Below are positions 1 to 64,000 of a stretch of 64,000 nt of DNA, one piece after another. The DNA comes from Polytrichum commune. Lineage: Eukaryota; Streptophyta; Polytrichopsida; Polytrichales; Polytrichaceae. A model generated the notes under the pieces. It did not search any database. It saw only the letters and a program-made list of their open reading frames with translations, and was not told the DNA's origin. Location: positions 15,584,527 to 15,648,526 of the forward strand of contig OX485808.1 of assembly GCA_950295325.1 (NCBI GenBank). The letters are read 5' to 3'. Every line of letters starts with the position of its first letter. The first letter of the stretch is position 1. Both the position numbers and the translations under genes were made by a program.

Positions 1-47
1 GACACAGAAAGACTCTGTAATCACAAAAACATGATGCAGAAACTTAC

Positions 48-1552
48 CTTCTGTGACGTACCACTGTAATAAGAATGGCTGGACCTTGTGAAAGTAGGTT
101 GTGCAGGACCTGGAGGGTATGTTGAATCTTGCGATGAAGAAGCAGACATCTGTTCAATACGCCTCTGAACTTCTGGCTTCAAACTTTCAAGCTCGTTTAT
201 GATTTGCATCGACCTCTGATGATGCACACCACCACACCCGGAATGATTAGGTTTGCATTACCCTCACTTTCTACTCCTACTGAACCGTTTATCTGGTGTA
301 ATCTTTCTTATATCCAACTGCCTTCACCTAACTAATGTTTCACTACAACATCATATGTTTCTTGATTTCTTCAATAGCACATCCAGTTGTCAATATAAAT
401 GCACCAAATTCAACTTAGAGAGGTGTTAAAATGCAGGATTTACAAAAAAAAACAAATGAATATGTAAACTGTACTTTTACTTTCATACTCTAAACGAGTA
501 GTAACTTGAGTAAAGAACAAATCCCAAACGAATATCAAGTTGGGAAGTGAAAGTATCTGACCATCAAATTCATTATACGAAACTGCCACCAATACCCCTT
601 TACTTCATCAATTCTCAAAAACATTGATTCTTGCATTTAAAATTAGAGGGGAGAAATTCTTAAGCGAAAGGGCAAAAACCAGTTTGGCATATTCAAAGCT
701 TTGTGTCTCTAAACAGAAGTATTAGTAAAAAGTCCGATGGGGGGAAGAATTTATACTTTTCTGTACTCAATTCGCAGTGCTGATTGCTGCTGATAATCAC
801 GATGATTAGGTATAGTATCTGTTACCAAACTGCAAAACGAGAAAACAAGAACCAATAACCATCAAGCCTGAAGCTCGTTGGCAAATTGCAGTGAAGTCGG
901 TATTCAGCTCAAAGAGCCATTTTAACGTTTCTGACGCAATAATTCCCAACAAAGAGGCTGGATGGCAGTCGTATAAGTAACAATGTACTTCGACTGTCTC
1001 CTTTCTATAACCTGTTCGGGAAACATGACAAAAAAGCTAGAGTAGAAAGAATTGCAAGGAAAGCAGCATCAATAACTGCAGTAAAAGGCCAACTGCACAA
1101 ACCTAGTGAAACGGAGGAGAAGAATATAGAGATCTACAACATTGTCTTCCTCACGGTATATACTAGCCTGCACATCACCACACCAAAAGAAAACAGAAAA
1201 AACATCAATCTCAATTAGTTACTCATCCAAACCCAAGACAAAGATGACACAATCCTAATTCTAGACCAATTCAGTCACACAATAGAAAGACAAGCTTTAG
1301 CCCGGAATTTCATTGAAAATGAGTTACAACACAGATACAAACACAAACACAACACTATCAGGGACGGAGTGGCATTCAAGTCTTGAAATCAGATAGGTTA
1401 TCAAATAAGAATACCTGCTTCAGGAGATTGCTCGCCATGCGATAGTAAAGCCTTATCGATAACCTATTATCGACTTCTACTCTTTTCGTCCTGGATGCGA
1501 TGAAAGCAGGGTACTTCATGTTGTTCCCACCGTAATCCGAAGGAACAGACAT
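48..1552 (-). CDS. AMSH: AMSH-type deubiquitinase, N-terminal part (gene continues past the left edge)
   Basis: AMSH proteins are JAMM-metalloprotease deubiquitinases that act with ESCRT-III in endosomal sorting; this assignment rests on the N-terminal half only. Four coding exons were read on the minus strand: 1552-1415, 1167-1103, 829-757 and 215-48, all with GT-AG borders and consistent phase. They join to a protein beginning MSVPSDYGG and containing RVEVDNRLSIRLYYRMASNL, then ASIYREEDNVVDLYILLLRF, VTDTIPNHRDY and INELESLKPEVQRRIEQM. This is the conserved USP8-dimerisation/MIT-like region of plant AMSH1/AMSH3. The last exon ends at a good GTAAGT donor, so the linker and the catalytic JAMM domain lie outside the window. 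A second in-frame Met (MKYPAF) could also serve as start. A (CT)n tract at about 1971-1987 probably lies in the 5' leader. Confidence 0.88.
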
Positions 1553-1970
1553 CTTTACCGACAACTCTAAACACTTACAAATTCCACTTGTAAGGACAAT
1601 AAATCTGCTTTCAGAGCAATAGCATCCGCACAATCGATCAAAACCTTTCCTCGATTAGCTTGCCTGCCACTCTTCCTCAATTTCAAGAACAAAAAGCTCT
1701 CCTACTGGATTCGTGAACTCTACGAACTCCCTAAACCAAAATATCAGCACAGTTCCCGAGGAGGACATCAAAAGATGATAAACGCAAAGCTACGGCTATG
1801 TGGTGAACCACTCCCAACAGCTAATCTAATCGCAATTTATCTGATTGACTTCACCTTTCACCTTTCACCGTTCCTTGAGCTCTAAAGTATCGTTAGCACA
1901 GTTTCCAAGGATAGAAATGAACCTCCCAGCATGAATCTTGTGGAGTATTCCACTACATACAATTTTCTGA

Positions 1971-1987
1971 AGCTCTCTCTCTCTCTA
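1971..1987. repeat. (CT)n microsatellite upstream of the AMSH start
   Basis: A short CT run, read as GA on the minus strand, about 420 bp upstream of the AMSH start codon. Such tracts are common in plant 5' leaders and core promoters; the position fits the leader of the AMSH gene. Confidence 0.5.
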
Positions 1988-2095
1988 TGTAACCTTAGGT
2001 AGCCATTCCTTCCTCTGCTCTCTGATGAACTACGAAGTGAGCAATTCGTCGCCGGATTCGGTGATCGTAGGGTCGTTGGATGCGGAGGAGATGAA

Positions 2096-2488
2096 TTAGG
2101 TCATTTGATGACGAGTCTTTTGTTGCGGCTGGGAGGAAAATTGAACAATTGGCACTTCGCAGTTTGTTGCCAGGTGCATCGAGGAACGTTCGGCCGAACG
2201 CTTAAGCTTAAGACGAGAGAAGAGACGAGTGGGGTCGACATCCTGATTGGGATCTTGAATGAGGTCCTGAGGCCACGTGGACGTCACTGAATGACGGGGA
2301 AGCGCCTCGAGACGCATTTGGTGACCTGCATCCAGGTCCGCAGGTTGAGTTACACGCGGCGAACTCGGTTTGCTCCCCCGCGTTCCCAAGCTGTTATAAC
2401 TGGACTTCGGGAAAGAGCGTTGACTTAGGTATCCCTTCCCATGCACAAATCCAACTTTTGGGCTCCTTGAGGCTTGAATCTCTTGCAT
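2096..2488 (-). CDS. possible small hypothetical protein, 130 aa
   Basis: An ATG-initiated 130-residue reading frame upstream of the AMSH gene on the same strand, in a stretch richer in G+C than its surroundings. The product is basic and hydrophilic, rich in Ser, Arg, Gln and Pro, with no signal peptide, membrane segment or motif I recognise; WPQDLIQDPNQDVDPTRLFS is its most ordered-looking stretch. It could be a lineage-specific gene, a coding exon of a longer transcript, or chance coding in the promoter/leader island of AMSH, where a shorter frame (61 codons) is also open on the other strand. I do not recognise a family. Confidence 0.3.
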   Translation of the reverse strand: MQEIQASRSPKVGFVHGKGYLSQRSFPKSSYNSLGTRGSKPSSPRVTQPADLDAGHQMRLEALPRHSVTSTWPQDLIQDPNQDVDPTRLFSRLKLKRSAERSSMHLATNCEVPIVQFSSQPQQKTRHQMT

Positions 2489-3019
2489 AGCTTAATAGGC
2501 TACTATGACCAAAGTTACATGCTATTAGGTAGTCTAACATGGCCACTATAAATGACGCCGGCCGACCAATAACTTACGTACTTTGCATTGGGCCACATTT
2601 TCCAAAAGTGGACGTTTGTTGTGCCGGGCTCAATGGATCTCGATTCATTAGAATTAGGGTAGACGGGTCTTCTATAGGCGAGAGACGTGTTGTTTCTCTT
2701 TCGGTTAACCTGCATTTCTTGGGATATCTAGCATGGGATTATTACAAGATAAGTACAACACGTTATTATGCAAAGTAAGTGTTTTTCTACATCATCAGGT
2801 TCACATTGTAGTGTGCAGTGCAAAAAAGCTGCAAGATGTTGTGATTAATATACTCCTAGGATTTTGTGGCCTGCCCGACTGGAAGGTATGTGTTGACTAA
2901 TGTTATGTAGGAAATTCGTAACAAGGTTGTTGACATGTCTCTCACACTTTTGGAGCTCCTATTAATATGTTGTCCATTATCAAAGCGATTGTTCTTTGAT
3001 TCTTAAATAGTCATGGAGG

Positions 3020-3170
3020 TCCCTTCCACCAATTATGTTGAATATTGATTGTGAAATAGTTAGCAAATTTTGAATGCATCATCCAAGTGTTTCTAAAACA
3101 CATGTCTTTTAGGTGTTTGTTCTAAGATCCATGCTTGATCATACACCACTTAAGTGTAGGTCTCCAAAAA
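3020..3170 (-). repeat. dispersed repeat copy, family I
   Basis: This segment resembles, in reverse orientation, the stretches at 5597-5740 and 17480-17660, and resembles 33757-33930 in the same orientation. Shared words include ACACATGT, the segment reading as AACATAATTGG on the other strand, and a run reading as CCTATATTTGAGTGGTGTGT in the better copies. No terminal repeats could be fixed in this copy. Confidence 0.45.
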
Positions 3171-3938
3171 TTTGTGTCATGTTGAGACAAGTAACAAAAT
3201 TAAGCTTGCTTATCTCAAAAGATTTAGAAAAAACAAAAAAAACAAAAAACAAGGGTACCATATTGTGTTTAAATGGATGATTTCCTGGCCATGATGTTCA
3301 AGTGCAAACTTGTGATTGCACTAGTGCAAAGAGAAAGTACTCTTGAAGAAGGTTGCTTGTTACTACTGTTGTGTGCACATAACCAACTTCCATTTATCAA
3401 GCACCTAGGTGTTGCAATGAGTAATTGGCGACCTACTTAGTGGGCACCTTCTATTTTCAAGCATCTAGGTCTTGTGATGACTAACCTATTCGGAAGTTCT
3501 TTGTCTTCCTGACAACTATCTATATGTTAGCTCAAGTTCACCTACAAGTGGTGCTCCTTGTAGCTCGCAAGATTCTAAATAGACTAGCAACCAATGCGAG
3601 ATTTTTATGTTCTATTTTGTATGTTTGTAGTGCTCTTGTTTGAAGGATCCCCCCCCCCCATCTCAAACCAAGATCCCCTACAAATTCATAATCATATTTT
3701 TTGGTTGGCGCAACATGTAAACAACTAGACTTCAAGTAAGTACATCATCTCTAACAAGAGATTTTACAACATCGTTTAATGACCGATTAGGGTGCATTTT
3801 CATTGACAAGCAAAAATGGAAACATTGATGTCATCGAGAATCCATGACAAAACCTTTCTCTCCATAAAGTACGAATATGAATGAATTTCCACCCCTTCCA
3901 CCGGATTTCACAATGCGGATATGCACTCCTAAACATAC

Positions 3939-4165
3939 ACTACACTACCTATTGTATTTAGTGTCACTTACTATTTGGAGTCACACAATGCTATAACTTT
4001 TTTTGTTATTGTTGATGTAATTTTATCAAGTAAAGATGTTGATGTTCTATTATAATGTCCAAACAACCAACTTGACCTTTGCTCGTAAACTACAAAATAT
4101 ACGGTAAGTAATTATAACATTGCATGATTCCAAATAGTAAGTGACACACTAAATACACTATTTAT
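3939..4165. mobile_element. MITE-like element with about 50-bp terminal inverted repeats
   Basis: The left end (TATTTAGTGTCACTTACTAT, from about 3955) is repeated inverted at the right end (about 4112-4165: TTCCAAATAGTAAGTG then ACACTAAATACACTATT). The arms match over roughly 50 bp with a few mismatches, and the core is about 120 bp of AT-rich non-coding sequence. The TAGTGTATTTAGTGTCA-like end resembles the elements at 11231 and 56453, so it may be a distant relative of that family. Confidence 0.65.
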
Positions 4166-4310
4166 TGTTGTTACTCGGAGAAGGTGGCACCAAGGGAACA
4201 TCACCTCGTTTCCACTTCTCGTTGAATGGATATATGCACATTAGCTTAACACAATTTTCAAAGTAGGAAACCGACCTATAGGCCTGCACGCTAGAGCCCT
4301 ACATCGGGCG

Positions 4311-4662
4311 CCCATACCCATGCCCATGCCCATACCCACCCATGCCCATGGGTTTGGGTGGGCATGGGTGCAATATTATTGTTCATGGGCGGGCATGGGT
4401 GGGCATGGCTGCGCTATTATTGTTCATGGGCGGGCATGGGCGGGCATGGGTGGCCATGGGTGGGGCATAATTACACAATTACACAATTACACATTACACA
4501 TTACATAATTTTTGAATACATGGGCGCAATTTGAATAGCATGGGTGGGCATGGGTGGGCACATGTCATGCTATGTGTGGGCATGGGTGGGCATGGGTGCG
4601 CACATGTCATGCCATGGGTGGGCATAGGTCGTTGCTGATGGGCATGGTCTGGGTATGGGTGC
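4311..4662. repeat. GGGCATGGGT-type minisatellite
   Basis: A tandem array of 8-10-base units (GGGCATGGGT, GGGCATGGGC) in two blocks, 4311-4465 and 4537-4662, separated by an (ATTACACA)n-like stretch. The first 40 bases carry the same motif inverted (CCCATGCCCATGCCCA), so the left edge can fold back on the array. The open frames here are low-complexity by-products. Confidence 0.8.
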
Positions 4663-4887
4663 AATTAGAAAGGAAAATGTTGGGCTCTGCTGCATGCGTA
4701 CACAGGAAAACAACACACGGCAATTGACACTAGGAAGGCACTTTAATGACATGTGGATTGACTCGTTGCAAAACGATGATAGTGGTAAGAAGTTAACATG
4801 CAAGAGTGTTGGAATTGAATTCCACACAATCCAACTATAGTTACATTTTGCTACAATGATTATCTCAAATAAATAAATAAATTACCT

Positions 4888-5088
4888 GGTCCGAGATGAC
4901 CTTAAACTACCGGATGATGGTGGAGAGATACCCAAATCTCAAGGAAGAGGTTGGTGGTTTGAATCCCAGCTATGAAATCTTCTCTCTACTTGACGAAAAA
5001 CTTGCCAGGTGGTCAACCGCCTCCTGTGCTTTGGCGCTAGCCTGTCGGCCTTCTGTCTCACAAATTTATTTATTTAAAAAAAAAAAAA
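4888..5088 (+). mobile_element. SINE-like element with poly(A) tail
   Basis: The unit begins GGTCCGAGATGACC and ends in an A13 tract at 5076-5088. It contains GGTTTGAATCC at 4956-4966, one base off the pol III B box GGTTCGANNCC. The first 110 bp recur inverted at 5190-5305. A tRNA-derived SINE is the simplest reading; a foldback element is the alternative. Confidence 0.55.
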
Positions 5089-5189
5089 CCAATGTCAGGC
5101 AATCCGACGTGAATTTGAGCCCATTGGTCTTATCGTGCTCAAGAATCTTCTTGGTGCAAGGTGGGCTTTTGGCTTCCTACCTACCTAGC

Positions 5190-5305
5190 TAGTTTTTTCC
5201 GTCAAGTAGAGAGAAGATTTCACAACGGGAATCGAACCACCAACCACTCCATTTGGGAATGGGTACTTCTCCACTATCACCTAATAGTTTAGGGTCATCT
5301 CGGAC
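5190..5305 (-). mobile_element. second SINE-like copy, inverted
   Basis: The reverse complement matches 4888-5003 closely: GGTCCGAGATGACC head, a GGTTCGATTCC box at 5228-5238 that fits the pol III B box exactly, and GAAATCTTCTCTCTACTTGA. Beyond the Ser-like CTACTTGAC the two copies diverge, so this copy is either truncated or has a different 3' part. It faces the first copy head-out, giving a potential hairpin of about 110-bp arms. Confidence 0.55.
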
Positions 5306-5596
5306 CATTATCCTAATTATTGGGGAGTTACACAGTGTAATGACATCTTACTCATGAGTTTCATTTTTAGTAATGAAAGTTCAATAGGTTGTTCGGGCAT
5401 CGTAGAGCATGAATGACTTTGCTTGGTAAAAGATTATCTTCTCATTAAATAGTTACAACACTGTGTAACTCCGAATAGTAACATGCACTGATTGGGATAA
5501 TTTGTGAATTGGCTCTCCCAAAGAGTGTTGCTTCGTTAATGAAAGGTATACTAACGTAAACGTGCATAAACCCAACATAAGCAAAAATTTAGACAC

Positions 5597-5740
5597 CCAT
5601 GTTTTGAGTGGTGCGTGTTAGGTGTGGATCTAAGAACGAGCACCAATGAGACATGTGTTTAAAAGAGATTAGACTACATGCTCAAAATATGTTACCCATT
5701 CCATGTTCAATAATCAACATGAGATGAACCTGTATTATAT
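5597..5740 (+). repeat. dispersed repeat copy, family I
   Basis: Shares order and wording with 17480-17660: AGACACC, TTTGAGTGGTG, GAGACATGTGT, ACTACATGCTCAAAAT, CATTCCATGTTCAATA. Copies at 3020 and 33757 are inverted. Ends are not defined. Confidence 0.5.
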
Positions 5741-6043
5741 AATGAGGAGGGGAACATTTCACTTTTACAATGAAAACTTATGAGGCAAATGACTACACGC
5801 ACAAATTGGACTAATTTTATTGCACTAATCGTTTGTTTTATGTCTTACGAGAGGTGGGTGGATAGAGAAATTATTTGAAAAACGAGTGGATTACACACGT
5901 TTGCAGTATATCAATTGGCTTGTGGATTCACCCGTCGTATAGAACGTTCAAATATAACATTGCTTATATCTATCCAACAAGAGATTGTGACATGGAATGA
6001 TACTATTATTTGTAAACTCAAAATGCAAATGATCATGATGTAA

Positions 6044-6063
6044 GATAGATAGATAGATAGATA
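6044..6063 (+). repeat. (GATA)n microsatellite
   Basis: Five uninterrupted GATA units in AT-rich spacer. Confidence 0.85.
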
Positions 6064-7026
6064 AACCAACTTCAAGTGAAAACAAACATAAATAAAAAGC
6101 CTCTTCACCCTTCAACTTACCATTGTCAATTTTCGGTGGATAATATATTTACATATTAACATTAATCACATTTATTGCCTTTGCCATGTGGGAAGAGATC
6201 TGGGCGTGGTCTTTGAAATGATCTAAAATTTCGCAACCACCCAAAACCAATTACCTATGATGTTAATAACTCCTTCTTCAAGTGGAATCCAGTTGCAAAT
6301 GGCTATTGATGTGAAGTGATCTCTATAATGAGGCCAAGGTTGGTCTTGGTTAGACAACCAACCATAATTGACCACATGTGCAAGTAATACTAGGGTAGAT
6401 CACCCTTGTGACCAACCACTTTTTATTTTATCGTTTATAGAATTATATAATACAAGTTTATGAACATGGTTCATTTCCTTATTAGTTGACCGAAACGCTC
6501 AACCCTCCTTGACATTGAAGGAAACCCCCCCCCCCCCGGGCTTCACCCTTGTTGCCAAAGCTTTGGATATTAATGACATTATCAAAAAAAATATGGGGAT
6601 GTCAACTAGACGAGTCCAAATCTCTCAATAAATAATCAAATTCGACCACCTATTGAAAATTGAAAATTAAATATACACTAGATATTTCCATATTTTGAGG
6701 TCAAACTCACCCCCCCCCCCGCGGGGTCAAAAATCATGGCTTTGCCCCTGATTATGGTAACGATGTTGTATATCATTATCATGTTAATCAATCTTTTCAC
6801 ATGGTTCATTCCATGATTTAGTGAAGTGTGTTGCTCTCGTTTTTTAATGGATTTATTTATGCCAAAAAGGGATTTTATGTGGCATAAACACCTTATAAAC
6901 ATGTGAGTTAATAACAACCTCGACCCCTTAAGGACATATGGAACTCATAAGTGGTTGTTGCCTAGCTTTAAGGTTCCATTCCACCCTCCTACTTGGCTCA
7001 TGAGGTGTCCAAGCCTCTGAATAAAT

Positions 7027-7312
7027 GATTTGGAGAGGGCCAAGGCTAGATGCCCACCTCTTTGAGTTGGGCCCCACCCACTATTACCCAAGATGAGGAC
7101 GTCTTCAATTTTATTCTAGGTTGTGTGTCTCTTTATTAAGATTATTTGACCTCACATCAACATCATAAGTCCCAAATTAGTATGGGAAATTCACATGAGA
7201 CCATTCACAAACATATGAGGGTCAAGTTATTACATCACTCCCTTTACCTTGGTAACATCGGTGGGGGCCTATGTCAAAGAGGTGGGCATCTAGCCCTAGC
7301 CATTTGAAGAGG
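7027..7312. mobile_element. MITE-like element with about 50-bp inverted ends
   Basis: GGCTAGATGCCCACCTCTTT at the left end (about 7042) is found inverted at the right end (AAAGAGGTGGGCATCTAGCC, about 7276). The match extends to about 50 bp per arm with several mismatches. The core is non-coding. No target-site duplication could be assigned with confidence. Confidence 0.6.
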
Positions 7313-9190
7313 AGGCATGAGGAGATAGGAAAGGGATTTGCTATCATTGAGTGTTGTTGCCACAAATAAATACCATAATTTAACGGTGGAATTTGGGATT
7401 TATACGTTTGTTGCCCTGGGTGTCATTATTTTCTTATATTTGGTAATTGTCATTAGTTTGTGTGGCTCCCTATCGCACCGCTTATATTGTGTAGTCTATG
7501 CATCAAGTGTAGATGGTTTAAGAGCACATGAATTTGTGAGGCTTTCACCAGAGTTCTGAATGTCAATCACATTGAGCCATTACTCCATGAAATATGAAAA
7601 ATTGATGATTTTAAACTAAATGTTTGATGATTATGATGGTCATGTCACAAGTTGACTTTGTTTTATAAGTTTGCAGATGCACCCAACTACAACAATAACC
7701 CTTAAATGCATGGAGGAGTACACAAAAACCATAGATGCATCATAAATTGTGTGTTTATGGTTTAATTTGACCATGGCTTGTAGCCAGAAGGTGTACACTT
7801 TGAATTTCAAGTCACAATTAAACATGCCTTGTATAATTGAAATCAAATTTTTATATTTTGATAAAGAATAATGTTTCAAGTATTTATTCTTTGAGATTCC
7901 ATGCGATTTAATATTAACATTAACATTATTATTATTTTATTTGAAATGTGTGGTTAGTTGAGAGCACAAGGTCCATAGTATAAAAAATGGAGTGAATTTT
8001 GTATGAGATATTTATTTCCTTCATAACTTCCTTACAAAGTACGTTCTTCAACAATAATTTTTTTTGACATACATTAAATCTCATTTTAATATTCCTTGCA
8101 AAATTTGCACATGGCACTTGATCATGAGATATGTACCATTGAAAGGATGATCATGACATATGTACCACTGAAAGGATGATCATGATATATGTATCACTAA
8201 GAGGATTTTTTTATGACCATCCGAAATGTATGGAGTGACCATCCGTGAAGCTTCCTTTCGACATGAAAATGTCCTCGAAATCATCCATCAATTAGCCATT
8301 ATTTAGCTTTGTAGGCACTCAACCCCTACAAGTTTGGGGGGGGGGTCCCATAGGGAGAAAACTTCTCAATTTTCATAGCATTCGATCAACTAGGGTTCAT
8401 TGCTACAAAAACAAGTGCAGATGATCATTGGACCATAGGATCTTGTGCTCAACATAACCAACTACACAATGTTAAATTTCCAACCAAATAAAAAGAATCG
8501 GGTGTTGGAACAATTGGAACATTCATGGGGAATGGGCTGCACATTCAACGGGTTGCCTACATTGCATTGGGGGACGATCCACATTCTCAGGTGGTGCCCG
8601 TTGTGCGAAAGGTGCATAGAGACAAAGACATCGCTACAACTAATAGGCTAGATGGACACATGGGCAACACAATATAAGGGTTAGGAGTTTGTATAACTTT
8701 TACATCGTCAAAATTGGTGAATATGGTCATATGAGTGGAAGCCCCTTGTAGGGAATTTTTTGCCACGCATTGAAGGAAAACAATCTTCAAAAGTGTGTAT
8801 TTTAATAGCCAAACTACATAATAAAAAAAAATAGAGAGACTCAAAACGGGTCTCTCTGGCCCTTATGGGTTAAAATATAAAGTTAATTTATATCCCTTCA
8901 ATATTGTCAACTTTGAAAACACTCTAAATGGAACATGGGTCATGCAAGAACGGTATGATACCACGCCATATGGTGATCATCGACGTTGGATTGGTACTTT
9001 GCAAAACATATACCAATGTGATGATGGTTTATGGAATTCCAAAAACCATTGCTGGCAAAGTCTTGTACCCTCAATTGTGCTATGCCAAGGCTAATATGTC
9101 AATGAACATGCTAGATTAAAGGTTTTAAAAAAAAAAAAAAAAAAACATGTGCCATGAACATCATATGATGATTATTGTTCATATCATTAC

Positions 9191-9616
9191 ATTATATGGT
9201 ATTTAGTGTCACGTACACTAATTATCAACATGACATCATTTGTCAACATGAGTAACTTTTGTTCAAAGTGCATAGCTATTTACAATATGATTCTTGTTGT
9301 AATACAATGGAGTGCTTGAGACAATAATTTTACTTGTTAATATGCAACAAAGAAGATGTATCAATCGAGCATACTAACGCCAAATGCCATGTATTATACT
9401 TGTGGTCAACTTGTTATTAACCATTATATAACCTAGGCATAGACCTCACACTACTATTGAGCATACGGACGCCAAGATATTAGTAAGCATGTTAATGCCA
9501 AGTGTCATGAGATTACATTAATGATCACATTGTTGGCCATCAATGTGAACCAAGCATGGGTCTCATGACAGGGTAAGTGACACTGGTATGCATGTGACAC
9601 TTAATACCATAACTGG
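9191..9616. mobile_element. MITE-like element with short inverted ends
   Basis: TATGGTATTTAGTGTCACGT at the left end matches inverted GTGACACTTAATACCATA at the right end. The interior carries two AGCATACNNACGCCAA-like repeats near 9370, 9460 and 9490. No coding capacity is seen. Confidence 0.5.
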
Positions 9617-9760
9617 TGTAATATTCCAAAAGTTTACATAATCCTACAAATACTAAAGATACGTCGAAATTTGATCTTCAAAACATTAAACGTGCTTCTA
9701 ATTTAGGTATTAACGATAATCATCCTTAGCTATGAAGTCCCTCCGAGGTTGCCACAATTA

Positions 9761-10259
9761 GGGCCACTTCACACACGAGACTGAGAGCCCGTGATGAGTA
9801 CACTTCAAGCACTCTCATTGGTGGAAAAGGCGGAGCCAGTCCAAGTTCGCTTCACACTACGCTCGAGGGGCCAACGGAGTATGTGAATGCAAGATGGATG
9901 TAAAGATTACACGGATTCCTACATGGCATCAAATGGATCATGCTTCATGGTCACTTGAACTATTTTCAAAAACCACCTCTTGAAGGTAGGCCTAACACAA
10001 AACCAGGAGACTATGGCACTCCGAACGCTCACAACCGTTGATTTATTCTATTATACCATGTGTGAAGACCCGCACGAATATACATTCCTTAAAATAGAAT
10101 TTGGTTAAGAGTCCGGTCACATATGACTTCACACTACACCTGAGGGTCCGTGACCACACTACATGATTTTGAACATGTGTTGGGACGGCCTTTGGACACT
10201 TTCATTTGGGCTCTCACAATTTCATGGTCACGGCTCTTGGCTCGTGGGTGCAGTGGCCC
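9761..10259. mobile_element. PIF/Harbinger-type MITE, copy A1
   Basis: Terminal inverted repeats GGGCCACTTCACACACGAG (left) and its near-complement ending GTGGCCC (right), flanked by TTA on the left and TCA on the right. The GGGCC ends and three-base TTA/TAA targets fit PIF/Harbinger elements. The interior is closely similar to copy A2 at 37719, including CTCTCATTGGTGGAAA and the GTGGGCCTAACACAAAA-like run. No transposase is encoded. Confidence 0.75.
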
Positions 10260-10505
10260 TCAGACTCTGACCAATCAATGGTGGCAGTGTGATCCACGTT
10301 TATGAAAGATAAAGCTGGTCACCGTGTTTTCAGGGAACAGGAAACGAAGGGAACGTGGGTATTGTACAGGCCCCATAACGGCTACATACACACATATATA
10401 ATTCGCCTTCAACAGAGATTCTCCTGTATAATACATAAATACGTATATACTACCAATGTGATGTACCCTGTTACAGTATTCCAACTATACAGTATATGGT
10501 ATTTA

Positions 10506-10880
10506 AGTTAGATGGGTCTTAAGTGGCTTGTTTTCTTAATCGGATTCCTATATTTGATTGGTATGTGGTTCTGTAAGAATCAAAGAGCAAACATCATAAG
10601 GACTCGCGTTTAAAGAAGGTTGGACTATTTCATCAACAATCAATAACTACTCCACACTCAGTAGTGAACACATCTGGGAAGACTTATGTATTATGTTGAG
10701 AAATTAACAAACATGCACTTTTGGTAACCATGATCAAATCAAAGGAGGTGTGGTTTCAATATGGACTTCTTTGTTGTTGCAGATGTTTCATCGTAGATTT
10801 GCTAATGCAACACAAGTTTTGGTGTGTACGTCCAATCGATAGAGAGTTGGAAAATGAACAAAATAACACCCACGTACCTT
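10506..10880 (+). mobile_element. MITE-like element, family H copy 1
   Basis: Same family as 19721-20296. The left end (GATGGGTCTTAAGTGGCTTG) and right end (AATAACACCCACGTACCTT) are inverted relatives of each other, around AGAGCAAACATCATAA, CAACACAAGTTTTG and TGCACTTTTGGTAA blocks shared with the other copies. Confidence 0.6.
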
Positions 10881-11230
10881 ACTAGTGTCTCTTTCATATT
10901 TCAAATTATGCAATGCTATAAGTTATGACTATACACCTCAATTTTCACTTTTTTAAATCAACTTGGTACTTTCGTCTTTATAAAGATCAGTGCCTTTACT
11001 TGATGTAATCTTACATTGAGCTTAGAATTTATGTTATTGTATAACTTGGAATAGGACTTGTGGTACTCAATAACGTAAACGATGTAGTATTTGGATTCCG
11101 AATGTTTTCATCTTCAACTTAAGCTTAGCGTGAGGTTACCTTAGGATTTGGGTCCAAGAAACTATGAGTTTCAATACACCCCTTTAATGAACCCTATTTT
11201 CAAACTCAAGATTGGACCCAAGCTTGAAAA

Positions 11231-11627
11231 CTACACTGAATATTGTATTTACTCTCATCAATTCTAATTGTCTTGCTTAATACTAATCATAAACTACCCC
11301 TGTTGTGTCACTGACACTGAATGTAAACCTAACAATATTTGTCATTCCTTGTAAAATAACTCGGATATTATAAATATACAATGTAGCAAGAACTATCACT
11401 TCCTAAGTGATTTTTCATCCAAATTTTAATCATTTATGAGAGTATTTCAAGAAATGGATGTTAAGGTGTAGAATATATCAAACTTTGCTTCATTAATTGG
11501 CATGTGGACGAATCAAAAGTATGCTGGGAGGACAATACTTGTGAACTTATTTATAAGAAGTGTCATAAGAAAAGTTGCCACAATGACGTGAAATACCATA
11601 TGACACTAAATACAATATTTAGTGTAG
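11231..11627. mobile_element. MITE, family B copy 1
   Basis: Ends CTACACTGAATATTGTATTT and AAATACAATATTTAGTGTAG form inverted repeats of about 20 bp with one mismatch. The interior is collinear with 56453-56777 (AATTCTAATTGTCTTGCT, ATTTGTCATTCCTTGTAAA, AAGTGATTTTT). About 397 bp, non-coding. Confidence 0.75.
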
Positions 11628-12449
11628 TGTCTCAAACTTAGGGGGGTGGTATGTTCTTGAATGAAAACATGCCAACATTTGGTGACAAAGTGATGACACA
11701 TTAGCACCACTTCATTATTTTCAATATCTTGGATCCGTACCTTAGTCTAAACTCCTCATGTCCAATTTTTCATTCCCAATCAAGACGTTGGAATTTTTTT
11801 GATGTTGGATCCTAGTGTAAACCCAAGCTTATATGGTTGCCACAAATCCTTGTCCCAATCAAAATGGCCAGGGATTCGAAGTGCCCACATGAACTCGTTC
11901 ATTATTAACATAAAAATGTAGTGAATTATTTATGATGTATAAATGTTCAAATTTATAAAAAAATGACTATGATAATAACATGAAAACCGTAATTAAATGA
12001 AATTGAATCGAATCGACCCTCAACCTTGTAGGGGCCTTGATTTTACTAGAGCCCCTTCATCCATTCATCCGTGATGGATGAGTTCATATAGACGTCACGA
12101 GCGAATCAAAATCTTCTTCTACTTGGCTCGGCATACGGTAAGTAGCGTATGAAGAGGAGTTGCATGTACGAGAAGCAAAAGGCCTTCCCTCCCTCCCTAA
12201 CCAGGGTTAGAAACTAACCACGGTCCAGCCCCGGAGCCAATGGGAAGGAGTGGCTTTAACCTGGGGTCGGCACCCGACCCATTGATTCTGCACTACTACT
12301 CCCCATCGCACTCCATCTGCACCGCCAATTCACAGCCGAACTTTCCATTCTCTCATCGGATTTGAGGCGACGTCGGTCTCGCGCTCGCCAATGGCTACGA
12401 CTTGGATCTGTGCTCCCGCATTTGTAATTCTGTGACCTCAGTCTTGTGA

Positions 12450-18072
<5,623 letters not shown>

Positions 18073-18692
18073 TTTGAACAGGATCTGCCTATCTAGCCAG
18101 TGCAGATGTAAGTCACTGTAAATATGTAAGAATAACAATCTAGATCTCTGACTTATGCAAAGAAAAGGTTAGGACTCAGTAGAAGAGGTCGCTCTGCATT
18201 ACCTTACAGTATCTTTTTAGTTTATCCTGATTAAATGCAACCTTTATTGCATGGTTGATGTTTGTTGAGAGAAGTGTTGTAACTTCCACAATGTGACTGT
18301 TGGCTTGATGCGACGTGTTTGGTTTGATCTGTCTGTGGTGTTGCACATATACTGTAATTGTATGAACTCTTTAACACATATCGAAGCAGAACACACTCAA
18401 GACTCTTGTAATGGTGTAAAGTCCATTGTTGTTGGTTATTGCGTAATATACATTATAATATTAGCTTATAATATTAACACCCTCTGCCTTGAGAGGGCTC
18501 ATGGAACTACTGCTTTAGATTGCAAAAAACCTATTTGGATTTCATACATATGTCATGATGTCCAAATGCCACAAATTCAAAGGCATTGGCCTCCATATTT
18601 GTTAATGTAAAAAATGATTATGCGACAAGTTACGAACATGCAAGGATCTGAAGTGTTCATTGAAGGCTCTTCTGTCTTAACCCCTATCCCTT

Positions 18693-19030
18693 AAGGTATG
18701 TGGCTGTTATTTGGTTTGATTCTCATGTTCTCCTACTTCTATCAATTACATTTACACAACAATACTCGCATTGTAAATCTATGATGGGAAATCTGCAAAA
18801 ACTGGATTGAAATCAGAAGTCTCCTGAGTTAGTTACGGTCATTGGAAGTGCATGCCTGTTGGTTCTTAATGGGATAATTTGGTCCTCCCAATTGTGTTCA
18901 CCATTGAGTGTAGGAAAGTTATCAGACTCTGACAACACAGTCCAATCACTTTTAGACATGTGTCTTGATCATCTTTGCTCTTTGATACTCACCAAACTAC
19001 ATACCAGATATAAGGTACAAATACCATAAA
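18693..19030 (-). mobile_element. MITE-like element, family H copy 3 (inverted)
   Basis: Begins AAGGTATGTGGCTGTTATTT, the reverse complement of the family right end, and runs through GGAAGTGCATG, CCTCCCAATTGTGTTCA, GACATGTGTCTTGATCATCT and ATACTCACCAAACTACATAC, all inverted relative to copy 2. The far end is eroded. Confidence 0.55.
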
Positions 19031-19266
19031 ATAAGGTTATTACTACTTGTCTCCAATCATTCTATCAACCATTCCTATTGTTCCGTCTTGTGATTGCTGG
19101 CCCAAAGGGTGTGTTGAACATCAAAGTACGTATCACTTGAGATCCATAGCTTTATTTTGACATCCTCATTTCTATGTGTATATTCTTCATTTTACCAAAT
19201 TCTACTTTAGCTCACACGATATTATGTAATAAACATTCATAGAATACTTCCATATAGTTTGTAGAT

Positions 19267-19625
19267 GTTGAGGGAATTAGCAAAATGTAGAGGTAAACGT
19301 AAAGCATATAAGCTTGACGTTAAAGATTATGAATTCATGTTTGCTACTCTTTCGGATGTTGATCTTGCATCGGAAAATGCCTTTGAACAAGAAAGAAAAA
19401 TATCTAAAAGAATGATACGTGATCTTTAAAGCAAGTTATTAGAAGCTCTAGGTGAAGGAGATAAAGTGGTCTACTAAGCAAGCCTAATGGAGAGGCCATA
19501 CGATGAGCTAAAGAATGCTGATCTTAGAAAAATAGATATTTGGGAAAAATTCACGGTGAAATTTTGGGAGGTTGCATGCTCGAGTGGTTGAGCTCGAAAG
19601 AGAATTATGATGCATTATGCTTGAA
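19267..19625 (+). pseudogene. degenerate coding-like stretch, unknown family
   Basis: An ATG frame of 54 codons (MLRELAKCRGKRKAYKLDVK...) is followed, in the same frame, by two further protein-like blocks separated by TAA codons (KLLEALGEGDKVVY, then ASLMERPYDELKNADLRKID). One frame with protein-like composition interrupted by stops suggests a decayed exon or gene fragment. I do not recognise the family, and it could be chance. Confidence 0.25.
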
Positions 19626-19720
19626 CTATTTAGTATTTATTATGCAATATGCAATGTTGCTTGAAAGAGAATAAATTTGATTATAGGGTCCATGAAGCCT
19701 AAGAGTTTGTGTGCCACAAT

Positions 19721-20296
19721 AAGGTAGATGAATCTTAACTAGCTCATTTTCTTAATCAGACCCCTATATTTGATTCATATGTGGTTCGGTGAGGATGAAA
19801 GAGCAAACATCATAAATACACATGTTTAAAAAAAATTGGACTATATTTTTCAAATATTAATATGTACTCTACACTTAATAATGAACACAATTGGGAGGAC
19901 CTACATTACATTATTTAGCGGCTATTAGCCGTTCCATTTTAATAATATTCAGTGATATTGTTTCACATGATTTTTTTATTTTTTATTTTTAATAATTTGA
20001 ATCTACTTACAGACAAACATCCATAAGGTATAATTTTAGCACCCTACATGATATATTCCCAGCCCCACCCAATCTAGTCACTCAGTTGAATAATGTTATG
20101 TATGTATCCAAATAAGAAATCAACATATATGCACTTTTGGTAATTATGACCAAATAAGGTGAGGGCCGATTTTCAATCTGGTTGTTGCATATGTTTCATC
20201 TTAGATCTACTAATGTAACACAAGTTTTGTTGTGTACATCTAGTTAGTGAAAGTTTCAGAACATGAAAAATGAACCAAATAACACCCACATACCTT
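19721..20296 (+). mobile_element. MITE-like element, family H copy 2 (best copy)
   Basis: About 576 bp with inverted ends AAGGTAGATGAATCTTAACT (left) and AAATAACACCCACATACCTT (right). The interior is non-coding. Other copies at 10506, 18693 (inverted), 21080 (inverted, partial) and 39085 (partial) define the family. Confidence 0.6.
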
Positions 20297-20693
20297 CAGG
20301 TATGTAGTCCCAAAGTGGCATGTGATCCTAAATGGGCTCCAACATATAATTGAATATTGAAGTTTGAAATGTAGATATTTGAAAGAAAACCATTTAAGAA
20401 AATCTATGAGCACCACTTCAAGAATTCATAAGATATTCACTTCCATTTGAAAAATAGCAAGACCAATTCTCATGCTTTTCATTTGGATTTGCTAATGTCT
20501 TCATGTAGGTTTTCTTGGATTGTCAAAGCTGTATATTTGTTGGAATGCTGGAAGTGTCCACTTTAGGCACACTTACCTTGATGAGAGTACCTTAATGACT
20601 AGGTCTTTGAGGGGCCCACCTCATTGCACATTTGTGTTGTGGCAGCTCCTTGGTCAACACACATATATGGAATGGAGCCATGTTTGAATCTTA

Positions 20694-20774
20694 CTATAGC
20701 AATCTATCCTTGAGGTCGACATGAGGGGGGTGCGACCAACCCCCTCATCTCATCCTCAAGGTTCATTGCTATAG
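20694..20774. repeat. 81-bp palindrome (hairpin)
   Basis: CTATAGCAATCTATCCTTGA on the left pairs with TCAAGGTTCATTGCTATAG on the right; the arms continue through GACATGAGGGGG and CCCCCTCATCTCATC. About 36-bp arms around a short loop. Confidence 0.7.
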
Positions 20775-21079
20775 GTGGATTTGTTTTCATAGCTGTTGTA
20801 TTTTGGAGTGAAAATGTTTGAGTTTTCGTTTAACATTGTTAACATTTTGAATTTCATGATTTTAGAGTGTATATCAAGTTTAGCGATGACTTTTAAGCAT
20901 ACACTCAGTTCCATACATCACTCTGGTCATCATCGCCATCCTAGAAGATCATGTGTTCGATTCCTCTGACATCCATGTTGTGAACTTGAAATATTGTCTT
21001 GGTATTCTCACATGACCTCACAAATGGGAACCCCAGTGCAATGCCCCCAACTCTTGACGTTGTAAAAAATTGCAAAGCT

Positions 21080-21338
21080 TAGGTATCAAATCGGACCTTC
21101 TTTATATAGCTATGATTATCGGAAGTGCATGTTTGTTGATTTCTAAACTGAATACATAAGTTCTCCCAATGGTGTTCATTATTAAGTGTGCAATCATTAA
21201 TAAAATTTGAAAATATAGTCCAATTTCTTGTAAACATGTGTTCTTATGATATCTGTGCTTTGATCCTCACCGAACCACACACCAATCAAATATAGGGGTC
21301 CGGTAAAGAAACATAATTGAACAACACCCATATACCTT
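21080..21338 (-). mobile_element. MITE-like element, family H copy 4 (inverted, partial)
   Basis: Inverted relative to copy 2: GATCCTCACCGAACCACACA, CCAATCAAATATAGGGGTCC and the end AACACCCATATACCTT at 21338. Confidence 0.5.
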
Positions 21339-21469
21339 AGTGCCACTATTTTCTTTGATACGTTAGACCCGGACAATAGTGTAAAATTTGTCCAAAATTT
21401 TGCTGTCGACCAATAACATCGCTCGATTTTGGAGTTTCTTTGGTCTTGGACCCTAATCTAAACCCACCC

Positions 21470-21488
21470 TTAAACCCTAAACCCTAAG
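21470..21488 (+). promoter_or_regulatory. telo-box-like CCCTAAACCCTAA motif
   Basis: TTAAACCCTAAACCCTAAG directly precedes an ATG at 21489. Telo-boxes (AAACCCTAA) occur in many plant promoters and 5' leaders. Two tandem copies only, so this is a promoter-type motif, not an interstitial telomere array. The ATG opens a 31-codon frame ending at CAT/GTATGA, a possible donor, so it might be the leader exon of the PPR gene; this is speculative. Confidence 0.35.
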
Positions 21489-23615
21489 ATGTCTTGTCGT
21501 TGCAATGGAAGAGGTTCGGAGAGCATTTCTGAAAGAATTTGCACGTGCTCTGCTTCGGAACCTACCATTCAAATCTATCATGTATGAGTCTTCGCATTCG
21601 CAATGAATCCTAGGTCATTTTGTAGAAGAAAATTTGCTTCAGATTGGGTCACCCCGAAAGGGCAAGGAGGATGGGGGATACGCACTGAGAGGATGTTACT
21701 TTGGATGCGCTTGATTTTCTTTAATTCGAGTACGCATGGGTAGAATTTAGTTTCCGGAACTTAGCTTTTCCAACTCCAAGTGGCTCGACATGAATAAGTG
21801 CGGAATGTTGAGGTTCGTTCTCTCTACCCATCCAGAAACTTGACATACATAGAGATGATGGATTAGGGCATTGTTTTTCTTTGCAAACAACAACTTCTGT
21901 GAAGATTATTCACAAATATGTCTATTCTTTATGTGAACCATTTGTGCCAGGAGCAATTCTTTTTCTGTTACTAAATTTTGAGTGAGTCCGATGTCCTCTG
22001 ATCTGTCTTTTTCCCGTTGAATTGCTGAAGCTCGATTATGCTCTTGGCTTGTATGATTAAACCCTCACAATCTGAAGAGCAATGGGATGTATGCCGAAAA
22101 TTTCATCGATGTGCAATTGAATTTACTTATCTGAGAGTAATCTCTTCCGAATTACGTACTCTCAAATCTTCACAAAAATTCCTCAGTTGCCCAAATTCGA
22201 CTGCTGCCCATATGTATCCATTCTTATGTCAAGATTTGTGATGGCCGATGCTCTAAACATGATTCGCAATTGTTTTACTACCTGTAATTTAGATGTCTCA
22301 GGTCCCACTACTCATGTAAATCACGCAATCAATTTTGCCTTAGTAAAGTGAGAACCGATCAGAATTTTTTTTGCAAATTTGAAATTAAAGAATATCATTT
22401 GAACTGGTTTTGGTTTAGGAGATTAGCTCTAACTGAGTGTAAATAGTAAGTTTTAGTCAGCAGCTTTAGCAAATTGACCTGATGCAAAATTATAATGTAG
22501 TTGAGGGTGCGGTGTAATGGCTATGGCTTCTGGGTCAAGCATTTATCATATGAAGATGTCTTTCTTCCTCACATGAATTTGAATACATGTGAGTGAAAAC
22601 ATCTTTTTCCAGAAGTAATGAAATGTGTCAGCTGAGCATCTCTTTGATGAAGGTTCCCACCAGTGTTGGTCTGGTATGTAGGTAAATGCATGGTGTTGAT
22701 AGTCATCATCAATAATGGTATTAAAGAACCTACCCGTGGTTATCAAAATTGTAATACCAGCCAAATATTTGAAATTTGACGTGCATGTTAAGGTGAGAGA
22801 ATCTTTGTATACCTGAGTTATTATTTGGGTCAATATCATACTAAATCATATTGATAGTAGGGCGGTTTTGCCTAGGTATGAAAATTCTTGCATGGCATGA
22901 GACCCAAATGGTATTGAAAACAAAAGTACCATTGAATACCCATACCCTACTGGTATCAAAACATGTGAAATCCACATTATAGATATCCAAATGGTATCCA
23001 AAAAAGTTGTCACCAGAACAACACTGGTTCCTACTCTAACCCAGGTTCAGATCACTTTATGCAATTTTATTGAGATTCCTTGGATCTCAGTATATTTATT
23101 CTGAATCTTTAGTCATTTCATACACAGAGCGTTGTTAAATTATTCTGGAAGTTCTCCTTGATTTGTCAGGGAACCAAATTATAGAACTGGACGTGAGATC
23201 TCTTTCATTATCAGTTCTGATATGATCTCACTTACTGCATTTCATATGTGATGGAGTACTGTTGTGACCTTTTACTACTATTAAATCAACATGTTGGAGG
23301 GGTTACAAAATTTAGGTTAAAATTTTGAAAAATATTCTCATGGGGTCAGCTTGTTAACTTAGATGTTAGTTTCCCTCGCAGGTGCTCAAAGTTTTAATGG
23401 GCTATGATGCAACATGGGGTGCTTACAGTTGAATTGCTTGACTTGATGTTATAATCTGTATTCTTTCACTCTTGGGCCATTCAGTCACATGCTTTGTGCT
23501 TGTCTATATGTTTTTTCAAGCTTGTTTCTCGTCTCTCAAGGACGGTGTGGTTTTGCATGTAATCATACTTGGATGTTTTCTGTTTAGAGCTTTTACATTT
23601 CCACTCTGATGATGA
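21489..23615. other. spacer or 5' region of the PPR gene
   Basis: No exon can be proved. Because the PPR frame has no ATG before its upstream stop, at least one 5' exon is expected here. The best candidate starts at 21489 (MSCRCNGRGSESISER...), but I could not connect it by phase with certainty. Confidence 0.4.
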
Positions 23616-25844
23616 TGGAGCCATGAATGTATCAGGTCATTTATCAAGGATCAAAATGGCGGGATCAGGAGGTTATTTAGTAATGTTGCGGTTTTGCAAG
23701 AGCAGTTGGGAAATGTCAATACATACTCCCACGCTGCTAAAGATACAGTGGTCCCGTTTAGGGGAGCCAGAGCAACAGATGTGCTCCAAATAATAAACAA
23801 GCGTGACACTCCAATAGACTCTCTCACTTATGTCAGATTATTGCAGAGGTGTACTCAAGTAAAGGACATCATGGTGGGGAAGCAAGTTCATAATCAAATA
23901 ATTTTTTGTGGACTAGAGTCAAATATCTATATTGCCAACACCCTGATTAAAATGTATTCACATTGTGGGACAGTGGAGGAGGCGCGCCAAGTATTTGACA
24001 AACTCTACAAGAAAACTATTGTATCTTACAATGCGATGATTGGAGGCTATGCGCAAAATAGCAAGAAAAGGGAGGCATTCTCACTGTATGTTCAGATGCA
24101 GGAGGAAGGCATGCAGCCAAACACGATCACTTATGTCAACATTCTGGCGGCATGTGACACCCCGGCAGCTTTTGAATGGGGAAAGGAAATCCATGCTCAC
24201 ATAATCAAGACTGGAGTACCACTATCTGATGTTAGGTTGGGCAACACCCTTGTGAACATGTATGCAAAATGTGGTAGCCTCGAGAACGCATGGAAGGTTT
24301 TTGATAGCATGGTCAATCGGGACCCCGTTACATGGACTATTATGGTAGGACGCTTTGCTGAAGCTGGCCATGTTAATAGGGCTTTTGAGGTTTTTCTTCA
24401 TATGAAAGCGAAAGGTTTACAGCCAAACAAGAGTGCTTACCTGAGCATATTGAGGGCATGTTGCAGTCCAGGGGCTCTGGAACGAGGCAAGGAGGTTCAT
24501 GACTTCATCAAGGGCACTACATTAGCAACTGATGTTAGTGTGGGAAATGCTCTCATACACATGTACGCGAAATGTGGGAGCATCAAGGATGGACAAGAGG
24601 TTTTTGATGGAATGATCGTGCGAGATGTAATTACATGGAATGCAATGATTGGAGGGTATGGTGAGAATGGTGATAGCGAGAAGGCTTTTGCAGTTTGTTA
24701 TCAGATGCAAAAGGAAGGCCCAGAACCAAACAGGATCACATTCCTCAACCTACTCAATGCATGTGGAGCTTTGGAGCAGGTGAAGGAAGTTCATGCCCAA
24801 GTCATTGAATCTGGTTTGTCATCTGAGACTCGTGTTGGAAATGCCCTTGTTCATATGTATGCGAAGTGTGGGAGCATCAAGGATTCGCAGGAAGTCTTTG
24901 ACAAAATGGTGGTACGAGATGTTATATCCTGGAATGCTATTATTGGGGCGCTTGCACAACATGGTTGTGGAGGAGATGCCTTACAGTACTTTGCAAAAAT
25001 GGAGATGGCAGGGGTCAGGCCGAATGAGGTCACATTTGTTGGTGTCCTCTCAGCATGTAGTCATGCAGGCCTGGTGGATGAAGGCCGGGACTACTTCTCT
25101 TGCATGTCAAAAGATTACGGCATTGTGCCAACCATGGAGCACTTTGGCTGCATGGTTGGTCTTCTTGGTCGTGCAGGGCAACTAGATGAAGCTGAGTGCA
25201 TTATTCAGGATATGCCATTCAATGCAAATGCTTCAGTGTGGGGAGCGTTGCTTGGTGCCTGTAGAGCTCATGGTAATGTAATGGTTGCAGAACGTGCTGC
25301 AGATCAGTGTCTGAAGATTGATCCTATGGATGCCACGACTTATGTGTTGCTTTCGCATATCTATGCCTCTGCTGGTATGTGGGACAATGTAGCAGAATTG
25401 GGGAAGTTGATGATGGAAAGAGGTGTGAAGAAGGAGGCTGAACGAAGCTGGATTGAAGTTGAAAATGAGGTACACAGTTTTGTTGCAGAAGATAGTTCAC
25501 ACCCTGAAATGGAGGTAATATATTCTGAGCTGAAGAAATTAACCAAGGAAATGAGGAGTGCAGGATATTCTTCAGATCTTCAACTTGCGATGCATGATGT
25601 GGATGATCATCAGAAGGACTACGGCACTACGCATCACAGTGAAAAGCTTGCCATTGCTTATGGCCTTATCAAGACATGTCCTCAAACTCCACTTCACATA
25701 TATAAGAATGTTCGTATGGGTAGTGATTCCCACACTGTGACCAAGCTTATCTCAAGAATTGTTGGGCGAGAAATCATTGTGAGGGATGCAGGTTGCTTTC
25801 ATCACTTCAAGGATGGTGCCTGTTCTTGTTGTGATGATTGGTGA
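23616..25844 (+). CDS. PLS-class PPR protein with degenerate DYW domain (5' end unresolved)
   Basis: Organelle-targeted pentatricopeptide-repeat protein of the type that binds a specific RNA site for C-to-U editing. The frame is open from a stop at 23613 to TGA at 25842; the first codons here lack an ATG, so the true exon starts at an acceptor, perhaps near 23636 or 23649. I count about 14 PPR motifs in P-L-S order (for example LGNTLVNMYAKCGSLENAWK), then E1/E2 and a DYW domain. One L motif (NLLNACGALEQVKEVHAQ) is about three residues short. The DYW domain keeps HSEKLAIA (25635) and HHFKDGACSC, but the CxxCH zinc site reads GSDSH (25719-25733), the PG box is lost, and the end is DDW. The first zinc site needed for deamination is thus missing. 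It may act in RNA binding, or with a partner deaminase, or be decaying. Confidence 0.92.
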   Translation, partial: WSHECIRSFIKDQNGGIRRLFSNVAVLQEQLGNVNTYSHAAKDTVVPFRGARATDVLQIINKRDTPIDSLTYVRLLQRCTQVKDIMVGKQVHNQIIFCGLESNIYIANTLIKMYSHCGTVEEARQVFDKLYKKTIVSYNAMIGGYAQNSKKREAFSLYVQMQEEGMQPNTITYVNILAACDTPAAFEWGKEIHAHIIKTGVPLSDVRLGNTLVNMYAKCGSLENAWKVFDSMVNRDPVTWTIMVGRFAEAGHVNRAFEVFLHMKAKGLQPNKSAYLSILRACCSPGALERGKEVHDFIKGTTLATDVSVGNALIHMYAKCGSIKDGQEVFDGMIVRDVITWNAMIGGYGENGDSEKAFAVCYQMQKEGPEPNRITFLNLLNACGALEQVKEVHAQVIESGLSSETRVGNALVHMYAKCGSIKDSQEVFDKMVVRDVISWNAIIGALAQHGCGGDALQYFAKMEMAGVRPNEVTFVGVLSACSHAGLVDEGRDYFSCMSKDYGIVPTMEHFGCMVGLLGRAGQLDEAECIIQDMPFNANASVWGALLGACRAHGNVMVAERAADQCLKIDPMDATTYVLLSHIYASAGMWDNVAELGKLMMERGVKKEAERSWIEVENEVHSFVAEDSSHPEMEVIYSELKKLTKEMRSAGYSSDLQLAMHDVDDHQKDYGTTHHSEKLAIAYGLIKTCPQTPLHIYKNVRMGSDSHTVTKLISRIVGREIIVRDAGCFHHFKDGACSCCDDW

Positions 25845-27132
25845 CAGCCAAACAGTAAGCAGACAATGAGTTCCTTTTCTTTGTTGTGCAAGGAGAGCAC
25901 TTACAAGGAGAAATTGCATTCACTCGGTTGTACCTTCTTATAGAATACTTGGTCACAAATCTAGCACCTAGTTTTCTGGATCTCATTTAATCATTCATTT
26001 TACTATAAAGGTGCCACAAGAAGTCTGGAATACAAAGTGTATTTATCAAATGTTCCAAAAGTTGTATCCCATGTGCTCTAAGTGACCTGAGTGGCTGACT
26101 GTGCGCGCTTGGCAGAAGTGTTTCATATGACTAGGTCTTTAGGGGAGATCTTACGCAAGAAGTTCAGGACATGTCAATAAGTAACATTTTACTGTCTGCA
26201 TGGCACATTTTGAGTTTCGGTGGGGTGCAAAGCTGTGGATGGGAGAGTGGAGTTGTCCTGGTATGTTTACCTATGCATCTTACAGTAGAAAAGCTTACTC
26301 TTGTTCTCAAATTATTAGTGTGTGCCTTCTAAGGGTTTTGTAATGCAAAGTTCAATCTGTCAGTGGTATTCCACCCTGCCTCACAGTTCAGGGTTTATGA
26401 CAAAATTGGACATTGATTTTGAATGTCTTGATGGAAGTCACATGAATACGGAACCTGCAGAATGTCCTTTAAGGCGGATGTGCGGCAGATGTATCAGACT
26501 GTCACTGATTAGTGAGTGGAGAGTTCAACTGTGCTTTATCCCAGCAGTAGCAGCAGTAGCAGAGCCTCTATGTAGAAACTTCTTTAGCTTCTGAAGGGGA
26601 CTGCTGCAAACAATCAACTTGTTTTGATGACGACCAACTCTCAATAAGAACGTAATCACTAAATAATATCATGTTCCACCTGATTTCGGTGCCATAAATG
26701 CAAACTATCCCCTTCTGAGCTGTTAAAGAGTGTCGAACTCAACTCATACTAATCTGACGAAACTGGACTTTAAAAAGTTGCAACCACATGTTTTCTCGTC
26801 CACATCAACCCACCATTATAGCAAGCATATGAAAGCATACATTCGTTACTCACAATCAATTATATCACAAAATTTTCATTCTTTTTGAAACAAGGAGACT
26901 CAAAGGCATTTTACACACAGATGCTGGCCCAGATGGAGGGCAATTCTCTGCCCAAAACATGCCAAGGGGTTTGATTTTTTTTAAAACCAGAACCACACCT
27001 TAGAGCTGTAAAAACAGGATCAGCCACAGATGTAATGCTTCCTGAAATGTCACGATCTCTCAATGAACGCAGAATTCGTCTCTACTTTCTTTATACTTTC
27101 CTAACATAGCCGGTGACATCATATGCATTGAG
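25845..27132. other. spacer between convergent PPR and P450 genes
   Basis: Both neighbours end here, so this holds their two 3' untranslated regions. A CAGCAGTAGCAGCAGTAGCA stretch near 26545 is a small trinucleotide repeat. No gene is seen. Confidence 0.6.
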
Positions 27133-29515
27133 TTAGTATAATTGGGCCGCCAAACGTGGGCTGGCCATGAGCACCAGAGGATTAGCCATGGGATTGGTGA
27201 TGCCGAAGTTCTCAGTCATGTCGAGGGTGCTGGGATCCTGTCCGCCGGGGAGTGCGAAGTCGAAAGCCTGCACGAGCCTCGCAATTCCAAAGCTGACGAA
27301 CAAGATGCCCAATGACATGCCCGGGCATTGACGCCGCCCAGCTCCGAACGGGATCAGCTGCAGGTGATTGCCCTTCATGTCGATCTCCGGGTTTCGGATG
27401 AACCGTTCGGGGTCAAACTGAAGGGGGTTCTCCCAATACTTGGGGTCCCTGTGGATGGCATAGCAGTTGACGAACAGCCGGGTGCCCGCCGGGAACTTGT
27501 AGCCCAAAACTGTGGTGGGCTCCACGGACTCGTGAGGGACGAAGAGTGGAGCGGGAGGGTAAAGCCTTGCCACCTCCTTCACGATCGCCTGTAGGTATAA
27601 CAACTTGGGGATATCAGCCTCGATAACGATCCTCTCCTTGCCCACCTCTGCGTCGAGTTCCGCCTGCAGCTTCTTCATACAATGTGGGTGTCGTATGAGC
27701 TCCGCCATAGCCCACTCCACTGTGTTGGATGTCGTGTCTGTCCCGGCCGTCAGCATGTCCTGCATGCATCGGCGTCAACAATGGGATAAGGTTTCAGGGT
27801 TTAAGACATATATATCCACATCGATCCAGAGAGGGCAGAAATTTGTACTTCCAGCCGTGCTTCTCAATTAATCCGACAATCATCAGTGGAGGATAGTAAC
27901 GAATGTCCATACGTTTCGTGCAGATGAGAGACATATACCTGAATGACGCCTCTAATGGATTCGTCGCTGAGTGGCTCATTGCCAGTCTCAGATTTCTGTC
28001 CAAGCAGGACGTCGACAAAGTCTTCCTGCCTCTCTCCGGAGTCTGGAGCTATATTCCCTGCAGTGCCCTTCTTGAGATCCAGGAGCTCCTGCAGGAAAGA
28101 GTCGAGGTCGGCTTTCACCTTCTTCATGTGGGCCACGTAGCCAGAGGCGTGGAAGATCCACTTGAGCCATGGCACGAAATCGCCCACCACATTGCTGGCG
28201 CTGATTGTGCTCAAGGTCTTCTCAATGACTTTCTTAAACCTCTCGGCCTCCATCTCTCCTTCCGCGCTCACCCCAAAGATTCTGCAAAACACAGGAATGC
28301 TTCATTAAAGAAAAAGAAGTACCAAAAGCAACACGAATGCGACAAGAGGAGCCGATTTCGACCCACTACAATACATCAACTTGCACTTCAGAGATTCGTT
28401 CAAGGTCTTCTTGTCCACTCCGAAGTTCTAACCAACATCCCACTGTGAGAAGAAGCAGTTCCATTAATTTGGTCGGAGCATTGTGTGATAGCTGCCGCCT
28501 AGCTCGTCCCAAGGTTGTTGCAATTACTTTTGGACTACCACACAAAATATTCGTAATCCCAGATTTCCAGAAACTAATGAATCTGATAGTTTATTAAACC
28601 ACCAGACTCTAACTTAGAACAGGAATAAGATCCAATTTCACATATCTCGAGTGTGATTATTATCAACAATTTCCAGACAAAATAACTGCACAAGGAATGA
28701 CGTGCGTAGATTGCACTGCAATGAAGGATAAACGCAGGAGCGTCCCAAATCCGTATGAAAGCAGAACACTGCCGAACATAATAAAGGCACCTAACTATAA
28801 GAACAGGAGCCCTACAGGAGATCGCATAGCTGAAACTTTTACATCACACATCCAATTCATTAAAGGAAAAGGAGAATTACAAAAAGAACAAAAATTACCT
28901 CTTGTTCAGCAACATTCGCGTGATGTTGTTGGTGGCGAGATGACTAAGCTTCACAATAAGCTTGACAGGAGTGCCTTGGTGGGAATCCTCATAGATGGAC
29001 CTCACCATCTGATCGAACTCTTCGACGCGCGAAGGCCTGAAACTCTCCAATCTTTTCTGGGTGAGAAGCTCCAGACTACAGATCTTCCTCAAGTGTCGCA
29101 AAAGAGGACCGTAGGGAGTGCCCACAATGTTTCTGTAATTGTTGCTAAAGATTTCACCGGTGATGGAAGGTGGCCGCCCCGCCCAGTCCTTGTCATGAAT
29201 CTTCACGAACTCCTTGGCAACTTCGGCAGATGAAGCAACGACCAATGGCGCTGCACCCATGCGCAAGTACATGATGGGACCATGTTTCTCCGCCAAATGC
29301 CACAGCACCTGGTGAAGGTTCGGTCCAAGCTGATGCATGTTGCCGATGAGAGGAAGCGCTCTGGGACCCGGTGGTCGCTTATCCTCGAGGATCTTGTTGG
29401 TGATCACCCGAACAGCGAAGAGAGTAATGAACCCAAGCAGGATGAGCAGAGGATTCGCTGCTCTAATCAGCTTCTCGACACCCATGATCAAAGCATTGAG
29501 AGCCTCCTGAGCCAT
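27133..29515 (-). CDS. cytochrome P450, A-type (CYP71 clan), 528 aa
   Basis: Membrane-anchored haem monooxygenase of specialised metabolism; the substrate cannot be predicted. Exons 29515-28899, 28281-27939 and 27759-27133 join to 1587 nt with GT-AG introns and no stops. From the N terminus: a hydrophobic anchor (PLLILLGFITLFAV), the RPPGPRALPLIGN hinge, the I-helix LTAGTDTTSNTVEW, the K-helix ExxR as KEVARLYP, PERF as DPERFI, and the haem loop PFGAGRRQCPG with the cysteine ligand. All core motifs are intact and the length is normal. The second intron, just before the I-helix exon, fits A-type P450s. The 181-codon and 178-codon frames on the opposite strand are shadows of these exons. Family assignment needs a tree; CYP71-clan membership rests on the PPGP, GTDTT and FGAGRRQCPG patterns. 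Confidence 0.95.
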
Positions 29516-30884
29516 CGTCGCGCGCTCTTCAATTCACGCAAGAATGCTAATTGTTTTAAGCAACCTGAACTATCCAGGCGGATATGCAGCCAACCCAATA
29601 AAAATTATGAATGTGCGCAGTATGTGAACAAGTGGAAAAACTTAATTCAATCACAGCTACCCAATATGTTCGCAAAGGAAATATCTCACACAGAATCTCT
29701 CTTGCAGACTAGTAGAAAATAAAAGAACTGTAAGCACCACAGACTTGACAATTTGCCACCAAGTGATTAATAGAGTCGGAGAATGTACTCATATATATAC
29801 TCATAGAAGCGAAAGGTATCCCTTCTGCCGAGGCGACGTTGAGGTGTTTCGCATGTCGAGGCTTCGAGAATTAAAGAGCAACCACTCGGCTCTACCGAGG
29901 TTAGTTCCAAGCTACAGTGGACAAAGAGTCGATGATTGCAGGTATGGAGATGTTGGCCCAGAATTGCATGTCGAGGCTTTCGGAATTGAAGCCAATTTGT
30001 ACACGTGTTTCATTTAATGTCCTCGAGAATTCGCAACCTAATTAGGCTTGCTGGAGGCCCGATCGATCAGGGATATGAATGTATCCAAGTACGTCAGCCG
30101 CCTTAGCAATTAAGCAGGGCAGCTGTTATAGGATCTGTAACAGAAGGGACAATTATTGCGATATTAATCTACACGCCTACTTCGGCCACTTCGATAAGTT
30201 CCACGACTTGAGCACTCGGCTTATGTATATGTCAAGCATTCCTATGGTAAAAGTGAGGTCCTGTCTAATATGCTGTATCGCCATTGTTGTGAATTTTAGA
30301 TAGTCGTGGCTACTACGAATTAGTACTACTGACCTTGAATGCACTAATTATTTATTGTATATGCACTTAAGGTCTTACAGAAATGTAGGAGGAGGTGAAG
30401 ATCTGCGACATAAATGTAGCCATGTACCGCCCACCTCTAATATCGACCGCGTGTTGGGATCGTCGACCAAAAGTGTAAGTATCTTCACTCTTGTCCTTTT
30501 GTGCTTTGACAGTGTACTTTACTGATCACCCATGTTGTAATCGAGATCACCCACTGAAGTTTCCGGCCATTGATACATCCGTGCTATAATTCGTCGTGCG
30601 GGACGGCGTTGAAGTTACAGTTTCATTCTAGCAATACGTGATTTTTCGTTTTCAGGTTTGTAGAGATGGGGTGATGCTCTCTGGTGAGGACTACAGATGA
30701 TATACTTGTAACAAGTCGCCATCATTTGCTATCATACATGAAGCCCATTCGTTTCCAGCTATTCGGGCTCGATCGGGACTCTGAGAACTAGGGATCATTG
30801 CTTAGAGTGCAGTAATGAACAATTCACACACATTTGTTGCGGTGACTAAAATTTGAAGTACGGTTTAAGCATTAGGGTTTGAGT
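29516..30884. other. upstream region of the P450 gene
   Basis: Presumed promoter and leader of the P450. No gene, long repeat or RNA is seen. ATGTCGAGGCTT(T/C)G recurs at about 29851 and 29968, a short direct repeat. Confidence 0.5.
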
Positions 30885-31655
30885 CTTATTAGGGTTGCAA
30901 TTCTCTCGAGCGATGATCGCACACTTGAAAGTGACCTTCTGCAATACAAGATTCTGATGTATGTGAATATGGGCCACACATAACTTGTTCCAAGTTGGAG
31001 ATTAAATGAGGGCAGTGCCACTCGATCATCGTTCATGTGCATATCTTCGACAATCTCTGATTTGGTAATTTGGTCCTCACGTCAGTACTTCTGTTGTAAG
31101 ATGTGGACCTAGGGTGCTTTTTACTCTTTATTAGGGTTTAGTCAAATTAGGGTTGCAATACTCTCGATCGATGATCGCAATCTTGACATTGGACTTCTGC
31201 ACAACAAGATTCTGATGTATGTGAAATTATATGGACCACACCTAACTCCTTCCACATTGGAATTTAAATGAGGCATTTGCCATTCGATCGCTCATGTGCA
31301 TACCTTTGAAAATCTCTGATTTGGTAATTTGACCTTCACGTCACTAATTATGTTGTAAGATGTCGACGTAGGGTGCTTTTTACTCGATATTGGAGTATCA
31401 GTCTTATTAGGGTTGCAATTACTCTGGATCGATGATCGCAGTCTTGAAATTGAGCTAATTCTGCAGAACAAGATTCTGATGTACCTAAGTGATACCTAGC
31501 TTCTTCCACATTGGAAGTGAATTAAATGAGGCTACTGCCACTGGATCGTTCATGTGCATATCTTTGAAAATCTTTGATATGGTAATTTGGTCTTCACGTC
31601 AGTAGTAGTACTTAGCTTGTAAGATGTCGACCTAGGGTGCATTTCACTCGTTGCA
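30885..31655 (+). repeat. three tandem copies of an about 259-bp unit
   Basis: The anchor AGGGTTGCAA occurs at 30891, 31149 and 31409, spaced 258 and 260 bp. Each unit carries, in order, GATGATCGCA, CAAGATTCTGATGTA, TTCCA, TCATGTGCATA, TCTCTGATTTGGTAATTTG, CACGTCA and GTAAGATGT followed by CTAGGGTGC or GTAGGGTGC. No coding frame runs through them. Confidence 0.85.
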
Positions 31656-34600
31656 GGCAAAATCGATCGGCACTGCAGGAAAAAGCTGGACGACGACCCT
31701 ACCTTGGCGACGTGTCTTGTTGCAGGGGGTAACTTCTCGTCGAGCAAACTCCTGCAACAGCCCAGGAATTGGGTCCACAAGTGCCGACATTCTCATTCTG
31801 AGTCAGAGGACAGGCAATATTCTCTTACCAAGGAATTTCACTCTTCTCGAATATCGATCGCTGCAGGCTCGATCAAGTAATCATCAGCATGCCTTTCCCA
31901 ATCAATTACTTACTCAGCGTTGATTTGGATTTTCAGAGGTAGCCGCCCCAGTAGTGGCCGGGCACTTATTAGTGCTTGTTTTTTATTAGTATAAGTTATC
32001 TGGCCTTATGTGGTCACTCTTCTTAGAAATGTAGTTGAAGCATTTTAAAAAGCAGGGTTTCTAAGAAATTACGTAATTTCATATAACTGGGAAAAAAAAT
32101 ACTACTTAGGGGTTCTGGATGGTGATCCGGCCTGCTTCTAATTAGAGAGAAATGTTTCTGATTACTTGTAAAATGACACTCTGAAAGCGTCAAGGCTTCT
32201 CAGCTAATTCAGAGACAGACAGTAGATTTAATGGATTCCTCAGTGCAGTGCCCTATTTGCAAGCATATTGTCGCTCGTCTTTGTGAAGTATCATCAATTC
32301 ACTAGAAGCATCAGAAGTTGTTTAGGAACAATCTTTCTAACTTTGGGGTGCGTTGCAACTTGCCACACCAGGATGAGAAGATATTTTGGTGTAAGAGTAG
32401 ACTTCTATAGGATAAGACATTGCAATCCGGTAGCATTAAATTCACCAACAAAGTCTGCAGAAGACATACGTCACTGCAGGTGAACAAACTTGAGAAGGTA
32501 ATTTTGTTACAGCTCTGGATGTTGATCAGAATACTGTTTGGGAAGAGACAAATTCTGGTAACGAGTACTATTGTCAATGATCTTAATCACATACTTTTCT
32601 TATTGTATAAGGCCACAAACAATAATCATGTATTCCTCCTCAAAAGTAATCACATCATACCAGAGTACATGTGTCATTTATTGTCACTAGGCATCTCAAA
32701 CTCTGTACTGCAAAACCCTCTTAGATGATCAGAGGAGGAGCCTTCAAGTTTGGCATTTACCTTGTGATTGATTCAAGTAACTCAGAATCGGTATAAGAAT
32801 TTCTTTATCGATATTCATATATTTCCTCACCGTGTTAATCAAATATGTGTATCACGTGCAATGTGTAACAAATCTGAAGACTGGTACTCATTTTCAACTC
32901 TTTGAGCCTGACATACTGTTACGGCACTGCATCACCTGGCAGAGATATAGGGATCGATCATGTCCTTCAATATATAGAACTTGGACATGATTCAGCTAGT
33001 TGTACATGCTATATTATTGTCAGAGTCCCTGGCGCTGCAGGACCCTTTCCATCATCCAAAGAACAATTTAGCGACGCCTGCATCTTATACTTCATCACAT
33101 CATACATGAACTACCAGCTACCTAGCTTTATATATCCACTTGTAAGATGATCATTGTACGTCTGTTTTACTCTGCGCCTTTCAGTTTCAAGGATCTGCTC
33201 CTTGCAGATATATATAAATATATATAAATATATATAGACTAGGTCCTGGCAGGCATAATCACCTTACCTTGGGTCCAGAACTAGAAAGTCCCAAGACATA
33301 TTTCAAAGAACCAAGAGTCGACTAAGGAGATCTGATGATACTTGAAACACAATTGACAGGTCCATTTGGGTCATGCAGATGAGTAGTACTAATCAATTGA
33401 CCCAGAATATAATCAAAGAGAATCTCAGCCCAGGCTCCACTCTGCATTCAGAAAGGCTCTTCGTGAATCGTGTGGGAACTTGGAAGTATCTTTAGCACCC
33501 ACAGGGTCAGAGTCATTAGAACTTGCTGGTTTGGAGCTTCTCAGAGATTTTGATTTAACAATAAGGTAGGTAGGTCTTAAATGGTTACTTTTTTCGAATA
33601 TTCCCCTAGGATATGAAACATGCAATTAGTACAAGATGGTTAGAAAATCCAAATCAAGGCCGTAGTCAAATTCCTGATAATTTCTGGAGCTCATCTGAAT
33701 ATCTAAATCTTTTTCAAAGTGAAGATTCTCATGCTCATTAATTGGTCTTACAGATCCTCCACCCCCAATTATGTTGACTATTAAGTCTAAAATGGTTATC
33801 CTATTTTGAGCATGCAGTCTAATCTTTTATAAACGCGTGTCTTTTGGAATCCATTCTTGAAGCCACACCAAACCACACACCTGTGACTCAAATATGGGTG
33901 TCCTAATAAGTAAATCAATCGAATAAGGATTGTCTACCTTAGTGTTAGTTTGTAGGATGTTATTTTGGAGCTGCTGTTGTATTACTGGCATTTTCAAGAC
34001 TATAAATTTAAAGAAAAATCATAAAATTTCTTAGAATCGAAAACAAGTACCTAGCTAGGGCACTGTCTTGATTCTGGTGACCAGCCTTGCGTTAAAAAAC
34101 ATTCTTCTGATAAATTCTAAAAGTGCCACATCTGAAAGTGTAAACCTATTTCAATCTGGACACAAACGATATGATCAATAGATTCTTTAGTACCCACATT
34201 TCAGGCATGTTGCTTCTCTTTGTGTTCTAACAAATCATCTGCTCTTTAGAAACATTACAAGAGTCGGTGAATCAGGAAAAGGTAATCTAAGAGGAAAAGT
34301 TGTCACCCCGCAGCACTGCAACTTAACTACGATTTGATTGAAGTACAGATGGACAAAAGACTTGACCAAAAATCATAATACATCCGAGAGTATCCTTTGC
34401 GCCATCGATACTAGCTAGTCTTCCTCAGGACCTAACCTTACACTGATATGTGCAGTTAGTTTGCCTTCTCGAACAGCTTGCCTCTTGACCCATGCAAATT
34501 GCATTGGGTCAAAATCAGATCACAAAAACGTATAACTTGTTTTATTCATCCGTATAAGAAATTTACAGTAAAAAGAATGAGTCTTGGATTTTATGTCGTA

Positions 34601-36349
34601 GTAGTAAGTACTCAAAATACTGTGGAACGTCAATAACTAAGCGTAGAGCAACCTAATTGCGCATATCAGTGTGGCTAGTCATGGTATTTCAGTCACTCTC
34701 AAATGCAAATACCTTGCCTACATGTCTGACAGATGGGTGACAGACTCTGCCACATAAAAGCAATCACAGGTACTACTAAAGTACTCCCGCAGTACTTAGA
34801 CTGCAATCGTGGCAGCAGGTCTAATTGTAAAGGTCTAACTCAGAGGTGCAGTTGTTCAGAGGTTCACCAATTTGTACATTAACCCCGATTAACCCCCAAT
34901 ACTTAACCTGCTAGGTATAATAGCACAAAGTTTTAACCTCATAATCACCGTACCCAGTGCACTGGGTGAAGCTTTTGGTATTTACAGGAATTTGATCTTG
35001 GTGAATTTGCACTAGTACTTAAGCACGTCGTAGCATGTCAGATATTTAATCTTTCTGAAATGAATCCCTGAGCTTTTCAATCTTGGTGGCTTGGAGGCTT
35101 GTCCTTCAAGGATGTGATGTTAAGTACTCGGTTACTGGTTGATGAGTCATGACCTTTCAGCTCTGGCCTGATCCCCTAGAGCTCTTACCAGGAATTCCAA
35201 TGTCCTGGTTGTAGCTATGTTACTTGATGCAACGGAAACCTTCAGAACATTTGATTGAAAACATTAAAAAATAAAATTTAATAGTAAAAAAAAAGTAAAA
35301 AAAAGTTCAGCATTTGCTCCAGATGAATTTATATGGACAGTAATACTTTCAAACTGAAGTAGTTTGAACTGCAGACTTCACCTGATTTAATGGCAGTGAA
35401 CGCATTCTAGCAACAATAAAATTCCCTCATTGCATACTCGACATAGTTGGTTGCTCATCACAAATGTCACAGGTTCTGTTGTGTGAACATATCCATGGTC
35501 AAGCACGCTATGAACTGCTAGCAAAATGAGAGAGAAATTATTGGAATCTTTGGTGTTCTTCTTGCAAGGTTTGCAATGGTATGGGTAAGCTGAACATGTG
35601 AGGGTGCCCGAAAATGACGGTGACTTGAATCCAGAAGTCTTGGTGTTACGAATCCAGAATTCTCCAATGATGCAGATCTTTTACCTGGGCTCATGAACCC
35701 CTGTCAACCTTCTGTGCGTAACTTCACTCATGATCAAAGGGTGAGATTAGTACTTAACCTCAAAGGAATTCGAAGTCTGGTCGTTTAAAATTGAAACCAA
35801 ATTACCCATTGTCTATCATTGCCTTTAATTTTCTCCGTCGACACAAGTGGGAGACATTCAAAATTCAAAGGCAACTTGTCTTCTTGTGGATGAATTTTAC
35901 ACATTTGGATACTACCCTTGTAGTTGCATCACGGATATTCAGATCTAGTCATGTGCTTGATCTAAAATTTGTACTCTTCCACGTCGCGATGAATTCGGGA
36001 GATATAATATCACTGGAATGATGAAATGCATTAGCAACACTCGTCCCACGAGAATCATTAATTAATTAAGCTACCTGGTAGTATCCATCATGACTCACCC
36101 GAATGATGTGCTAACGACTGCCGCCTAAACCTAAACCTCTAGGGCCTCTTTAATTGCTGGTGATCATTGACACCAGTATCACCCAGATTTCTCTGGATCA
36201 TCACATGCAAGACTCAATCCGTTCGCTTCGTAAAAAAGAAAAAGAATTAAACTATTTCCTTAATTCGAATGGTAGACTGGTTGTCAATACATATGTCTAT
36301 ATGTCCACTGGTGCACATCATTCAGCATCCAATCTGCACCCTGTATTTC
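31656..36349. other. long spacer upstream of the TPD1-like gene
   Basis: Nearly 4.7 kb with only short frames (about 100 codons or fewer), none recognisable or joinable. It contains an (ATATATAAAT)n stretch at about 33207-33237, a family-I repeat at 33757-33930, and a short palindrome at about 34485-34512 (TTGACCCATGCAA facing TTGCATTGGGTCAA). I see nothing else. Confidence 0.6.
33757..33930 (-). repeat. dispersed repeat copy, family I (inverted)
   Basis: CCCAATTATGTTGACTATTA, TTTTGAGCATGCAGTCTAAT, ACCACACACC and CTCAAATATGGGTGTC are inverted matches to 17480-17660. Confidence 0.5.
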
Positions 36350-37246
36350 ATGATGGCTCGATTCATCGGCTTCATGAGCTTGATCTTCTCCCAGCTCTCT
36401 GTGTGCGTAATTCTGCTCATAATGAGCGGTATTTATGGCTCGACGTTCGAGAAATCTGCAATGGTACACGCACATAAGGTACTTCCAACTCCACAGACAA
36501 TATTACTTTTGGCTGTTGGATCAGATCGAGAATTGTATCATCCGGTTAGCAACTGTGAATCATGAAGATTGGTGATTCAAGTTTCGTCAAAATCGGATGT
36601 GATGAAACTTTTCAATACATGTAAGGTTGCATCATAGTTACATCATATGGACGTCGAAATGAAGATTCACTTTCTCTTCAAATGATAACAGAGGCCCTCC
36701 CAATAGTACTTGTGTTAGCTATTGAACCTAGAATGATGTCTATGATATTCGGAGCACGTAAGTCCAATCTCATCGTCACGCATATCATTTCAAGGTGTAC
36801 TCTGTTCGAGACAAACTCTTCACTACAAGCCTGTCCTATTTAGAAGAGTCATGACCACATACCTTGCTGTCCGTGGTTCTGACCAGGTGGTCTACACGTT
36901 GCAGATCGGCCGGAAATTGCAGCAGCAAGTGATCCAGGGTTGCCGACCTTCCGACATTCTCATCACCCAAGGACAAGTCACCCAAGGTGGAGTTCCGCGG
37001 TTTTCAGTGACCGTGTTCAATAGCTGCTTGGACGACAAGTGCAGAATCTCCCACATCATTGTGAATTGCGGCGAGTTCGCAGGTGTCACCGACCCGGCCG
37101 TGTTCCGCCGCCTCCAGCCCGGCACCTGCCTCGTCAACGATGGGCGTAACATGAAGTCCGGCAGCAGCGTGACCTTCGACTACTCGCAAGAGTACATGGA
37201 GCCGCTGTCTGTCCGATCAGCCGATGTGTCCTGCAGCGGGAACTAA
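36350..37246 (+). CDS. TPD1: TPD1-like secreted cysteine-rich protein, two exons
   Basis: TPD1/TDL proteins are secreted ligands of the EMS1/MSP1 receptor kinase that set somatic cell fate around spore mother cells in angiosperms; relatives in other plants have less certain roles. Exon 1 (36350 or 36353 to 36478) encodes a signal peptide (MARFIGFMSLIFSQLSVCVI, then LLIMSG) and ends at AAG/GTACTT. Exon 2 starts at 36905 (acceptor GTTGCAG) or, equally in frame, at 36887, and ends TAA at 37246. The mature part has the family pattern: GCRPSDILITQGQ, PRFSVTVFNSC, KCRISHIIVNCGEF, TCLVNDGRNMKSGSSVTFDY and EPLSVRSADVSC, with six cysteines. Mature length is about 114-125 residues, normal for the family. 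The intron is nearly covered by a sequence that recurs at 55768-56119. Confidence 0.85.
36475..36866 (+). repeat. TPD1-like intron segment repeated at 55.8 kb
   Basis: Collinear with 55768-56119: ACTTCCAACTCCA, GAATCATGAAGATTG, TCTCTTCAAATGAT, GTGTTAGCTATTGAAC(C/T)TAGAAT, TCCAATCTCATC, TTCTTCACTACAAGCCT and CCACATACCTT (near-copy). Similarity starts at the 5' splice site and ends about 40 bp before the 3' splice site. Confidence 0.7.
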
Positions 37247-37718
37247 TAAAGTAGAGCAACCGGGAACCCACCTCCGGGTCATGCATCGTGTCATGTACTG
37301 ATCGATCCATCGGTGTGGTCTACGGTGAAAGGATCCCTGGATCTCAGACATGTTGCTGACCATGTTGCATTTAGAACAAGTTTCTTCATGTGAAATTTAG
37401 GGGCTGTAGCTGTCATCACATTCTTCTGAATCCTGATCAGAAGCGAGCCCATCTGTCAGATTCATGAGTGACTTATGAGTTTCTATTGATGAGAAGAATC
37501 CCACAATGATTTCAATTCCCAGCCTGAGGTACTTTGCCCGTGAACATGTCTTAATGTTGTCATAATTGTCAGACAGGTCGCTACAGACTTTCATCATGTT
37601 CAAAAGATAAACCATCGAGTTGCATTAGTACATAGACTTCGCTAAGTCTGCGCCAGGGACCGGAGTAGCTAAGTCATCGACCTCCGGGTCATGTGATCAA
37701 GACCCACTAAGTGACTGA

Positions 37719-38129
37719 GGGCCACTCACACACGAGACTGCGGGCCCGTGACCATTGCACTTCAAGGACTCTCATTGGTGGAAAGGGCGGAGACGGTCCG
37801 AGTTCACTTCACACTACACTTGAGGGACCAATGGAGTAAGTGAATGTGAGATGGATGGTCACTTGGACTATTTTCAATAAGCACTTCTTGGAGGTGGGCC
37901 TAACACAAAATTGGGAGACCATGACACTCTGAAGTCTCCCAACCGTTGATTTTTTATATTTTGCTTGATTTATTATATTTTGTCATGCATGGGGACCCAC
38001 ATGAATAGAAATTCAGTGAAAATGACCACACTACGTGATTTTGGAAGTGTCTTAAGACAGCCTTTGGACACTTCTTTTGGGCCTCACAAGTTCATGGTCA
38101 CAGCTCTTGGTTCGTGTGTGAAGTGGCCC
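37719..38129. mobile_element. PIF/Harbinger-type MITE, copy A2
   Basis: Ends GGGCCACTCACACACGAG and ...GTGTGAAGTGGCCC; about 411 bp. Closely similar to A1 through the whole length with a roughly 90-bp net deletion. Flanks TGA/TGG do not form a clean duplication. It lies about 470 bp downstream of the TPD1-like stop. Confidence 0.75.
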
Positions 38130-38527
38130 TGGATGAATGACCTAACAGAGTAGACATTTCAGAATTTTAGCTTGGATTTCGACTTGGTCAGGGCCGTGAG
38201 AACACGAGCCCCTGCTGCCCCAAATTAGGACATGTATGCCTCCTGGGCCCAAAGTGCAATGGGCTAGTTCCTCTAGACAGCTGGGCTTCCTTGGAGGCAA
38301 GGGTTTAGGCATCCAACAAGGAACGAGTGTATGGGTTGTGGTTCACCCAAATCTCCTCTTGACCATCCACCATTTGGATCGCGGATTTACCCGCCCAGGT
38401 AAGTATTTCGCTTCTCTTCCATCCGCTAATTTTTACCTCCTCACTCCCTCCTCTCCTCAATCCATATGGGATTCTCCCTCTCCCAAAGTTCTCATCCCCC
38501 AGGAGTCTTCGATGGTGTTGGATTAAA

Positions 38528-38733
38528 TGCCTTCAATAATCACAAGACAATTCTCCCAATAAATGGCTTTCTGAGAACATGAGGGCCACCCGTCAATAGT
38601 GGAGTTCGGTTTTATTAGTAAGCTTACATTGAACATCTTCAATATTCACTGCAAGACGATTATCTCAATAAATTGGCTTCCTGAGAACATTAGGGCCACC
38701 CATCAATAGTTGAGGTTGTTTTATTAGTAAGCT
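38528..38733 (+). repeat. tandem duplication, about 105-bp unit
   Basis: CTTCAATAATCAC / CTTCAATATTCAC, TGAGAACAT(G/T)AGGGCCACC, CATCAATAGT and TTTTATTAGTAAGCTT repeat in the same order at 38530-38622 and 38638-38733. Confidence 0.75.
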
Positions 38734-39877
38734 TTTAAGTACAGTGGTGAGCTCTAGCCTCAAGCTGCAGCTATTGGTATTTGACGCAACTGCAAACCCC
38801 AAGATTTGGCTGTCATGAATCTTTATCATGCCCGGTTGGAACAAGAAACTTAGAAAGCCAATAATTGAGAGTATCATTTTACCATGGCATAGTGAGTTGC
38901 TCTAATAAGTCATCTCAGCCCTCATGGACTTCAAAGCAAGGTGGTTACCCAAGGAGCTGCTCGTGCATGCACTGATCTCCATTCTAGTGCCTGTAGCCTT
39001 CATGGTATCTAACACAAACAGCAAAGCAGATCTCAACATGCTTTTGCCGTCCCTCAGCAACCATACCCTTCCAAAGTCTGCCCTTCCACGTCTTCAGAAT
39101 TCATCAACTACTCTACATTCATTTGGGAGGAACTATGTATTCACTTAAGGAATCGACATACATGCACTTCCAATAGCCATAACTAAACAAGGGGAGGTCC
39201 GATTTTCAATCCAATTTTTGTCGATGTTTCATCATACATTTGCTAACAGAACACAAACTTAAAGAGGTAAAGCTGATCAATAACAGATGGAGAACAAGGA
39301 AAAACAAGCCACTTAACACCCGCATACCTGTAACCTTACCCTCCCCATGGGAGACTGGATCAGTGCCTGAAACCTTGGAAAAATCTGGTTTTTGTTGTTT
39401 GGAGCACACACAGCTCAGTAGGCTGCACCCTCTACCTGATGCACGTGTTCCCAAAAAAAGATGGAAGAGGATATCTGCAGCAAATAGACTATGCAACATC
39501 CCCTTATCAACCAACAAACACTTTAAATTGCATGTTTTGTTTGGCAGTATGATTCCAATGTTTGATGAGCACTAGGTGCAAATACACAGTAAATGGTCAA
39601 TAACAAAAGAAGTAGCTTTGTAAGACTTATCGTCATGGTTACAATGAAGAAGGGCTACTCAAAGCTAAAATATCACAACCTCAAGTGAGGTTTCTATGCC
39701 GCTCATTGCCAGTTCTTGTTTGGAGTACAACGTCTGCAATTTATTATACTTGTGAGCATGGAAGGCAGGCAGTTTCCATGTATTGAACCCCTACACCACA
39801 TTATGTTGAGCTTGTGGGAGGACTATTAACCTTTTCCAGCATCAACATTCTTAACTACATGCTACATGTTCTAGAGC
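38734..39877. other. spacer between TPD1-like and CEP120-like genes
   Basis: Contains a partial family-H element at 39085-39330 and the 3' flank of the CEP120-like gene. No coding region is supported. Confidence 0.5.
39085..39330 (+). mobile_element. MITE-like element, family H copy 5 (partial)
   Basis: CATACATGCACTTCCAATAG, GATTTTCAATCCAATTTTTG, GATGTTTCATCATACATTTG and the end ACACCCGCATACCT match the right half of copy 2. Confidence 0.5.
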
Positions 39878-42800
39878 TTATGGACTCATTGTAGGATTCT
39901 TGTACGGATTCAAATCCCTGTTACCAGATTTCAGCTGCTGAATCTCTTGATCTAGCCCTTTAATAACTCGGTCTTTCTCGTTGTACACACCTGTTTTTAG
40001 TAACTCCCCTCTCTGCTTGAGAAGGTATTCAACCTTACTTCTGCTCCCTTCTGCAGCCAAGTCTAAGTCATGCAAGGCACGGTCTTCATTTTTCAAATCA
40101 GCTGATCCTAGGTCATGGTGTCGAGTCTCAACATTTGAAATAGTACCTTTTGTGCCAGATGTGACAGGCTCTTTCTGCTTCTGTCCCATTTCAGTGAGTG
40201 GCTGCCGTGACCAACTGATAGGATTGGCCTTATCATATTTCAACTTGTTTCTCATCTCCTGCCAATCAAGAAACATACTCCTTTTTAAGTATTCTTGTGG
40301 CTTGAGAACTGAAATACTTCACACTGGAATAGCCACACATTCTACCTATGGCCTCCTTAAAGTAATGAGACTCCTGTGCCTTTCAATATCAACACACTTA
40401 CAGAGCTAATAAGTTTCCAGGTAACTTGTTGGTCAGGCCAAGATGAATTACCTATGTTCTCAAATGTCCCCCTGGCAAACAAACAGGCTTCCAAAAACAC
40501 ACAAATAGATAGTCTGGAAAGCAAACCTGGAAAATTCGAAGATCAGTATGTACGATGCCATCCTTTTCATCCTGGGTCTTCGACAAGTCAAGCTTTGGCA
40601 CATTGGCCTTCCTCAGAGATAGCAACGAGTGGTCAGGTAGGGACATAGACTCCACTTTTCTTGGAGAAATGTGACCGCTCTGTTGTTTAGTTGCAGTGAC
40701 AGTCATGGATTCTTGTTCACGAAGCTGCAGAAGGTCCAACTGGTCTTTCAATCGTTGCAACTCCACCCTATCCTCTCTTGCCTTTCGAGATTGAGATTCA
40801 ACAAGAGCTGCAACAGTTTCAGATTCGACTCGACTGCGTTCTTGTGAAGCTTGCTGCACTTGTGCTTTCGTGTGCTCTCTGTGTAATCTTGCCAGTTCTT
40901 TTGCCATCTTCAGCACCTGCACAAAGGACAGTTCAGTGACTGGAACAATGGCATCAACTAAAACCTTAAACAAAATGGACTTCAAGTGATGGCTTGTACA
41001 GTTTACCCAATCCTAGTTGAATGGGAACATATATATGTCACAACCGAGTGGTTGCAAATGCAAAGTCCTCTACAATAATGTTAAACAACCAGGCTTCCAG
41101 GTTTCTGACCTCCATAAGCCTAAAGCTCAGGACATGCTTGAGCTTTCTGCTATCTCAGTGGGATATGACCACATCCCCAAAGAACCAGATCCTTAGATTT
41201 GGCTCATGGAGATGACAGAAACCAATCCCGCATTCAAAGTAATCATTGTAGTATCTGCACTCCTTCAGCACATGGTCTCATCTATAGTAGGCACAAGGTG
41301 ATAGGTGTTGAAGACACTAAATTGTAGGAGTTGCCAGTACTGAACACCAACAACAATCACTTCACACCACAGTAGCTGATATTTAATATCTAGACTGATG
41401 TACCTGATTTTTGTAATCATCTCTAGCATGTAGTGCCAACTCAGCTTTGTGCTGCAAAGTGCCACATTGCTGCTTCAAGGCCATGACCTGGCCTATCAGT
41501 GCAGTCTCAGAGGTATTTCTTTGTGCAGCTTTAAAATCCTGAAATTGCTTCTCAAGAGTGGCTAGTGAGCAATTAGCTATAACTAGCCTTTGCTCTAGCA
41601 AAGAATACTGCTCCTGCAAAGCCACATACTTAGAGCGTTCGAGATCCACTCGGTGCTCACATTCAGCCTGTAGTCTCTTGACTGCGATCTAGGAGTCATC
41701 ACAAGCACAAGACTTTCCTCAGTACAAAAAGACCACCTTAGGTTAACAAAAAAGACCAAGGACCAACAACACTGGGTTCAATAGCACGGTGACAAGTTTG
41801 CCAAGATAAATTTAATGAGGTAAGTTCTAATTGAGTGATTTAGATACACCTGCAATTGAGGTATTACAAAATGACCATTAGGTTGATGGTATTTAAATCA
41901 TGTGACCTGTGCCTCTGATGAGCGATTGGTATTTGCTCGTTCAAGAACTTCTTTGCGGTGTGATAAATCTTCTTCTGCAAGAATTATGGCTCTCTCTCTC
42001 TTCTCCAACATAAACAGCTTTGCCCTGTTGTATATCAAACCATAAAGTTCGCAGGTATACTACAATAGGATTACAATAGGATTAATTATTTGGACTTCCT
42101 TCTTGATATTATAAACTGATCAATCATCTCACTAAAAGCAACATAATGTTGTCCTTAAGAAAGCCTATACAACCCTCACGCATTATTCCTCCATGGTAGC
42201 CTGTTCCAAAAATACAATCTAAGATGCTGAAGGTTTTTAAAAACAGAATTTCATGAAACTTACCGCAATTTGGCCTCCAAGTCAGCTTGCTCTGCTTGAG
42301 AATTGCGCAATTCAAGGGCACGGTCTCTCTCGCGCTTCCTCCATTCCTCTTCAATTGCATGAAGTTTTGCTGCTTCTTTCTCCTTCAAATCAGCACGCCA
42401 CTTTGCTTCCTCTGACCTCCGCCACATCTCAAACTCCCAGGCCATCTCATACTCGGGCTGTTTACGGAGACCATCTACTCCATTCACATCTGACTGCTTG
42501 ACACTCTCATGTACATCTGAACTCAAAGGTGGGGTTTTAACTGGTGATGAAGTTCTCTTCTTCAGCAATGGATTTTTGCATTTCTTGTTAAATGGAGTGG
42601 ACTTAGAGGATAACTTTGGCACCTCCCCAAGCTCAATCTCTTCTAAGGTGTCTTCACCTTGAACCTCACCTTGTTCGGCACAGCTAGAACCTCCTGAGCC
42701 AAAAATATAACCTGTCATGAGTTTTGAAACAGCTGGATCTTCTGGCATTGGTTGCCTGACATGATCCTGGGAAGCTGCAGCAGTCTTGACTTTGCTTGCA

Positions 42801-45671
42801 TCAAGAGCACTAAGAGGACCCATGTCCTCGATTGCAAGCACCACTCGTAATGCTCCAATTTTCACCTGAATCCAAAACATGAAACAATAATTTAGGTGCA
42901 ACATCTGTATACAACTGAACTTGTACACAAACACACAACTGGAGAAAATACAATACAGATGACTTTAGATCACATCCACAATCCGCAACATTCAATCAAC
43001 AGCTTTGCCATAAAACAGAGACCAGAATTGAAATCCAATGTTCAGCACAGAAAACTTCCAACACAGCTTGTTCAACACACATTCAGAATTCCTTTGACAC
43101 CCAAATACATTACATCAGACAGAGCACTGCAACAAAAACCAAGGGCAGTGTGCTCACATCATCAATCTTTCCAGCAACATTTGTGGCACCACGAACAGGA
43201 GCATAGCCATCTGCACATGGCTGATCCATAAGCCGCTTCATGGGGATGGTTGCTACTCCCAGAACACTATCTGCTGCATATCTGCAACATGCCCCAAATA
43301 TTAACAGCTCAGTAACTTGTACCTTCACTAAACTCCACATTCAGATAGTCAAAGGTCCTCAAAAAGAATTCTAACAATTCACTTAAACATCCAAAGTGTA
43401 GTATCCAGTAGCTTAGCCTTTTGAGTTTGTGAAATTTCAGAGAAAATATTTGATGCATTTCCTGCAGCAGGCATAAAATAAAGGAAGATAGAGAAGCAGA
43501 GAAGCTTACTTGTCACGGTGAAGAACATGAGCAGTAACTGCAGGCTGCAACGCCAACATCGCTGCCATGCCATCAGGGGAAGCAGGAAGGTCCAGTGCAA
43601 CGTAGCTGTGAAGTTCAGCCATCCAACCGCCACCCCACAGTCATCCACCAGCTATCAGCCCATTGTTGTTTGCTTTGCTTTTGCCCCCTCTGTCCAGCCC
43701 ACCCCAGCAACCAATGCACTCTCCTGATTATTACAAGCAATTTATATTGACAAAATTAAACTTCTCTAAGAACCCACAGACACTAGGACTAAATTCAGCA
43801 CGGCACTTTATGCAACCATACATACAACCAGCATGTTATGACACAAAATGTAATATATAATCAGGGCACAAGTTTACACATACAACATATGGTCACTGGC
43901 ACAAAAAGGCCACTATTCTTCAGTGAGACGCACAAGCCTCCTGATACTTCCAATATCACCAATGAAAACTTCATACATACACTCAGGAGCTTGAGATCCA
44001 TGTGGTGGGAGTACTTTGGAGGTGGTACTATTAGGCAGGAAAACCTCCACGTTCTCTCACCTACTTCAGTTTATGACTCTATGACAAGGCTCGTTGAAGA
44101 TTCAACGCTTTGAGAGCCAGAGTTAAGGCCATCAGTATATGATATCACTAACCAATACAACTCCTTTAAAAAATGCAGTGAAGTAATTGAAACTGATCAT
44201 TCAAGGTGATCATATAGTGAATACCTTACAAATGGTGCTATAAAAATAAGTAGATCTCTAACGATACTTCAATGATCGTCTTTATAACACGGCTCACTTA
44301 GCAATGGTTAAGTAGACAGCCAAAACTGACTACTTCGTCCCACGGTATCTGTTTCCAGCTCCAAGATCTTTGGCAAAAATGTGAAGCTCAGTATACTTGG
44401 AACCTAGGCAGCCTAAAACAAAGTGAATGCGGTGAGATTGACTTTCAAGATTATGTATACACAGTATTCGCCAAGAGGAGTAGAAATCTCTGGCAACAAA
44501 AGATGTAGCTTTCTCGACTGTCACTACTGAAGTGGACTTGAAACGAGCTAGTCATACCAACCAGAAAGCGGCTTACGCAATCGCAGAATTCAGGAACCGC
44601 AAGACCGTCGAGAAAAAAGTGGTACGAATATGAGCTAATCGTGGCTTAAACCCAAGGCCGGATCCCACTGCAAGTCCGAGATTAAGCCACCCTACCACTT
44701 TGGTCCACCCAATCATAGTGGGGTATGGGGTAAACCAGATAATTTCAGCCAACCACGTGGAACCTAGACCTTGCCTTAAGAGGAAATTAAGGTAGCGGTG
44801 TTAAACCCCTTGTATATAATATTACTATTGTATATAATATTACTAGTTTATGAAATATTATTGTTAATTAAAAGTCAATTCCAACACACCAAAAGTATGT
44901 CTTATTTGAGTTCCCTATGCAAGGGTTGTAAAGCTTCAAAGTTTATTGGTAGATGACCCATACCCAACATCAGAACCTAATGTTAAGGTGGTGGAAATTC
45001 TCATAATCAATACATATGTATTGTGCAAGGATTTTAGGATGTTGGTTCTGATACCTGCTAACTTAAGGACGGGCCAGCTTGTCTGTTTATCTGTGGGCAT
45101 GTTGAAGGACTGGCCAGCTAGTCTGGCCATGTTCAAGGTGTTCACCTTCGAGAGGAGGCAGAGGGAGTAGTATTTGAGGGTCCTCTAGTTCTTGTGATGC
45201 CCGTTTAAGATTACATGTAGACTTCGACCAACTTGAAGATGAAGCAACACCATCATTCAACAAACAGCATAATTCGCACTGGTAGTAACATCGGAGTCAA
45301 CTCTTCTTCTCTTCGGTATGAGCTATGGACTCCAAATTGGATTGCATCAATTCGAGAACTCACCCATTCGAGATACTGACTTCGGTTCCACGGCTCACAA
45401 GCACAGGCGGGTGAGTGCGCAATGGAGCAGTCACCTTGGACGACATTGCACACGACTCTACTGCCACGCGGACAATCTCCGGCGGCAACGCGACCCGCAC
45501 GAACACGTTCGCTGACCGCATGGGCAAATGCATGTTCGCCTTGAAGCTGCGGACATCCACACTGATGCAAAACAACCGAGCTTCACTATTCCTGTCTCTA
45601 CACTCCAATTCCTCAATTTCTCCACTCCCGCCGCTGGAGTTTCCATCTGTCAAGCTCCACCCTCTCATCAT
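39878..45671 (-). CDS. CEP120: CEP120-like centriole/basal-body protein, 8 exons, 767 aa
   Basis: In animals CEP120 loads onto daughter centrioles and supports their elongation and cilium assembly. Exons on the minus strand: 45671-45364, 43605-43510, 43281-43158, 42865-42264, 42024-41907, 41688-41404, 40916-40527 and 40258-39878. They join to 2304 nt in frame, GT-AG throughout. Residues about 30-190 form a C2-like unit (FCISVDVRSFKA, HVLHRDKYAADSVLGVA) like the second C2 of CEP120. A linker follows, then a long coiled coil that starts EYEMAWEFEMWRRSEE and continues EEEWRKRERDR, ECEHRVDLER, LEKQFQDFK, and AKELARLHRE. The C terminus has LLKQRGELLKTGVYNEKDRV, matching the signature end of animal CEP120. 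It is shorter than the human protein (about 986 aa) because it lacks the first C2; a TGA lies in frame six codons before the start. Implies a plant with flagellated sperm. Confidence 0.88.
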
Positions 45672-46729
45672 CAAACCCCAAACCCTTCAAAACCTCAGCC
45701 AATTCCCTCTGCAGCTGGTTACAGACTCTCGCACATGTGGTTGCGTGGATCATCAAACTGCGTTCACAGCCTTGATTGCGGCAAAGTGCATCCAGCTTGG
45801 CTCTCGATAACTGTGATCTGCAATGGAAGATTCAACTTCAAAGCGTTTTCGAATCTGACTGTGCTCGACGTGGTCGTGAGCTCTGCCAGGGTGGGTGGAA
45901 TTAGGGTTGCAAGAAACGAAGCGGGAAATCAGCACCCCTACTAGGGACCCTATTCCCGCTCTCCATTCCCATGCATTCACCCATTCCATGTTTTGTTTTT
46001 TATATTTATTTATATGTGGGCTTCCTACTTTGTAAGGTTGAGGTTAATAGGCCCACTTTATACTTTGGGCCGGATTGAGGGCTAGCCCGAACTTTAAAAA
46101 TTTGGATCAATAAGGGCCGGTTTACACTACGGTGGAGAAGGCCTCCGGTCGGTCAAGAATGCTTGGCCAAGACATGGTTATATGAGGCAAATGGTGGATG
46201 TGCCGGAGAAGAATTAAAGGCAATAAAATATTTCTTAAGGAGTCTTGACTGGTTGAAGTCTAAACACCTAGAGGAGAAGTTTAGTGGAGAAGTCCACCAG
46301 AGAAGAGAAGTTCACCTAATGGTGAAGATTTTTTGTGATAAAAAACCATAATTCTCTACATTCACATTGTATCAAAAGATTTCAACAAGAATTGTGTTCA
46401 TAAGAATTGTGTAATATAATGTTCAATTTTATTCAAAAGATAATGAAAATTGCCAATTGTCAAGTTTGGCCCGTGTAGGAAATAAATGTCTCCTTGGGTG
46501 TTTAAGAATGAAGAAGGGAAACCCCATACACATTGGACAAAGCACTACTCTTTGGTATTATTCAAGACATGATCTCCTCTTAATCATCCTCATCAATTTC
46601 TCTCTTCTTATCTTTGATCTTCAATCATGGATAATTGAAGAAGAGAGATTTTGTGCTCTCTTATGATCTTTATAGTTTTGAAGTATTTTATCGTTTCAAC
46701 TATGGCGATACAGAAAACCATCATGTATC

Positions 46730-46871
46730 ACCATAATGCTTCAATTACGGAATCAATATCACCATAAGCACTTCCTGGAAATTGCCTTGAGGGCTCAAAA
46801 TAATTCTCACTACCAATGAGGTCATCCTCATCTTGGCTACTACCAAACTGAAATTGTGAGTAACCAGCCAT
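46730..46871 (-). pseudogene. possible remnant of an element-encoded protein
   Basis: An ATG after a (CT)n/(GA)n leader opens a 47-codon acidic frame (MAGYSQFQFGSSQDEDDLIG, ending IDSVIEALW) inside the PIF/Harbinger-type element. The leader-plus-ATG arrangement suggests the truncated 5' part of the autonomous element's transposase or companion DNA-binding gene. The homology is inferred from position only. Confidence 0.3.
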
Positions 46872-46916
46872 TGCGAAAAAAAATTGCACAAAAAAAATCG
46901 CTAAGGAGCTACTACA

Positions 46917-46920
<4 letters not shown>

Positions 46921-46950
<30 letters not shown>
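46921..46950. repeat. (GA)n microsatellite
   Basis: Fifteen uninterrupted GA units inside the PIF/Harbinger-type element. Confidence 0.9.
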
Positions 46951-46957
<7 letters not shown>

Positions 46958-47034
46958 CCAACACCTTAGGTTTTGAAAAAAACCAAATCTGAAATCTACG
47001 GTCTAGATCTGTTTTTGAAAATTAATTTTTTATT

Positions 47035-47118
47035 GAGTTGGGCTTCTACGGAGGAGGAGTTTCTTTTCCGGCCTCTTGAGGCCGGACAAGAAACTCCTCC
47101 TCCGCAGAAGCCCAACTC
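47035..47118. repeat. hairpin with 41-bp arms
   Basis: Left arm 47035-47075 starts GAGTTGGGCTTCTACGG; right arm 47078-47118 ends CAGAAGCCCAACTC. The arms differ at two of 41 positions and are separated by TT. The centre reads CCGGCCTCTTGAGGCCGG. It would form a very stable RNA or DNA hairpin. Confidence 0.9.
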
Positions 47119-48724
47119 CAAAAAGTGCCGCCATGTCGGCGGCCATGTCATTTTATCATCCATGAGAAAAGTTCACCACCATTGTTTTCTTCACCTAGTG
47201 TAAACACCCACCGGTCAAGAGTTGCATTTTCGACCAATCACAATTGAGAAACGCCCTTTTTTTCATGACCGGTGGACTTCTCCACCGTAGTGTAAACCGG
47301 CCCTAAGATTGCTCGGTTTCATCAAATTTGGTCCAAAGGCTTTATACTAGGGTTGGGCCCGAACACTCAGTCTTCCATGTGATGTCCCACGTGACACAAT
47401 TTTGGTGCCAAACCTTGGAACTACCTTGAAAAAATTGGGATGAGCTTTTTCTTAGCCCGAACTCTCACCATCAACCGGATTGAACTCATCCATTGGATAT
47501 TGAACAACTCTATTGTTAGTTCATGGAAGGTTGATTCTCTTTGCTACACTATACCCTCAAAGAACATCCAGACTTAAATCCGGGCTTCATCACTTCGCCT
47601 ATGACAAGGTTGGGTCCGCAAAAAGTTGATAAAGTTGGGCTTGATTGAGGATTTAATTGCACATGAATCGGCCCAGTGCTCGGGGCAACCCCAAGTTGTG
47701 TATAAAGGGTGAGGCATCAATAACCAATAAGTTAAAATAAGAGAGTTTGCGTATGTTAGGAAGAGTAGTAACATGGGATTCTTTTTTCTTGCAAAGATAA
47801 ACATATTCTAACAAGAGCGCAAATTTTTAGATTTTATTCATGAATATGGAAATTGCTAGAAATTTTTAAACAATCAAAGCTATGGGAAAACACAATCAAT
47901 CCATACGTTGATCCGTCACCGCTCATCTAAATGCTAATTCTAGGTTACAACAATTGTCAAAACTCTTATAAGTCTTATGAGGGCAATCAATCACAAGCCA
48001 CTGCCACCACATAAACCTTAACTTCGTTCGCCTAAAAAATATAGATCTCATCCATGTCAACATCACATGTATCTTAGTGAACAGTTAAATGAACCTAGTC
48101 AACTATGGATGCCTCAACCATAATTATGATAGGGAACCAAGCTGATTGAAGAATAAGCTTTGATGAATATTGGCTTCAAAAATGCATAGTAATCCCAACT
48201 TTAGGAATAAAATTAATGAAAAATTTGTATTCCTCTCGATTTCTATCTTCCTACATGGAAAAAAATCGCACCACCAATACTTCTCCAAATCTGGCACAAA
48301 ATGTCTTAAGTAATCGGTTATGGGTGGCTCTACCATAATTGGTCTGCTCATGGATGTAAAGTATTGGTTATGGATGCAATGTCCTCTGTGTAGACTAAAA
48401 AGCGCAAGAGAGTTGTTGGACGTGCCCTTCACTTGGATGAGCGACAGGTTATGATGTTGGACGAACCAAATGGACGATACTATACGAGACGTGGATGATA
48501 TCATCCAAAATGGAGACAAAGGCCCGAGCAATAACTGTGTGAACGCGTACACAGAAAACCAGTTCGCTTTCACACCGGAGTGTGAAGTCGGTTACGAGCC
48601 ACTTTGGAACCCTAGCATGCTGTTCGTTTTTTTCCTCCGCTAGCTCTCTTCTTCCATCGTCACACGCTCAGGCTTTGCGCTTGGATCCCGATTCATTGCT
48701 GCATCTCCATCGCATCGCATCGCC

Positions 48725-51519
48725 ATGAGCGACATCTTCGAGGGCTACGAGAGGCAGTACTGCGAGCTCTCCGCCAACCTCTCACGGAAGTGCACCTCCG
48801 TCGCGGCTCTCTATGGCGGTGAGCTCTCCCTTCTCGCTTCACGCGCTTTTATTCACCTCAACTCTCTTCTCTACTCTTCTCTTGCAATTGTTGCGTCCTA
48901 GGGCTCATAATTGCGATGCTAACGGCGTTTCTCTGTCTATGTCTTGGTTTCGGATAACTCTACTACGCAGTTGAGCTTGGGGATCGCATTTTCCGCATTC
49001 ACCTCAAGTCTTTACCTTACCCTTCTGTTACGATGGTTTTCGATGCTTTTTCAGCCTCGTAGGGTTCTTAATTGCGATATTAAAGGCGTTCTTCCGCCTG
49101 TTTTATGGTTCGGGAGGAGTGGACAAGGCAGTTGAGCTTGAGGATCGTTTTTTTCCCGCATTTACCTCAACTCTTTACCCTTCATTTTCGATCGCTTGCG
49201 CTGCTTTTGCAGTCTCTTAGGGTACGCAATTGCGATGCAAACGGGATTCTATGATCCGTGTTATTGTTTCGGACGCGGCTGAGCTTGGATCAAAAATTTC
49301 CTCATTCACGCCACACTTTAGATTTTAGTATTTTAATCCTTTGCCCTGCCTTTTATGCCTCCAAGGGCCCGTAATTGCGACGATAACGGAGTTTTCTTCG
49401 ACCTATTTCCTTCGTTGGGGAGTAGAGTACGACGGTGTTGAGCTTGGGAATCGTTATTTTCAGCGTTCATTAAGTGTAGATCGCTGCCAAGTGGAGCACT
49501 TTCAGTTCTGACGACGTGTCAAGACCTGCAACCTTGGAGTGGGCTTTGGATTTCTTTCTATTGGAGTATTTGTCTACTTGGGGGGCAATTCTATAGACCT
49601 GTTCGAATTAACTTCGCCAGTTTACGGGCATTAAACTCATAAGATCGTCCTATGCAACCATGACTAAGCATTCCTTGTAGCCAGTCTTAGTGTGCCTAAC
49701 ATGACACTTCTTATTTGATGGCCTATGATCACCTTCTGGCTTACGATCCTGTTTCTTTGAGAGTCGAGAATTAGTTTTTATTTGTCATATCGCCAAATTT
49801 AGCATCCTTCTACCTAATGACGTAGGTGGGGAATTTTGGCAACTTGTTAGTGCTTTGTGACTCGAGGTGATAGTTCTATACATTCTAATTCGCCCTCTTA
49901 AGCCCATGTTTTTTTGGGGTTTATAATTGATGGTTTTGGTGTTGTGTTCATGCAATCTGTTGATTGCAGAGGAGAAAAAGCACAAGCTTACAGAGCTCAA
50001 GACTGGACTGGATGAGGCAGAGTCGCTGGTATGTGTATCTTATCTCATAGTTCAATCATTGATATTGTTCCTTTTACATGAGGGTCTTTTTTTAAATGCA
50101 TCTAATTTGTTGTCAGTTGCTGGGCGCCTTAGACCCCTTCTAAGTTGTTTAGATTTGGTGCTGTCACTGAGCATATTATATTTCTGAAACTACTTGTGGG
50201 CATCCCTTTTGAGAATCTGCCTGTCAAGATTCCTTCCTGACAAAAGAAAGGTTGAATTTGGTGTGAACTGAAGATTTTGAATTCCTGGTTCAAATAATTG
50301 ATCTAACATCCTGAATATGTAGATCCGGCGCATGGATCTGGAGGCCCGAAGCCTACCCCCAACTCAGAAAGCCAACTTACTGACCAAGTTGAGAGAATAT
50401 AAGTCTGATCTGAACAACTTGAAGCGAGACGTGAAGAAGTCATCTTCAGCTGATGCTGCGGCTGCTAGAGATGATCTTCTCGAGTCTGGGATGGGTGATC
50501 ATGTCAACGTATGCCTCCACGATCTCTTCTCCTCTAGATCATTTACCCTGTCCTTTAGTTGTTTCCGTTCTTATTGCACTTTTCCATGTCTATTTTTTTG
50601 ATTTGATGTTCTCTTCTTAGGTTGTCTCTTCTTGATTTCAAGAGTTGTCAAGTCTGCCAAAGTCAGCCTCCTTACCAAGTATGCTTCACAGTTGATGTAT
50701 CTGCTAGATGTTTGCATTGCATTGGTCTGATTGCACAAAATTCATTTTCTGCTGCAGAGATAGTTTCAAGGTCATAGGCTATTACAACTTTTTTCCACCA
50801 TTTTCAGCTACATCTGCCTGCTCAACAATATTACATGTGGTTTGCACACTTTTCTTTTTGTGTGTATTGGATAATGTTCTGATTGGGTTCTATTCTTATC
50901 AGAGACTCATTCCTTTTGCCTCTGTGCAGTCTGGAGCCGATCAAAGGGGCAGATTGCTAATGTCCACAGAGCGACTCAATCAATCGGGTGAGAGGATTAA
51001 GGAGAGTAAGCGCACCCTTTTGGAAACAGAAGAGTTGGGTGTTTCTATTCTTCAAGATCTGCACTCACAGCGGCAACAACTCCTTCATGCCCAAGGAACT
51101 GTAAGATCACTTGTTTGTTGTTTTATGTAGTACATGTGTGACAGTTTGGTGCTTGTTAAAGTTTCATCTGTGAGCGCATCCTCAATGACAAAGTTATGTG
51201 AACTGATAGGGGGTGCTCTTGAACCTGGCACAAGATCAGAATAATAGCAATGCTCGGTTTTTTGTGTTTGTAGAGTACTCATCCTTACCTTAGATGTCTT
51301 TTTGGAAAGGAGTTGACTTGTAGTAATTTAGGTGTTCACATAGAGGGGGACCTTGTCTTGCAGCTGCATGATGTTGATGACAACATTGGCAAGAGTCGGC
51401 GGATCCTCAATTCAATGGCCCGGCGAATGACTCGGAACAAGTGGATAATGGGAAGCATCATCAGTATCTTGATCTTGGCCATTCTGTTGGTTATTTACCT
51501 GAAGCTCAGTAGGAGCTGA
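48725..51519 (+). CDS. VTI1: VTI1 Qb-SNARE, five exons, 221 aa
   Basis: VTI1 proteins are Qb-SNAREs on trans-Golgi, prevacuolar and vacuolar membranes that pair with syntaxins for vesicle fusion. Exons 48725-48818, 49970-50028, 50323-50508, 50930-51100 and 51364-51519 join in frame to 221 residues, the usual VTI1 length. The N terminus MSDIFEGYERQYCELSANLS and then RRMDLEARSLPPTQKANLL match plant VTI11 closely. The SNARE helix is in LLETEELGVSILQDLHSQRQ and LHDVDDNIGKSRRILNSMAR. The tail WIMGSIISILILAILLVIYL is the C-terminal anchor, followed by KLSRS. Intron 1 (1.15 kb) contains a four-unit tandem array. The gene lies divergent from the CEP120-like gene. Confidence 0.96.
48880..49475 (+). 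repeat. four imperfect tandem units (about 158 bp) in VTI1 intron 1
   Basis: The anchor AGGG...AATTGCGA occurs at 48900, 49061, 49219 and 49373 (spacing 161, 158, 154). Each unit continues with a (T/A)AACGG-like word, a GTTGAGCTTG(G/A)(G/A)GATCG-like word (GCTGAGCTTGGATC in unit 3) and TCATTCACNNCA-like text. Divergence is moderate, so the array is not recent. Confidence 0.8.
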
Positions 51520-54086
51520 AGCTGTAAGGATTTGATTGTCTTGCATCTCTTTTGAATGACATAATCATACAAGTGGGTGCTGAACCAGTTGACCATGTAC
51601 CTTGCTTGATGTGTATAGGTTTGTATAAGGCAAGGATAGTAAGCATGACTGGGAACAAGTCGCAATTGTGGCAGATCTCTCTCTAGCATTTTCGCAGATT
51701 TCCTCATCGCATTACTGGCTTCTCAAATTTGAGAGATCATTAATTTCTGTTCTCTAATTAGGGAAGTGGATATGATGAGAGCCCACGTTAATGTGAAATG
51801 TAACAATAAGGTATGTCAAATAACACATGTTTGGCAGGCTACTTGGCTGTAGTGGACTCTATACTCTAGCCATGACAATTGTTGTACATGTTGTACTGTC
51901 CCTCCCTGCAGTGAGGTATCATTTACCTAGGGCCTCTATGTATTCTCAATCTGAAGAATCATCGACAGATTTTGGTTTAGAATTGGAGTGTTAATAGTGT
52001 AGTGTGGATACTGGTGAGTTGAGTATGTCCTTTCATTGATTTGGAATTGTTGTTTTGGACAAAAAAATGAAGTGTACAGGGCCAACCCATTCGGATGTGA
52101 AACTGCTAGCAATGCTTAGGAATACATCAAGGTGTCAAATATTGAGGTATCAGGACACGTATGAGTGGATGTTTATTAGTCGAGTTGGGTGTTTATGACA
52201 GTGTAATACCTGGAGCTGTCTGTGCCCAGAAGGAAATTTTCAATTTAATGGATCACCTTGGTCCCACATTTGTGGTTCTTACGGCATAGGATGGTCTGTT
52301 GCACTTTACCTCTGCATTTATTCGAAACTATACTAAACAGTCCTATTACTGTGGGCCACAGTACTTTTCCAGAGCCCATGCTTATTTTTGTAATGAGGAT
52401 TGATGTTGGCTGCATCTATTTTAAACCTATGCTCAATTTCCTGTAAAATTAGCGTGGGCTTCATTTATTGTTTTTCTAGAAAATTAATGTGGATGATTTC
52501 AATTTGTTGGCGCTTCTGTCTTCAGACAAATATTTAATGTGTTGGTCGGAAGTCTTCATAAAGACTTAGGGGGAAGACCCAGGGTCTTGGACACATGTTA
52601 AGTACATCTTAGACAAGAAATTACTGTGGCCCATATTAGGTAATTCCATGCTCATTCTCCACCCACACTAATAGGACTACAGCCTTACCCTGATAATATG
52701 ACTCTTGATAATATGACACCTTCATTACATGACACATTTTCTGTCAACTAAACTTTTCAGTGTTCATGTACCCCAATATTTTGACTATGGCGCTCATAGT
52801 ACAACATTTTTTAGGTCTGATTTGGCATATAATGCAGATAATTAATTTGTGCAAGTGGTAGGATCCACATTGTGGGATCGGGGAGTACATGGTGAATACA
52901 TTAATGAGTTAATTGTTTCAAGTTAATTGGTTTGAAACAAAATGTTGCACTTTTGAATCTTTGGATTTGGGTAGAGTTAAAAGGCCTTAGGGATTGCAAC
53001 TGTTGACATCGATCTTTGGATATGCAAACTAGAATTATGAATTTCTTGATTTCTTGATTTCTTGTCTTCATTTGAAATTTGTCCTCACACTTGAATATCA
53101 CATCCCTCTTTGGATTGGAAATTTCGGTCCTCGCCGACTTACACTCCTAGATTTGCCCATGCCACTCTTCAATCTCTTTGCTCCAAAGGTGACAACATGC
53201 TTGAGTGGCACATGCTTTTCATTTCATATATATATTCAACACTTTTTAGTGTCAATGTCCATGTTTGCACACAAAACAACTTGCACACATTTTTGATAAA
53301 TATTGACCTCCTTTGCATTGGTTATGGTCATTGTTCTCACTTAGTTCAATTTACATTGCCCGGCCTCTTGCCAACTCTAGTCTTTGTGTGATCTCTTCAA
53401 AGGTTTTTTGGAATTGTAATATTTGATCTATTTTTAGAAGTGACCAAGTCTTTGTGATATCCAAGAAGGTGGATTCCAACTAAATAACATGCACATGTGT
53501 GTAAAGTTTTTTAGAAAATAGTTGGATGATGAGCCTCAAAGGCGGGATTCTAAAATCATGTTCATAAAGTAATGCATTGAATGCATTAAATCATGTAGAT
53601 GTGTTGAACATACAATCTTTTATGGATAAATTGAACAAGATGTCAATTTCCAGCATCGACAAACATAATCAAAAGACACTAAATTCTTACTTACTTTCAT
53701 AGTGTATGATATGGTAAAGACACCATCATGGGACTATATATATTCTAAAACTTTGTGTGACGTTGTGAGCATATTTCGTCCATAAAACATTTCTTTCATA
53801 CTTATGTATTCTCATTGTGTATACAATTTTGGAATAAACCATTTTCTTGAAAAACCTTGATAGCACGACAATGAGACCACGATGTCATGTTATCGAGAAT
53901 ACGACATTTGGATAATACAACACTCTCTTGCGTGACCAAACATGTCATATTAAAGAAGGAGAACAAATTTTAGTGTAGTACTCACATTAACTTCAATGCA
54001 CGTCCATTTATGTTGTATCCCATTTTCATATGGCTTTCTACAAACTTGTACCTCTTTGTTAATTATCTTGACAACTTGTTTGAGGC
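51520..54086. other. VTI1 3' flank and spacer
   Basis: The first several hundred bases are probably the VTI1 3' untranslated region. Beyond that the sequence is AT-rich, with no gene or clear repeat. Short frames here (under 95 codons) have no recognisable content. Confidence 0.6.
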
Positions 54087-54240
54087 ATAACATTATTTAG
54101 ATCCATAACAATGTTATGTGGGACCGACAATATTACATGGAATATTCTAGAATATTCCCGTAATCAAACTGATTGTGAGGAATATTCCATTAAATATTGT
54201 CAGTCCCACAAAACACTCTTATGAATCTAAATAATGTTAT
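54087..54240. mobile_element. 154-bp palindromic MITE
   Basis: Left arm ATAACATTATTTAGATCCAT and right arm ATGAATCTAAATAATGTTAT pair. Pairing continues through GTGGGACCGACAATATT / AATATTGTCAGTCCCAC and GGAATATTC. Arms of about 60 bp around a short loop, like the foldback MITEs that can give rise to small RNAs. Confidence 0.75.
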
Positions 54241-54507
54241 AAAGAACATAAGTCGAGCATGTGGTTTAGATGTTAAAGGCTAATATCCTGTATTTGTGGA
54301 TGACACAAAAGTTGAGGTTTATAAATAACACCGTTGTTGCAGCATAAATCATTTTATTGAGCGACAAACTGTTGATTCCATTCGTTCATGAATATTGATC
54401 AAATCATCTTGTGTGAGAGGCTTTGCAAGCTGGACTCCTACTTGCCCCTCTCTCATAAATACATGTGAGGTTAGCTATAACAAATAGAAGTTGGAATTGC
54501 ACATAAA

Positions 54508-54652
54508 GCATAACATTACTCAACTCGTGAGTTGTGTTTATGGGTCCCATAGTAGATTCGAGAATGAAGTCTCTGGATGTCAGAATCCTAGTGCTTCATA
54601 TTGAATCTAAAGTCATGATAACTGAACACAACTCATCAGTTGAGGAATGTTA
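54508..54652. mobile_element. MITE-like element with about 32-bp inverted ends
   Basis: CATAACATTACTCAACTCGT at the left and ATCAGTTGAGGAATGTTATG at the right form inverted ends that extend through GAGTTGTGTT. The ATAACATT terminus is shared with the palindrome 270 bp upstream, suggesting relatedness. Confidence 0.65.
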
Positions 54653-54974
54653 TGAGTGGTGAAATTTCCCCTAAACCTTCAACCTGAGCAAAACTAGAGA
54701 TAGATAATATACAATAATAATGAATCCATGTTCCTTTATGAAGGGGATATATATGAACTTGTATTATTTCAAAAGCCGTACAAAATTTAGCCAAGTCTAT
54801 GTGCTTAGTTCCTCCGGGTTGCATTCCAACGAACTTGGAATGCTTAAAGATATCCTTGGTGTTGGGGCATTTGAGCTCACTAGCACCATTTTTTTTTAAT
54901 TCGCCACTTGTATGTGGAAGTTGTGAGAAGCAAAATCTCTTTGTTTCAACAAAACTTAAAATATCCAATGGTTG

Positions 54975-55040
54975 TGGAATTATCTTAGTTGGTTAGAGTG
55001 ATGATCTGTCATGCCAGAAGTCGTGGGTTGTAGTTTTCAA
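54975..55040 (+). tRNA. tRNA-like fragment (degenerate, probably pseudo-tRNA or SINE head)
   Basis: TTAGTTGGTTAGAGTG at 54985-55000 fits a tRNA D-arm/A box. CTGTCATGCCAGAAG follows at 55007-55020 in the anticodon-arm position (GTC, an Asp-like anticodon), then GTGGGTTGTAGTTTTC at the T-arm position, where the consensus GTTCGA is damaged. Acceptor stem pairing is poor, so a working tRNA is unlikely. A PIF/Harbinger MITE starts directly after it. Confidence 0.45.
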
Positions 55041-55044
55041 GTTA

Positions 55045-55561
55045 GGGCCGCTTCACACTATGGCCGTCCAAGTCGAGAGGCCGTGGGATTGAATGGCCAA
55101 ACTTTGTTGAAGGTTCAAAGAAATGGGCTGAAAATAGCCAATAAAATATAGGAATTAATGCCTTCGATCGGGCATAGTGTGAAGCCTCCAAAGGCCAAGC
55201 CCAACGTCTATAGGAAGAAGGAGCATCCCACTTTATTCCCTACCCAAAACAACCATCCCAATTTAATGGCCCAAATCTTGTCATTCTAATTTTACAAATA
55301 TTAATTCATTTTAATTTTAAAGAAAAAAATCAACGGCCTCTCGACCATAGTTTGGGTTTCCATTCTTAACCAACCCAAACTTCCTTTGAGAGTATGTCGC
55401 CTTCATAAAAAAATATTGTTGTGTAAGCATTTTGGAAAGTGACAACATTTGGACTTTGGCCTCTAGTGTGAAGGGTCAGGAGACCGAATTCTTGATTTCT
55501 TGTAATATGATTGGTGAAAATCGATGGCCTCCTGACCTTTGACCATAATGTGAAGTGGCCC
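55045..55561. mobile_element. PIF/Harbinger-type MITE, copy A4
   Basis: Ends GGGCCGCTTCACACTATGG and CCATAATGTGAAGTGGCCC, flanked by TTA at 55042-55044 and 55562-55564. About 517 bp. The interior shows further inverted motifs (CACTATGGCCGTC..., CAAACCC, GGCATAGTGTGAAG) suggesting nested end sequences. Confidence 0.85.
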
Positions 55562-55767
55562 TTAGTGCAACTACAACAAGCGGCTTGTCACCTAATAGAT
55601 TTGCCAAGAATAGACATAGACTAAATGGACATATAACTCATAATTAGTCTAGCCAATAAAAGGCCCCCATTAGGGTGGGTTGATAACATACTGTACTTTG
55701 TTGTGTACACATATTCATGATTTTTATGTTTATGGTGTGTTTATTGAGTTAGGGTATGTGCTCTATT

Positions 55768-56119
55768 ATGTGCACTTCCAACTCCATTGGATAATTTTGG
55801 TTGTTGAATCATATCATGCGGTTAACAATTATGAATCATGAAGATTGTCATATTAGAATTAAAGAGGAGATGCAAACATTATAAAGAGTTCAAAGTGAAG
55901 AATCTTTTCTCTTCAAATGATTAACACAAAAGCCTTTCCAGTTGTGATGTTAGCTATTGAACTTAGAATCATAGTGTCATATATTTGAGCACATGGTCCA
56001 ATCTCATCATAACACGTGTCAATGTGGTGTGTGTTCTTCACTACAAGCCTTGGCATATTAAACCACTCGAATATACATGCTTTATTAAGAAGATTAACCA
56101 CATAAGGTTCACATACCTT
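55768..56119 (+). repeat. segment matching the TPD1-like intron
   Basis: Collinear match to 36475-36866 (see that entry). No TPD1 coding sequence follows it: after CACATACCTTA the similarity stops. It is a decayed copy of the TPD1-like intron region or another copy of a repeat that the intron also contains. Confidence 0.65.
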
Positions 56120-56452
56120 AACCCTTAACTTCCTAGGGTGTAATGTGATTTCATTAGATCATCTAAAAAGTAAGTTTTCTAGAGCTCAATTTTTATTGCA
56201 CCTAAAAATTTGTTTAAGATTACATCAATACAATACCAATATTTAGTAATTTTCATGGTTTTTAATGATTTATTCTTAATAATTATATTTCAAGAAGTTG
56301 TGATAATATATATAATATTCTTTAAAAAAATAAAGATATTATTGAGAATAGGTATACACTTTAAGGTAAGAAAAGAGTCCATAGAAAATTGACAATGATC
56401 AATCAAAATGACAAGAAATTGCTATATCGTAATGAACCAACAAAGGGAAAAG

Positions 56453-56777
56453 CTACACTAAATATCTTATTTAGTGTCACCAATTCTAATTGTCTTGCTC
56501 ACTACTAATTGTAAAGAGTGGTATAGTGCCACCACCACTAAAAATTAACCCAACATTATTTGTCATTCCTTGTAAATTTTTTGGATGATTAGACTTACCA
56601 AGTGATTTTTTCATCCGAACTTCAATCATCCATGACAATATTTCATCACAAGAGAAGGAAGGGTTTTGGCCAATGGATGAACTCCTCCATCATCCATGAC
56701 AATGTTTGTTCACTTATTCATAAGAAAGTGTCATCCAAAAAGTTACCATATGACACTAAAAATCATATATAGTGTAG
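56453..56777. mobile_element. MITE, family B copy 2
   Basis: Ends CTACACTAAATATCTTATTT and AAAATCATATATAGTGTAG. The interior is collinear with 11231-11627, about 70 bp shorter. Confidence 0.75.
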
Positions 56778-57920
56778 TTCATTCTTGACTTTAAAATCTT
56801 CTTGTGAACGACTAACATCTTTTCATATTGGAATGGGATTGTTGCCATTGAGATAAAATTTAATGAGAAACGCAATGATACCTTTAATGACCTTCTTAGC
56901 ACCTTCCTTTTGGATGAATTTGCCTTCAAGAGTCATTTATAAGCCTAAAAGTGCCTTCTGAGAAAGTTAAGGGTAAAATGTTTAACACATTTTAAGCCCA
57001 CACATGCCTTAACTCCTTAGTGTCTAAGAGGCTTAATATGAGCCTCTCCATGCACAAACACATATATTTGAAATACGTGCTTCAAATTCTAACCTATTGT
57101 ATAAAAAACGACCTTATTTAAAATTAACTATGTATGATGAACTAATCGGGAAATGGAAAATTGAGGAAGATGGAAAATTGCAAGGATGAATATCCAATGT
57201 TTAAGGAGTGTGGACGGATGAGAAGTTAGATAGTTAAGATCAAAGGAAGATCATAAAGTAAAACTATCCAAGTTATAGAAGTTTCTATATAATATGTGAG
57301 ACTTTAGATTTCTAAAAGTTTCTCTTGGACTATGTCGGAGGAGAACCGGCGGTTGGTTACAAATGAATTGGTTGGGTTTGAGAAATAATTGGTTTAAGTT
57401 CAAGACTTTAGAAGAATTACCAATCATTTTAGAGGAATCTATAGAATACAACTTAAATGAATAAAGCAAAACCGGAAGATGTCAACATGTAACCAGTGGG
57501 ATTTAGAATCACTAGGATCTTGACTAACTATGCCCAGAAATGGCTTGGGCACTGCTCTTGGATACTATGTGTATATAGGGCTTGAAGGAAGGAGAACACA
57601 TGTTATGTTTTGTGCGTATCTCCAAGTGGGGAGGCAAGCCTTAGGTTAGAATGACAAAGGATTGTTTACTCATGTGGAAAGTTTGAACAACACAATGTGC
57701 TTGAGTAGAGGTACGTTACATTATCCTTCCAATGCCATTTTCAAATCGGTTGAATACCTAAAACTTATTGAGATTTGGGTTAAAGTACACAGCCTAGGCG
57801 GCTTTGAATGCATGCACTTGGTATTTTGATCAAGTGTTGAATACACTTTTATTTTCTCTTTGACCTAAGATAGTGTATGAAATGAAGTCTATGACCCATT
57901 GGCAAAAGCATAAACAAGGG

Positions 57921-57954
57921 ATTATGGCTTTGCCATGAGAGGCAAAGCCATAAT
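57921..57954. repeat. short perfect hairpin
   Basis: ATTATGGCTTTGCC, loop ATGAGA, GGCAAAGCCATAAT: 14-bp arms with no mismatch. A similar ATGGCTTTGCC word occurs at 6736. Confidence 0.7.
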
Positions 57955-58862
57955 GATATTTTGAATGTTTAGAATTATCAATGTTATATGATTATATGAC
58001 ATATTATATTGAAAACTTCAATAAGCTTTCATTGAGCTTCACCAAACCTTATTCATTAAGTTTTGACATGCATTACTTAGGCCCTATCACCACTCAAAGG
58101 CATTCTCCATAATGCCTCTATCCCATGATATGGGACAACAAACTATGTTTTTTTTGGGGTTGGGTCACATGAGGTTCCAAGTCCTAAGTCCCAAGTCCCT
58201 TGAGGCCAATCTATGCAATCTTAGTTGGGTCTTAGCCGTTGACAACATGGAAGTTGGGACTTACCACTTCACACGGGGTCCCAAGTCCCAAGTATGACAT
58301 GGATACCTACATGACAACACTTATTGGAGATGAAGCTTGGGACTCGTGTTAAGAATATGTTGAACAAAAACCAGACCCAACTTTCAGCACAAGTCGCGCA
58401 ATTTTTTTTGCATAAAATAATCAAGATCCGACTTTGATGATAAGTAGCCATCTTTTAATGGTGTCTTGAGGCTCAAAGTTTGAGACTTTGCCTCCATGTT
58501 GGGACTTGCTAACATGAGTGAGGCTTGGTGAGGCTCGTAGAAATTATGTATATGGCCGTATCAGGTGGGGAGGAAAAGCTAAAGTTTCTTCTTTCCGGAA
58601 ACTTTTACTTTTCCCACAACCTTTGTGGGTGGGTTTGCCAGGAGCGGCCTGCGAGGCTCCACCTTCTTTGCATTCCTCGGGCCACACCAAATCAAATCCT
58701 CGGCCTCGCGTCGATCTCCGAGCGCGGGCTGCGAATCTCCCACCCTCCCCGCCACCTCTTGAATCACTTTTGTTTTGTGGGTCCGAATTTTCTTTTCACC
58801 ATTCTTGCAGCAATTTCCGACACCGTCATTAGGAGCCGGTTGTATACTCAAAAGTTCGGGGG

Positions 58863-58902
58863 CGAGAGAGAGAGAGAGAGAAAGAGACATACACACACAC
58901 CC
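58863..58902 (+). repeat. (GA)n and (CA)n microsatellites in the FtsH-family leader
   Basis: GAGAGAGAGAGAGAGAGA followed by ACATACACACACACCC about 165-200 bp upstream of the start codon, in the presumed 5' leader. Confidence 0.7.
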
Positions 58903-59064
58903 ACCGCAACAAATCCTTACCTTCGAACTTGATTTTTGTTCATCCGTGGCTCCGTTGAAGCATTTCACCAAATTTCGCATTCGGTTGGATATTGTATGAG
59001 AAGCCATAGAGTGAAGTGAAGTAAAGGGATTTTGAGCTTAAGTTGGAAAAGGGCAGCCGCTGTC

Positions 59065-62000
59065 ATGGCGAGCTCCGCCATCCTCCAGCACCTCTCGCGA
59101 GCTGCGACCGGTGTGGGCGGTGACACGGCGAAGAAACTCTGCCGCTTCTCCTCCTCCTGCGCGTCTATCAGCGGCGGCGGCTCCGCGCAGTTGCGGCTCA
59201 AATTGCTGCCGCGGCAGCAGAGGGGCAGCTCAATTCGCCCCAGCTTGCCGGTCATTGTTGCGAGGGCGAACGACTCCCCCCTGAATCATCAGGTTATGGC
59301 TGTCTCCTTTTTTTATTTCTTTTATCTCTTCTTTTTCTTTGATACCTCATCTTTGCTAACAGTCCACCAACATTTTAGTGTTGCTGGATATTTTTGGAGG
59401 TACTCGAGAGTAAGTGGGTAGCCTTAAAGGTCGCAAGTAGTGACTCTAAGGTAAAAGAGTCCCAGCAATTCAGGGTATGTGGGAATTGGAGACGAAATAA
59501 TAAGCTTTGGGGGTGACTGAGAAAAAATAATGTCGAGGGCGACGGGGTTTGGTTCGATGACGGCGAAGTAATGATGATGTTCGGGCTGGTTGAAATGTGT
59601 CACTGAATTTTACCCCACATGTGGATGCCGCCATCTTATGCATTATTCAGGATTAAGCCCTTGCTCAATCTATAAGAGAATGTACACACGCAGTTATGGA
59701 ACTCAGTAAGGATGTGCAAGTGCAGTGGACCGGAGAGCTTTGTTTGAGTCCAGTCAGCTTATGAATAGGCGGAAAAGAGAGATTTGGGAAAGTTTGGCTG
59801 ATTTGTTGTGCAATGATTTAGATATTGGTGTGAGGCCATTCCAGGTCCCTAAACCCTAAACCCTGCTGTGATGAGCTAAGGTTGCCAAGTGATTGGCATA
59901 TGTTTGTCACCATGGAGTACCACCAGTGGGCGGTTACTCTGAAATTAGAGTCGTCCATCAATTTAACGGGACTTTTCGTCAGGAGTTGGTACCCTTTGTT
60001 TATTAATTGGTTGTTTTGCATACCATATCGATAATTTCTATCCACTTGTGGTGCATGGTTGGAGGTAGCGTTTGAATTGAATGAAGAGCAACTTATTTTG
60101 GTTCAGTGAGGGCGAAACTCGATTTAGCACCTCAAAATAAGTTTGACCCAAAATGAACCGAAATAGAAGGTTGCTCTGGCTCCATTTCAGCAGTATAGTG
60201 GGGTTAGTGGATGACAGTCGTTGGTTATGTTGTTCTTATGTGCTGGAGGGCTTTAGCTTGATCCTTTTCCACTTAATGAAAATGTACCATTACCTTTAGA
60301 ATGATCAATTGAGTGAAAAAGAATCAAGCAAAAGTGTAAAATGCAGTTTTCCCACTCAAGTGAAGAGTGGTGGGCATTGAACGGAATGAAAATGTATCAG
60401 CCTCAGAATGACATGACATTGATAAAAAGGGTGCAGAGGGGTGCAGGTTGGAATGCTTTTGGTGCAAGGGTTAAGCTCTGGAATTAGGTCATGCACTCAA
60501 CATCAGACGTTCACTTCCTCTGTGCAATGTCAACGACATAATAGATTTGCTAGTACACGAGTACAATGTAGTAAACAATTCTCAGCCGAAAAGGGCAGGC
60601 CAGGCAAGGGCATGAGGCCTCGACGTAAGCTGCGATTACGTGCTCGCTTGAGGCTGCTCCTACGATACATCCGCCGAGGGCTGCTACCACAAAGGGGGTT
60701 TTCATGGAAACCCGTGTTGCTAGCAGCTCTATTGACATGCACATGTACTCTTGCTGCCACCTTTTTACGTGTCTCTGCGGCGCCAGCCCCACAAGATATG
60801 CCTTACTCGGAGCTTATTGATCACATTCATGCAAGGACTGTCACTTCTGCCCTTTTTGAAGAAGGCACTCAATGCCTCTTGTTTAACACACAGCCTGCTG
60901 TCAACGAAGAACCACCAGTGCAGGAAGTTGTGGAGCTTCTTCCAAGTGCATCTGTGGAGGAGGTTCGAGGTGTACAGCAAGTAGCTGCTAGTAATGAAGC
61001 TGGTGTCTCAGGCAACAAACTAAAAGACTATCTGTCCACTAAAAAGACTCAGCGGAAAAGCAAGTGGGAATTTTCTACGCGGCGAGTGCGAAATGACGAG
61101 GCATACTTACTGGGCTTGATGAGAGAGAAGGGTGTCCGTTACAGCTCAGCTCCACAGACACTTAGCGCATCATTTCGGTCACTACTCATTACAGTACTTT
61201 CCCTGTGGATACCTCTTAGTCCTCTAATGTGGCTTCTTCACCGACAAATATCAGGGAATAACTCGTCTGCTCAGAAACGCCGCTCTGCCAGCCGACTCGT
61301 CAACTTCCAAGATGTTGCAGGAATAGACACTGCTAAAGTAGAGCTCTCAGAGGTATGAATTGTTTCATGTGGTGAACTATTTCAAATTTCATGTGTTATC
61401 GTGACTGTTAAGTCTCATCCGAGTAAGCATAGGTTGCCATATCCGTGTCCACAAATCCTCCTGCATCCAACCACTCTTTGCTTTCCAGATGCAGATGTGG
61501 GTGCACCATCCCACTGGTTCAAGCCGTATCCATTACTGTGTTTGGGGAATACTTATTAAGGATCTAACTTGTTTTGCAAAAAGACATGGCAAAGAGCTCG
61601 TCTATTCAAGTACCCTAAATTAGTTTAAGTAAATGAATCACCTTGAGGTGGAAATCCGAGAGGATACAAGGTCATTGATAGCTTGTCTCATTTGTTTGTT
61701 GAGAGTTTTGCGGTGGCAAGAAATGGGTTGAATTTTGTTGGAAAAAGTGGATGGCTGCATTCACTTTCTGCGTTCAAAAGCAGGTATGGCGACTGGTGGG
61801 AGCCATCTCAACATAGTTTTCATAATATCCACTTTTCAGTCACAACATATGTTTACAAATATGGATATGGCAACCAATGCGCTCCGTCTCAACATACTTT
61901 TCAACATAATATCCACTTTTCATTCACAATATGTACTTTTTATGGATATGGACACAATAACTGGTGGGCTTGCTCTCAGAGGATATCCATTCTAAGTGGG

Positions 62001-64000
62001 GACTAGTCATCCGTTGATACCCTTTGACTTGATCTATGGCTATTTAATAGCAATAACTACAGCCAAGTTGGTCAGTCATGAGCTTGCCAGTACTATGGTG
62101 AGATTCTGACATGAGTCTTGAGAGCGTGAAGGAGTTTCTTGGTGAATATAACATCTTTTAATTTTGACTTTGCTGCATGGATGCAGATTGTGGCGTGTTT
62201 AAAGGGAACATCCAACTATGCAAGCTTGGGAGCTAAACTTCCGAAAGGAGTCCTATTGGTGGGTCCTCCTGGAACAGGCAAAACTTTGCTGGCACGGGCT
62301 GTAGCAGGAGAGGCTGGTGTTCCATTTTTTGCAGCATCGGCTAGTGAATTTGTTGAGATGTTTGTGGGAAGGTTTGCCCTCAACCCACTCTTCAGGTTCC
62401 TGGGTGCATAATTTCAGATTTGCCATTTTATATGCTCGACACCTAAGATGGTCAAACTCCCTTTATATTCTCCATACTTCCTGTCCAAGGAGTACGCCAT
62501 CTTTTTCGAGGTTTGTACAAGCATTGAAGGGCATTGCAGACCATTATATATATCAGTGTATTGTGGCTCAGTGCTCTATATTCTATCCAGAAAGTGCCAT
62601 TGCAATGAGATTTCAAAGAACCCTGTAGCCATACTAAACTAAAGTTAGCTGCCATATTCTGGTGTTTTACATCTGGTCTGAGTTTGATTTGTTGTTTGAT
62701 TAATTATGAAGATCAACTTGGTAACTTGGGAAGTGGTATGCAGGGGAGCAGCTCGCATCCGAGACTTGTTTGCAGAGGCTAGGAAAAACACACCTTCAAT
62801 TGTCTTCATTGATGAGCTGGATGCTGTAGGAGGTCGCCGTGGCCGCAGCTTTAATGATGAAAGAGATCAAACTCTGAATCAGGTTCTAATGAATTCTTCA
62901 AAATACTGGAGCTGTGTTCGTCAAATTTTCCTTAGTTTAAGATCTTAGTCTAAAGTTTACTATTATTCTGCTGTAGTTTCCACTAAGCTGACTCCTTTAA
63001 CATCAAAGGGTAAATTGAAAGTCAGCTTGCTGGTTACTGAGTGTTTGAGAAGGTTTGGATAAATGATTACTTGCTATTCTATTATCATTTCTCAACATAG
63101 GTTCTATGAGCTATTTCTTGTTAGATGGCATTGGAATATGCCACAAGTAAAACAAGTCTGTGAGTGGACACTTTGGTAAAGACTACTATGTACTAAGCGA
63201 CTGTACACATTTCGGTTACAGTGTGCCAGAATCTCAAATAGTTGACCCGAATTTCTTTCAGTTTGACATCAGGGAGAGCCACTTTACCTCTGGAAGTAAT
63301 TGAAGATTATCTAATTACTCATAGTGGCCTTATTAGGCAGTATTAAATCCACAACAAGCTATGCCAATGTAAGCTTTTAAAGGGAGTTTCAGAAACTGTT
63401 ATAGAAATAGTTTCTACTATCCATTGCCTCCAGTAGAGTTATCTGCAAAGTGATCTTGGTCCCTCTTGGAGAGACTTTCCTATTAAGAGCTCACTAGAGC
63501 GTCTTGTGTTGGAGCCTTATGTTGAAAGTTGGGTGAAACTCTTGGACCTTCTCTTCCAGGCCAAAAGACTTTGAAATAACTCTAGAAACTAAAACAGTGT
63601 CTATTCTATGACACCTGCCAGCCTAAATCCTGGCTCAGCCTTTGCAAAGCTACTTTGGCCCATCCTAGTATGACAAGCTAGAAAGCTGGTTTCCTGGGTG
63701 ACTTTATGCATAAGCTCTCAAAGTAACCTTTTAGCCAACTCACCTGGAGTTTTATCCCGAGACTTTACAACTAACTCTTATGATGTTGATATTAATGTCA
63801 AATTTTGTTGTTGGATCTTGGGTGCAGTTATTAACAGAAATGGATGGATTTGACTCGGAGACTGGGGTGCTAGTACTGGCAGCGACCAACCGGCCAGAGG
63901 TGCTCGACCCTGCACTCACCCGACCTGGAAGAATATCTCGAAGAGTTAATGTGGAGGCTCCTGACTTTGCAGGAAGACAGCAAGTGCTTGCTGTGCACAT
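59065..64000 (+). CDS. plastid FtsH-family AAA protein, FtsHi3-like, N-terminal part (runs off the right edge)
   Basis: FtsH proteins are membrane-bound AAA ATPases, most with a zinc protease domain; FtsHi members lack the protease motif and act in plastid protein import and quality control. Coding exons: 59065-59292, 60447-61352, 62187-62371, 62744-62882 and 63828-64000 (partial), in frame. Exon 1 is a Ser/Arg/Ala-rich transit peptide. A first membrane segment ([18 protein letters not shown]), an FtsH-ext-like part ([20 protein letters not shown]) and a second segment ([19 protein letters not shown]) follow. Then [17 protein letters not shown], Walker A GPPGTGKT, pore FVEMFVG, Walker [10 protein letters not shown], and RPGRISRRV with the arginine fingers. 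[32 protein letters not shown] and RPGR-S-R resemble plant FtsHi3 as I remember it, not FtsH1/2/5/8 or 7/9. The HEXXH region that would settle this lies outside. Intron 2 has a tandem repeat. Confidence 0.85.
61785..61985 (+). repeat. tandem repeat (about 76-bp unit) in intron 2 of the FtsH-family gene
   Basis: TATGGCGACTGG, CATCTCAACATA, ATAATATCCACTTTTCA and TCACAACATATGT repeat as TATGGCAACCAA, CGTCTCAACATA, ATAATATCCACTTTTCA and TCACAATATGTAC, then a third partial unit from TATGGACACAATAACTGG. Confidence 0.7.

What the first reader, a model, noticed from the sequence alone, without database searches (positions are those of the whole stretch)
39878..45671. A CEP120-like centriole gene in a plant genome, with a single C2-like domain
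The joined 767-residue product matches CEP120 in order: a C2-like unit, the coiled coil beginning with EYEMAWEFEMWRR, and the terminal LLKQRGELLKTGVYNEKDRV block. Established: seed plants without motile sperm lack centrioles. Inference: this organism builds basal bodies, probably de novo in sperm cells, and uses a CEP120 trimmed at the N terminus. A plant CEP120 without its first C2 may show which parts are needed when there is no pre-existing centriole.
Basis: partly seen in the sequence, partly recalled or inferred. Interest (0 to 1): 0.75.

Follow-up and report, generated by a model that had tools for sequence, protein, structure and literature searches.

The report
Plant CEP120 with one C2 domain
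A plant with swimming sperm, probably a moss, carries a copy of the centriole-building gene CEP120, and its predicted protein seems to lack the first two of the three domains at the front of the animal version, including the one that grips tubulin.

Summary
Observation confirmed. Eight minus-strand exons (45671 to 39878) join into 767 residues. The product is CEP120-related: its C2 unit best matches CEP120 C2C in the PDB (E 1.7e-6), its coil is 32% identical to human CEP120 over 288 residues, and the end block matches. The human C-terminal half finds only this locus in the genome (3 of 3 matches). The retained C2 is the third, so C2A (tubulin-binding) and C2B (ciliopathy mutations) both seem missing. 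A splice-aware scan back to the next gene finds neither, while C2C as control stands out; but single C2 exons are hard to see, and a weak linker match lies upstream. The genome has SAS-6, a marginal C2CD3 match and eight dynein heavy-chain places. LEAFY genes suggest an early-diverging moss. Bryophytes build sperm basal bodies de novo, so a CEP120 is expected. The reduced N terminus is the unusual part. Other plants could not be compared, so whether it is typical of plants, special to this lineage, or an annotation miss (about 20%) stays open.

The parts
45364..45671 (-). Exon 1 of the CEP120-like gene: predicted start ATG at 45671, first strands of C2C (FCISVDVRSF...)
   Evidence: join; tblastn with human CEP120 residues 454-503, E 0.26; in-frame stop just upstream at 45687-45689
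43510..43605 (-). Exon 2, C2C middle
43158..43281 (-). Exon 3, C2C (VLGVATIPMKRLM)
42264..42865 (-). Exon 4: last C2C strand (ALRVVLAIEDMG), linker, start of coil (EYEMAWEFEMWRR)
41907..42024 (-). Exon 5, coiled coil
41404..41688 (-). Exon 6, coiled coil
40527..40916 (-). Exon 7, end of coiled coil (MAKELARL) and linker
39878..40258 (-). Exon 8: linker and C-terminal block LLKQRGELLKTGVYNEKDRVIKGLDQEIQQL, stop codon
45672..48724 (-). Upstream stretch between the predicted start and the divergent v-SNARE gene; no C2A or C2B exon detected
   Evidence: (splice-aware scan of 45672-48740 with controls)
46113..47304 (.). Multi-copy DNA element with 38-nt terminal inverted repeats, TAA at both borders, inside that upstream stretch

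Best explanation
This is the CEP120 (UNI2-type) gene of a flagellate land plant, probably an early-diverging moss, in an N-terminally reduced form: C2C, a linker, a long coiled coil and the C-terminal TGVYN block. Shown here: the predicted gene structure, the homology, the identity of the retained C2 as C2C, and no recognisable C2A or C2B exon up to the next gene. Inferred: the coil dimerises the protein and holds it at growing sperm basal bodies; C2C plus coil, with partners such as C2CD3, act at the distal end on microtubule extension or on ending the C-tubule, as uni mutants of Chlamydomonas suggest. Because the tubulin-binding C2A is missing, direct tubulin loading would have to come from another protein or not be needed when basal bodies form de novo.
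For: Gene model. The C2 unit hits CEP120 C2C chains 6flk and 6ewp, E 1.7e-6 and 2.3e-6, and as the only other row at E<=10 a beta-lactamase at E 0.83; no C2A or C2B chain is listed. Smith-Waterman z: 18.3 for C2C, 0.7 for C2A, 1.6 for C2B. Coil 92 of 288 identical, E 1e-34, and end block 16 of 40, E 1e-6, against human CEP120. The human C-terminal half finds only this locus in 408 Mb (3 of 3 matches at E<=10), and the plant protein finds only its own exons (8 of 8 matches at E<=1). Splice-aware scan upstream, 12 resampled sequences each: C2A 43 (null mean 46.5, max 61), C2B 40 (mean 46.1, max 58); controls on the gene itself: C2C 95 (max 64), coil 429 (max 63). Flagellar gene set: SAS-6, 2 adjacent matches, best E 2.1e-19; dynein heavy chain, 13 matches at 8 distinct places; C2CD3 N-terminal domain, 2 adjacent matches, 30.2 and 27.7 bits at a cut-off of 27. 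C2A binds tubulin, and results suggest that C2B does not directly contribute to that (PMC5990496, discussion passage). UNI2 encodes the Chlamydomonas CEP120 homologue (PMC6070942, passage).
Against: No transcript was available, so start codon and joins are predictions. BLASTP of the whole proteins reports the coil and end block but no C2C stretch; C2C rests. The general Pfam C2 model PF00168, which matches human CEP120 twice, does not match the plant protein, and neither does any other family except CCDC92 at E 0.016. The Pfam 'Cep120 protein' model PF12416 covers human residues 167-340, that is C2B, and matches neither this protein nor the genome (where no control genome rang either). CPAP (Tcp10_C) and TALPID3, known partners, did not ring in the genome; for TALPID3 no control genome rang, for Tcp10_C only one bacterium did, below cut-off. 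Single C2 exons are barely visible to a human query: exon 1 reaches E 0.22-0.27 and the C2C exons are missed genome-wide. Upstream of exon 1, in the right order, the human linker before C2C has a weak match on the minus strand at 45824-45901 (tblastn E 8.6-8.7; phmmer E 2.1, rank 3). Four of 20 upstream minus-strand frames of 40 or more codons have positive codon scores, two of them outside the mobile element (0.06, 0.05) as high as exons 5 and 8 (0.05, 0.04), so the codon test cannot rule out upstream coding. In one search the C2A query scored 49 (null max 47) in the gene's own 5' half and 55 (null max 56) in its 3' half, of 15 comparisons; neither lies upstream.
Confidence: 0.7

Rival explanations
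1. The gene is a full three-C2 CEP120 whose first exons, too divergent to recognise, lie in the 3 kb upstream stretch; the predicted start is an annotation artefact.
For: Single C2 exons of this divergence are barely detectable with a human query (exon 1: E 0.22-0.27). The human linker before C2C weakly matches the minus strand at 45824-45901, upstream of exon 1 and in the right order (tblastn E 8.6-8.7, phmmer E 2.1). Frames 45688-45831 and 45767-45928 have codon scores of 0.05 and 0.02, like the weakest real exons. A mobile element sits in the stretch.
Against: Splice-aware scan at or below null for C2A, C2B and both together, with a C2C control well above null. Exon 1 has an in-frame stop just upstream of the ATG and no obvious acceptor with a pyrimidine tract (read by eye). 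About 1.9 kb of the stretch is not mobile element, and it must also hold the promoter of the divergent v-SNARE gene (start about 48725).
Confidence: 0.2
2. C2A and C2B exist as a separate gene elsewhere in the genome (gene fission) and work together with this protein.
For: Not excluded: the genome-wide protein search is insensitive to short C2 exons (one search missed the real C2C exons).
Against: PF12416 (C2B) gave 0 candidates in the genome (no control rang) and the human C2A-C2B query gave one 35-residue match at E 7.26.
Confidence: 0.07
3. The locus is a truncated, decaying copy (pseudogene).
For: Missing N-terminal half; mobile element just upstream.
Against: All eight exons are open, GT/AG borders are available, and in-frame codon usage leads in 8 of 8 exons. 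No second copy was found in a genome that keeps other flagellar genes.
Confidence: 0.03
4. An unrelated coiled-coil protein that resembles CEP120 by chance.
For: Coils share composition; Pfam names no CEP120 model for it.
Against: Shuffles reach at most 146 (plain) and 118 (heptad-preserving) against 391 observed, 300 of each. No PDB chain matches the coil and tail at E<=1. An independent globular match to C2C comes in the same order.
Confidence: 0.01

Closest known systems
Vertebrate CEP120 (human; C2C chains 6flk, 6ewp)
   Same: C2C, then coiled coil, then C-terminal TGVYN block, in that order
   Different: Vertebrates have C2A and C2B in front; most metazoan CEP120 proteins have three C2 domains (PMC5990496, section 8 read). 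Neither is found here.
Chlamydomonas UNI2
   Same: The green-lineage CEP120 homologue by report (PMC6070942, passages); expected to be the nearest characterised relative
   Different: I did not have its sequence, so its number of C2 domains was not compared. Another paper calls it a putative orthologue not yet confirmed functionally (PMC7727171, passage).
C2CD3 / SAS-1
   Same: Also a C2-bearing centriole protein; CEP120 interacts with C2CD3 in human cells (PMC6465297, title and start of abstract)
   Different: A separate place in this genome (C4:2112392-2113076, just over cut-off)

Membership tests
CEP120 | C2C domain | tested here: met
   PDB 6flk, 6ewp E 1.7e-6 and 2.3e-6; z 18.3. Not seen by BLASTP nor by the general Pfam C2 model.
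CEP120 | Long C-terminal coiled coil homologous along its length | tested here: met
   32% over 288 residues, E 1e-34; 391 vs shuffle max 146 plain and 118 heptad-preserving
CEP120 | C-terminal TGVYN-type block | tested here: met
   16 of 40 identical, E 1e-6
CEP120 | Reverse search returns this locus alone | tested here: met
   3 of 3 matches at E<=10 of the human C-terminal half in G000
CEP120 | C2B (Pfam PF12416, 'Cep120 protein') | tested here: not met
   No match in the protein or the genome (no control rang); scan at null. I therefore file it as an N-terminally reduced variant, not as a standard three-C2 member.
CEP120 | Tubulin-binding C2A | tested here: not met
   Scan upstream at null; genome search best E 7.26 (low sensitivity)
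CEP120 | Location at centrioles or basal bodies, role in elongation | not testable with these tools
   Needs tagging and knockout

The most novel reading that the evidence does not exclude
A CEP120 without the tubulin-binding C2A and without C2B is the functional form in a whole lineage of plants that only ever build centrioles de novo. C2C plus the coil would then be the indispensable core of CEP120, and C2A and C2B would serve templated duplication or elongation control.
Probability: 0.25. Interest if true: 0.65.

Novelty: new variant of a known kind. Interest (0 to 1): 0.42.

Why it matters
In animals C2A is the part that binds tubulin and C2B carries Joubert and Jeune mutations. A working CEP120 that lacks both would show that neither belongs to the minimal machine and would offer a natural deletion to test in moss sperm, where gene replacement is routine. 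If other plants keep all three C2 domains, the loss would be a puzzle of one lineage; if none do, the animal N terminus may be an elaboration.

Tried and rejected
Pfam on the joined protein gave only CCDC92 at E 0.016 (15.5 bits, cut-off 28.3), which I take as chance. PF12416 in the genome rang nowhere, controls included, so alone it shows nothing. A bacterial promoter and terminator scan of 45600-46150 found nothing and does not apply to plants. I considered that the minus-strand frame 45764-45928 (…VRFENALKLNLPLQITVIES…) might be an upstream exon: the human linker before C2C matches part of it weakly (E 8.6-8.7 and 2.1), its codon score is 0.02, and the C2A/C2B scan gives it no support; I left it out. 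The best phmmer row for the linker is E 0.075 at 50811-50906 on the minus strand, inside the v-SNARE gene region, taken as chance. I did not fold the C2 unit: the joined protein is not contiguous in the DNA, and a single sequence would probably fold poorly.

Literature on CEP120 in plants: searches for CEP120 with 'land plants' (1 paper), 'Physcomitr' (2), 'Marchantia' (3), Chlamydomonas plus 'C2 domain' (9), and for two of UNI2, Physcomitrella, centriole (67 papers, 25 listed) listed none that, by title and start of abstract, is about a plant CEP120; a search for four of C2CD3, Talpid3, phylogenetic profile, CEP120, plants gave 0. Of the 15 rows I read passages of PMC9014216, PMC7727171 and PMC4554922 only. 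Passages of PMC3268115 (conservation of ciliary proteins in plants; no 'UNI2') and PMC4888484 gave nothing on it. Most subscription papers are not held, so this does not show that nothing is in print.

Because the first two favour missed upstream exons, I moved the best explanation from 0.75 to 0.70 and that rival from 0.15 to 0.20.
Full report
What was checked. The finding names a CEP120-like gene at 39878-45671. GT donors and AG acceptors are present at 7 of 7 introns, but I picked them by eye. An in-frame stop lies just before the first ATG (45687-45689). Codon usage in the predicted frame beats the other two frames in 8 of 8 exons, with a small training set of 1643 codons from other genes of the window.

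Is it CEP120? The first 194 residues, searched against all PDB sequences at E<=10, hit two CEP120 C2C chains (6flk, 6ewp; E 1.7e-6 and 2.3e-6) and, as the only other row, a beta-lactamase at E 0.83. Against the three human C2 domains the Smith-Waterman scores are 110 for C2C (500 shuffles: mean 27.8, max 47), 35 for C2B (max 48) and 30 for C2A (max 50). So the retained unit is the third C2. BLASTP of the whole proteins gives the coil (92 of 288 identical, E 1e-34) and the terminal block (16 of 40, E 1e-6), but no C2C stretch, and the general Pfam C2 model does not match, so the C2C assignment rests. The coil is not mere composition: 391 observed, against at most 146 in 300 plain and 118 in 300 heptad-preserving shuffles. 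The coil and tail match no PDB chain at E<=1. In reverse, the human C-terminal half finds only this locus in the 408 Mb genome (3 of 3 matches at E<=10), and the plant protein finds only its own exons (8 of 8 matches at E<=1). Identity as a CEP120 homologue, in one copy as far as this search sees, is firm; orthology is the simplest reading but no tree was made.

Are C2A and C2B really missing? The next gene upstream is a divergent v-SNARE gene (Pfam V-SNARE and V-SNARE_C) starting near 48725, so about 3 kb remain, of which 46113-47304 is a multi-copy mobile element. Among 3388 open-frame fragments of the window the best for C2A is E 2.9 and for C2B E 2.3, both on the plus strand; of the eight rows printed for each, the only one on the minus strand upstream is at E 12 (C2A). 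The true C2C exon 1 reaches only E 0.22, so that scan is weak. I therefore wrote a splice-aware local alignment of protein to DNA. Over 45672-48740 it gives C2A 43 (12 resampled sequences: mean 46.5, max 61), C2B 40 (mean 46.1, max 58) and both together 43 (mean 48.2, max 62). The controls on the gene itself give C2C 95 (max 64) and coil 429 (max 63).

Results against the reduced form. The human linker that precedes C2C has a weak match on the minus strand at 45824-45901, upstream of exon 1 and in the right order (tblastn E 8.6-8.7; phmmer E 2.1, rank 3). Four of 20 upstream frames of 40 or more codons have positive codon scores, two of them outside the mobile element as high as the weakest real exons; among controls 1 of 9 intron-1 frames and 3 of 12 downstream frames are positive, so the codon test does not decide. 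C2A scored 49 against a null max of 47 in the gene's own 5' half and 55 against 56 in its 3' half; neither lies upstream, and I read them as noise or cross-similarity. Genome-wide, the human C2A-C2B query gives one 35-residue match at E 7.26 and the Pfam C2B model PF12416 none. These two are weak negatives: the human C-terminal query missed the real C2C exons genome-wide, and PF12416 rang in no control genome.

What organism? The assembly has 408 Mb in 64 contigs, and the listed matches of the mobile element fall on C1 to C7. It has three LEAFY places (6 matches). Of the two that I translated, one reads MRHYVH…GAWRQ and one MRDYVH…GAWCQ; from memory these are the marks of type I and type II. 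Several mosses outside Bryopsida, Polytrichum commune, and one liverwort are reported to have both types (PMC6588583, passages). An early-diverging moss is thus likely, but this is inference.

Does it make basal bodies? SAS-6 N-terminal domain: 2 adjacent matches, best E 2.1e-19. Dynein heavy chain: 13 matches at 8 distinct places. C2CD3 N-terminal domain: 2 adjacent matches just over the cut-off (30.2 and 27.7 bits at 27). CPAP (Tcp10_C) and TALPID3 were not found; for TALPID3 no control genome rang, for Tcp10_C one bacterium did below cut-off, so absence is not shown. In bryophytes two sperm centrioles form de novo through a bicentriole, with SAS-6, Bld10 and POC1 required in Physcomitrium (PMC9014216, passages). 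A CEP120 gene fits that.

How it probably works. In animals C2A binds tubulin and promotes microtubule formation, and C2B seems not to contribute directly (PMC5990496, discussion passage); a central region binds CPAP and the coil dimerises (PMC4554922, passage). In Chlamydomonas, uni2 mutants often fail to build two flagella, and in uni1 uni2 double mutants some triplet microtubules reach into the transition zone (PMC6070942, passage). The moss protein keeps C2C, the coil and the end block. I infer a dimer at the distal part of growing sperm basal bodies that works with C2CD3, without direct tubulin loading by C2A. The sequence steps are shown; place, partners and action are inferred.

Against what is known. 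It is a CEP120 by C2C, coil and end block, but fails the C2A and C2B features, so I call it an N-terminally reduced variant. Most metazoan CEP120 proteins have three C2 domains (PMC5990496, section 8). How many UNI2 or other plant proteins have could not be tested. This is the main limit: the reduction may be the common state in plants, a loss in this lineage or, at about 20%, an annotation miss.

Noticed in passing
46113-47304: DNA element with 38-nt terminal inverted repeats (95%) and TAA at both borders (a PIF/Harbinger-type mark, recalled). Multi-copy: 997 candidates, 40 scored, 174 matches, list cut short; four other full-length copies listed at 86-93% identity and many 635-nt partial ones at 96-97%.
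   Followed up: partly
48725-51127: Divergent v-SNARE (VTI1-like, name recalled) gene head to head with the CEP120-like gene; its two Pfam pieces are assumed to be one gene.
   Followed up: partly
36746-37243: TPD1 (tapetum determinant 1) C-terminal domain, E 3e-23, in a plant without anthers if it is a moss.
   Followed up: no
L007, L008 (G000:C1:40571878 and C1:62299295): Type I-like and type II-like LEAFY genes in one genome; a third LEAFY place on C7 was not translated.
   Followed up: partly
23616-25841; 27136-29533; 60426-61355; 12450-12875: Ordinary neighbours: a PPR-DYW protein, a cytochrome P450 in two pieces, an FtsH_ext match just below cut-off (24.6 vs 25.5 bits), a serine carboxypeptidase start.
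   Followed up: no
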